Assembly (NCBI GenBank): GCA_030017685.1
Contig: JASEHH010000021.1
Location: 1-43,268 of the forward strand
DNA length: 43,268 nt
DNA from: Thermodesulfobacteriota bacterium
GTDB lineage: Bacteria > Desulfobacterota > BSN033 > UBA1163
Reading direction: 5' to 3'
Shown here: piece by piece, positions 1-43,268 of the stretch
Numbering within the stretch: position 1 is the first letter of the stretch
Layout of the letters: every line of letters begins with the position of its first letter
Translations under genes and position numbers: made by a program
The notes under the pieces: generated by a model
What the model was told of the DNA's origin: nothing
The model's database searches: none
Seen by the model: the letters and a program-made list of their open reading frames with translations, nothing else

Positions 1-163
1 AAGGAGATCGTGCTCTTGTCAAAACATTTATGCCTCACCTTTTGAACGTTACTAAAAAATATCACCTGATTCCTCACATTCAGACCTCCGAGTTTGATTT
101 TCCCTATTTCTTGCAAAGACCTTCCGGCTGTGTTATTCGTGGAAACAAACGAGGAGGGAAACC

Positions 164-646
164 ATGAAAGTCCTGATTCTCTACTATTCCAAAGGAGGTA
201 ATACCCGTAAACTGGCAGAGAGGATTGCAGAGGGAGTCCATTCGGTCTCCGGAGTTGAGGCTTTCTTAAAGTCAACACAGGACGTGACGAAGGAGGACTT
301 TTTAGAATCCGCCGGCATCATCGCGGGGTCTCCGGTCTATTTCGGCGCTATGGCCTGGGATCTGAAACGCATCTTCGATGAATATGTGGGAATACGAAAG
401 AAGGTGGAGAATAAGGTCGGAGCCGCCTTTGCCACCTCGGGAGATCTCTCAGGTGGGAAAGAGACGACCATGATCTCCATTATCCAATGCATGCTCATCT
501 ATGGGATGATCGTGGTGGGAGACCCGATGGAAGCCACAGGCCATTATGGTGTAGCCTGTGTGGGCGCTCCCGATGAAAGGGCATCAGAGAATGCCCGCAA
601 ATTAGGAAAGCGGGTGGCGGAACTCTGCAAGAGACTGGCCTCTTAA
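164..646 (+). CDS. Flavodoxin family protein (WrbA-like)
   Basis: 160 aa with a flavodoxin fold. The N-terminus (MKVLILYYSKGGNT) is the phosphate-binding loop for FMN, and GSPVYFGAMAWDLKRIFDE at about residues 56-74 matches the second FMN loop of WrbA-type NAD(P)H:quinone reductases. It is slightly shorter than WrbA itself (about 200 aa), so a general flavodoxin-like reductase or electron carrier is the safer call. It is cytosolic, with no signal peptide. A strong Shine-Dalgarno (GAGGAGG) sits just upstream of the ATG. The EamA transporter gene starts about 15 bases after the stop, so the two may be cotranscribed. The specific substrate cannot be told from sequence. Confidence 0.85.
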   Translation: MKVLILYYSKGGNTRKLAERIAEGVHSVSGVEAFLKSTQDVTKEDFLESAGIIAGSPVYFGAMAWDLKRIFDEYVGIRKKVENKVGAAFATSGDLSGGKETTMISIIQCMLIYGMIVVGDPMEATGHYGVACVGAPDERASENARKLGKRVAELCKRLAS

Positions 647-660
647 ATCGGTTATCCTCT

Positions 661-1555
661 ATGCCTGCCGGAAAAAAATCAACAGATCGGTCACCTTCTT
701 CTTACCATTGTCGTCCTGACCTGGGGGGCCAACTACGGAATTGTCAAATCAGCCTTTCAGGACCTCTCCCCGGTCCTCTTTGGGGCCATCCGTTTCACTC
801 TCTGTGGCCTCCTTGTTCTCGCAATCACTTATAAGTGGGAAAAGGGCGTTTCGATTCAGAAAAAAGATTTTGGGAAGGTAGCCTGGGTGGGACTCTTAGG
901 CATCGGGGTCTATCAGGTCCTCTGGTCTGTCGGCCTCAACCTGACTTCCGCCTCCAACTCCGCATTGATTCTTTCGACCACGCCCCTCTGGGGCGCGCTC
1001 TATGTCCATCTGGTGGAGAAGGAGTCCGTCAAAAAGAAACAATACCTCTTCATGATGATCTCTCTCTTCGGTGTGATGCTGGTCGTTCTGAAACCCACGG
1101 TTAGACTCCATTTTTCTCCGGATACCCTCGCAGGTGATCTCCTTTCCTTGATCGCCGCCTTCTGTGCGGCCATTTTCTTGTCTGTATGGTCAAAGCCCCT
1201 CTTGAAGATCTATTCCCCATTGCGCCTGATGGGCTATTGCATGATGATCGGCTCACTCGTTCTCTGGCTGGCCGTCCCCTTTTTGGCAACACCCGTCGCT
1301 TTAAACCAGATTGGAGCAGCATCCTGGTGGGCTCTCGGATATGCCATCTTTTTGCCGGGCATCATCGGTCATGTCTCTTACTATGGAGGAATCGAAAGGT
1401 TGGGTGTGACCCGGTCCATGGTCTATCTCTACCTCATCCCCTTGTGGGCGATTCTCTTTAACTATCTCTGGATGGGGGAGAAGGTCTTTCCGCAACAGAT
1501 CTTTGGAGGATTGTTCATCCTCCTCGGAGTCCACGGCGCTCTCCGTCGTTCCTAA
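661..1555 (+). CDS. EamA/DMT-family transporter, apparent 1-base frameshift near the start
   Basis: Ten-helix drug/metabolite transporter of the EamA family, probably a small-metabolite exporter in the inner membrane. The conserved body is open from about 665 to 1555 and includes the family motif LTWGANYGIVK in helix 1. No good start codon lies in that frame. The only ATG in the right place (661) is in another frame and joins the body if one A is removed from the seven-A run at 672-678. The restored protein would have 297 aa, normal for the family. An uninterrupted GTG start at 887 would delete the first two helices. Either the run is miscounted, or the gene is frameshifted or read by slippage. 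No clear Shine-Dalgarno precedes 661. Confidence 0.75.
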
Positions 1556-1567
1556 GTTCCTTAGGGA

Positions 1568-2356
1568 TTAAACTTCTTTTAAAAACCTTAACAGGTGGGT
1601 ATTGAACGCTTCAGCCTGTTCCACATTCGAGAGGTGGCGTGTGGATGGAAGGATGACCAGCTTTGAATTTTTGACCTGTTCATGAATGGCCTCGGAGGCG
1701 GAAGCAGGCGTTGCAGGATCATCCTCACCCACTATGATGAAAGTTGGAAGATTGATCTCGCCAAGACGCTCCAGATAATTGAGTCTCCGGATCGCTCCTG
1801 CACATCCGATATAACCTTCTGCCGGTGTGGCTAAAAATTCCTCTTTAATCAGGGTTAACGTTGGAGAGTTCAAACTGAGAAAGGATGGAGTGAACCAGCG
1901 CTCCATCGTCGTCTCGAATTGAGATTTCATTCCATTTTTTTGCACCCCTTCGATCCGCTCATCCCATATTGGTTGTGCCTCCGCCGGGATGGTGGAGGCT
2001 GTATCGCACAGGGCAAGGCTCAGGAGACGATGAGGGTGATTTAGAGCAATGGCCTGGCCGATCATTCCGCCCATGGAGAGCCCGACCCAGTGGACCTGCT
2101 CAATATTCAAGGCATCAAGCAAACTGAGAGCATCCTCACCTAAAAGTTCAAGTGTGTAAGGGGCCATAGTTGTCTCGGTTAAGCCATGGCCCCGTGTATC
2201 GTAACTGAGAACCTGGAAATGTGATCTTAGCATCTCCATCTGAGGCTCCCACATCTTCAGACTGGAAGCAAGGGAGTGACTCAGAATTACGGCCGGGCCA
2301 TCCTTTCTCCCGGAAAGTTCATAATGTATCCGGATACCATTTGCCGTGACGAACAT
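1568..2356 (-). CDS. Alpha/beta hydrolase, 3-oxoadipate enol-lactonase (PcaD)-like
   Basis: 262 aa, the usual size of PcaD-type lactonases. The nucleophile elbow GLSMGG places the catalytic serine at residue 94. The acid is D212 or D213 in VGEDDPATP, and the histidine is H241 in STRHLSNVE. The oxyanion-hole region is LSHSLASS near residue 25. It is cytosolic. The family splits ester or lactone bonds; a beta-ketoadipate pathway is not evident in the neighbourhood, so the substrate is open. The gene converges on the EamA gene with only 12 bases between the stops, and diverges from the superoxide-reductase-like gene across about 170 bases. Confidence 0.85.
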   Translation of the reverse strand: MFVTANGIRIHYELSGRKDGPAVILSHSLASSLKMWEPQMEMLRSHFQVLSYDTRGHGLTETTMAPYTLELLGEDALSLLDALNIEQVHWVGLSMGGMIGQAIALNHPHRLLSLALCDTASTIPAEAQPIWDERIEGVQKNGMKSQFETTMERWFTPSFLSLNSPTLTLIKEEFLATPAEGYIGCAGAIRRLNYLERLGEINLPTFIIVGEDDPATPASASEAIHEQVKNSKLVILPSTRHLSNVEQAEAFNTHLLRFLKEV

Positions 2357-2471
2357 CGATGCCTCCCTTCAAAGTTGTTGTTCATCATTCAAAAGGTGAA
2401 TAGACTATGATGAAGTATTGCACAACTTCCTCGCCGGAGCAATATTCTTTTACCGTTACGTAATCATTTTT

Positions 2472-2501
2472 TTGAAGGGGAATAGATAAAAATGGTATAA
2501 T
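2472..2501 (+). promoter_or_regulatory. Probable sigma70 promoter for the SOR-like gene
   Basis: TTGAAG at 2472-2477 and a perfect TATAAT at 2496-2501, 18 bases apart, lie just upstream of the AGGAGG and ATG at 2530. The expected transcription start is near 2508, giving a short leader. Confidence 0.5.
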
Positions 2502-2529
2502 TAAAAAAATTCAACCAGGAGGCATTCTT

Positions 2530-2907
2530 ATGAACAGGAGGAGATTTTGCTATCTGATGGTATTAGGAGGCCTTTCTCTCTATACTCAACCTGTTTTCGC
2601 CAACAAGTCTTCCACTTCCATTGAGGCTCCCCAGACCGCTACAAAAGGCTCGGAGATAACGATTCGTGTGACCGTCACGCACAAAGGGAACAGTTTTATT
2701 CACTACACCAAGGCGTTGCAGGTGATCGTCAATCAGAAGGAGATCGCCAGATGGGATTTCTCTTCGGGTCAGAGACCTGAGGCAGAGGTCTTCACCAGAG
2801 AGGTCAAAATAACCGCCCTTGAAGATCTGGAGGTCACGGCCGAGGCGCATTGCAATATTCACGGAAGCATGGGGCCGGCAACCGTAAAGATCTCTGTTAA
2901 GGAATAG
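2530..2907 (+). CDS. Exported desulfoferrodoxin/superoxide-reductase-like protein
   Basis: 125 aa. The N-terminus has a twin-arginine type signal (NRRRF followed by a hydrophobic stretch, cleavage after about A24), so the protein is exported folded with its metal. The mature part resembles the centre II domain of superoxide reductase: histidines H51 and H58 in a THKGNSFIHY segment and the CNIHG motif (C108, H111), which in the family provides the iron-ligating Cys and His. The N-terminal loop histidine of classical enzymes is not visible, so the site may have fewer ligands. It may be a periplasmic SOR or an electron-transfer derivative. It is followed 18 bases later by a small membrane protein that could anchor it or supply electrons. 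Confidence 0.65.
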   Translation: MNRRRFCYLMVLGGLSLYTQPVFANKSSTSIEAPQTATKGSEITIRVTVTHKGNSFIHYTKALQVIVNQKEIARWDFSSGQRPEAEVFTREVKITALEDLEVTAEAHCNIHGSMGPATVKISVKE

Positions 2908-2925
2908 AGGGGAGGGATTTTTGAA

Positions 2926-3111
2926 ATGAACATCGGTGGAGTATCGATCATTCTGATGCTCGGCATCCTCAACTTCCTTCTGATCCTCTTTCAGTTGAGT
3001 ACAGGGCTTCGATGGATCAAGGTGCCTTTCGGAGTGCATAAGAAGGGCGGCATGACCCTTTTGGTCAGCGCCACCCTTCATGCCATTCTCGCCCTCCTAG
3101 TCCTAGCGTAG
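2926..3111 (+). CDS. Small two-helix membrane protein
   Basis: 61 aa with two predicted membrane helices (about residues 5-25 and 43-60) joined by a basic loop (VPFGVHKKGG). Histidines at the loop and in helix 2 could bind a cofactor, but this is speculation. A purine-rich GGGGAGGG lies upstream of the ATG. It forms an apparent operon with the preceding exported SOR-like protein. I do not recognise a named family. Confidence 0.6.
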   Translation: MNIGGVSIILMLGILNFLLILFQLSTGLRWIKVPFGVHKKGGMTLLVSATLHAILALLVLA

Positions 3112-3136
3112 TGTCTCTAACACTTCTTTACATACC

Positions 3137-3300
3137 CCGTTCGCCCTGAGCTTGTCGAAGGGTGAACTATATCGGAGGGTTCCGTTCATGGCTCAACATG
3201 GCCTGTCCTGAGCAAACCGTTCGTCCCTTCGAGAGCCTCAGGGCGAACGGTTTTTTCCGAATGTCCTGAGCGAAGTCGAAGGAAGGGCTCACCACGAACG
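3137..3300. repeat. REP-like palindromic cluster with a terminator-like hairpin
   Basis: The intergenic region holds several copies, in both orientations, of a sequence built around CCGTTCGCCCTGAGC and TCGAAGG. The centre, 3214-3256, is a strong hairpin: AAACCGTTCG and CCCT pair with AGGG and CGAACGGTTT across a short loop, followed by a run of T. It can terminate transcription of the upstream small membrane gene. Similar dispersed elements are common between genes of deltaproteobacteria. Confidence 0.65.
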
Positions 3301-3358
3301 GATTTCAAAGTAATTACTGAGACCCTACACTAACATCATAGGAGAGCCTCACGGGCAC

Positions 3359-4351
3359 TTACAGGATCTTCTGTGGTTTTAGCGTGAGAAATTGGTAACG
3401 GTCGGAAGACCGGATGGTGATCTCGCGGATCTGGATTCCCTGAAGGATGGCAAGAGGGACCTCCACCCCTGCATTACCCAGCGCCCACACCTTTCGATAA
3501 AAATCAGTCAGTCCGTTCACCTCTCTTCCTTTAACGGCCGGGACAAGGTCTCCGGGTTTCAGGCCTCCCTTTTCAGCCGGACCTCCTGGCGTCACCCTGG
3601 TGACGAAGACTCGGCCCTGCGCCTCCTCTGCATTAATGCCGAGCCAGGGCCTTGGAGCTTTTTGGGGACGGCCCTTCGTAATCAGGTCATTTAGAATGGG
3701 GGGAAGGAGATCGATCGGGACAGAAATATTACAGGGAATAGTGCCGAATCCCGGGATCACCACCTGGCTGAAAAGAGACCCGATGCCCACAAGCAGACCG
3801 TTCCGGTCGATCAGTGCGGCTCCTCCGTAATTGACAAAGGCCGGCACGGTATAGAGGGCATCTTCAAGAATATATTCCCAGTATCCCGTAAACTCCTTCC
3901 GGCTGATCACCCGCGCCGCCTGAACCGCTTCTTCTTCGCCTCCATATCCTGCGATCACAACAGGCTCTCCCTCTTTCACTTTTGCCGATTGTCCCATTTT
4001 CATCGGTTTCACATTGAGGGGGATCTCTGTCTTCAGGAGTCCGAACCCCGTGGCATGATCGAACCCCACAAATGTGGCGCTGACAGGCTTTCCCTCCGGA
4101 GGGGTGACTTCGATGGACTCCGCCTCGATGATGAGGTAGCCGATCGTAAGAATATGGCCCTTCGAATCGATGACCACGCCATTGCCTTCCCGCTCTGTTC
4201 CCAGCGTCCCTGCTGAATGGGCTTCCTTGGGAATGATCGATCGTATCTTCACGACGGCTTTGAGAATCTCCTTTGCCTCCTGATCCGCATAAGCAGGCAG
4301 GCTGATCGCGATGGAAATAACTGTCAGAATTGTAAAAACGACCTTTTTCAT
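3359..4351 (-). CDS. HtrA/DegP-like protein lacking the catalytic triad, with PDZ domain
   Basis: 330 aa from the ATG at 4351, chosen because GGAGGTG precedes it and a signal peptide follows (cleavage after about A22). The trypsin-like fold of HtrA is recognisable through GNGVVIDSKGHILT, VGFDHATGFGLLK and NYGGAALIDRNG, then a PDZ domain at about 233-315. All three catalytic positions are changed: the His of the usual TNxHV is Y72, the Asp of the usual DxxTDLA is G102, and the Ser of GNSGG is Y175. It should therefore be an inactive periplasmic pseudoprotease, perhaps a peptide-binding chaperone or adaptor. It follows the MBL gene by 17 bases in the same operon. Confidence 0.85.
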   Translation of the reverse strand: MKKVVFTILTVISIAISLPAYADQEAKEILKAVVKIRSIIPKEAHSAGTLGTEREGNGVVIDSKGHILTIGYLIIEAESIEVTPPEGKPVSATFVGFDHATGFGLLKTEIPLNVKPMKMGQSAKVKEGEPVVIAGYGGEEEAVQAARVISRKEFTGYWEYILEDALYTVPAFVNYGGAALIDRNGLLVGIGSLFSQVVIPGFGTIPCNISVPIDLLPPILNDLITKGRPQKAPRPWLGINAEEAQGRVFVTRVTPGGPAEKGGLKPGDLVPAVKGREVNGLTDFYRKVWALGNAGVEVPLAILQGIQIREITIRSSDRYQFLTLKPQKIL

Positions 4352-4368
4352 ATAACACCTCCGATCTT

Positions 4369-5094
4369 TCACCCCAGATAAGGTTCCCACTGTTTTAAGG
4401 TTTCAAGGATGTAGCCGGCCGGTAGTTTCGTCACAACCCGATTGTGACCTGGTAGAAGAATTTTTACCTCCTGCTCGGAAAGCCGTTTCAAGGAATTCCT
4501 GAGCGCCGCCCCATCAGCGCCGAAGAGATCAAAACGGCCGATTGCATGATCGGCATAGAGGACATCGCCGGGGATGAGAATCTTCTCAGGAGAATAGTAG
4601 AGACCGATACTGCCCAGTGAGTGTCCGGGAATATGGATTACCTCCCACGACATCCCTCCGATTTTCAGAGCCTCTCCTCCTTGAAGTTTTCGATCGACCT
4701 TGAAAGTAAAGGATCCGGATTTTATCCCATACTGCATCTGACAGACCTGCTGAAACATCTCCATGCCATAGACCGTTCTTTCATCCCCTTGTTCCAACGG
4801 ATCGCCTTCTGCCTGATGGATCCACAGCTCGGCCCAGGGAATTTTCTTCTGAATCTCAGAGAGAGCGCCGATATGATCGAAATGGGTATGGGTCATAATC
4901 ACCCTTTTGATATCCTCCAGTTCGATCCCTAACTTCCCGATCGAATCAATTTTATAATTCCCCTTTCCGATGAGACCTGGATCGATGAGGGAAAGGTCCT
5001 TAGAAGATGGATTTCCAATCACACAGGTATGGGAATCCGGCATCATCTCGTCCTGCCCCGGAATGAAATAGACACCCTCGGTAATCTTTGGCAT
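4369..5094 (-). CDS. MBL-fold metallo-hydrolase
   Basis: 241 aa from the ATG at 5094, preferred over an in-frame upstream start at 5247 because GGAGGAG lies five bases before it. The metallo-beta-lactamase signature HTHFDH is near residue 68, with further zinc ligands in HIPGHSLGS, GDVLYADH and LLPGHN. The fold is the glyoxalase II / general hydrolase type. It has no signal peptide and is cytosolic. The substrate is not predictable. It is the first gene of a two-gene operon with the HtrA-like pseudoprotease. Confidence 0.85.
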   Translation of the reverse strand: MPKITEGVYFIPGQDEMMPDSHTCVIGNPSSKDLSLIDPGLIGKGNYKIDSIGKLGIELEDIKRVIMTHTHFDHIGALSEIQKKIPWAELWIHQAEGDPLEQGDERTVYGMEMFQQVCQMQYGIKSGSFTFKVDRKLQGGEALKIGGMSWEVIHIPGHSLGSIGLYYSPEKILIPGDVLYADHAIGRFDLFGADGAALRNSLKRLSEQEVKILLPGHNRVVTKLPAGYILETLKQWEPYLG

Positions 5095-5295
5095 CGGCTC
5101 TCCTCCAATGGTATTGACCGGCAAGTGCCCCGTTTCGCCAATAGCGGAATAGGCGGGGTCAAGGGGCACAATATAAAATGAAATTTCATTTCCGGGAAGC
5201 CCCATCCTTTGGGCGGGGAGCTTCACTTTTTTAATCGAATAACCCAACAGAGAGGCCCTGTCAATGTTTACTGTGATTCAGACAGTAAGACTATA

Positions 5296-5472
5296 GACCT
5301 CAGACATTAGACTGAAGAAAGAAAAATGGATAAGGCCTTCGGCGTTGGCTTAGCTGAACGACTGGCAGCTACCAGAAGGAATGACACTCTTGCATATACA
5401 AAAGAATTTCAAAAGAGTGGAATAGAGTTAATTTCCTATATTAGAGAAGTCTGATGTCTAACGTCTGAAGTC
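5296..5472. repeat. Inverted-repeat-bounded 177-bp segment with a 42-codon ORF
   Basis: In the gap 5095-5563, an imperfect inverted repeat (about 18-25 bp; left arm 5296-5313, right arm 5448-5472, core GTTAGAC/GTCTAAC) encloses a short open frame at 5326-5454 (+), starting MDKAFGVGLAERLA. The ORF has no Shine-Dalgarno and no family I recognise. It could be a small non-autonomous mobile element remnant or a gene scrap. Nothing else is visible in this gap apart from the ribosome binding site of the next gene. Confidence 0.35.
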
Positions 5473-5563
5473 GAGTGTCCGAATTGCAGTCAATGTTTAA
5501 TTGCCACTTGACCGTTATGGAAATGAAATGGTAAAGAAAGATCATATAGAGGAGGAATAAAAA

Positions 5564-6151
5564 ATGACAGAAAAGATACCGACTCGGCAGGAAGCCTTGG
5601 AACTTCTTCACCAATATAACGAGAGCGATGGCCTTCGCAAGCATGCCTATGCGGTTGAAGGGGTGATGCGCTATATTGCGCGAAAGCGAGGCGAGAATGA
5701 TGAGAAATGGGGGATCATCGGCCTGATTCACGATCTCGACTATGAAAAGTTTCCCGACCAGCATTGCGCCAAGACCGGAGAGATCCTTCGAGAACAGGGA
5801 TGGCCTGAGGAGTATATTCGGGCGGCTGTCTCTCATGGATGGGGCATCTGTTCTGATGTGATGCCACAGACCGAGTTAGAAAAATTTCTTTATACAATCG
5901 ATGAACTGACAGGGCTCGTCGTCACCACGGCTCTGATCCGCCCTTCAAAAAGCGTCCTCGATGTCCAGGTCAAATCCGTAAAGAACAAATGGAAGGACAA
6001 GAGATTTGCCGCCGGCGTTGACCGGTCGATCATTGAGAAAGGTGCGGAGATGCTCCAGGTTGGGCTGGACGAACTAATCGACGATACCATCAAAGGGATG
6101 CAGGAAGTAGCCGAATCCATCGGCCTGAAGGGAACCCCCTCCACAGGGTAA
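5564..6151 (+). CDS. HD-domain hydrolase
   Basis: 195 aa. An HD phosphohydrolase-type core begins with the helix around RKHAYAVEGVM (H27), followed by the HDLDYEKFP metal motif near residue 55 and a later VSHGWG histidine. Proteins of this length and pattern are widespread stand-alone HD proteins of unknown substrate, possibly nucleotide phosphohydrolases. It is cytosolic. A GAGGAGG Shine-Dalgarno lies about nine bases before the ATG. It appears monocistronic, since about 470 bases separate it from the next gene. Confidence 0.8.
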   Translation: MTEKIPTRQEALELLHQYNESDGLRKHAYAVEGVMRYIARKRGENDEKWGIIGLIHDLDYEKFPDQHCAKTGEILREQGWPEEYIRAAVSHGWGICSDVMPQTELEKFLYTIDELTGLVVTTALIRPSKSVLDVQVKSVKNKWKDKRFAAGVDRSIIEKGAEMLQVGLDELIDDTIKGMQEVAESIGLKGTPSTG

Positions 6152-6619
6152 GCCTCCGGATTAAGGTCTAATTTTATTTAATGCCGGCTTTTTCCGTTAG
6201 GATTTTGATTTCTTGTCGAGGAAACTGGAAGGAAGATATTCAGAGCCATTCTCATTGGGGTCACCCATATAGGTCTTTACGATGACCCCATATACAAAAG
6301 TAGTCTTTACATCCTCCATAAGGACATCTAAATTTTCATTTTGTTGAACTTCGCTCTCCTGAAATACTAAAGAGAATATTATATTGTTTGCATTTCTCAA
6401 TAACTATTTTTAAATTCAGTATGAACCATCCCCCCTTACCTCCCTTTTCTAAAGAGACTGTGTCGTAATTGGGGGGATGCAAATAAATATATGCTCCGAG
6501 TAATAATTCGTTTGATTGACCCGCAAACAATTTTGACTTATGATGTAAAATAATTTCTCGCCAATCATATGATTTTTATTCCCTCCTTTTACCAGACAGG
6601 GGAAGTTTATGGAGGACCT
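6152..6619. other. Intergenic gap of about 470 bases, no supported gene
   Basis: AT-rich and low in coding signal. A 67-codon open frame on the minus strand (6197-6400) has no Shine-Dalgarno and no recognised family. A C-rich stretch near 6430 and a G-rich stretch near 6470 form a loose inverted repeat. I see no confident promoter. The GGAGG before 6620 is the ribosome binding site of the DUF362 gene. Confidence 0.5.
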
Positions 6620-7948
6620 ATGAGCAAAGCAACGGTTTGGTTTATGGATGCTCGGTCAAGGCGTTTTTTGGAATCCACAGCCATTAAAGGTCGCCAGATC
6701 CTTGAGTATTCCGGATGGCTCGACCATCTCAAACCGGGGGATATCGTAGCCGTCAAAACTCACATGGGGGAGGCTTACAATGTCGGTTACTTAAGGCCAG
6801 TCATTGTTCGAACATTTGTGGATGTCCTCAAAGAGCGGGGTTGTAAACCATTTGTTACGGACACGACTACCATGCCCTATCACCCATGGATCAGCAGGAC
6901 GTTGGCTGTGGATCATCTCGAAACGGCTAACCGCAACGGTTTTAACCAAGCCTCCATGGACTGTCCGATCATCATCGCAGACGGCTGGTTGGGAACAGAC
7001 GATGTGATCGTTGATCTCAAAGGTCGAGGAAACTATTTAAACAAACAGTTTGTCGCTCGAGCCATTGCGGATGCGGATGCCTTGTTTTCTGTGGCCCATT
7101 TCAAGGGTCACCCTGCCGGAGGTTATGGAGCAGCGATCAAAAACATTGGTGTCGGTTGTGCAAGCAAACGGGGCAAGATGAACCTTCACGGCGCTCTGGC
7201 CGGTGATAAACCTGTTATTAATGCCGAGCTTTGCCCTGGACGAAAGTGTGAATGGTGGGAAACCTGTGAGGAATGTTGCCCGGAAGGTTCGATAAAGGTG
7301 ACGGATAAAGGATTAGAGGTGGACCTGGAATCATGTGTCTATTGCTTTGCCTGTGCAAACTTATGCGTGAATATGGCTGGGATAAAGGCGATTCAGCGGT
7401 TCGATCACTTGCCCGCTCTGGGGAGGCGTATTGCCGATTCAGCGCTTGCTACAATGATGACCAAGGAATCCAACAAAGTGTTCTTCATCAACTATGCTCT
7501 GGATATCACTCCTGCCTGTGACTGTTACGGCTGGACGGATACGCCTTTGGTGAACAGCATAGGAGTTTTGGCCTCTCTGGATCCGGTCGCTGTGGATAAG
7601 GCATGTATCGATCTGATGAACGAAGCTCCCGGACTGATTAATTCTGAAGCCGAAGAATTTAATGCCCTTGCCCCAGGGTCGAAAAAGTTAAATCTCATCA
7701 AGGGAAAAGATATTGAGGTTCAGGTCTATGGCGGGGTAGAAAATGGTTTGGGCGTAGCCGACTACGTGATTAAGGAAGTTCCTCTTGACCGAAGTCAAGA
7801 GGCCATCGCACGTCTCTATCCGGAGAAGGTAAGAGCAAAAAAGCTCAAGCCGATGTATGAAAAGAATCATCCCCTGTCTAATCTGGACACCGTTTCCTTC
7901 GGCCGGCTCACTGAAGGAGTGACCAATCCAAAGCATCCCAAAAAGTGA
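6620..7948 (+). CDS. DUF362 domain protein with 4Fe-4S ferredoxin motifs
   Basis: 442 aa from the ATG at 6620, chosen over an ATG-type start at 6569 because TGGAGGA lies just upstream. The DUF362 domain fills most of the protein, for example VAVKTHMGE, SVAHFKGHPAGGYGAAIKNIG and LDPVAVDKACIDL. A ferredoxin-like insert near residues 205-255 has Cys clusters (CPGRKCEWWETCEECCP and CVYCFACANLC) that can bind two [4Fe-4S] clusters, one with irregular spacing. The family is common in anaerobes and its biochemical role is unproven; a cytosolic redox function is inferred. It appears to be a single-gene unit. Confidence 0.85.
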   Translation: MSKATVWFMDARSRRFLESTAIKGRQILEYSGWLDHLKPGDIVAVKTHMGEAYNVGYLRPVIVRTFVDVLKERGCKPFVTDTTTMPYHPWISRTLAVDHLETANRNGFNQASMDCPIIIADGWLGTDDVIVDLKGRGNYLNKQFVARAIADADALFSVAHFKGHPAGGYGAAIKNIGVGCASKRGKMNLHGALAGDKPVINAELCPGRKCEWWETCEECCPEGSIKVTDKGLEVDLESCVYCFACANLCVNMAGIKAIQRFDHLPALGRRIADSALATMMTKESNKVFFINYALDITPACDCYGWTDTPLVNSIGVLASLDPVAVDKACIDLMNEAPGLINSEAEEFNALAPGSKKLNLIKGKDIEVQVYGGVENGLGVADYVIKEVPLDRSQEAIARLYPEKVRAKKLKPMYEKNHPLSNLDTVSFGRLTEGVTNPKHPKK

Positions 7949-8101
7949 CGGAAATATGAACGCCAGGCAATCATTAAAGGTTTAAACTTAATGCTGAATC
8001 GATAGTTTAAGGGTTATTTTGGAATGCAGACTTGTGGTGAAGTGGCCAGTGAGGGATTAACCCGACAGGGCCTGGGAAGTTCACTTTTATGATAGACTAT
8101 A

Positions 8102-9112
8102 TTATTTGTCATCATACCAGCAATGTAGATCTTCCTCGAGGGAATCACCCGTTAAGGCGAGGGCTAAGCTGCGGCAGCCGCGACAGTCTTTTATCTCACA
8201 TGCCCCACATTTGCCTTTGAGGTTTTCTTTTCTCCTTAACATCTCCAATAACTCTGATTCCTCCCATATCTTTTTCAAAGGGATTTTTAGAAGGTTCCCT
8301 ATCGAAACAGGAAACCTCCGGCACGGGAAAACATCGCCGGTTGGCATCACACAGAGGCCATCCTTTCCGATGACACAGGGAGCGCCTAAAAGCTCCGGCT
8401 CCTCTCCATTGAAACTCACCTGAAAAGCCTGATAAGGAAGAAAAGGATTCTCCTCTTCGATTGAGAAAAAATCCAACAGCATTTGTACCATTTCTCTCCA
8501 TTCTTCTTTACTCAGAACCTCATCCATCCCCTTTCTTCCCCTGCCCCATGGGATGAACCGTTCGATGATGAATCCCTGGATACCCAATTCTTGAGACAGC
8601 GTAAAAAAAGAGGGTAATTTTCTAAAATTTCTTTTCATTACAGTAAACATCAGAATGATTTCAAAGGAAGTCTCTTTCCTGATCAAAGGAATATTTTGTA
8701 CAACCTTCTTAAAAGTCCCCTCCTGACGGATCGAGTCATTCGTCTCTGCATCTGCTCCATCCAGAGAGATCTTGATCTTTTTCAATTTGGAAAAAGCAGA
8801 GAGTCTTTTCACTAATTCTTGATCAAAGAGGAGGCCATTCGTGATGATACCCAACTCATCTATTAGAGGGCTTTGATCAAGGTATCGTAGGAGGGGAAAT
8901 AATTCGGGTTTGAGAAGGGGCTCCCCACCGGTGAGATGGATACAGGCTGTTTGATCCCATTCTTTTATTGAGGCGAGGATATTATCAGAAACCTTCTGAA
9001 GCCCTGGCCAATCAAGATCCTTCTCCCTCGAGAAATCTTCCTGATAGCAGTGCTGGCACTGAAGGTTGCAGAGGTTAGTAATATGCCATTGAATATGGAA
9101 TTGCTCTTTCAT
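8102..9112 (-). CDS. Radical SAM protein with SPASM domain
   Basis: 336 aa. C15, C19 and C22 form the CxxxCxxC site for the SAM-binding [4Fe-4S] cluster, and TGGEPLL near residue 60 is the SAM-binding GGE motif. The C-terminal third is a SPASM/twitch cluster domain: CVMPTGDVFPCRR, SIGN, then a Cys cluster CGACEIKDCRGC. Relatives mature peptides or modify tetrapyrroles (PqqE, NirJ, AhbC/D types); the exact substrate is not evident. The ATG has no Shine-Dalgarno and follows the SHOCT gene stop by 12 bases, which suggests translational coupling. A peptide-modifying role toward the neighbour is only a possibility. Confidence 0.85.
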   Translation of the reverse strand: MKEQFHIQWHITNLCNLQCQHCYQEDFSREKDLDWPGLQKVSDNILASIKEWDQTACIHLTGGEPLLKPELFPLLRYLDQSPLIDELGIITNGLLFDQELVKRLSAFSKLKKIKISLDGADAETNDSIRQEGTFKKVVQNIPLIRKETSFEIILMFTVMKRNFRKLPSFFTLSQELGIQGFIIERFIPWGRGRKGMDEVLSKEEWREMVQMLLDFFSIEEENPFLPYQAFQVSFNGEEPELLGAPCVIGKDGLCVMPTGDVFPCRRFPVSIGNLLKIPLKKIWEESELLEMLRRKENLKGKCGACEIKDCRGCRSLALALTGDSLEEDLHCWYDDK

Positions 9113-9124
9113 CGGAGGGCTAAA

Positions 9125-9397
9125 CTACAGAAGATCTTTCTTCTTCTGTTCGAATTCTTCTTTGTCGATCTCACCTCGGGCATACCGCCTTTTCAGGATA
9201 TCGAGGGCGGACTCTTCAGGTTTTACTGTTTTTGACATTCCTACAAGCCAGCGAATAAGAAAGATCAAACCCACAACGACAAGTCCCCAGAAGATGATCA
9301 TGAAGATCCAGCCCATCCCCCACCCCCACATCATCCCCGGTCCCATGCCATAATCTCGCCAGCCCCATTGACAAAGAAAATTTCCACTATCCCACAT
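9125..9397 (-). CDS. SHOCT-domain small membrane protein
   Basis: 90 aa from the ATG at 9397, preferred over 9421 because AAAGGAGAAGG lies just upstream. The N-terminal 30 residues are rich in Trp, Gly and Met ([14 protein letters not shown]). One membrane helix follows at about 26-48, and then a C-terminal SHOCT motif ([20 protein letters not shown]). SHOCT domains are short C-terminal oligomerisation modules and these proteins are abundant in envelope and metal-stress regions. It is cotranscribed with the radical SAM gene. Confidence 0.8.
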
Positions 9398-9512
9398 TTC
9401 CTTCTCCTTTCCTAACTTCAAAAAAGTCGGTTTAAGTATTTTAGTAAAAATAGTTTAAAATTGAAAGCCAAATAATTTTAATTCACTTAATTCAACTCAG
9501 GGATGGTAGGCC

Positions 9513-9560
9513 TTGACAAAGCATCTCTTAAGGCTTAATATGTGAACAGATATTCATGTA
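9513..9560 (+). promoter_or_regulatory. Promoter and CadC/SmtB-type operator of the ArsR gene
   Basis: A consensus sigma70 promoter: TTGACA at 9513-9518 and TAATAT at 9536-9541 with exactly 17 bases between. Immediately downstream, at 9541-9560, lies the imperfect palindrome TGAACA-GA-TATTCA, the classic core of ArsR/SmtB operators. A repressor bound here would cover the transcription start, so the downstream repressor is probably autoregulated and induced by metal. The operator overlaps a possible GTG start at 9542, which argues for the ATG at 9578 as the real start. Confidence 0.75.
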
Positions 9561-9577
9561 AAATAACAGGATTGAAG

Positions 9578-9943
9578 ATGGTAACAAGAACCAAGAAAGA
9601 CACTTGTGAGGTTTTTTGTATTAACCAAAAAAAGGTGGATGCTGTCCGCAAGGTGATGCAAACTGACGGGGTCATTAAGAAACTGGCTGAGACTTTTAAG
9701 GTTCTTGGTGATCCTACCCGGACTCAAATTCTATATGCCCTCGCTCAGGATGAATTATGTGTATGTGATATAGCTGCCCTTCTTGGGAAGACACAATCTG
9801 CCATTTCCCACCAGCTTCGTGTCTTACGTAATCTCGATTTGGTCAAGTATAGAAAAGAGGGAAAGATTGCATATTACTCTCTTAACGACGCTCATATCCG
9901 GAACCTTTTTGCCGAGGGTCTCGAGCATGTAAAGAACCCATAA
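9578..9943 (+). CDS. ArsR/SmtB-family metal-sensing repressor, CadC type
   Basis: 121 aa. It matches CadC along its length. The N-terminal CEVFC (C10, C14) together with ELCVCD in the DNA-contacting helix region (C61, C63) gives the four thiolates of the Cd/Pb/Zn alpha3N site. D104, H106 and H117 fit the alpha5 zinc site. The winged helix is QSAISHQLRVLRNLDLV then KEGKIAYYSL. It should release its operator when Cd, Pb or Zn binds. The operator lies upstream, and the YnfA and P1B ATPase genes downstream on the same strand are its likely targets. Confidence 0.9.
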   Translation: MVTRTKKDTCEVFCINQKKVDAVRKVMQTDGVIKKLAETFKVLGDPTRTQILYALAQDELCVCDIAALLGKTQSAISHQLRVLRNLDLVKYRKEGKIAYYSLNDAHIRNLFAEGLEHVKNP

Positions 9944-9984
9944 ATTTTTTTAACTAATTTCATATGAATGATTGCTCAAATGTT

Positions 9985-10062
9985 TATAATAGAGGTGCCG
10001 TTCGAATAACGCGACCGAGGTCATAGACCTTTTTGAAAGACCTGGAACGGGAGGTAAGGTGA
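9985..10062 (+). promoter_or_regulatory. Possible second promoter and leader before the YnfA gene
   Basis: A TATAAT at 9985-9990 without a good -35, preceded by a loose TGAA/TCAA palindrome (about 9962-9982) that could be a second ArsR site. The leader holds a short hairpin AGGTC-ATA-GACCT followed by T5 near 10018-10035 and a GGGAGG ribosome binding site. Weak evidence; the operon may simply read through from the ArsR promoter. Confidence 0.3.
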
Positions 10063-10392
10063 ATGGAAATTGTCAAATCACTCTTCTATTTTGTCCTTGC
10101 TGGGTTATGCGAAATAGGCGGGGGATATCTTGTTTGGCTCTGGTTGCGGGAGGGCAAGAGTAGCTGGTTTGCTCTCTTGGGGGCACCCATTCTAATTCTC
10201 TACGGGATTATCCCAACGCTGCAACCGGCCAACTTCGGACGGGTTTATGCGGCTTATGGGGGCATTTTCATCGTTCTTTCTATTCTATGGGGTTGGCTGG
10301 TCGATAAGATAGCTCCGGATCGGTTTGACCTCGTCGGCGGTTTTATTGCCCTCATTGGCATCTCTGTGATCATGTATTGGCCGAGGGGCTGA
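10063..10392 (+). CDS. YnfA/UPF0060 family small membrane protein
   Basis: 109 aa with four membrane helices. Family hallmarks are [17 protein letters not shown] near the start, [15 protein letters not shown] in the middle and [14 protein letters not shown] near the end. UPF0060 proteins resemble small multidrug resistance transporters, but their substrate is not settled. The position between a CadC-type repressor and a P1B ATPase suggests a role in metal or metalloid tolerance; this is inference. The gene has GGGAGG upstream and is followed 44 bases later by the Sec-ATPase gene. Confidence 0.9.
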
Positions 10393-10436
10393 AAGGCTCA
10401 CCCTAAATGCCACACTCCATTAAGGAGAGAATAATC

Positions 10437-12767
10437 ATGGAAGTCCAGATAAAAGGCAAAGATATCTTGCAAATCAAGGTCCCTGGCGTGGACTGACCGA
10501 ACTGTGCCGCAAGCCTCCAGGAGGAGGTCAAGAAGATTGAAGGAGTGGAATCTGCAGAGTTCAACCTTATGACCTCTCAGTTAAAGATAATGGGAATCCA
10601 GCAAAAGATGAAACGCCAGGCCATTGTTCAAGCGATTGAGAGACTTGGGCACAAAGTTGAGGACGAAGATAGGATCAAACAGGGCCTTCTTCACATAGAA
10701 GGAATGGATTGTGAGGACGAGACTTCTCTTATCGAGAAGAAGATGAAAAGTTTGAAAGGCCTGGAATCCTTTCAGGTCGATCTGATGTCTCAAACACTCC
10801 GTGTTCAATATGATCCTGCTCTCCTTTCCGTCCAGGAGATTATCAAGTCCATCGCAGAGACTGGAATGAAGGCAAGACTTGAGAGAGAAAGAGTAAAGGG
10901 CAAAGCCTGGTGGAAAGAACCGAGGATCCTTTCCCTCATTTCCTGTGGAGTTTTCACGATTGTAGCCTTCGTTCTTGAAAAGACTGGAATTGAACTGGCG
11001 AGCACAATCCTTTATGCCATTGCCGTAAGTGTTGGAGGATATTACCCAGCTCGAATGGGCCTCGCAGCCCTTAGAACCCTCACGTTGAATATACGTACCC
11101 TCATGATTTCAGGTGCCATCGGTGCGATCTTCTTAGGATTGTGGGAAGAGGCGGCTATTCTGGTATTTATCTACTCTCTGGGAGACGTGCTCGAAGCCTA
11201 TGCTGTGGATCGTGCCCGAGGAGCCCTAAGGGCTCTCACGGAATTGATGCCAAAAGAGGCCATGGTCAGACGAAACGGCGAAGAACTGACACTTCCCGTG
11301 GAAGAGGTTCGATTGGGTGAGACGATCATCATTAAACCCGGGGAAAGGATTCCGTTGGATGGGCATGTGGTTTCAGGATCTTCGGCTGTAGACGAGGCTC
11401 CGATCACCGGGGAGCCAATCCCAGTGGTCAAAGAGAAGGGAGCGGAGGTCTTCGCAGGGACCATCAACCAGCGAGGAGTGCTGGAGGTGGAAGTCACCAA
11501 ACTTTCCAAAGATACGACCCTTGCCCGGATCATCCATTCCGTTGAAGAGGCCCAGGCCAAGAAGTCAAGTTTTCAGCGTTTCGGAGAGACCTTCGGCAAG
11601 ATCTATACGCCAGCCATGTTCGCTTTAGCTTTGGGAGTGATGTTTATTCCGGTTTGGTTTTTGGGAGGGACCTGGTCCCAATGGTTTTACAGGGGTCTGG
11701 TCGTTCTGGTCGTCTCCTGCTCCTGTGGTATCGCCCTTTCGATTCCCGTTGCCGTCGTGGCAGCCATTGGAAACGCAGCCCGAAATGGCATCCTCTTTAA
11801 GGGGGGTGTTTATCTGGAGAGTGCAGCAACCATCAAAGCCATTGCCTTTGATAAGACCGGTACCCTTACCATCGGTAGACCTCAGGTAACAGATGTCGTT
11901 CCCATTGGGAGTCGTAGTCGCAATGATATCCTTGGATTGGCTGCCTCTCTCGAATCCCGTTCTGAACACCCATTGGCCGAGGCCATCGTGCGAAAAGCCC
12001 GCGAAGAGGAGATTCCTTTTACTCCTGCAAAGGAGTTTGAGGCACTGGTTGGCCTTGGAGCAAGAGGAAAGCTGAATGGCGAAGAACTCTTTATAGGCGG
12101 GGTAAGGCTTTTTCTTGAACGAAAGATGCCAGTTGAATCGATCCAGCCTCTTGTCTCTTCTCTTGAAGAACAGGGAAAGACGACGATTCTGCTCGGGGAT
12201 AGTCGCGAGATTTTTGGGGTGATTGCCATTGCGGATCGGCTTCGTTCTGAAGCAAAAGAGGCAGTCCAAAAGTTGAAACAGATTGGAGTTCATAAGATAG
12301 TCATGCTTACTGGCGATAACGAAGGGACAGCTAAAGCGATTGCCCGCGAAGCTGGAATCGATCAATACTTTGCCCGCCTCCTCCCAGAAGACAAGGTTGA
12401 GAAGGTCAAGCAGTTAAGACTCGAAGGCAGTCGAATTGCGATGGTAGGCGATGGGATCAATGATGCACCGGCCATGGCCGTGTCCGATCTCGGAATCGCC
12501 ATGGGCGCTGCCGGAACCGACATTGCATTGGAGACATCTGACATTGCTTTGATGTCGGATGACCTTTCTAAACTTCCAGTTGCATTCAATCTCAGCAGGC
12601 GAACGGTTCACAATATCCGTCAAAATATCATACTTTCTCTGGCGATCATCGCATTTCTTGTTCCTGCGGCCCTGGCAGGATGGGTAGGAATGGTGCCGGG
12701 ACTTCTGATCAATGAGGCGGGTGGGCTGGCCGTGATCGTCAATGGACTTCGCCTGCTCAAGGATTAA
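10437..12767 (+). CDS. P1B-type heavy-metal ATPase with in-frame UGA (selenocysteine) in the first HMA domain
   Basis: 776 aa if UGA at 10494-10496 (codon 20) is read as Sec. AAGGAG precedes the ATG. The first HMA domain reads GVD-U-PNCAASL where relatives have GMDCxxC, and the frame is open and HMA-like on both sides of the UGA. A second HMA has GMDCEDET (C92). Then come the ATPase parts: TGE at about 324, DKTGT with D472, SEHPLAEA, TGDN, GDGINDAPA. The metal site in the membrane is CSC (428-430) instead of the usual CPC. The protein should export soft divalent metal (Zn/Cd/Pb class) from the cytosol. If UGA were a stop, translation from GTG 10545 would lose the first HMA motif. Confidence 0.85.
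10494..10528 (+). promoter_or_regulatory. UGA codon with bacterial SECIS-like hairpin (ATPase)
   Basis: UGA at 10494-10496 is followed by the hairpin GCCTCC / GGAGGT (10513-10528) with loop AGGA. The loop begins 22 nt after the UGA and has G in its second position, within the usual bacterial SECIS pattern (loop about 16-37 nt downstream, a G near the loop start). Confidence 0.65.
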
Positions 12768-12802
12768 AAGATTAAAAATATTTTTCAGATGGCCCTGGAT
12801 GG

Positions 12803-12831
12803 TTGAAAACCCGATTTAATTATGTTAAATT
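12803..12831 (+). promoter_or_regulatory. Probable promoter for the small Cys-rich gene
   Basis: TTGAAA at 12803-12808 and TAAATT at 12826-12831, 17 bases apart. The predicted transcription start is near 12838, only a few bases before the ATG at 12846, so the message would be almost leaderless. The same geometry occurs at the paralogous gene at 32134. Confidence 0.4.
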
Positions 12832-12845
12832 TTTTTTTAAAAGCA

Positions 12846-13166
12846 ATGATTAAAAAAGTCATTCATATTTTTACTTCTTTTCTGATTTTGCTCCCTCTCC
12901 TTACAGGGGTTTTCGTCTCCACCCCGTTATCGGGGGATATTCCTATCCCCTCATTTAAAAATATATGCCATATAGATTCCTGCAATTCTCATCTGCCTCA
13001 ATGTCCTCTATGCCCTTCCTCAAGCTTCGTTAATCCCTTTTTTCATCAGGTAGCAGGATCCCACTTACCCATCCCCAGTTCCTCTTTTAGCTTGATTGAC
13101 CCCAGCCATCTTTCCAATCAGGAATTTGTTAAATTCATATTCCACCCGCCAAAATCGATTCTTTAA
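12846..13166 (+). CDS. Small exported Cys-rich protein (copy 1 of 3)
   Basis: 106 aa from the ATG at 12846; that start is aligned with its paralogue at 32134 (both read AAGCAATG followed by an A-rich stretch). It has a signal peptide or N-terminal helix, then a Cys/Pro cluster (ICHIDSCNSHLPQCPLCPSSS) and a C-terminal FHPP. I do not recognise a named family. Small exported proteins with a C-terminal HPP/RPP motif recur beside metal-resistance genes, so periplasmic metal or thiol chemistry is inferred. It lies between the Sec-ATPase and the ResB/ResC cytochrome genes. Confidence 0.6.
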   Translation: MIKKVIHIFTSFLILLPLLTGVFVSTPLSGDIPIPSFKNICHIDSCNSHLPQCPLCPSSSFVNPFFHQVAGSHLPIPSSSFSLIDPSHLSNQEFVKFIFHPPKSIL

Positions 13167-13226
13167 AACGACTATCCTGATCCACTATTAGAACTATTAT
13201 CTCAATCTTCCCGGGAGTGGAAAAAT

Positions 13227-14363
13227 ATGAAAAAGCTGTTTAAACCCATCCATGGAGTGTTTCTCTCCCTGAAAACAACGATTTTCTTGCTCTTCACCAT
13301 TGCCCTGGTCTCTATTATTGGAACCCTGATCCCGCAACAGAAAGAAGCAGGTCAATATGTCGCCCAATATGGTCTGCTTCTTTACCGTCTCTTCGATCTG
13401 TTGGGCTTTTTCGATGTCTATGGTTCCTGGTGGTTCCGGCTTCTCTTAATCCTTCTCCTCGTTAATCTCGTCTTCTGCTCGGTGAGCCGGCTCCCCAGGA
13501 TTTCAACCCGGGGGAACTTGTCAAAAAAAGAGTGGGTTGGCCGACTCGGTCCCCACATCACTCATGCCAGCCTGATCGTCATTCTCGCAGGCTCCCTGAT
13601 TGGAAATATCTGGGGCTTCAAAGGGTTTGTAAACATTCCACAGGGAGAATCAATTGAGACTATCGCTTTGAAAGGTTCCCAAGAGATGCTGGGGCTCGAT
13701 TTCACCATCCGGTGTGACAAGTTCGCAGTGAGCCACTATCCCGGGACTGAGACTCCCAAGGAATATCTGAGTGAATTGATCGTCCTCGAGAAAGGCCAAG
13801 AGGTGTTCAAGAAGACGATCAGGGTGAACGACCCACTCCAATACAGGGGAGTCACGTTCTATCAGTCAAGCTATGGGTTTCTGCCTTCCCGGCCCGAGGA
13901 ACGGAAAGCCGAACTTGAGATCATTCCAAAAGGAAATGGCTCCAGGAGTTCTCGCTTGCAACTGGCCGAAGGGGAAACGAAGCAAGTTCAAGGGACAGAT
14001 TACAAGGTGGAGCTTGTCGCCCTGATCCCGGATTTTAGCCTGGGTGAAGGGAATCGCATCTTCTCCCGCTCCGACCAGCCGAACAACCCGGCTGTTCAAG
14101 TTAATATCTACCAAAATGGCAAATTGTCCTATAAAGGATGGGCGTTTCTGAAATACCCGGACTTTCATGGTTCAAGGAACGATACCCATCGGGTGAAGTT
14201 TATCAATTATTCGGGAGGGGAAAGACCTTATACCGGACTCATGGTCGTGAAGGACCCGGGAATCCCGGTTGTATGGGCCGGATTCGGATTGTTGATCCTC
14301 GGTCTCATTCTCTCGTTCTTCTTGCGCCGGAGATCTTTTCAGAAAGGAGGAAAAGATGATTAA
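13227..14363 (+). CDS. resB: Cytochrome c biogenesis protein ResB/Ccs1
   Basis: 378 aa. Three N-terminal membrane helices (about 13-33, 68-88 and 110-130), a large periplasmic domain containing the family motif VNDPLQYRGVTFYQSSYG near residue 200, and a last helix at about 350-368 form the standard ResB layout. With ResC it makes the System II heme exporter and apocytochrome ligase at the inner membrane. The motif GTLIPQQ is typical. It is shorter than many ResB proteins, but all parts are present. The next gene overlaps its end by eight bases. Confidence 0.9.
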   Translation: MKKLFKPIHGVFLSLKTTIFLLFTIALVSIIGTLIPQQKEAGQYVAQYGLLLYRLFDLLGFFDVYGSWWFRLLLILLLVNLVFCSVSRLPRISTRGNLSKKEWVGRLGPHITHASLIVILAGSLIGNIWGFKGFVNIPQGESIETIALKGSQEMLGLDFTIRCDKFAVSHYPGTETPKEYLSELIVLEKGQEVFKKTIRVNDPLQYRGVTFYQSSYGFLPSRPEERKAELEIIPKGNGSRSSRLQLAEGETKQVQGTDYKVELVALIPDFSLGEGNRIFSRSDQPNNPAVQVNIYQNGKLSYKGWAFLKYPDFHGSRNDTHRVKFINYSGGERPYTGLMVVKDPGIPVVWAGFGLLILGLILSFFLRRRSFQKGGKDD

Positions 14364-15171
14364 CCATATCATGTTTCAATTGACGACATTTTTCTACCTT
14401 CTCTCTACGATTGCCTACTTCCTTTGCGTAGGAACAAAAAAAGAGGGTTTCGGGAGGGTGGCCTCGTGGATTGGCCTTGCCGGCTTTGCTATTAACACTG
14501 CGGCCATGGCAATCCGATGGGTGGAATCCCATCGGTTGGGGATAGGCTATGTCCCTCTCTCCAACATGTATGAGTCCATGGTCTTCTTTGCCTGGTCTAT
14601 CGTAGGACTCCACCTCTTGTTCGAGCGTTTCTATCGTTCGAAAGGTCTTGGGGCCGTCATCATGCCATTGGGTTTTCTGTGCATGGGAGTGGCGATCCTT
14701 GCCCTATCTCCGGGAATTCGCCCGTTAATGCCGGCCCTCCAAAGCAGCTGGCTGGTCTATCATGTGGTCACCTGCTTTTTGGGTTATGCGGGCTTCGCCA
14801 TCTCCTTTGGGGTAAGCCTTCTCTATCTCTTTAAAAAAGAGGAGAAAAAAAATGGCATACTGCCCTCTCGTAAAACTATGGAGGAGATTAACTACAAGGC
14901 CATCGTCGTTGGCTTCCTCCTATTTGCCGTCGGTATTATCACAGGAGCGGTCTGGGCCAATTATGCCTGGGGAACCTATTGGAGCTGGGACCCGAAAGAG
15001 ACATGGTCCCTGATTACATGGTTTGTCTATGCGATCCTCCTTCACATGAGATATACGGGTCGTCTGGTGGGCCGGAGGATGGCTTATGTCTCGATTGTCG
15101 GGTTCGTATCGGTCATCTTTACCTACTGGGGAGTGAACTATCTCCTTTCCGGACTGCATAGTTATGCCTGA
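14356..15171 (+). CDS. resC: Cytochrome c biogenesis protein ResC/CcsA
   Basis: 271 aa with eight membrane helices. The tryptophan-rich heme-handling signature is clear: WGTYWSWDPKETWSLITW near residues 208-225. Histidines at H124 (VYHVV region), H232 (LHMRY) and near the C-terminus fit the external heme ligands of the CcsA family. With ResB it brings heme to the periplasm and attaches it to apocytochrome c. It overlaps resB by eight bases and is followed by the zinc-ribbon/CcmH-like gene, so the three form one operon. Confidence 0.92.
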   Translation: MINHIMFQLTTFFYLLSTIAYFLCVGTKKEGFGRVASWIGLAGFAINTAAMAIRWVESHRLGIGYVPLSNMYESMVFFAWSIVGLHLLFERFYRSKGLGAVIMPLGFLCMGVAILALSPGIRPLMPALQSSWLVYHVVTCFLGYAGFAISFGVSLLYLFKKEEKKNGILPSRKTMEEINYKAIVVGFLLFAVGIITGAVWANYAWGTYWSWDPKETWSLITWFVYAILLHMRYTGRLVGRRMAYVSIVGFVSVIFTYWGVNYLLSGLHSYA

Positions 15172-15189
15172 TAAGAAGGAGGAATGAAA

Positions 15190-15846
15190 ATGAGATGCCG
15201 TCAATGTGACACGGAAAATCCAAAACAGTCTAAATTCTGTAGAAAATGCGGAACATCCTTAGGGGTCCGCATTCGATGCCCTCAGTGTGCCTCTGAGAAC
15301 CCTGGGGATTCTATATTCTGCATGAAATGCGGCGAAAGTTTATCAGGAGTCCAAAAATCAGTTAAAGGAAATCAACGCAAATGCAGGAGCTGCGGCCATT
15401 TCAATGAGCTGGAAGCTCTTTCCTGCGTTTCCTGTGGTGAAGAGATCATCAAGGCGTCCAGGGAAAAACTCCAGAAACAATCTTCCAACCCATCTTATAA
15501 GATGATCGCTCTCGTCATCGGTTTGGTCTTTGTATTGGGCCTCTCACTCAAGCTTGGATTAACCTTCTTCAAAGAAAAAAGGGCTCCTCAATCACCTTCG
15601 ATTCCAACATCGACCTCCAGTCAGAAACCTTCCCCCAAGGTGGATGAGGCTCAGGTGATTGCTGTCGCTAAAAATTTCAAATGCGCCTGCGGAGGATGCG
15701 GAGAACTTCCCCTGGAGACTTGCACCTGCGATATGCCCAAGGGGGCCGTTGAGGAGAAGAATTTCATCCGGGAGAAATTGGCTGAAGGTTTCTCTGTGGA
15801 ACAGGTTGTCGAATTGGTAGACAAAAAGTACGGCCATCGAAAATAA
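15190..15846 (+). CDS. Triple zinc-ribbon membrane protein with CcmH-like C-terminus (copy 1)
   Basis: 218 aa from ATG 15190, favoured over ATG 15184 because the GGAGG is only one base from the latter. Three zinc ribbons lie in the cytosol: C3/C6/C17/C20, C30/C33/C44/C47 and C65/C68/C79/C82. One membrane helix follows (105-127), then a periplasmic domain (158-216) with C165, C167, C170, C178 and C180 and a tail FIREKLAEGFSVEQVVELVDKKYG. That tail resembles the helical part of CcmH/NrfF apocytochrome reductases. Next to resB/resC it may reduce or recognise the heme-binding cysteines. A close paralogue is at 32577. Confidence 0.7.
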   Translation: MRCRQCDTENPKQSKFCRKCGTSLGVRIRCPQCASENPGDSIFCMKCGESLSGVQKSVKGNQRKCRSCGHFNELEALSCVSCGEEIIKASREKLQKQSSNPSYKMIALVIGLVFVLGLSLKLGLTFFKEKRAPQSPSIPTSTSSQKPSPKVDEAQVIAVAKNFKCACGGCGELPLETCTCDMPKGAVEEKNFIREKLAEGFSVEQVVELVDKKYGHRK

Positions 15847-15847
15847 A

Positions 15848-15887
15848 CCCCGTTAGAAATTCCAGCGGGGCATTATTTCTAACGGGG
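15848..15887. terminator. Bidirectional terminator between convergent genes
   Basis: A perfect 13-bp inverted repeat, CCCCGTTAGAAAT / ATTTCTAACGGGG, with a 14-base loop. It sits exactly between the plus-strand zinc-ribbon gene and the minus-strand tusA gene. Tails are A/T-rich but not long T runs. Confidence 0.75.
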
Positions 15888-15897
15888 TAAAATCCTT

Positions 15898-16113
15898 CTA
15901 CTTTGTTACGGTGACTCGATAGTCCTCTCCTTCCTGGGAAACATGGGGGACCTGATACCCTTCAATTTTCAATGTGCTCATCACATCTTTTAGGTCTCTT
16001 TCCTTCAGAATGACCTCCAACTTCTCCCCTTTTCGCAATCTCTCCATCTCTGCTCTTACCTTTACAAACAGGCCGGGACAAACGTCCCCTCTGATATCAA
16101 GCTGCCTTTTCAT
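15898..16113 (-). CDS. TusA-family sulfur carrier
   Basis: 71 aa with the TusA/SirA fold. The conserved Cys is C12 in RGDVCPGL; the usual second proline of CPxP is replaced by Leu. The C-terminus IEGYQVPHVSQEGEDYRVTV is typical. It overlaps the 3' end of the sulfite reductase gene by 17 bases, so the two are translated together. It probably carries sulfane sulfur or sulfide in the cytosol in connection with sulfite reduction. Confidence 0.85.
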   Translation of the reverse strand: MKRQLDIRGDVCPGLFVKVRAEMERLRKGEKLEVILKERDLKDVMSTLKIEGYQVPHVSQEGEDYRVTVTK

Positions 16114-16990
16114 CGAGCCCCTCCTCTAACTTTTCTCGCATAAACTCTTCAAATTTATCAAACCCGACCCTCTCAAGAGCCCCTCCGAACCTTTCCTTAG
16201 GTTTCCCGTTGAGCCGGAAAAACTCCACGGACGCCCCGACCGCTTTAATAAGGTCTGAATCGTGTGAGAATAATTTTCCAATCCTTTTACCAATAGATGG
16301 GAACCTCCCGAATTTCCCTCCAGCATAGAGAAGGAAACCTCTCTGTGCTTCTTTCATGCTATTTGTTGGACAGGATTGAATACAATCGCCACAATAGATA
16401 CATTGAAAAAAACGAATCTTCACCTTCTTTTTCTCTTGATCCACCTCTATGGCCTTGACCGGGCAAACGGATTGACAGATTCCACAATGGGTACAGAATT
16501 CCTCATCCCACAAGGGTTCCACTGCCCCTTTGATTCCCACATCATTCTCCTCAGCCTTGATGCAGTTGTTGGTGCATCCCGAAATACCGATTTTGAACTT
16601 GTGAGGAACAGGCTTTCCATAAAAATTTTGGTCGATCACTCCGGCCAAACGGGGAGCATCCAATATTCCATTGGGGCAGATCCGGCATCCCTGACAGGCA
16701 GTGATTGTTCGTATGGTAGGGCCGCATACACCGACAGAGACCCCGCCTGAAGAGAGTTCATTTTTAACTTTCCGGAGATCCTCCTGCGAGATATTGGGGA
16801 TCTCGATCCCCTGTCTGGCGGTTAAATGGATTTCTCCGCTTCCAAATCTTTCTGCCACATGGACAATGATCCCCATTGCCATCGAGGTCAGGTTTCCTCC
16901 GGTGACATGCAATCGGACCGAGAATCGGCCTTTTTCAGATTGTCTCATCATCCCACCTTTTTTAAGCTCCTGGTAATCCAAATCTTCCAT
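16097..16990 (-). CDS. Small sulfite reductase (siroheme-[4Fe-4S]) with ferredoxin domain
   Basis: 297 aa. The nitrite/sulfite reductase half-domain comes first; siroheme-[4Fe-4S] ligands are C99, C105, C139 and C143 (C-x5-C and C-x3-C). A two-cluster ferredoxin insert follows: C166/C169/C172/C176 and C197/C200/C203/C207. This is the layout of small assimilatory-type sulfite reductases of anaerobes and is related to the C-terminal half of Fsr; dissimilatory DsrAB would be larger and two-subunit. It reduces sulfite to sulfide with electrons from ferredoxin in the cytosol. It lies between cysG (cofactor supply) and tusA. GGAGAGG precedes the ATG. Confidence 0.85.
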   Translation of the reverse strand: MEDLDYQELKKGGMMRQSEKGRFSVRLHVTGGNLTSMAMGIIVHVAERFGSGEIHLTARQGIEIPNISQEDLRKVKNELSSGGVSVGVCGPTIRTITACQGCRICPNGILDAPRLAGVIDQNFYGKPVPHKFKIGISGCTNNCIKAEENDVGIKGAVEPLWDEEFCTHCGICQSVCPVKAIEVDQEKKKVKIRFFQCIYCGDCIQSCPTNSMKEAQRGFLLYAGGKFGRFPSIGKRIGKLFSHDSDLIKAVGASVEFFRLNGKPKERFGGALERVGFDKFEEFMREKLEEGLDEKAA

Positions 16991-17002
16991 GCTTCCTCTC
17001 CT

Positions 17003-18316
17003 TCAAGTCATTAAAAACCTGTTTGTCTTATTACTCTCTTCATATTTTTGCTCGTCTATTCCTTGTAAGGATTCCCTTATGTTTGAAGAAAATTTTACCG
17101 TTTCACCAATGAACAGAATCGCAGGGGAGCTAATTCTATTCTCTTTTACGGTTTGACCTATTTGGGAGAGAATAGAATAGAAAACCCTCTGGGATGGATG
17201 TGTGGCCTTCTCAACAATGACTGCCGGTGTGGTGCTCGAAAAGCCGGCTTCCATTAAACGGTCTTGCAGCCTCAGTGCATTTTTGACCGGCATGTAGGCT
17301 ACAATCGTCCCGTTTTGGGGAAGGCGACTCCAATCCGTGGTTTCTCTCTCTTTGTTTTCATCCTCCTGTCCAGTGATGATCGTAAAGGAGGAGGCAAACT
17401 TTCTGTGGGTCAAGGGTAAACATATGGACGCTGCTCCACCCAGGGCAGAGGTGATTCCAGGAATGACCTCAACAGGGATGCCTTGCGATACGAGATATTC
17501 GACTTCCTCTCCTCCTCTTCCAAAGATAAAAGGGTCGCCACTTTTAAGCCTGACAATGGTCTTCCCTTCCAGAGCCAGACGAACCATCATTTGATTGAGA
17601 TGATGCTGACGGAATTTTGAGCCGTGGGCAGATCTAACGCCGAGGGGACGAAGAGAGATGACATCAGCTGAAGAGCCTGAAAATCTGATAAGATCGTCCG
17701 GAATCAGGTAATCTTTAATGATCACATCCGCGCTCTTCATCAAGGCAAGGGCTTTGATCGTTAAGAGTTCCGGATCCCCTGGTCCAGCCCCCGTAATATA
17801 GACCTTCCCTCTCTTTTCCGGCCTTTTTTCAGTGCGTCTTCCTAAAATCATCCTGACGGCCAATTCATATTTATGGTCATCCATAAACGCTCTGATTCTC
17901 GATGAAACTCCCGGATCATGCCCATCCGTTGAAACGGCTATCATAAAGTCCCCGAAGGATGAGACGGCCAGGGAGATGAAATCAGAAATGGATGGATCAT
18001 CCACCACGTTGACAGGGATCCGCCTTTGGCGGGCGAGGCCTGAGATTTTCGAGTTCACTTCCTTTGAAGAGGTGGCTGCGATGAGGAGATCGGCTTCTTC
18101 CAGAACATTTGGATGGAATCTTGCAATCTTATGTTCTATTGTTCCTCTTTCGGACAACTCTTTTAAGTCAGTACTCAAAGCAGGAGAGAGGACGGTTATT
18201 CTTGCCCCTGCTGAAAGAAGCTTTTTGATCTTCATCGAGGCCACCCGGCCTCCTCCCACAACGATCACTCTTTTCCCATTGACGTTTAAACCCACCGGTA
18301 AATATTTAATCTTCAT
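17003..18316 (-). CDS. cysG: Siroheme synthase CysG-type (dehydrogenase/chelatase + uroporphyrinogen-III methyltransferase)
   Basis: 437 aa, two enzymes in one chain. The N-terminal part (about 1-150) is the Met8-type precorrin-2 dehydrogenase and ferrochelatase, with NAD-binding VIVVGGGRVASMK. The C-terminal part (about 168-410) is the SUMT methyltransferase with VYITGAGPGDPELLT, VRLKSGDPFIFGRGGEE and VIPGITSALGGAA. Together they make siroheme from uroporphyrinogen III, the cofactor of the sulfite reductase encoded immediately downstream (12 bases between). The C-terminal 20-30 residues look unstructured. Confidence 0.93.
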   Translation of the reverse strand: MKIKYLPVGLNVNGKRVIVVGGGRVASMKIKKLLSAGARITVLSPALSTDLKELSERGTIEHKIARFHPNVLEEADLLIAATSSKEVNSKISGLARQRRIPVNVVDDPSISDFISLAVSSFGDFMIAVSTDGHDPGVSSRIRAFMDDHKYELAVRMILGRRTEKRPEKRGKVYITGAGPGDPELLTIKALALMKSADVIIKDYLIPDDLIRFSGSSADVISLRPLGVRSAHGSKFRQHHLNQMMVRLALEGKTIVRLKSGDPFIFGRGGEEVEYLVSQGIPVEVIPGITSALGGAASICLPLTHRKFASSFTIITGQEDENKERETTDWSRLPQNGTIVAYMPVKNALRLQDRLMEAGFSSTTPAVIVEKATHPSQRVFYSILSQIGQTVKENRISSPAILFIGETVKFSSNIRESLQGIDEQKYEESNKTNRFLMT

Positions 18317-18353
18317 AGCGCCTCATAAGCGATAAGAATATATCCTTCCATTT

Positions 18354-19883
18354 CTATTGAATCACCGGTGCCGGGAAAATATATCCGCCGAAGAGAAGAT
18401 ATGCCAGAATAAGCGTCCAGATGATATTAAAAGCCTGGGCTCCGATGAAGGCGATGGCCGGCCGACCTCCGCCCATTTTGAAGAGCTCCGTGAACCGTGT
18501 CTCCAGGCCGATGGATGTGAAGGCAAGAGCAAACCACACCGTTCTGAGCCCACTCAGTATACCTTTGGTCTCTTTTACAAGACCCGGATCAATCAAAAAC
18601 GAAAAGACGAGTGAAGCAGCCAAAAAGCCGATGACGAACTTTGGGAACCGTTCCCAGATCACTCTGACGCTTGGCCGTTCTCCGGACTGCTTCCCTTTTT
18701 TCAAAGTCCACCAGATCGAAAGGAGAAATGCGGCCACACCGATCAGAACATTTTGAGAGAATTTCACGATGGTGCCAACCTTCATCGCCACCTCGCTGAT
18801 GAGGGCGCCCGCCGCAACAACAGAACCGGTCGTGTCGAGTGTTCCGCCAAGCCACGCTCCGGCTACGATGTCAGGAATTTTTAACACCTTGGCAATCCAC
18901 GGCCCCGACACCATCATGGGAACGGCGACGATCAGGATTAATGAAATGGTATAAGAGAGTTTTTTCTTATCACCCTGGATGGCTCCACAGGCAGCGATGG
19001 CAGCAGAGACGCCGCAGATGGAAACCCCGGTGGAAAGCATCACTGCCAACTCGTCATCAACCCGTAGTTTCTTTGCCAGCCAGAAGCAGACATACCAGAC
19101 AATGAACACGACTAATATTGCCTGTACAATTCCTATGGCTCCGGCCTGAAGAATTTCGGAAAAAAGAATGCCAGCTCCAAGAATCACAAGACCTGTTTTG
19201 ATGTAATACTCGGTCCTGATCGCCTCCCTCAGCCAGGTTGGCACTCCGAGAACGTTACTGATAAAGAGTCCGATCAGGAGTGCGAAAATCACATACTCCA
19301 GTCCCCAGTAGTTGATAGTCGTATTTCCCGCAATGAATTGAGAGAACCACGCGAGACCGTAGACAATCGGGAAGCCTATTACGAAGGCAACCACTCGGCC
19401 ACCCATCAGCGATATCCCAATGGCACTGGGGAGGAGAAATGCGATCCCAATGTAAATACATTTAAGGATATTCTCAATTGAAAAGACTTTACTGGCGAGG
19501 GCCCCGGCCGCCTCATTCAGCTTTTTGCTGAGATCGCCCCCCTTTTTTTTGAGGCCCGGGTCCTCAGTTGTCTTTGCAGTATCTCCGAGTTTCTTGGCAG
19601 CACTTTGGATAGCGCCACGATTCCCTACGTCCATCGCTGACTTCAGGGCCAAGGCAGCGGTAAAGAGTTTTGCATCGCCTTTGACCTCGGCTTCCTTAAT
19701 GAACTTTTCGACGACAGTCTTTGACTCTGTAACTGTAGCAGTAAATTCACCATCGGTGGCCCATTTAAAAGTCGGCATCTGAGGTCTCAATCCAACGAGT
19801 ACCAGCCCGATGATGAGGAACCCCAACCATACGGCCAACCAATCCTCTGTCCTCAACAACCCCTTGCCAATCTTCTGTCTCAT
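18354..19883 (-). CDS. YeiH-family putative sulfate/sulfite exporter
   Basis: 509 aa, longer than a typical YeiH (about 340 aa). It has one N-terminal helix, an extra soluble stretch at about 38-125 that is probably periplasmic and alpha-helical (Ala/Lys-rich), then about ten membrane helices. Family motifs include VILGAGILFSEILQAG, STGVSICGVSAAIAACGAI and AGAWLGGTLDTTGSVVAAG. YeiH proteins are called putative sulfate exporters; transport of a sulfur oxyanion is supported here by the cysG, sulfite reductase and tusA genes downstream. GGAGGTG precedes the ATG. A structured repeat lies about 110 bases upstream. Confidence 0.85.
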   Translation of the reverse strand: MRQKIGKGLLRTEDWLAVWLGFLIIGLVLVGLRPQMPTFKWATDGEFTATVTESKTVVEKFIKEAEVKGDAKLFTAALALKSAMDVGNRGAIQSAAKKLGDTAKTTEDPGLKKKGGDLSKKLNEAAGALASKVFSIENILKCIYIGIAFLLPSAIGISLMGGRVVAFVIGFPIVYGLAWFSQFIAGNTTINYWGLEYVIFALLIGLFISNVLGVPTWLREAIRTEYYIKTGLVILGAGILFSEILQAGAIGIVQAILVVFIVWYVCFWLAKKLRVDDELAVMLSTGVSICGVSAAIAACGAIQGDKKKLSYTISLILIVAVPMMVSGPWIAKVLKIPDIVAGAWLGGTLDTTGSVVAAGALISEVAMKVGTIVKFSQNVLIGVAAFLLSIWWTLKKGKQSGERPSVRVIWERFPKFVIGFLAASLVFSFLIDPGLVKETKGILSGLRTVWFALAFTSIGLETRFTELFKMGGGRPAIAFIGAQAFNIIWTLILAYLLFGGYIFPAPVIQ

Positions 19884-19990
19884 TCTTGCACCTCCTCTGT
19901 TCCATTTTTGGCGGCCGGGTAAGGAGCTACCCCCTTCAAGAGTAACTTCATCACCCCTGCATCGGCTCCCTCCCGACCATTAGAAAAAGA

Positions 19991-20040
19991 AAAAGGCTAA
20001 AAAGACTTAAGTCCTTTTAGCCTCCAGTTATCTGGTCAGC
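19991..20040 (-). repeat. Two-hairpin intergenic RNA-like motif, copy 1
   Basis: On the minus strand it reads GCTGACCAGA, a hairpin CCAG-ATAA-CTGG, then a second hairpin GGCTAAAA...TTTTAGCC (arms extended by GACTTAAGTC) and a T-rich tail. It lies after the URO-D gene and before the YeiH gene. It looks like a terminator or attenuator; the conserved first hairpin is more than a simple terminator needs. Other copies are at 24040 and 24877. The remaining sequence in the gap 19884-20121 shows no clear gene. Confidence 0.6.
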
Positions 20041-20121
20041 TTGATATTTTTAAGTTGAGCTTAGCTGCAGCCGGCTGTTCGGTTGCTTGCCCTCACGTAA
20101 AAATCATAAGCATTTCCTTCT

Positions 20122-21153
20122 CTACGAATCATAGCAACCATATTTTTTTGCTGCTTCCATGAACCATTTGACTCTTTCGATAGATCCTGCCCAAGGAACC
20201 TCACATCCGGTAGAGAGAATGAAGGCGCTTTCCTTCGCCGCAATGTCAATGCAGTTCTTCACGGCAAGCTCCATCTCCTCCTTTGTTCCGGAGTAGAAGA
20301 GGCTTGTATCGATATTCCCAATGATCACCGTTCTCTTTTGGTTTAATGCAACCATCCTATCCAGGGACGATCTGGCATCGATGCTCAAGGCATCAGCGCC
20401 CGTATGAATGAGATCCTCCATGATCGGATCGACATAACCACAGATATGGAGAGTGACTCCAATCTTCCTTGAATGAATTTCTTCCATCAGCCTTTTATGA
20501 TAAGGGAAGATGAACTCTCTGTAAATCTTAGGGGAGATGAGACTGCAGGAGGCAGGGGCCTCTGAGAAACTGACGCCCACCCCTGCATTGGATTGGACAG
20601 CGAGAGCATATTTTGAAGCCACCTCTAAGGTGAATTCCATAAGTGAATGGACAAAATTTGGATCCTTTGAGCAATCCCGTATCAACACTTCTGCTTCTCT
20701 AAGAGAGATGGCGATGGCCCAGGGACCACACACCACGCTCCCCACGGCAGAGTCTTTCACCTTCTCCTTCACCCTTTTACAGGCATCTATGTAATAAGGC
20801 ATCCTTCCATCCTTCTCGGGGTTTGGAATCTTCAGGTTCTTGAGATTTTCTTTATCCTTCAACGCATGGGTCTTAGAGATGCAGAGGCTATCATCTGGAA
20901 ATTTTAACTCATTGCCGAGTGCTTCTGCCTCGATCAAAAGATCTGCCATCATCACAATGATGTCAGGATGAAAGGTCTCATGGGCGAGGAGTTGGGCATT
21001 GGCAAACTTCTCATACTCTGTCAGAAATTCCTTGACCGAGAGGGAGGCTAATTTGGCATTGAAATGGCCGAGGATAGGATAATAAGGGACTCGATCAGTA
21101 AACCCTCTTTTGAAGGCGGCAGCTACGTGTTGTTTTCCAGTATAATTGGACAT
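20122..21153 (-). CDS. Uroporphyrinogen decarboxylase-fold protein (MtaA/CmuA type)
   Basis: 343 aa from the ATG at 21153; a longer TTG start at 21180 is possible, and neither has a strong Shine-Dalgarno. The URO-D fold is clear, with VCGPWAIAISLREAE, FSEAPASCSLISPKIYREFIFPYHK, TLHICGYVDPIMEDLI and LSTGCEVPW. The HxC pair and the later Cys match the zinc site of corrinoid:thiol methyltransferases such as MtaA, so methyl transfer is more likely than heme synthesis. It is the last gene of an operon with a CoA ligase and a 4-hydroxybutyryl-CoA dehydratase-type gene. Its methyl donor is not identifiable. Confidence 0.8.
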   Translation of the reverse strand: MSNYTGKQHVAAAFKRGFTDRVPYYPILGHFNAKLASLSVKEFLTEYEKFANAQLLAHETFHPDIIVMMADLLIEAEALGNELKFPDDSLCISKTHALKDKENLKNLKIPNPEKDGRMPYYIDACKRVKEKVKDSAVGSVVCGPWAIAISLREAEVLIRDCSKDPNFVHSLMEFTLEVASKYALAVQSNAGVGVSFSEAPASCSLISPKIYREFIFPYHKRLMEEIHSRKIGVTLHICGYVDPIMEDLIHTGADALSIDARSSLDRMVALNQKRTVIIGNIDTSLFYSGTKEEMELAVKNCIDIAAKESAFILSTGCEVPWAGSIERVKWFMEAAKKYGCYDS

Positions 21154-21206
21154 AGATCTATCCCAATTGAGATGCTCCAATTAAGGAGTGATAAGCCCGC
21201 ATCGAA

Positions 21207-22538
21207 TCAGTCCGACCAGACCTTTTCCCGTTTATCGATGACCCTTTTTGCCTTATGGGTTGCTCTTTCAATCGTATTTTCTTTTAAGATCTTTATCCTC
21301 GGAGAGACGCCCAGAAGGCTTTTCAATCTTCTTCGAATCTCCTCAGCCAATTTCTTATCAGGAATGTCGATGGCCTCTTTCTTCTCAACCTCCACATCGA
21401 ACTTATCCAGATGTTGTTCTCGATAGACGATGACCCGATATTCTCCGGTCAGTTCTTTGGAATCCCTGACCACCTTCTCAATATCACTTGGGAAGACATT
21501 GACTCCTGTGATGATGAGCATATCGTCGATCCTTCCATGGATATTGATCCTCGCATGGGTCCTTCCACATCTGCAGACCTCCTCATTGACCGTGATGATA
21601 TCTCCTGTTCTGAAGCGAATCATTGGCCTGGCCCTTTTCTTTAAGGTGGTTAAGACCATCTCCCCCCTTTCGCCTTCTGGAACGGGCTCAAGGGTATCGG
21701 GGTTTAATACCTCCAAAAGATGATGATCCTCTGTGAGGTGAAGGCCATTCTGTTCCTCACACATCCCAGCATTGGCGCCAAAAATATCGGAGAGTCCATA
21801 AAAATCATAGACCTTGGCACCCCACAGCTTTTCAATGGCATCTCTTGTGGATTTAATGGAACCTCCTGGCTCCCCTGCAACAATGATTTTGTTAATGACC
21901 AGATCCTTGGCAGGATCAATCCCTTCCTTAAGTGCCGTCTCACCTAAGAACCAGGCATAGGAGGGGGTCGTCCAGGTGATGGTGGGTTTAAACTGTTTCA
22001 TAATGAAGAGGAGCCTCTCTGAAGGAATGGCCCCTCCCCAGATACAGAGGGCGCCAACCCTCTGGGCACCAATCACATCGGGACCCCCGATAAAAAGCGT
22101 AAAGTTTAAGGCATGGAGGTATCGGTCTTTTGGCCTCATTCCAATTCCCCAAAAGAGTCTCGCCTCTACATCCTGAAACTCATCAAAATCCTGGGCGCTA
22201 AATGGGGAGAGAGTAGGAACTCCAGTGGAGCCACTGGAGGCGGAGACGTAGATGATTTCATCCTCCGCGACAGCGAGCATATCCCCAAGATCAGGAGCTG
22301 CCAATTGTCTATCCCGCTCTACCTTTTTATCCGTAAAGGGAAATTTTCGGATATCCTCTAAATATTTAAGATCTCCCGGTCTGACCCTTTTTTCGTCGAA
22401 AGACATTTTATAATAAGGAGAGTTTTTATATGCGAAGGAGATTTCCTCTTTAAGAAGTTGAAGCTGCAATGCTTCCAGCTTTTTCCTCGGCATCGTCTCG
22501 ATCTCCTTATCCCAATACTTTCCTCTTGGTCTGGTCAT
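21207..22538 (-). CDS. Phenylacetate-CoA ligase (PaaK)-like AMP-forming acyl-CoA ligase
   Basis: 443 aa from the ATG at 22538 (GAGGGAGG upstream); in-frame sequence before that belongs to the overlap with the upstream gene. The AMP-binding motif is VSASSGSTGVPT near residue 95. Next come VAGEPGG, YDFYGLSDI and RFRTGDI, with a C-terminal domain (NVFPSDIEKVV). This is the PaaK branch of adenylating enzymes, which activate aryl or other carboxylic acids to CoA thioesters. The 13-base gap to the dehydratase-type gene suggests the two act on one pathway. The acid is not defined. Confidence 0.85.
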   Translation of the reverse strand: MTRPRGKYWDKEIETMPRKKLEALQLQLLKEEISFAYKNSPYYKMSFDEKRVRPGDLKYLEDIRKFPFTDKKVERDRQLAAPDLGDMLAVAEDEIIYVSASSGSTGVPTLSPFSAQDFDEFQDVEARLFWGIGMRPKDRYLHALNFTLFIGGPDVIGAQRVGALCIWGGAIPSERLLFIMKQFKPTITWTTPSYAWFLGETALKEGIDPAKDLVINKIIVAGEPGGSIKSTRDAIEKLWGAKVYDFYGLSDIFGANAGMCEEQNGLHLTEDHHLLEVLNPDTLEPVPEGERGEMVLTTLKKRARPMIRFRTGDIITVNEEVCRCGRTHARINIHGRIDDMLIITGVNVFPSDIEKVVRDSKELTGEYRVIVYREQHLDKFDVEVEKKEAIDIPDKKLAEEIRRRLKSLLGVSPRIKILKENTIERATHKAKRVIDKREKVWSD

Positions 22539-22551
22539 GCCACTGCCTCCC

Positions 22552-23991
22552 TCAATCTTTAAGACCCGCCAGTTCTTTAGCCAGTCGTTTCTTCTCTTCC
22601 AAATTGGCCAACCTCTCCACCATGACCCTCTGAGCCTGAACCGGCCCAGCCCCATGCCATGTCCCTGGGCCATGCTGACCTGCTATCCAGTGCTGGAGGA
22701 ATTTGGTGATGCGCATTCGTTTGTAAGCCGGGACTTTAGTCTTGTAATACTTTTCGATGTAGGCCTTCGTTTCGGGATTCTTCAACTCTCTTTCCGAAGG
22801 CATGGTCACAACCAGGCCTCCTGCCATATCGCCAGCTATCTTCATCATTTCCCAGAAGCCATGGGCAATATTGAGCTTTGCAATGTTGCCAAACATATCA
22901 TCGGGTAGATAAACCCCTGATCCTATGGGTTCTTCTATTCCCTTAAAGGCTGAAGCCCATGTGCAAGCTCGTGCGGTCTCACTGAGAGCGATCATATCCG
23001 TGATTTTTTCTCTGACTTGGGGAATTTTTTCGATCCCGTTATATTCGACCAAAAGCTGGGTAGCCCCGATGATGAGATCTGCAAAGCCAACCTTACACGC
23101 CCCTCCGCAGTTCATCCGATGGATCTTGGCAAATCGGGAGACAAGATGCCGTGAGAATTCCACTTCCCCACACATAAAGACTCTTTCCCAAGGGATGAAG
23201 ACATCTTCGAATACCATCAGAGAGGTCTCCCTCAGACCAAAGAGAGGATTGCCCAATTCCAACAGATCTTCGGCCTCATTTCTCTCCGCTGTGAATGGTG
23301 TATATTGGCAGATGTAGGTGATCCCTTTTGAACCATTGGGAACGGCAAAGGCTATAGCAAAATCCTCCTCTCCCTTTCTCAAAGCCTGTCCAACGATCAC
23401 AATCGTCTCATTGGCTGCAATCGCTCCACTCTGGTTGACCTTCGCCCCCCTTACTACAATTCCATCTTTTCTCCTCTCAGAGATATGAAGGTAGACATCT
23501 CGGTCTTCCTGCTCCAATGGTCTTTTCGATCTATCTCCTTTTGCATCGGTCATGGCACCGGTGCAGGCCAAATCATTGTCCTGAAGATATTGGAGATACT
23601 CATTAAATCTCTCATGGTAATGGGTCCCAAGACTCCTATCCATTTCCCATGTGACGCTGGCCAATGCCGTGATGGCGTCGCATCCGACACAACGGTAGTT
23701 ACAGGTGCCGATCTTCTGAGAGGTCAACAGTGCCATCTCCGCCCGCTTCTTCAAGTCCTCAACATCTCGATTTACATGAAGGGATCGGTTGATCTTTTCA
23801 CCTGTGAGATGGGAGTAGGCTGTCATAATTTCCTCATGCTCAAAAGCGATGTCATAAATTTTCGCAGTAGCATCAATGACCGATCTGGTCGTGGAATTGG
23901 CAAAGAGATCCTCTACCCTCTTCCCCCCTATATAAACTATGGGTTTCTGTTCCCTGACGCTTTTTCGATATGCTTCAGAGGTTTTAAGCAT
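22552..23991 (-). CDS. 4-hydroxybutyryl-CoA dehydratase / vinylacetyl-CoA isomerase family protein
   Basis: 479 aa, close to the family length (about 490). Flavin and [4Fe-4S]-dependent radical dehydratase: C97 and C101 match the first two cluster cysteines of AbfD, and H291 and C299 (with an additional C295) match the other two. The spacing between them is one residue longer than in AbfD. The motif FEDVFIPWERVFMCGE and the acyl-CoA dehydrogenase-like fold are present. The enzyme would turn 4-hydroxybutyryl-CoA or a related acyl-CoA into a crotonyl-type product. First gene of the operon, with AAAGGAG upstream and motif copy 2 before it. 4-Hydroxyphenylacetate hydroxylases are the main alternative. 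Confidence 0.8.
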   Translation of the reverse strand: MLKTSEAYRKSVREQKPIVYIGGKRVEDLFANSTTRSVIDATAKIYDIAFEHEEIMTAYSHLTGEKINRSLHVNRDVEDLKKRAEMALLTSQKIGTCNYRCVGCDAITALASVTWEMDRSLGTHYHERFNEYLQYLQDNDLACTGAMTDAKGDRSKRPLEQEDRDVYLHISERRKDGIVVRGAKVNQSGAIAANETIVIVGQALRKGEEDFAIAFAVPNGSKGITYICQYTPFTAERNEAEDLLELGNPLFGLRETSLMVFEDVFIPWERVFMCGEVEFSRHLVSRFAKIHRMNCGGACKVGFADLIIGATQLLVEYNGIEKIPQVREKITDMIALSETARACTWASAFKGIEEPIGSGVYLPDDMFGNIAKLNIAHGFWEMMKIAGDMAGGLVVTMPSERELKNPETKAYIEKYYKTKVPAYKRMRITKFLQHWIAGQHGPGTWHGAGPVQAQRVMVERLANLEEKKRLAKELAGLKD

Positions 23992-24039
23992 GATTTTCTC
24001 CTTTTTTATTCGATGGCCTACCTTAAAATCTGATTTATA

Positions 24040-24089
24040 AAAAGGCTAAAAAACTTCTATCTTTTTAGCTTCCGGTTGTCTGGCCAGCC
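24040..24089 (-). repeat. Two-hairpin intergenic RNA-like motif, copy 2
   Basis: Minus strand: GGCTGGCCAGA, hairpin CCAG-ACAA-CCGG, then AGCTAAAAA...TTTTTTAGCC and a T-rich tail. It lies 17 bases after the selenoprotein gene stop and about 50 bases before the dehydratase start. Confidence 0.6.
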
Positions 24090-24105
24090 TACTGTAAATT
24101 TTGCC

Positions 24106-24567
24106 CTAAAATCCTTTGATAAAATCGCAAAGCATTTGAGCGGTCTTCTCAACGATTTTGGCACACTTCTCTCTACCCCCCTCCTTTAACCATTTTTTAT
24201 TCTCCTCCGGGTTATCCAGATGATACCCTATCAAGTTATAACAATCTCTGCTTCCAAACTCTTTCTCGAATTGGTCAAAAAATTCTCGGCATTTCTCATA
24301 GGCCTTTAAGGCCGCTCCCCGATCCTTTGGATTGGTTCTCCCTAATTTCATGCCTATGGCCATCACCGATCCAGTGAGGGCTCCACAGAGCAACCCTTTC
24401 AGTCCAACCCCTCCACCAAATCCAGTCGCTAAACTCGGCATAAGGGGATCTTGATATCCTAAATAGTCCTTGAAACTCAAGGTGATCGACTCCGCTCAGT
24501 TAAACCCCTGATCAAAATAACCTTTAGCCTTCTCTGAGATCAATTTCACATCATCTACTTTTTCCAT
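24106..24567 (-). CDS. C_GCAxxG_C_C family protein with in-frame UGA (selenocysteine)
   Basis: 153 aa if UGA at 24498-24496 (codon 24) is Sec. The ATG at 24567 has AAGGAGT upstream. The family's first conserved Cys, in a F-N-C-A-E-S context, here reads FN-U-AESITL. The other conserved cysteines are kept: GFGGG...LLCGALTG (C61), RDCYNLIG (C109) and EKCAKIV (C135). The family is a small helical redox or metal protein of unknown function. Reading the UGA as stop leaves a 23-residue peptide and a headless downstream ORF that lacks its own start signal. It follows the cysK remnant by 20 bases. Confidence 0.85.
24468..24498 (-). promoter_or_regulatory. UGA codon with bacterial SECIS-like hairpin (C_GCAxxG protein)
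   Basis: On the minus strand, UGA at 24498-24496 is followed 19 nt later by a loop GTT closed by the perfect 6-bp stem CCTTGA / TCAAGG (24482-24468). The loop starts with G, as in known bacterial SECIS elements. Confidence 0.7.
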
Positions 24568-24587
24568 GGCACACTCCTTCTATAAAT

Positions 24588-24794
24588 TCATTTTCTATTT
24601 CCCCTTTTTCTACAACGTTCCTCGATTTCGGCCACTTCGATCATTGAAACTCCGATCCGGTCTTTTACACTGCTCAAGGGATTAAAAGATTCCAATTTCG
24701 CAAATACCTCTGACAAACTCTCTTTCGTCATCCGTTTGATGCGGATCAATGGTGTGTTACCAATTGTTTTGGTTATATCATCATAGATAGACAC
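24588..24794 (-). pseudogene. Truncated cysteine synthase (cysK N-terminus)
   Basis: 68 codons. Residues 1-55 are clear cysteine synthase: [17 protein letters not shown], then [12 protein letters not shown] with the PLP lysine (SVKDR). After MIEVAE the sequence leaves the family and stops; about 240 residues, including the rest of the PLP pocket, are missing. The gene could not make cysteine. It sits two genes downstream of an Rrf2 regulator, which recalls CymR-CysK, so a retained small regulatory peptide cannot be excluded. A decayed gene is the simpler reading. Confidence 0.75.
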
Positions 24795-24876
24795 GAGCCA
24801 TTTTCATTGTCCCTTTCTTTGATTTTCCCTTTCCTCCTTGTGCTCATAAAGTGCTCATAAATTCTTCTTTTATAAG

Positions 24877-24928
24877 AAAAGGCTGAAAAGACCTAAATCC
24901 TTTTAGCCTCCAGTTGTCTGGTCAGCCT
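24877..24928 (-). repeat. Two-hairpin intergenic RNA-like motif, copy 3
   Basis: Minus strand: AGGCTGACCAGA, hairpin CCAG-ACAA-CTGG, then GGCTAAAAGG...CTTTTCAGCC and a T-rich tail. It lies between the DUF2292 gene and the cysK remnant. The gap also holds a tandem GTGCTCATAAA pair at about 24840-24860. Confidence 0.6.
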
Positions 24929-24974
24929 ATGGATGCCAGTTTACCCAGATCCTACATTACCAACTATATTATCC

Positions 24975-25172
24975 TTACCTCCGTGGACTCCTCCCATTAA
25001 CCAAAGAATCTTCCTTGTCAAGGCGGATCTTTTCAGTCTTGTCTATCTGAACCACTTTCGAATCTTGCACAATAATCTGGACATAGCCATATCGAATACT
25101 CCTTATCGCTTTTAAAATTTGCGAAAGAAGTTCTTCTTCATTTATTTTGAAATTTGAAATAGCTTTTTCCAC
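24975..25172 (-). CDS. DUF2292 (YezD-like) small protein
   Basis: 65 aa with a GTG start; the Shine-Dalgarno is weak. The DUF2292 core is LLSQILKAIRSIRYGYVQIIVQDSKVVQIDKTEKIRL. The function is unknown; relatives such as YezD occur with sulfur assimilation genes. A palindromic site matching the one at the Rrf2 promoter lies 28 bases upstream, so it is probably Rrf2-controlled. It stands directly after the Rrf2 gene on the same strand. Confidence 0.75.
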   Translation of the reverse strand: MEKAISNFKINEEELLSQILKAIRSIRYGYVQIIVQDSKVVQIDKTEKIRLDKEDSLVNGRSPRR

Positions 25173-25199
25173 TTCAATATTCTCTTAATGCCATTTATA

Positions 25200-25224
25200 A
25201 AGTATATTATTACGGTAGACTTTT
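25200..25224 (-). promoter_or_regulatory. Putative Rrf2 operator before the DUF2292 gene
   Basis: Inverted repeat AAAGTATA-N9-TAGACTTT. It matches the palindrome at 25720-25744 in both arms except one base and has the same 9-base spacer. It is placed 28 bases before the DUF2292 start. Confidence 0.6.
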
Positions 25225-25236
25225 AACCGAAAAAAA

Positions 25237-25689
25237 TTAGATATAGTACATTTGGTATTCAGCTCTCCGTTCAGCCATCCCTTTTGTCCTGTTACAGATA
25301 TCTGCTAAAGTGACACGGTCCAGAATTTCGGCCGTTGCATTTTCCACGTCGACCATCACGCTACGGATTCCGCACGTTATCTCCTTTGAGCAGCTCGCAT
25401 GGCCACTACTTACACATCCCAGAGGAGCCAGTGGTCCGTCAATCAACCGTATCACCTCACCAATGGAAATCTTATCTGGAGGTCTGTTTAAAGAATATCC
25501 TCCTCCAATTCCCCTTTTACTCTGAAGGAGGCCTGCATTTTTGAGGATGATCAGAATCTGTTCCAGAAATTTCCCGGGAATTTCCTCTTCCCGCACGATA
25601 TCCTGTATCTGTCTCAAACCTTTCCTGTAATTTTGGGCAAGATCCACCAAGGCCCGCATCGCATATTCTCCCTTCCTGGTAATCTTCAT
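25237..25689 (-). CDS. Rrf2-family transcriptional regulator with three-Cys cluster
   Basis: 150 aa from the ATG at 25689 (MKITRKGEYAMRALVDLA, the standard Rrf2 opening); an upstream in-frame start at 25731 overlaps the operator. The winged helix (about 1-85) has GKFLEQILIILKNAGLLQSKRGIGGGY. Three cysteines, C92, C100 and C106, lie where IscR/NsrR proteins bind an Fe-S cluster, so it may sense Fe-S, NO or redox state. CymR-type regulators of the same family control cysteine metabolism, which fits the sulfur genes downstream. A palindrome over its own -10 suggests autoregulation. Confidence 0.88.
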   Translation of the reverse strand: MKITRKGEYAMRALVDLAQNYRKGLRQIQDIVREEEIPGKFLEQILIILKNAGLLQSKRGIGGGYSLNRPPDKISIGEVIRLIDGPLAPLGCVSSGHASCSKEITCGIRSVMVDVENATAEILDRVTLADICNRTKGMAERRAEYQMYYI

Positions 25690-25719
25690 GATATTGCCCC
25701 CCCATTCATTAAAGTATAT

Positions 25720-25769
25720 AAAGTCTATCAAATATGTAGACTTTTACATTAAAAATAAAAAAATGTCAA
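25720..25769 (-). promoter_or_regulatory. Rrf2 gene promoter with overlapping palindromic operator
   Basis: On the minus strand, TTGACA at 25769-25764 and TAAAAG at 25746-25741 are separated by 17 bases. The perfect palindrome AAAGTCTA-N9-TAGACTTT (25744-25720) covers the -10 and start region, a classic repressor position. AT-rich sequence without genes fills the rest of the gap to 26056, apart from the promoter listed at 25954. Confidence 0.7.
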
Positions 25770-25953
25770 GTCTTTTTTGAAAAAATCTCGTAACTGTTTG
25801 TAATAATTTGTAATTGCAAAACATGAAATAACAAAATTTGTTCAGGTGATCTATTATAATATTCTAAAGAAAGGGGAATTCTTTGGAAAAACCTCCTAAA
25901 ATCTCCTATTGGAAAATGTGATACTTCCGAGGTTCAATATCGAAATTTCCGAT

Positions 25954-25980
25954 TTGACTTATAGGAATACTCCGTATAAT
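25954..25980 (+). promoter_or_regulatory. Possible yedF promoter
   Basis: TTGACT at 25954-25959 and TATAAT at 25975-25980. The 15-base spacer is shorter than ideal. It lies about 75 bases before the yedF start, divergent from the Rrf2 gene. A small palindrome (AACAAA-A-TTTGTT, about 25832-25844) lies further upstream. Confidence 0.4.
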
Positions 25981-26056
25981 ACAAATTATCTGAACCTGAT
26001 TGCTTAATCTTCGGGAAGAAGAATGTGGTCGGTTGTCAATGGAGGTGAATATAGAA

Positions 26057-26638
26057 ATGAGAGAGATCGATTGTCGGGGCATGGCCTGTCCCCAACCTGT
26101 TATTACGGTAAAACAGGCATTGGAAGAAATGAAGGAGGATGAATTGACACTCATTGTGGATAATCCTTCCTCCTGTGAGAATGTTAAGCGATTCGCATTG
26201 GGTCAGGGATGTTCTGTGGAAGTGGAGAGTAGAGAAAGGGATTTCTATATTCGTATCCAAAAAGGTAGACCAATTGAGGAAGCGAAAATTCATCCAAAAG
26301 AAGAAAAAGTAGTGGTTTATATTAACTCTCACCTCCTTGGAGTCGGAGATGAGGCGCTGGGAAGATTCCTGATGAAGAATTTTTTAAAGACCCTTTTAGA
26401 GCTAAAGGTAAAACCGGATCGTGTGATCCTGATCAACAGCGGGGTGCAATTGGCGGCAGAAGAATCCGAGGCCTTGGAGATGCTCACGAAGTTATCAGAG
26501 TCCGGGACGGAGATCCTCTCCTGCGGCACCTGCCTCGACTTCTATGGATTGAAGGAGAAGATGAGGGTAGGAAGGGTTTCCAATATGTATGAAATCCTCC
26601 AGTCCCTTTTAGATGTTGATCGTTTGATCAAACCATGA
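26057..26638 (+). CDS. yedF: YedF, sulfurtransferase-like selenium metabolism protein
   Basis: 193 aa from the ATG at 26057, chosen because GGAGGTG lies nine bases upstream; earlier in-frame starts lack one. The TusA-like N-terminal domain has DCRGMACPQPV with C11 in the CPxP motif. The C-terminal part (about 85-190) is a DsrE-like domain with SCGTCLDFYGL (C156, C159). This two-domain layout is the YedF family, which tracks selenium use across genomes. It probably carries selenium or sulfur in persulfide form. First gene of a cluster leading to selD. Confidence 0.88.
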   Translation: MREIDCRGMACPQPVITVKQALEEMKEDELTLIVDNPSSCENVKRFALGQGCSVEVESRERDFYIRIQKGRPIEEAKIHPKEEKVVVYINSHLLGVGDEALGRFLMKNFLKTLLELKVKPDRVILINSGVQLAAEESEALEMLTKLSESGTEILSCGTCLDFYGLKEKMRVGRVSNMYEILQSLLDVDRLIKP

Positions 26639-26712
26639 TGAAAGGATCGTTCCACCAATTAATAAATGCCAAAAAGTATCGCCGACCATACATGAAAAAG
26701 GGAGGGTGAACC

Positions 26713-27912
26713 ATGAAGCGATGGACTAAGGTCTATGATGATATTGCCATTGTGTTTTACCGTTTGGTATGGAGAAGGGCATGGCCCATATGGGTTGGGG
26801 CGTTGGCGCTTGCTTTTGCGAATATCTTTATGTTTGCTTATGCCCGGGCATTGGGGGTCTTTCCCCAGATGGCGATGTGGGGCAGTTGGGTCTATAATCT
26901 TCTCGGTATCAAGGTAGAGGCGCCGTTTGCCGCCGTCCCTCTAACTCCTCCTCATCTCGACATCCATAGCATGATTGATTTCGGGATAGTCTTTGGCGTT
27001 GCCATCGCAGCTCTCATTTCTGAAGAGTTTAAGATCAGAAAAGATGACTGGCAGGGATATCTGGCGGCCATTGCAGGAGGAGTGCTGATGGGTTTCGGAA
27101 CGGTTTTAATGCCGCCATGTAATGTGGGGGGGTTCTACACCGCCACCATGGCACTCTCTTTGGGTGGGCCAGTAGCTGCTTTAGGACTTCTCCTGGGCGG
27201 GTATGTAGGCGGACTTTTTCTAAAGTGGCAAGCAAACCAAGCTGCCAATGCAGTCGATTTCAGTGCGGCGCCTGTAGGTGAACCCGTAAAAAAAGCCGGG
27301 GCCTCACTCCAGCCATATATTGGAGTGGCAATCGGTATCCTTCTTGCTATAGTGGCTTTCATATATTTCTCGCTGGGGAAACCGAAGTTCACAGGTTTAC
27401 TGCTTTTCGGTGCGTTGTTCGGAATCATCTTCCAGCGCTCAAGGCTATGTATGGCGGCTGCCTTTCGTGAAATCTTGGTAAGTAGGAATGGCACCGTCAT
27501 GAAATGGATATTGTTCAGCATCGCGATCGGGACTGTTGGCTTTGCGATCCTCAAATCTCAGGGGTATCAACAGATGCATTTTGTATTTCCTGCGGGATTG
27601 CATACGGTCGTTGGCGGATTCATCTTTGGGATAGGAATGGTAATAGCTGGCGGCTGTGGAGTGGGCATTCTCTGGCGCTCCGCAGAAGGTTATGTCCGTG
27701 CCTGGATAGCTCTTATTGCAGGGGCATTGACATCTGGATCATGGGTCCTTATCTATGGGCATCGGGTGGGCGAGGGATGGTTGTATGGAAAACCCTTTTC
27801 CCTCGGGCATCAATTCGGATGGTTTGGCGGAACAGCACTGATCCTTTTGTTTCTCGCCTGTTTTTATATCTTGATCACTTATGTGGAGGCAACGAAAAAT
27901 GAAAAAAATTAA
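26713..27912 (+). CDS. yedE: YedE-family membrane protein linked to selenium metabolism
   Basis: 399 aa with about ten membrane helices in two halves. Each half has the YeeE/YedE pore motif with a conserved Cys: MPPCNVGGFYTATMALSLGGP, RSRLCMAAAFREI and GGCGVGILWRSAEG. YeeE homologues take up thiosulfate; the YedE branch found with yedF and selD is thought to move a selenium compound across the inner membrane. It has AGGGAGG upstream and overlaps the tusA-like gene by 14 bases. Confidence 0.88.
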   Translation: MKRWTKVYDDIAIVFYRLVWRRAWPIWVGALALAFANIFMFAYARALGVFPQMAMWGSWVYNLLGIKVEAPFAAVPLTPPHLDIHSMIDFGIVFGVAIAALISEEFKIRKDDWQGYLAAIAGGVLMGFGTVLMPPCNVGGFYTATMALSLGGPVAALGLLLGGYVGGLFLKWQANQAANAVDFSAAPVGEPVKKAGASLQPYIGVAIGILLAIVAFIYFSLGKPKFTGLLLFGALFGIIFQRSRLCMAAAFREILVSRNGTVMKWILFSIAIGTVGFAILKSQGYQQMHFVFPAGLHTVVGGFIFGIGMVIAGGCGVGILWRSAEGYVRAWIALIAGALTSGSWVLIYGHRVGEGWLYGKPFSLGHQFGWFGGTALILLFLACFYILITYVEATKNEKN

Positions 27913-28153
27913 AACCATAAAAGTGGGTGAAAGACATTATCAGGTGGACATGAGAGGGTGGATGTGCCCTTATCCCAAGTATGCGGTAGAATCATTGATC
28001 CGAAAGCTTGAAGACAACAATCGAATGGATATGCTTGTAGATTGCCCTTCTGCCCCTGATGATGTGCCAAAAGTGGTGAAAGCAATGGGTGGAAAAGTCC
28101 CAGAGGTAAGCCAGGTCGGAAGCGGCGAATGGCGGATAGTTATCGTCAAATAA
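27899..28153 (+). CDS. TusA-like sulfur/selenium carrier protein
   Basis: 84 aa from the ATG at 27899 (GTGGAGG upstream). The SirA/TusA fold has DMRGWMCPYPKYAVESL with the active C23 in a complete CPxP motif. It overlaps the end of yedE. YedE and TusA pairs are common; the carrier likely accepts the sulfur or selenium atom that the membrane protein delivers. Unlike the TusA next to sulfite reductase, this copy keeps the second proline. Confidence 0.88.
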   Translation: MKKIKTIKVGERHYQVDMRGWMCPYPKYAVESLIRKLEDNNRMDMLVDCPSAPDDVPKVVKAMGGKVPEVSQVGSGEWRIVIVK

Positions 28154-28223
28154 AACAATAAGGATCTTTTTAATTATTTAGAAAATTAATCAGATAACTT
28201 CAAATGATCAGGAGGATAATTTT

Positions 28224-29240
28224 ATGGCAAATAAAGAAATTAAATGGTCCATTTTAGGATTGGCTGTCGTCCTTCTTCTGTTTAATGTTTCTGAGGCAAA
28301 AGAGAAAGCTATAGAAGTGACCTTTAAGCTAAATCTGAAAGCACCGGAAAATTCAAAAGAGGTGGGGCTCTGGATCCCATATCCGGTATCTGATGAAAAC
28401 CAGATCATAGAGGATGTAAGGATTGATGGCAATTATTCCTCCCGTGGTGTTTACAAAGAAAAGGAATTTGGCAACTCGATCCTCTATACGGAATGGAAAA
28501 ACCTAACGAAAGAAAGGACCCTCACTTATACCTTTAAAATAAGAAGAAAAGAGGTCGTGAAGAAGGACTTTCCCAACGACGAACAACCCTTGAACAAAAA
28601 AGAATTTGCAAAGTTCCTTATGCCAACCAGTCTCGGCCCAACTTCTGGAAAAGTGAAGGAAACCGCAGAAAATATTACAAGGGGAAAAAAGACCACCTTT
28701 GTCAAAGCGAGGGCGATTTATGATTGGATCGTGGATAATATGTATCGTGACCCCCAGATAAAGGGCTGTGGCATTGGGGATGTGGAAAGGCTCCTTGAAA
28801 GTTTGGGTGGTAAATGTGGGGACATCCACTCTGTCTATGTTGCCCTGGCAAGAAGCGTAGGTGTCCCTGCACGAGAAATTTTTGGAATCCGTATTCCAAA
28901 GGGAAAAGAGGGAGATATGACGAAGGCCCAACATTGCTGGGCAGAGTTCTACCTCCCGGGATATGGCTGGGTGCCCGTTGATCCATCGGATGTTAGAAAA
29001 ATCATGCTTGAGAAGAAATTAAATTTAGGAGAGGAGAGGGATTACAGGGAATACTATTTTGGCGCCGTGGATGAAAATAGGATCGCCTATGGGATGGGCA
29101 GAAACCTCATCCTCAACCCTCCCCAGAGAGATGGAAACCTGAATTATTTTATGTATCCTTATGCAGAGGCGGATGGAAAGGCACTGGATGATTTATTTGG
29201 ATTCAATTTAGGATATACAATCTCTTTTAAGGAACTCTAA
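28224..29240 (+). CDS. Exported transglutaminase-like cysteine protease-fold protein
   Basis: 338 aa. An N-terminal hydrophobic segment (about 9-25) serves as signal or anchor. An N-terminal beta domain (about 28-130) precedes the transglutaminase core, with catalytic C198 in GGKCGDIHSVYVALARSVGVPAR, H237 in AQHCWAEF and D253 in WVPVDPSD. The triad is intact, so it is probably a periplasmic peptidase or amide-forming enzyme. It lies between the tusA-like gene and selD and is likely cotranscribed with the former. A link to selenium is unexplained. Confidence 0.88.
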   Translation: MANKEIKWSILGLAVVLLLFNVSEAKEKAIEVTFKLNLKAPENSKEVGLWIPYPVSDENQIIEDVRIDGNYSSRGVYKEKEFGNSILYTEWKNLTKERTLTYTFKIRRKEVVKKDFPNDEQPLNKKEFAKFLMPTSLGPTSGKVKETAENITRGKKTTFVKARAIYDWIVDNMYRDPQIKGCGIGDVERLLESLGGKCGDIHSVYVALARSVGVPAREIFGIRIPKGKEGDMTKAQHCWAEFYLPGYGWVPVDPSDVRKIMLEKKLNLGEERDYREYYFGAVDENRIAYGMGRNLILNPPQRDGNLNYFMYPYAEADGKALDDLFGFNLGYTISFKEL

Positions 29241-29252
29241 GAGGAATAACAG

Positions 29253-29304
29253 CCCCCCACCCTCCCTTCCAAACTACAAAAGGGGGAAAGATGAGGGTGG
29301 GGGG
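29253..29304 (+). terminator. Strong hairpin after the transglutaminase gene
   Basis: Perfect 12-bp inverted repeat, CCCCCCACCCTC at 29253-29264 and GAGGGTGGGGGG at 29293-29304. It has no T tail, so it could be a pause, a 3' protecting hairpin or an attenuator before selD, which starts 25 bases later. Confidence 0.5.
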
Positions 29305-29328
29305 AACAGAAGGCTAAATTTGAGGTAG

Positions 29329-30405
29329 ATGATGACTTTCTTCAGAAAAAAAAAGACTCTGATCAGAAAAAAAAAGACTCTGACCGGACTCTCCCGCACC
29401 TGCGGCTGAGCGGCAAAAATCGGTCCGACAGATCTGTCGGAAGCGCTGAAAGCATTGAAGCCTCCCCAGGATCCAAACCTCCTGGTAGGTTTTGAGACCT
29501 GTGATGATGCGGCTGTTTATCGTCTGTCAGATGACCTGGCCTTCATCAGTACCGCCGATTTCATCACACCTCCTGTGGACGACCCTTACTGGTTTGGCCA
29601 GATTGCGGCAGCCAATTCGCTATCGGATGTATATGCGATGGGAGGAAAACCGCTGACAGCCCTGAATCTCATCATGTTTCCAATGAAAAAGCTTGGGGCG
29701 ACTCTTTTAAGAGAAATACTCCGAGGGGGATCGGATAAGGTTTTAGAAGCAGGCGCTTCCATTGCCGGTGGTCATTCGGTGGATGACAATGAGCCCAAGT
29801 ATGGTCTGGCCGTAACAGGAGTGGTTCATCCTGAACGCATCCTGACCAATTGCGGCGCCAAAGATGGCGACGCCTTGATTCTCACCAAGCCCCTGGGCAC
29901 AGGAGTTTTATTTAACGCCTGCCGTTCCAAAAAGCTTCCCTTCCGCGAGTTAGAATTTATTCTGCCTCAGATCGCCTCACTCAATAAGAATGCCTTGGAA
30001 ATTGCTTTGAATTTCGATATCCATGCATGCACCGACATAACGGGATTTGGTATCGTCGGACACGCATTGGAGATGGCCAAGGGAAGCGGGGTGGGGATCA
30101 ACCTCTTCTATGACAAGCTTCCTTTCTATCCAAATGCACTTCATATGTATCGAAAAGGCGAAACCACAGGAAGCAATATAGCCAACAGAAAATTGGCCGA
30201 AGGATTATTTGAAAAATCAAAAAACTTATCCAGGGAGGAAGAGGAATTGCTGTTTGATCCTCAAACATCCGGTGGGCTTTTGCTTGCCCTGCCTTCCACC
30301 CATGCTGACCAGCTCACCATGGAATTGAGAAAGGCAGGTATGGAGACGGCTGTGCAGGTGGGTGAAGCAATGACAACTGACAGGCCATCGGTAAGGATTG
30401 TCTGA
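29329..30405 (+). CDS. selD: Selenophosphate synthetase SelD with in-frame UGA (selenocysteine)
   Basis: 358 aa if UGA at 29407-29409 (codon 27) is Sec. Start ATG 29329 (GAGGT just upstream; ATG 29332 is also possible). The catalytic segment reads RTCG-U-AAKIGP, with U27 and K30 in the places of E. coli C17 and K20. The rest is complete SelD: DDAAVYRL, STADFITP, NSLSDVYAMGGKPL, GGHSVDD and DPQTSGGLLLA. The enzyme makes selenophosphate from ATP and selenide, the selenium donor for Sec-tRNA. A 21-bp tandem duplication extends the N-terminus. The open frame without recoding would start at 29455 and lack the active site. Confidence 0.92.
29343..29384 (+). repeat. In-frame 21-bp tandem duplication in selD
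   Basis: Two units, 29343-29363 and 29364-29384, differ only in the last base. Each has a run of nine A. In the selD frame they encode RKKKTLI and RKKKTLT, a basic N-terminal extension before the catalytic loop. Confidence 0.85.
29407..29441 (+). promoter_or_regulatory. UGA codon with bacterial SECIS-like hairpin (selD)
   Basis: UGA at 29407-29409, then a perfect 7-bp stem TCCGACA / TGTCGGA (29424-29441) with loop GATC. The loop begins 21 nt after UGA and its first base is G. Best of the three SECIS candidates in the window. Confidence 0.8.
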
Positions 30406-30481
30406 AAATGAGAGACCTCTGAACATTCAGGAATTCAGAAAAACATTTGTTTCAGAGCGCTGTTCCTGATTGGGAGAGTGG

Positions 30482-30706
30482 TTATGATTTGATTTCAAAT
30501 CCTTTTTCCCTCAATATTTTTATGACCTCATCCAAATCCTTGTCCATTTTTCTGCATCCCTGGGGTATGGTGGTTACCCTTCCCAGGGTTTGTCGGGTGA
30601 TTGGATTCTTGACTCCCAGAAATCCCATCTCCTTGAGAATCTCGATGAGATCTGGATACTGCTCGGTCAGCTCGTAAATGCTTTCGCTCAAGTTAATCTC
30701 TTTCAT
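30482..30706 (-). CDS. DUF1858 domain protein
   Basis: 74 aa from the ATG at 30706, one base after the stop of the upstream DUF438 gene, so translation is coupled. The DUF1858 core is INLSESIYELTEQYPDLIEILKEMGFLGVKNPITRQTLGRVTT. The function is unknown; in anaerobes it regularly accompanies DUF438 or hybrid-cluster proteins. It converges with selD, with about 75 bases between. A loose inverted repeat (CTCTGAA / TTTCAGAG, 30417-30457) may terminate both. Confidence 0.85.
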   Translation of the reverse strand: MKEINLSESIYELTEQYPDLIEILKEMGFLGVKNPITRQTLGRVTTIPQGCRKMDKDLDEVIKILREKGFEIKS

Positions 30707-30707
30707 C

Positions 30708-31925
30708 TCACATTCCCTCATCCAGCAATCGCTTCTCCCCTTCCAGTTTCTTTATATCCGCTATATCCTGCGTGACCTCCAGTGTTCCCAGATACTCTCC
30801 GTTTTCGTCTCTGACTGCGAAATATCTTATGCAGATGAATCTTCCCCGGTAATGGATCCAGAAATCCACTGAATTTCTTTTCTTTTCCTTAAACGAAGTC
30901 AGGATTTTCTCAACGATCTCCAGGCTCTGGGGCGGATGGCAGTTCTGAACTTTTCTTCCTATCACCGTCTTCGTTCTTACGAAAATCCTGTCCCGGTTGG
31001 CAGAAAAATATTTCACCCTATCTTCTTTGTCAATAAAGGTGATGTCTACAGGCAGGGTATTCAACAGGTTCATCAATTCCTTCAGCTGCAATACCCCGGT
31101 GGGCAAAGAGATGGCATGATCCTCACCAATCTTTGGCTCCTCGACCACGGCTCTCTTTAACTCGGCAATAAGAGTTAGGGTATCGGTGGGTCTCTCAATG
31201 AAGACATACCCCACTTCATCGCTTTCTTTCAATATTTCCACCCAATCGTTCACATTTAATTTTTCCAGGGAGGTGGGGAAAAGTATGTTCTCCTCCTTAA
31301 AGATCATCCCATCCACTTCCTCGATCAAAGGATTCAGATAGGCATTTATAAACTCCTCTATATCCACCTCACCGATCTTCAAAGTCGCCGCTTTTAACAG
31401 GGCCCTGATCTCATCATCCTTGATCCACATCACTTTTGAAGGACCCATAAAGCCATATCTTTCCAGAAAGGGAAAGAGAAGTTGTTCCTTTTTCGTATAA
31501 TGGATGTCCAGTCCGTTTAATTGGGAAAGGATATCTTTGATCTTTTTTTCTAATTGTCTGATATCATACCCGCTTCTATTTTTTATCAATTCTTTCAAGG
31601 AAGCGGTCAACTTTTCAATTTCAATGTTTTCCTGTTTGAACAAGTAAACCGGATGCGCCGGAGATTGTTCCGTGACCGTTGCCTCTTTTAATGCCGACTC
31701 GAACAACAGGGCGTGCACATTGCATAATTTTTTTATCTCTCCGGGTGAAAGACCGTCGTCTATAAGCGACTGCTCAATCTCAGCGATCTGGGAGGAGGAG
31801 ATGCTTCCGACTTCCTTTACAAACCGGTCCTTTGCTTCCTCCACCGACATGCCCTGATGAAGCTTTAAGATGATATCTTTGACTATCTCTTTTTCTTTCT
31901 CCTTTTGGGTCAACTGCTCGCTCAT
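30708..31925 (-). CDS. DUF438 / hemerythrin-like / PAS sensor protein
   Basis: 405 aa. Domains in order: DUF438 (about 8-85), a hemerythrin-like helical region (about 90-235) with HALLFE, HPVYLFKQEN, HYTKKEQLLFPFLE and EENILFP that could hold a di-iron site, and a C-terminal PAS domain (about 285-395: LNTLPVDITFIDKEDRVKYFS, RKVQNCHPPQS, GTLEVTQDI). It probably senses O2, NO or redox state in the cytosol, but no output domain is present. GAGGAG precedes the ATG. It forms an operon with the DUF1858 gene. Confidence 0.87.
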   Translation of the reverse strand: MSEQLTQKEKEKEIVKDIILKLHQGMSVEEAKDRFVKEVGSISSSQIAEIEQSLIDDGLSPGEIKKLCNVHALLFESALKEATVTEQSPAHPVYLFKQENIEIEKLTASLKELIKNRSGYDIRQLEKKIKDILSQLNGLDIHYTKKEQLLFPFLERYGFMGPSKVMWIKDDEIRALLKAATLKIGEVDIEEFINAYLNPLIEEVDGMIFKEENILFPTSLEKLNVNDWVEILKESDEVGYVFIERPTDTLTLIAELKRAVVEEPKIGEDHAISLPTGVLQLKELMNLLNTLPVDITFIDKEDRVKYFSANRDRIFVRTKTVIGRKVQNCHPPQSLEIVEKILTSFKEKKRNSVDFWIHYRGRFICIRYFAVRDENGEYLGTLEVTQDIADIKKLEGEKRLLDEGM

Positions 31926-32096
31926 TTCTTAACTCCTCTGCACTTTTATAAACTCTGAAATGTTTTTATTTGATCTCCACCCTCTTTGAAAATCCGTAAC
32001 TTTTCATTTTAAGTTCTGCAAGCCTCACCTGGGGGTAGAAAAAATTATATAGAAGAACATCATAGAAGTCTATAGGTCAATAATAAATATTTTTTA

Positions 32097-32126
32097 TTGA
32101 CAACTCCAATCCTATGGTGTTAAAAT
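32097..32126 (+). promoter_or_regulatory. Promoter for Cys-rich gene copy 2
   Basis: TTGACA at 32097-32102 and TAAAAT at 32121-32126 with 18 bases between. The predicted start is at about 32133, next to the ATG at 32134, and there is no Shine-Dalgarno, so a leaderless message is likely. Confidence 0.55.
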
Positions 32127-32133
32127 TTAAGCA

Positions 32134-32448
32134 ATGTTAAAAAAGGCTTTGAGCATATTCATCTCCATTCTTTTACTGCTATCTCTTTTAACAGGGGGGG
32201 TGGGGTTTTCCCTGGAGGTTAGCAATGGTCTTCCCTCTTTTCAAAAACCCTGCAATATGGATCACTGCAATCCACAAGTGCCGAAATGTCCACAATGTCC
32301 CTCTTCAAGTTCCACCATTCAATTTCACCAAGAGGCTGCAGTCTATTTGCCAACGCCTATTTCCTCTTTTATCCTCATTAGCGTAAGCGCCCTCTCCGAT
32401 CAAGGAGTTGTCAAAGCAATATTTCACCCACCCACATTCAATTCGTAA
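32134..32448 (+). CDS. Small exported Cys-rich protein (copy 2 of 3)
   Basis: 104 aa. It has a signal peptide (about 1-26), then the cluster CNMDHCNPQVPKCPQCPSSS and a C-terminal IFHPP. It is paralogous to the protein at 12846: same Cys spacing (C-x4-C then PxCPxCPSSS), same ending and same translation start context. As in copy 1, a zinc-ribbon/CcmH-like gene lies downstream. The function is unknown; metal or thiol chemistry in the periplasm is inferred. Confidence 0.6.
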   Translation: MLKKALSIFISILLLLSLLTGGVGFSLEVSNGLPSFQKPCNMDHCNPQVPKCPQCPSSSSTIQFHQEAAVYLPTPISSFILISVSALSDQGVVKAIFHPPTFNS

Positions 32449-32576
32449 ACCGATCGTTACCCTCTCAAAATTTTTTATTTAAATATTCGATTTTCCTTCG
32501 AGGAAAAATCAAACCTTAAGGGATAGATTTCTCTCTTCCTGACTTCTCTGTGAAGAATCATAGAGAGGAGAACCAA

Positions 32577-33224
32577 ATGAAATGCAATCATTGTGGGTTG
32601 GAAAACCCAAAACAGTCAAAATTCTGTAGAAAATGCGGAACATCCTTACGGGTCCACATTCGATGCCCTCAGTGTGCCTCTGAGAATCCTGGGGATTCTA
32701 TATTCTGCATGAAATGCGGCGAAAGTCTATCAGGAGTCCAAAAATCAGTTAAAGGAACTCAACGTAAATGCAAAAACTGTGGTCATTTCAATGAGCTGGA
32801 TGCCCTCTTCTGCACTGCCTGTGGTAAAGAAATCATCAAAGCATCTGAAGAAGACCACAAACGACAATCGGCTGGTCCCTCTTACAAGATGATCATCCTT
32901 GTTATTGGTGTGGTCTTTCTCGTCGGCATTTTCGTCAAACTCGGAACAACTTTCTTCACAGAGCAAACGACTTCCAAGACACCGTCATCATCAGCTTCTG
33001 TCTCAAGACCGATCAAAGTGGATGAGTCACAGGTGATTGCTGTGGCCAAGAATTTCAAATGTGCCTGTGGCGGATGTGGTGAACTTCCTTTGGCCACCTG
33101 TGAATGCGATATGCCGAAAGGAGCAGTGGAGGAGAAGAGGTTCATCCGTGAGAAGCTGGCCGAAGGTTTTACCGTGGAACAGGTGATTGAACTATTAGAC
33201 AAAAAGTATGGCCACCGCGTTTAA
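32577..33224 (+). CDS. Triple zinc-ribbon membrane protein with CcmH-like C-terminus (copy 2)
   Basis: 215 aa from the ATG at 32577 (GAGGAG upstream; an in-frame start at 32550 lacks one). Paralogue of the protein at 15190 with the same plan: three cytosolic zinc ribbons, one membrane helix (about 104-124), and a periplasmic FKCACGGCGELPLATCECD domain ending in VIELLDKKYGHR. The stretch 32600-32770 is about 96% identical to copy 1 at the DNA level, while the flanks and the 3' half differ far more. It heads a run of envelope redox genes. Confidence 0.7.
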   Translation: MKCNHCGLENPKQSKFCRKCGTSLRVHIRCPQCASENPGDSIFCMKCGESLSGVQKSVKGTQRKCKNCGHFNELDALFCTACGKEIIKASEEDHKRQSAGPSYKMIILVIGVVFLVGIFVKLGTTFFTEQTTSKTPSSSASVSRPIKVDESQVIAVAKNFKCACGGCGELPLATCECDMPKGAVEEKRFIREKLAEGFTVEQVIELLDKKYGHRV

Positions 33225-33243
33225 GTGGAGAGGAGGGAAAAGG

Positions 33244-34177
33244 ATGGAGAGTATTCCAGAAAATACCAATAGGGCAATATGTCCTTCATGCAACGGAGAG
33301 AACGAAAAGAAGGCTCAATTTTGTGTCCACTGCGGGAATCCATTTCCGAGAAAAAGAAGATTCTTGTTCAGAAGTCGGTATGTGCTCTTTGGAGTAATCA
33401 GTCTGATCTTCGCAGGAACAATGGCGTACTTCTTAATGGGTGGCCTTGAATCCAGACTCGTGGGAAAGGTGAACGGGGAAGGGATTACCCTCAAAGAGTT
33501 TTCTGATAAATTAGAACGGGCCAAGAAATTTTATGAGCTCCGTTTCGGACAAAACCTTTTTCAGGGTGAAGAAGGAAAAGAAAATCTGAACCGTCTCAAA
33601 ACAGATATTCTTGATGAGATGACGACGGAGAAGGTCCTTCTCCAAGAAGCAAAGAGTGCTGGCTATACTTCAGCACCTGATGAAGAGATTTCGAAGCAGG
33701 TGGAAGGGATTAAGGGGAAGTATGGTTTAACCGATGACGATCTCAAGCAAAAAATGGGCGTAAGTATCGAAGATTTGAAAGAGGAGCTTCGAAAAGGGTG
33801 GGTCATATCTCAATTCCTTGAGAAAGCTGTTCTCAAAGGTGATCAACAAAACGGCGAAGTGGTCTTCGCACAGTGGTTCACCAAAGCAAAGCAAAAGGCC
33901 AAGATTGAAACTTATGAAAAAAATGGAACCCGTTTATACGGCAAAGGCTTCCTGCTGCAAAAGTGGATGCGGGGGGGGAAGGGCTCAGTCTCTCGATCCG
34001 AAGATGGAACAGGAGGCAAAGGCAAAGGCCCTCGAATATTACGAAAGAAAGACCCAGAAGAAAGGGGCAGAGGCAAAGGTCACCAATTTTGGATGTCACA
34101 TTCAAGTGGATATCATCGAGGGCGGAAAAGTTATAGTCTCCCTGACTTACAGGCAGGGAGAAGTTCAAGAAATATGA
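33244..34177 (+). CDS. Zinc-ribbon SurA-like protein, apparent 1-base frameshift
   Basis: From the ATG at 33244 (GAGGAGGG upstream): a zinc ribbon (CPSCNGENEKKAQFCVHCGNPF), a membrane helix (about 40-62), then a SurA N-terminal-type chaperone domain (about 70-205). The frame then enters a seven-A run (33917-33923); beyond it the original frame gives an artificial Gly/Arg-rich tail to 34254. Removing one A switches to the frame that encodes a plausible end: KASCCKSGCGGG, a charged helix, NFGCHIQVDIIEGGKVIVSLTYRQGE, stop at 34177. The restored protein has about 310 aa. No parvulin isomerase domain is seen. It is probably a periplasmic chaperone or thiol protein. Confidence 0.65.
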
Positions 34178-34299
34178 GAAAGGATTCAAGGGGTCAAGTA
34201 AGAGCCTTTAAAAAGCCTACAAAATTTTTGAAAAACAAGGGCTTGAACCCGTGAACCCTCGAACCCAAAACCCTGAAATCACAAAGGAGGATAAATTCA

Positions 34300-34956
34300 A
34301 TGAAAGCATGTCCAAAATGTCAAACCAAAAACCAAGAGTCAAGTCGTTTCTGTAAAAAGTGCGGTTGTGAATTTTCAAGCTCCTCATTTCAGGATAAGAA
34401 GGAGAAGGTAATGGGTAATCATAAGAGGAAGCGCCTCTGGATTCCGGTTTCCTTAGCCGTCATTGCCGTTGTACTGGTGGGCATGGGTTACTGGATCATC
34501 GAGGGAAATACCACAGCTAATCCGAAGGTTTCTACTCAGCCAAAGGTCAGTGAGAAGGTAGACTACACCGGACAGTCGATACGCATGATCGATATTTCGG
34601 CCAAAGCAGAGAAAGGGAAGATATCCATTCCTCTCGATATTGTCAGGGAGAAGAGGATGGTTCGATTCGAATATGAAAACAATGGGAACAAGATTCCCCT
34701 CCTCGCCTATATCACCCCGACCGGGAAGGTGGTCACCGCAGTATCCATGTGTGAGCCATGCAAGTCCACCCGCTTCCACATAAAGGATAAGAGCATGGTC
34801 TGTAATGCCTGCTACACGGAATGGCAACTGGAAACTCTTAAGGGGATCAGCGGCGGCTGTCTCAACTATCCACCTGATGTGATCCCGAGCACCGTCGAAA
34901 ATAATCAAATCCGGATCGACGAAAAAATCATAAAGGAATGGAAGCCGAGGGTGTGA
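34300..34956 (+). CDS. Zinc-ribbon membrane protein with DUF2318 domain
   Basis: 218 aa. An N-terminal zinc ribbon (C4, C7, C18, C21), a membrane helix (46-66), then a DUF2318 domain (about 110-215) with paired cysteines C151/C154 and C168/C171 and GGC (C187). DUF2318 proteins are membrane Fe-S or metal proteins found with p19/Ftr1 iron uptake and FtsX-type permeases, exactly the genes that follow here. AAAGGAGG precedes the ATG. It probably handles iron or electrons on the outer face of the inner membrane. Confidence 0.8.
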   Translation: MKACPKCQTKNQESSRFCKKCGCEFSSSSFQDKKEKVMGNHKRKRLWIPVSLAVIAVVLVGMGYWIIEGNTTANPKVSTQPKVSEKVDYTGQSIRMIDISAKAEKGKISIPLDIVREKRMVRFEYENNGNKIPLLAYITPTGKVVTAVSMCEPCKSTRFHIKDKSMVCNACYTEWQLETLKGISGGCLNYPPDVIPSTVENNQIRIDEKIIKEWKPRV

Positions 34957-35028
34957 TATCAATTCACAGTAGGCAGTAACCAGTGATCAGTGATCCATAA
35001 TCAATAGTTAAAAATTGAGGTAATATAT

Positions 35029-36189
35029 ATGCGACTTAAAGACATTTCTATCAATAATCTGCGGAGGCGGAAAGGGAAGGTCTTTTTTCTCATCCTGGGT
35101 CTTACCATCGGTATCACGACTGTGGTCACCCTTATCTCCATCACCCGGATGATGAACGAAGATATTGCTAATAAATTGGATGAGTTCGGAGCCAACATCC
35201 TCATCCTTCCCCGATCGGATGATTTATCTCTTTCTTATGGAGGGATAAACATGGGAGGGGTTGCTATCGATTCTCAACGCCTGAAGGATTCTGATATCCC
35301 GAAGATTCGGGAGATTGAGGTTCGGGAAAACATCAGCACGGTTTCACCAAAGCTCATCGGGGTGATGGAGATAGAGGGGAAGAAAGTCCCTTTGATGGGA
35401 GTGAAATTCTCGGAAGAGGTAAGACTGAAGAAGTGGTGGAAGGTTCATGGAGCGTTTCCAAAGAATCGGGAAGAGATCCTGCTGGGAAATGAGGTGGCGG
35501 TTCGCCTTTTCAAGAGCACGGGCGATACATTAGCCATCAATGGTAAATCGGTCAGGGTTTCGGGAGTCCTGGATGAGACGGGATCGCAGGATGACTTCGT
35601 CATCTTCGCCGATCTGGCTTTTGTTCAGGAGACGATGAAGAAACCAGGGGGGGTGAGCTTGATCGAGGTCTCGGCCTTCTGTAACACCTGCCCCATCGAA
35701 GAGATTGTCAGCCAGATTTCGAAACAATTGCCTCATGCCAAAGTGACGGCCATCAAACAAACCCTTCAGACTAAGATGGAGGCTCTGGACCATTTCAAGA
35801 AATTTTCTGTGGGGATATCGATCATTGTCCTTCTCATCGGTAGTTTGATCGTCTTCACGAACATGATGGCCTCAGTGAATGAGAGGAAGAGAGAGATTGG
35901 AATCTTTCGTGCCATTGGGTTCCGAAAATCTCATGTCGTACGGATCATCTTTTTAGAGGCTTTGATCGTTGGGTTGATTGCAGGAATAATAGGATATGCT
36001 TTGGGTCTGGGGGTTTCCCAGGTCATCGGTCCAATAATTACTGGAATGAAAGGTGGGAAAATATTTATCGATCCTTTGTTGGCCATAGGGGCTATTTTCC
36101 TGTCTTCTCTGATCGGGATCCTTTCGAGCGCCTATCCTGCCATTCATGCCTCGAAGATGGATCCAACAACGGCGCTAAGAGCGCTATAA
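35029..36189 (+). CDS. FtsX/MacB-type ABC transporter permease
   Basis: 386 aa. One helix at about 17-38, a large periplasmic MacB-like core domain (about 40-265), then three helices (about 268-290, 313-340, 350-372) with the FtsX signature ERKREIGIFRAIGFRKSHV. The periplasmic domain carries FCNTCPIEEI (C218, C221), a CxxC that could exchange disulfides or bind metal. Partner of the ATPase encoded next. Relatives occur in the accessory part of the p19/Ftr1 iron system. Confidence 0.88.
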   Translation: MRLKDISINNLRRRKGKVFFLILGLTIGITTVVTLISITRMMNEDIANKLDEFGANILILPRSDDLSLSYGGINMGGVAIDSQRLKDSDIPKIREIEVRENISTVSPKLIGVMEIEGKKVPLMGVKFSEEVRLKKWWKVHGAFPKNREEILLGNEVAVRLFKSTGDTLAINGKSVRVSGVLDETGSQDDFVIFADLAFVQETMKKPGGVSLIEVSAFCNTCPIEEIVSQISKQLPHAKVTAIKQTLQTKMEALDHFKKFSVGISIIVLLIGSLIVFTNMMASVNERKREIGIFRAIGFRKSHVVRIIFLEALIVGLIAGIIGYALGLGVSQVIGPIITGMKGGKIFIDPLLAIGAIFLSSLIGILSSAYPAIHASKMDPTTALRAL

Positions 36190-36343
36190 AGACGTTGGAG
36201 GTTAGAGAAGCGTCCCAGCAGGGGACTTGAGGCTGAAGGCAGAAAATAGGTTTTACCTCAAGCGAAGCCCTGAACCATATTAGGTGCAGAGCGAAGCGGT
36301 CCTCCAACCTCAAGTGAAACGGTCCTCAAACGGAGGTTTTTAT

Positions 36344-37027
36344 ATGAGTCTGATTGAAATAAAAACATTAAACAAAGCTTATGAAAGCGGGGATGAGCGC
36401 ATCATGGCCCTCGTCGATGTCGATCTGAATATTGAAAAGGGAGAGTTTATCTCTGTGATGGGGCCCTCTGGTTCTGGAAAGTCCACACTTCTGACGATTC
36501 TGGGAGGCCTTAACCATCCTACAGGAGGAGATGTGGTCGTGGATGATATCCCCATCTACAAGCTTTCACTGGAGAAGCTGGCCGATTTCAGAAGAGAATA
36601 CCTGGGCTTCATCTTCCAATCTTTCCAATTGATTCCCTACCTCACAGTGATCGAAAATGTGATGCTTCCGCTTTCTATCACAGAGAGGACTAACCGGGAG
36701 CAGGTGAAAATGGCCGAGGAGATTTTGGAAAGAATTGGATTGAGAGGAAAGGGGAGGAGACTTCCGGACCAACTCTCAGGGGGAGAGCAAGAGAGAGTGG
36801 CCATTGCCAGGGCATTGGTGAATTCACCTCCTATTCTTATGGCCGATGAGCCCACAGGGAATCTGGACTCCAAAACCGGAAAAGAAATTATGGACCTGTT
36901 TAAGTCCTTAAATGAAGAAGGACAAACAATCGTCATGGTGACCCATAATCCAGAGAATACCGCCTTCTCAACCCGAACGATCTTTCTCCAAGACGGAAGG
37001 GTGAACGGAAATGATTCGAAGAAGTGA
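36344..37027 (+). CDS. ABC transporter ATP-binding protein (MacB/LolD type)
   Basis: 227 aa from the ATG at 36344 (CGGAGG upstream). Walker A GPSGSGKST (about 40-48), Q-loop FIFQSFQLIPYLT, signature LSGGEQERVAIARAL, Walker B ILMADEPTGNLD and H-loop MVTHNPE are all intact. It energises the FtsX-type permease in the preceding gene. The 154-base gap before it holds a repeated CGGTCCTC pair at about 36298-36330 but no gene. Confidence 0.92.
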   Translation: MSLIEIKTLNKAYESGDERIMALVDVDLNIEKGEFISVMGPSGSGKSTLLTILGGLNHPTGGDVVVDDIPIYKLSLEKLADFRREYLGFIFQSFQLIPYLTVIENVMLPLSITERTNREQVKMAEEILERIGLRGKGRRLPDQLSGGEQERVAIARALVNSPPILMADEPTGNLDSKTGKEIMDLFKSLNEEGQTIVMVTHNPENTAFSTRTIFLQDGRVNGNDSKK

Positions 37028-37049
37028 TGGAAGTGAGAGGAGATAGAGT

Positions 37050-37931
37050 ATGCTTAAAAAGACATTCTTACAAGTCGCCTGTCTCATATTTCTTTCTTTT
37101 TCTCTGGCCACCCAAGGGTTTGCTCAAAAAGATAACATCGCCCAAATAGCCATTGATACTGTCAGGAGTCACGTGGGGTTGCCTCCCGGGGTAGAGATTA
37201 AGTTTATTGAGAAGAAGGAAAGTCCTGTCCCGGGTTTTTATTCCGTAAAGATGGTGTTGGCGACTCCGGACAAAGAGATCCCCATTGTAATCTATGTGGA
37301 TAAGGCAGGGGAAAGGGTGTTTCTTGGGACCCTTGTCGTCAAGGGAGAAAATGTCACCAGGAAAGAAGCTGGAGAGCCGAAACCTCGCAAGGTTGATCCG
37401 GCCCTTTTGGAGATGGAGAGATCTCCCTTCAGAGGCCCTGCCCAGGCAAAAGTGACGATTGTTGAATTTTCAAATTTTCACTGCTCCTATTGTTTGAAGT
37501 CGTGGAAGCAGATGGAGGGGCTGCTGCAGAAATATCCTCAGGATATTAAATATGTCTTCAAACACTTCCCACTTCAATCCAATGGGAAGGCATGGGAGCT
37601 ATCCGAAATGGTTGCAGCGGTGCAGATGGTAAGCAACGAAGCTTTCTGGGTCATCCACGATTTCTTCTTCTCTGACGAGGGTCAGGCGATTATCAATAAT
37701 GACAGAGAGCAATTGAGGCTGAGAATAGAAATCATTTTGAAACAGAAGGGTTTCGACATGAAACCATTTCAGGCAGCCCTTACGGCCATGTACGGGAAGG
37801 CCAGGGTGGAAGAGGATGTAGCCATTGGAGCAAAGATCGGAGTGAACGCAACTCCCTCAACCGTCATAAACGGCAATTTTGTGCGCGGGTCTTTGCCGGA
37901 AAAGACAATCGAGAGGCACCTCGGAAGATAA
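37050..37931 (+). CDS. Exported DsbA-like thiol:disulfide protein with N-terminal extension
   Basis: 293 aa. Signal peptide (about 1-25), an N-terminal domain (about 28-105) resembling the dimerisation part of DsbC/G, and a thioredoxin-fold domain with FSNFHCSYCLKS (C145, C148) and the cis-proline segment NATPSTVINGNFV near the end. It is a periplasmic oxidase or isomerase of disulfides. It follows the ATPase gene by 22 bases and precedes a thioredoxin-CcdA protein that could reduce it. Confidence 0.88.
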   Translation: MLKKTFLQVACLIFLSFSLATQGFAQKDNIAQIAIDTVRSHVGLPPGVEIKFIEKKESPVPGFYSVKMVLATPDKEIPIVIYVDKAGERVFLGTLVVKGENVTRKEAGEPKPRKVDPALLEMERSPFRGPAQAKVTIVEFSNFHCSYCLKSWKQMEGLLQKYPQDIKYVFKHFPLQSNGKAWELSEMVAAVQMVSNEAFWVIHDFFFSDEGQAIINNDREQLRLRIEIILKQKGFDMKPFQAALTAMYGKARVEEDVAIGAKIGVNATPSTVINGNFVRGSLPEKTIERHLGR

Positions 37932-38041
37932 TCCCAAATCAGGGGTGAATGGGCTGCAAAAGAATGAGCGCCAATGGCCCCCCTGTCTGCCAGAACCCTT
38001 CACCCTTGAGATCACAGCGAAGAAATGGAGAGGACCGATTG

Positions 38042-39562
38042 ATGAGGAAACTGCTTGTCATCCTTTTTTGTATCGCTTTTCTTTCTCCGCTTACCCATGG
38101 CAATGCCCAGCAGTCCGGCTCTATCCAGGTCTATGTCTTTTACATCGACGGGTGCCAGGCCTGCGGGGGCATTCTCCAGGGCTATCTCCCGACTCTCAAA
38201 TCCATGTACCCGTCCCTTGAGATAAAGACCTTTGATGTGGGCAACCCGGCCTATTATGAGGCTCTTGTCAAGCTGGAACAAAAATTTGGTCAAGGGGGAA
38301 ACGAACTTCCAATTTTATTTATCGGTGATCAACTCCTCTCAGGAGAGAATGAGATCATGGAAAAATTAGAGCCCCTCGTCCTGGAATTTCAGTTGAAAGG
38401 TGCCGTTCCTCTTCCTCCATTTGAAATAGCGGTCATCGCCAAACCCTCTGAAAAAACTTTTTCAGTAGATCTGGCCTATTTTTATCAGAAGGGATGTTCA
38501 AAATGTGATCGGGCAAACGTCCTTCTCAAATATATTGCAAAGAAGTATCCCCAGTTAAATATTAAAGAGATTGACCTCAATACCCCTGATGGGAAGCGTT
38601 TGAACGAAACCCTATCCAACCGACTTAATCTCTCTATGGAGAAGCGTTTGATCGCACCGAGTATTTTTATCGGGAACGATTACCTCCCTCCTGGCGAAAT
38701 CATAGAATCCAAAGTTGAGGTATTGATCCAGAAATATGAGCGAGTGAGTGTTGGTTCGAGTGATCGTAAATCAGTTTCACCAGCACCATCACCCGCACCA
38801 ACACAAGAGGAGATCAAGAACGCTGAAGAATCCATAGTCGAACGCTTCAAGTCTCTTGGGATTCTAAGCATCGTATCTGCTGGCTTGCTCGATGGCATCA
38901 ATCCCTGTGCCTTTGCGACCCTCATCTTCTTCATTTCCTATCTCACCTTTGTGGGCCGAAAGAGAAAAGAGATTCTCTGGGTGGGCTTAGGGTTTTCGGG
39001 AGCGGTTTTTGCCACCTATTTATTTATCGGCCTTGGTATTCTCAGCTTCATCCAGTACCTCTCGTTCTTACCGATCTTCTCTAAGGTCGTCTATCTCCTG
39101 ACCATTGTCTTTGCCCTTATCCTGGGGATCTATAGCTTTTACGATTACATTCAACTGAGGCGAGGACGGGGTTCAGAGATGAAACTTCAACTTCCAGAAT
39201 TTTTGAAGAAACGGATCCATCGGACCATCCGGGAAGAAAGTAAGTCTACCAGCTATTTTCTTGCCGCTGTGACAGCCGGTGTCATCATCTCCCTTCTCGA
39301 ATTTGCGTGCACAGGTCAGGTCTATCTCCCTACCATCCTCTTTGTAACGAATATTCCATCCCTCAAGACAAGCGCCATCTCTTATCTCATTTTATATAAC
39401 ATAATGTTCATCGTCCCTTTGTTAATCATCTTTGGAGTGGTTTACTGGGGTGTGACTTCAGAACAGTTGTCCTTCTTTCTCAAGAAGAGGGCACCTTCCA
39501 TTAAACTTTTTACGTCTCTGCTCTTCTTTGCCCTGGCAGGGATACTGATTTTGAGCTCGTAG
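38042..39562 (+). CDS. Tandem thioredoxin-like domains fused to a CcdA/DsbD transmembrane domain
   Basis: 506 aa from the ATG at 38042 (GGAGAGG upstream; the frame opens at 37949 but that part lacks a signal peptide). Signal peptide, a first thioredoxin-like domain with CQAC (C38, C41), a second with CSKC (C152, C155), a Pro/Ser linker near 245, and a six-helix CcdA/DsbD domain with C289 (GINPCAF) and C423 (EFACTGQVYLPTI). Electrons would pass from the cytosol through the membrane cysteines to the two outer domains and on to partners such as the DsbA-like protein, the SurA-like protein or the permease. Confidence 0.88.
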   Translation: MRKLLVILFCIAFLSPLTHGNAQQSGSIQVYVFYIDGCQACGGILQGYLPTLKSMYPSLEIKTFDVGNPAYYEALVKLEQKFGQGGNELPILFIGDQLLSGENEIMEKLEPLVLEFQLKGAVPLPPFEIAVIAKPSEKTFSVDLAYFYQKGCSKCDRANVLLKYIAKKYPQLNIKEIDLNTPDGKRLNETLSNRLNLSMEKRLIAPSIFIGNDYLPPGEIIESKVEVLIQKYERVSVGSSDRKSVSPAPSPAPTQEEIKNAEESIVERFKSLGILSIVSAGLLDGINPCAFATLIFFISYLTFVGRKRKEILWVGLGFSGAVFATYLFIGLGILSFIQYLSFLPIFSKVVYLLTIVFALILGIYSFYDYIQLRRGRGSEMKLQLPEFLKKRIHRTIREESKSTSYFLAAVTAGVIISLLEFACTGQVYLPTILFVTNIPSLKTSAISYLILYNIMFIVPLLIIFGVVYWGVTSEQLSFFLKKRAPSIKLFTSLLFFALAGILILSS

Positions 39563-39714
39563 AAGCCTGGAAATATTACAGACGTCCTCATTTAGATATA
39601 GATATGAAAAAAAGGATTATTCTGTGGCCATCACCCTTATTTGTTTTGCGGTCCGCTGCTTCAATCTTTATGCGGCAGGAAATTAGGACAATCTGAGGCG
39701 GGTATCTACACAGT

Positions 39715-40362
39715 ATGAACTTCCATTACAAGATAGTTGAAATGTTACTGGCAGCTTCTGTGGCGACAGTCTTTGCAGTCTTACCCTCTTTGGCAACAGA
39801 CCGTTCTCGTACCGAGGTGGAACAGTCGGAGGTGATCAAAGAAATTAAGAATTTCAGAGAAGAAAGGGATGACTTTTTTAAGAATCATCAAAGGTCTCCC
39901 CTGAAGTGGGGTGACAAATTGAAGTTCCACCGCTTGAGCTACTATCCAATTGATCTCAAGTATAGGTTTATTGGAAAGATCGAGCGATACACCTTGGACA
40001 TACGGGACCCCCAATATTATGCTACATTTATGACGAACAAGGGGACCAAGAAGCGGTATGTCCGGTACGGCCAATTCAAATTTATTTTGAACGGAAAAGA
40101 ATATAGACTTCAAATTTATAAATCGATACTCAGTGATACGCTCTTCATTCCCTTTAAAGATAAGACAAACGGGAAGGAAACCTATTCAGGAGGAAGATAT
40201 TTGGATGCGGAGATAATGCTTCCGGGATATGAAACGGTCATTGACTTCAACATGGCCTACAATCCATCTTGTGCCTATAATGAAAAATTTACCTGTGTCA
40301 TTCCTCCAGAGGAAAATATATTGAATATCGAGATTCAAGCGGGTGAAAAGAAGTTCCGATGA
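39715..40362 (+). CDS. Exported DUF1684 family protein
   Basis: 215 aa with a signal peptide (about 1-28). The DUF1684 pattern is strong: REERDDFFKNHQRSPL, RYVRYGQFKFILNGKEYRLQIY, LFIPFKDKTNGKETYSGGRYLD, and DFNMAYNPSCAYNEKFTCVIPPEENIL. The function is unknown. There is no good Shine-Dalgarno at the ATG, and a short 30-codon frame starting MKKRIILW at about 39604 precedes it. It is probably periplasmic or surface-bound. Confidence 0.8.
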   Translation: MNFHYKIVEMLLAASVATVFAVLPSLATDRSRTEVEQSEVIKEIKNFREERDDFFKNHQRSPLKWGDKLKFHRLSYYPIDLKYRFIGKIERYTLDIRDPQYYATFMTNKGTKKRYVRYGQFKFILNGKEYRLQIYKSILSDTLFIPFKDKTNGKETYSGGRYLDAEIMLPGYETVIDFNMAYNPSCAYNEKFTCVIPPEENILNIEIQAGEKKFR

Positions 40363-40434
40363 TAATGACTAAAATCTAAACTCTCAAAAGAGCGATCAGA
40401 AAAAATTAATTTAGGAAGAAAAGGAGACAATCTT

Positions 40435-40650
40435 ATGAAGATTCAAAATCTTAAAACAAAAATTATTGGTCCAGTCCTGCTTTTGCTCCCTATGGCGTGC
40501 ATGCATTTAGGCGATGGCCACCATTCCGGAGGTCAACACTCCATGTTCCCTCATACTTCATTCCAATCTTCGCCCCATGGTCTTGCTCCTGACGGTATGA
40601 TAGGAGTAAAGGGAATGGCAATTCCTCAAGATGTTAAGGATACGGAATGA
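40435..40650 (+). CDS. Small His/Met-rich probable lipoprotein
   Basis: 71 aa. An N-terminal hydrophobic segment ends in LPMAC (C21), a plausible lipobox, so it may be a lipoprotein. The rest is rich in His, Met and Gly (HLGDGHHSGGQHSMFPHTS), suggesting metal binding. AGGAG precedes the ATG. I do not recognise a family. Confidence 0.55.
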   Translation: MKIQNLKTKIIGPVLLLLPMACMHLGDGHHSGGQHSMFPHTSFQSSPHGLAPDGMIGVKGMAIPQDVKDTE

Positions 40651-40732
40651 TCTGATGAATTAGACAACCGAAGAGGGATGATTTAAAGAATTGGGGGGAA
40701 AGGGTCTCTTGATGGAAATCGTAACAAAACAA

Positions 40733-40760
40733 AGAAGTTCATAACTCCTTCTTCTTGTTT
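40733..40760 (+). promoter_or_regulatory. Shared upstream element, copy 1
   Basis: AGAAGTT-CAT-AACTCCT palindrome followed by a TTGTTT that can act as -35 (17 bases before TATCAT). About 25 of 28 bases match the element at 41883 before the porin gene. The position right before the -35 suits an activator site. Confidence 0.5.
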
Positions 40761-40824
40761 ATAAAGAGAATTATATATATCATAATATAATGCAAGGTCT
40801 TTTTTAAATTTTAATGAGGGGAAA

Positions 40825-41181
40825 ATGGACTTAGCCAAAAGAATCTTAATCCTCATCCTCTCTCTTCTCTTTTTGTCTTCTACGATATTGCCCAATCTTT
40901 GTTCAGCAACAGAACTCCCTTCAACCAAGACAGATTCAAGTCCATATTTTAGTGAGCCGGATCATTCTCATCATCAACATCCCACTTGTAACAATGAAAG
41001 TAAAACCCCCTGCCCGAGCAATCATTTCTGTTGTAATCTGACCGCTCAAATAGGAACACCCTATCTCATTGTGTTAGACTTTCACTTTGCAACTTCTGTT
41101 GAAATCTTTTTTCACACCTTGGAAGTTACAAAATCACTCTACCATCCACCTCGACCTCATCTTTACCCTGTTGTTGCATAA
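40825..41181 (+). CDS. Small exported Cys/His-rich protein (copy 3 of 3, divergent)
   Basis: 118 aa. Signal peptide (about 1-28), a His-rich stretch (EPDHSHHQHPTC), a Cys cluster (CNNESKTPCPSNHFCC) and a C-terminal YHPPRPHLYP. It shares the overall plan and HPP ending with the proteins at 12846 and 32134, but the sequence is more distant. GAGGGG precedes the ATG. Its regulation may be shared with the porin at 42089 through a common upstream element. Metal binding is inferred. Confidence 0.55.
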   Translation: MDLAKRILILILSLLFLSSTILPNLCSATELPSTKTDSSPYFSEPDHSHHQHPTCNNESKTPCPSNHFCCNLTAQIGTPYLIVLDFHFATSVEIFFHTLEVTKSLYHPPRPHLYPVVA

Positions 41182-41407
41182 ATTCTGCCCTTTTCAAATC
41201 TTCAAGGTTGATATTGTGGAGCGTACAAACCGTTCCTTATTTAACTGATCCGATCAATTCGATCGTATCTTGACGCAACAATAGGGTTTAATCACTTCTT
41301 TTTCACCTCAAGAATAATTTGAATTCCAATTAACGGCTGTCTACATCAATTGGGCCCTTGGTTCCATTGAAGGGTTTAGTGAAAATTCCTCCAAAGGAGG
41401 TGGTCTT

Positions 41408-41875
41408 ATGAAGTCCTTACAAGTGGGAGATAGAAACTCCGATTTTTATGATAGAACTATCACCTTTACTGATCTTCCTGAAATCAATTCTCTGAAAATT
41501 ATCACGATTTTAAAACACCGAGGAGCTGTTCAGAAGGCGCTTGAAATGATCGAAACAAGAATGCAAGATCCTCCCACCCTCGGGGAATTAGCCTCTTTCA
41601 CAGGATTGAGCCGGACCTATTTTTCATTTGTATTCAGAGAGGTCATGGGAGTGAGGTTACAAAACTACCTCACCCAGACCCGCCTCAATAAAGCCAAAGA
41701 GCTTCTGGGCAACATCGATTTAAAGATCAAACAGATTGCTTATGAAGCTGGTTTCAGCGATCCCAATTATTTCTGTCGTGCTTTCAAAAAAAGGACGGGG
41801 TCCAATCCAACGGATTGGAGGCTGGCAAAATATCTAAAACATAAAAACCGTAATGGAGTCCAGAAAACTATCTAA
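41408..41875 (+). CDS. AraC-family transcriptional regulator
   Basis: 155 aa with two helix-turn-helix motifs of the AraC DNA-binding domain: LGELASFTGLSRTYFSFVFRE and IKQIAYEAGFSDPNYFCRAFKKRTG. Only about 45 residues precede the domain, too short for a normal sensor domain, so it may respond to level or a partner. AAAGGAGG precedes the ATG. Palindromic elements lie before the flanking gene at 40825 and before the porin, which are candidate targets. The 226-base gap upstream shows no gene. Confidence 0.88.
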   Translation: MKSLQVGDRNSDFYDRTITFTDLPEINSLKIITILKHRGAVQKALEMIETRMQDPPTLGELASFTGLSRTYFSFVFREVMGVRLQNYLTQTRLNKAKELLGNIDLKIKQIAYEAGFSDPNYFCRAFKKRTGSNPTDWRLAKYLKHKNRNGVQKTI

Positions 41876-41882
41876 AAAATCC

Positions 41883-41910
41883 AGAAGTTCATAACTTCTT
41901 ATTCTTGTTC
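41883..41910 (+). promoter_or_regulatory. Shared upstream element, copy 2 (before the porin)
   Basis: Perfect palindrome AGAAGTT-CAT-AACTTCT followed by TTGTTC. No strong -10 follows at the right distance, as expected of an activator-dependent promoter. It is about 180 bases before the porin ATG; a 13-codon frame with AAGGAGGTG inside it (about 41958-41999) lies in the leader. Confidence 0.5.
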
Positions 41911-42088
41911 ACCTAAAGAGGGTGTGGTAACGATGATGTAAGATTAAAATTTTCTAATGAAAGGAGGTGAAAACGGTTTTACGGTGTTGAGTGTTTAGCG
42001 AAAAGTGTAAAGTGTATGGGGAAAAATGGTAATCCGAATCAATCACCGACACTATTCACTAACACAAAAAAACAGAGGAGGAAGAGAT

Positions 42089-43268
42089 ATGAAAAAGTTT
42101 ATTTTTCTAAGTATTGTTGGGCTTCTGGTTCTATCTTTTGGAACCACAGTCTACGCCCAGAAAGTCGAATTCAAGGCATCCGGATTCATCGATGCCGTTT
42201 ACTTCGGGGCAAGGAATGTACCTTATGCCTATGATATCCCCACCTGGACTCCTTTTTTTGCATGGGCACCTCCACTCTATGGCCCATCCCCTCTATTTGA
42301 TATCGGAACATCGGGTCGCGGCCAGGCTCTCGATAAGGAACGTTCATTATGGCAAACCCGTTCGAGGCTCAAATTTGATTTTGTGACGGATAAAAATTTG
42401 AGTGGAACGATCCTCTTTGAGATGGATTCAGGCCATTGGGGTGAGGCTGGTGACGGAAGAAACAATATAGGGAGATGGTCTGCTGACCGGGCAGGAGTTG
42501 AGATTAAGAATGTCTATTTTGATTTCGGCGTCCCTGTCGTCCCGGTGCCGATAACCGTTAGAGTGGGTCTTCAGGCTCTCGCCGTTAGGCCCCATATGGT
42601 TGCATTAAGCGATGGTATGGGTATCACCGCCGGCATCAAAGTTGACCCTGTAACCATCCAGCCATTATGGTTCAAGGCTCTGGAGAACCAGGATTTTTCA
42701 TCAGACGATGTTGACATCTATGGTCTTAATGTATCTGCCAAAATCGGGAAACTTACTGCGGGCGGCTTTGCACTTTACTATAACGAGAACACATACCCAC
42801 TTCCATCAGCTGTTACTTCAACAGTCAACTTTAACTCCGATATGTGGTGGTTGGGAGCCTATGCTGATGGAAGACTGGGGCCTGTAGATATCAACTTTGA
42901 CTTTGTCGTTGATAGAGGGAAAGTGAATGACCAACGAAACATAGTCGCTCGAGCCCGTGATGTTAAATACCGTGGCTGGGCAACTCGTTTGAAGGTTGAC
43001 TACCCCTGGGAGAAGTTCAACTTCGGAGTGGTTGGGATGTATGCATCAGGTTCTGACCAGAAAAAGACCAATAACACTGGTCTCCCTGGAACCACCACAC
43101 CCTTTGGCACTGCTACTACTAAAGTGAGCGGATATGTGGTACCCAATTCATCAGAACAATTTGCTTTTTCAGAGTCCCTGCTTCTTTCCGGATCGCCGAT
43201 ATGGCTGGGATTGCAAGGCTATAACGTCCTCAACTACAGCCAAATGCATCGAGGGAGTATTGGGGGAA
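42089..43268 (+). CDS. Outer-membrane porin-like beta-barrel protein (partial)
   Basis: Open to the window end, at least 393 codons. The ATG at 42089 follows GAGGAGG. Signal peptide (about 1-22, ending VYA), then KVEFKASGFIDAVYF and alternating strands typical of porins: TRSRLKFDFVTDKNLSGTI, VYFDFGVPVVPVPITVRVGLQAL, GGFALYYNEN, WWLGAYADGRLGPVDINFDF. No stop appears before 43268. Such proteins of deltaproteobacteria form outer-membrane channels; the substrate is unknown. The C-terminus is outside the window. Confidence 0.82.
   Translation, partial: MKKFIFLSIVGLLVLSFGTTVYAQKVEFKASGFIDAVYFGARNVPYAYDIPTWTPFFAWAPPLYGPSPLFDIGTSGRGQALDKERSLWQTRSRLKFDFVTDKNLSGTILFEMDSGHWGEAGDGRNNIGRWSADRAGVEIKNVYFDFGVPVVPVPITVRVGLQALAVRPHMVALSDGMGITAGIKVDPVTIQPLWFKALENQDFSSDDVDIYGLNVSAKIGKLTAGGFALYYNENTYPLPSAVTSTVNFNSDMWWLGAYADGRLGPVDINFDFVVDRGKVNDQRNIVARARDVKYRGWATRLKVDYPWEKFNFGVVGMYASGSDQKKTNNTGLPGTTTPFGTATTKVSGYVVPNSSEQFAFSESLLLSGSPIWLGLQGYNVLNYSQMHRGSIGG

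Follow-up and report, generated by a model that had tools for sequence, protein, structure and literature searches.

We found that an in-frame UGA at codon 20 of a P1B-type heavy-metal ATPase gene is almost certainly decoded as selenocysteine (Sec), as judged from the gene and its relatives. On top of Sec decoding, the product is probably a metal-exporting selenoprotein pump whose U/C site would bind or sense metal. The gene lies at 10437 to 12767 in the window, by which we mean the whole 43,268-nucleotide stretch that was analyzed (contig JASEHH010000021.1 of the Thermodesulfobacteriota assembly GCA_030017685.1). All the features described here are on the forward strand.

The gene has 776 codons, and its single internal stop is the TGA at 10494 to 10496, within QIKVPGVD*PNCAASLQEEV. 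We read the frame through this TGA and gave the U to search tools as C throughout. The resulting protein matched TIGR01525 at 625 bits (cutoff, 346), and Pfam identified the E1-E2 ATPase and hydrolase domains; FDKTGTLT is present in the translation. Pfam also found two HMA stretches in the read-through protein (HMA, 82.3 bits) versus one in the open reading frame (ORF) from GTG 10545 (48.2 bits), which agrees with the original prediction that the HMA domain is continuous across the UGA. The first HMA domain (HMA1) is at 10473 to 10655 (Pfam residues 13 to 73) and was also recovered as an own-genome HMA match containing one TGA. In the PDB alignments listed, the first Cys of CxxC in solved HMA domains aligns with codon 20. 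The UGA had been claimed to replace the first Cys of a GMDCxxC motif. The position of the first Cys is correct, but the letters are not, as the motif reads GVD-U-PNC. The predicted Sec is the first position of U-P-N-C, which sits inside a TIGR01525 protein, and U20 and C23 make up the U/C pair of HMA1. The second HMA domain (HMA2; 10689 to 10865), found in the translation and by an own-genome HMA match, has the motif GMDCEDE with one Cys. AlphaFold2 modeled HMA1 as strand-helix-strand-strand-helix, with residue 20 immediately preceding helix 1 (single sequence; last strand not called; pLDDT, 70; pTM, 0.42).

We found TGA at the same codon in two further genomes, G011 (81% identity over residues 1 to 245) and G010 (73 to 74% over 206 residues), each of which comes from a different genus within the family of the window genome. 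Because the contig ends after residue 206 of the G010 copy and the G011 copy is in two pieces at two contig ends, only the window shows the whole gene. Besides the window's own genome, these were the two genomes with a close relative in our searches (a 59-genome survey, 23 genomes of the class, and 395 of the phylum). The Sec-ATPase gene is rare among close relatives, being present in 3 of 17 genomes of the family and 1 of 10 genomes of the genus. Between the window and G011, we counted 3 synonymous differences and 1 nonsynonymous difference in codons 1 to 19, and for codons 21 to 206, dS was 1.90 and dN was 0.13. Between the window and G010, codons 1 to 19 (18 compared) had 10 synonymous differences on 11.3 sites and 7 nonsynonymous differences on 42.7 sites, with a dS of 2.25 and a dN of 0.15 for codons 21 to 206. 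By these counts, substitution is protein-like both upstream and downstream of the TGA. Homologues without Cys at this column had been named as evidence that would speak against Sec; we found TGT or TGC in all 16 homologues covering it, a set that we selected and that is not a full draw.

These comparisons bear on the idea that the TGA is a sequencing error or that a decaying gene recently acquired a nonsense mutation. The one point that we found in its favor is that the assembly consists of 326 contigs. Against it stand the same TGA in two other genera, 776 codons without another stop, and a dN well below dS. Since the TGA recurs in two other genera, it is no isolated read error, and although we saw assemblies and not raw reads, the corrected read without TGA that had been raised as a possible objection did not emerge. 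We rejected a read error or pseudogene on the basis of the identical TGA in three genera and regard either as scarcely credible.

The start of the gene is also consistent with read-through. As had been predicted, a Shine-Dalgarno sequence and an ATG lie 19 codons 5' of the UGA: AAGGAG is at 10422 to 10427 (10422 to 10436 with its spacer), followed by ATG 10437. The upstream sequence is nearly identical in G011, and Met-Glu at 10437 is identical in all three genes. A second in-frame ATG at 10407 reads ATA in G011. The mechanical ORF list puts the gene start 3' of the TGA, at GTG 10545, so that mechanical gene calling trims the Sec domain off this ATPase. If that start were the true one, the UGA would be a real stop that ends a 19-residue leader peptide, and the pump would begin downstream (e.g., at GTG 10545), which would remove half of HMA1. 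In keeping with this, all three genes have GTG as codon 37, and CSC-type relatives (described below) manage without HMA1. However, codons 1 to 19 are HMA sequence, and without them the HMA1 stretch disappears. In addition, protein-like substitution carries on past the UGA in three genera, and in the window, GGAG abuts GTG 10545 with zero spacing. We consider a real stop very improbable and rejected the leader peptide because protein-like change runs on across the UGA.

We searched more widely for the Sec form. A protein search of 395 genomes of the phylum (E values up to 1e-17) matched 15 genomes, of which 3 had TGA, 2 had TAG, and 10 had no stop. In the two with TAG (G255 and G349), the alignment reaches past the pump's ATG into the preceding frame and takes in the stop codon of that frame. 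The DNA pattern G-x-D-UGA-xx-C-A occurred at 32 places in 31 of the 395 genomes. We translated 30 of the 32; two of these are HMA genes, in the window and in G011, and 28 look like chance matches. G010 has ACT as its next codon and is therefore not matched, and so narrow a pattern could overlook other Sec-HMA forms as well. A scan of genome contigs with the window protein returned 24 relatives at no more than 45% identity, and the 23 covering the membrane site have CPC or SPC. The same scan of viral contigs found no relatives. On plasmids, at least 5,000 records matched the window protein, all at less than 60% identity among the matches listed.

Nucleotide identity along the gene is uneven. 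Over window positions 10437 to 11040, the window and G011 are 87 to 93% identical in the first 120 nt, 65 to 67% in the next 180 nt, and 70 to 85% in the remainder, and G011 (L072) and G010 (L074) are 72 to 77% identical over the first 120 nt and 77 to 90% beyond. The steps suggest recombination or transfer near codon 40.

Downstream of the UGA, folding and comparison of the three genes identified a SECIS-like hairpin, GCCUCC-AGGA-GGAGGU, at 10513 to 10528. It has a 6-bp stem and a 4-nt loop, and its energies are -9.0 kcal/mol in the window, -9.0 kcal/mol in G011, and -5.8 kcal/mol in G010. The G010 stem differs at two positions, with A-U replacing G-U and U-G replacing C-G, and pairing is kept in both. 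No pair is altered on both sides among the three genes, and slid pairings score worse. With three sequences and no two-sided pair change, a pair-shuffle control therefore has no power. The original prediction of a hairpin at a suitable distance held up, in that the apical loop is 22 nt after the UGA and the hairpin is in the same place in all three ATPase genes, though its stability does not exceed that of shuffled sequences (50-nt fold; z, 0.20; 105 of 200).

We compared this hairpin with others by using our own geometry rule, modeled on that of bSECISearch. Among the window's 1,769 TGA triplets, 1.0% have a hairpin of such geometry equalling the stability of that in the window gene, and the G010 hairpin (-5.8) is near the 5th percentile of these triplets. 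The hairpin of the window selD gene is similar, with a loop of 4 nt at 21 nt and -9.2 kcal/mol versus 22 nt and -9.0 kcal/mol in the ATPase gene. For the 16 Cys homologues, the best in-range hairpin was -5.7, at 34 nt, and the three with their best hairpin at 20 to 22 nt had values of -2.2 or weaker; the scan gives the best hairpin per gene only, and weaker ones near 22 nt in the Cys genes are not displayed. A search of Rfam with positions 8000 to 13500 gave no match at the gathering score.

The genome has the machinery for Sec. Absence of selA, selB, and selC had been put forward as grounds for abandoning the prediction, and we found selA (632 bits; cutoff, 268), selB (373.9 bits; cutoff, 242), and tRNA-Sec (82 bits; cutoff, 47), the last with agreement from ARAGORN (anticodon tca). 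Two selD genes scored over the cutoff, C295:38347-39267 and C121:29380-30297, each with an in-frame TGA. The second is the SelD that had been said to be encoded in the window; it was identified by a profile match (29380 to 30297), has its own TGA at 29407, and is outside the ATPase operon. As it is about 17 kb from the ATPase gene, it shows Sec use and not a link. We also found tRNA-Sec over the cutoff in all 14 further genomes chosen, including G010 and G011, as well as four family genomes without the ATPase (G001, G005, G008, and G013). Sec decoding is thus common in the relatives, and having the machinery does not by itself point to the ATPase gene. Elsewhere in the window, positions 26000 to 30297 are selenium linked, with a YedF-like frame (identified by eye), a YedE-like Sulf_transp protein (Pfam, 171 bits), and selD.

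The pump itself belongs with the CSC type. The transmembrane metal-site segment, VVSCSCGIAL (11709 to 11738; translation and alignment), has CSC and not CPC, and the TM8 region reads INEAGG. CSC was seen in the window copy only, the G010 and G011 copies not being sequenced across that site. In a tree of 33 rows, which were our choice and not a full draw and of which five are long branches, the 10 CSC rows formed one clade with support of 100/100. This clade holds the window protein; proteins of five genomes of the phylum (G366, G255, G349, G238, and G333); and plasmid proteins from Vibrio, Enterococcus (two), and Planococcus. Core identity to the window protein was 51 to 61% for CSC rows and 33 to 52% for CPC/SPC rows; the ranges overlap, and identity alone therefore does not part CSC from the other rows. 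The CSC membrane motif possibly marks the P1B-7 subgroup. In the table of one paper, the P1B-7 substrate is given as unknown (PMC7558416).

The ZntA-type Zn/Cd/Pb P1B-2 ATPases share the core architecture and an N-terminal HMA domain with the window ATPase. In contrast to it, they have CPC and, near the C terminus, ADxG. We rejected ZntA membership on the basis of the CSC and INEAGG motifs, the separate clade, and the ZntA models, whose scores were high yet below their cutoffs (585 versus 1,005 and 521 versus 1,240). With the CSC-motif P1B ATPases, the window ATPase has in common CSC, the NE motif, and the HMA2-like domain. In the five CSC relatives from the same phylum, the frame contains the second HMA domain but not the first, unlike in the window protein and the G010 and G011 copies, which have HMA1 with Sec. 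Among the CSC genes whose start was examined, the Sec-bearing one alone has HMA1. Because the CSC relatives lack HMA1, a pump of this type does not require the Sec site. HMA1 with Sec would be either an addition in this family or a domain lost elsewhere.

Sec in this class of proteins has been predicted before. A 2007 paper in NAR is reportedly a source of the known Sec P-type ATPase family. P-type heavy-metal ATPases (TIGR01525/COG2217/pfam00122) with a predicted Sec in UxxC appear in the tables of three papers (PMC2398784, PMC9312934, and PMC13188914), and another lists the Sec P-type ATPase in 25 organisms and 32 proteins (PMC5029168). The window ATPase is like the listed ones (for example, ABB15669.1) in family and UxxC, a comparison by description only. 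Tables also include Sec predicted in mercury- or metal-binding proteins, among them MerP (PMC2398784 and PMC13188914). NF041115 matched the window HMA domains at 59.8 bits, below its cutoff of 95. Sec-MerP and NF041115 are stand-alone small proteins (74 positions for NF041115), whereas the window HMA1 belongs to a pump. A search of literature titles for Sec in the HMA domain of a P-type ATPase found none, which at the title level is weak evidence of absence, and a word search did not find "ATPase" in the available text of two 2006-2007 surveys and the deep-Sep paper. Since Sec P-type ATPases are already listed as predictions, we regard the window gene as adding a new member, with good support, to that predicted family. 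Possibly new aspects are the CSC pump type and the occurrence of HMA1 only on the Sec-bearing CSC gene among those examined. A 2026 review lists such ATPases as predictions and calls for study of what Sec transport proteins do in metal detoxification (PMC13188914).

In the window, the gene order is ArsR-type regulator, YnfA-family protein, and ATPase. The ArsR/SmtB-family metalloregulator (9542 to 9943; NF033788, 102.7 bits; cutoff, 55) contains ELCVCD, which we take to be an ArsR/CadC metal site. Between it and the ATPase gene is a YnfA-family small membrane protein (10063 to 10392; NF002586, 153.7 bits; cutoff, 114).

We propose that SelB, guided by the hairpin 3' of the UGA, would bring Sec-tRNA to codon 20 and that the full 776-residue P1B ATPase would be made through UGA read-through. 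HMA1 would offer the selenolate/thiolate pair of U20 and C23 to the cytosol. A selenolate is deprotonated at neutral pH and is softer than a thiolate. The pair may capture or sense a soft metal ion and then pass the metal to the pump or unlock it, and the ion would be exported via the CSC membrane site, driven by ATP hydrolysis. The upstream ArsR regulator probably turns the operon on when metal is present. Soft-metal export is our best guess for the function of the pump. Soft-metal binding or a redox response by the U/C pair appears chemically reasonable, and the pair may additionally render HMA1 redox sensitive. The role of N-terminal HMA domains in P1B pumps, delivery versus release of autoinhibition, is debated, and an LpCopA study favors sensing (PMC11970713). 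A selenolate would sharpen either role. We tentatively suggest that this CSC-type P1B pump with a family-specific extra HMA1 may have a selenium-tuned capture or sensing gate or be redox switched, a possibility that we hold with some reserve. Candidate ions for such a gate would be very soft ones, such as Hg(II), Cu(I), Ag(I), or Cd(II).

The chief rival to the metal role accepts that Sec is decoded and holds that the U/C pair serves mainly to sense redox state or electrophiles, or as a resolving pair, and not as a metal ligand. Selenoproteins of known function are mostly oxidoreductases, and UxxC recurs among the thiol-oxidoreductase families in the same table (PMC2398784). The metal work could conceivably be done by HMA2 and the CSC site alone. 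Yet the sequence of the domain is that of a metal-binding HMA, and the gene row includes the ArsR-type metalloregulator. We consider a mainly redox role rather unlikely and favor the metal-binding or metal-sensing pump. Sec in the ion-capturing domain of a transporter would be among the few cases of selenium as a metal ligand or sensor. For such a case, the locus supplies a whole gene, clear Cys-type comparisons, and an upstream metalloregulator.

The relatives have different neighbors. The G011 ATPase is preceded, in this order, by a FeoB-like frame, a small zinc-ribbon-like protein, a DtxR/MntR-like regulator, and YnfA, and G010 has the same order without YnfA. The FeoB matches were 200 and 235 bits (cutoff, 316), the frames being shortened by the stretch or by the start in the ORF list. 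As the FeoB and regulator matches are below curated cutoffs, these genes are named by similarity. Near the CSC pump of G349 is an RND-efflux-like frame (identified by eye). Judged by gene content, the contexts concur on metal handling and not on one metal.

We made several further observations on neighboring genes. The zinc-ribbon-like protein ahead of the Sec pump (L072, 1795 to 1995; L074, 1283 to 1606) is small and Cys rich and was recognized by eye; an NCBIfam search with the L072 protein gave no match. On the Vibrio, Enterococcus, and Planococcus plasmids, the CSC-type P1B pumps (L109, L111, L112, and L113) are accompanied by an annotated ArsR-family regulator in three of the four stretches, the fourth being without annotation. 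L111 and L112 have a short "cation transporter" gene just 5' of the pump, and that of L111 is HMA-like by its match to the window protein. The CSC pumps of G238 and G333 (L105 and L106) have open frames that span about 905 codons and exceed those of their kin in length, and they are preceded by a similar frame of 150 to 190 codons that is PadR-like by eye.
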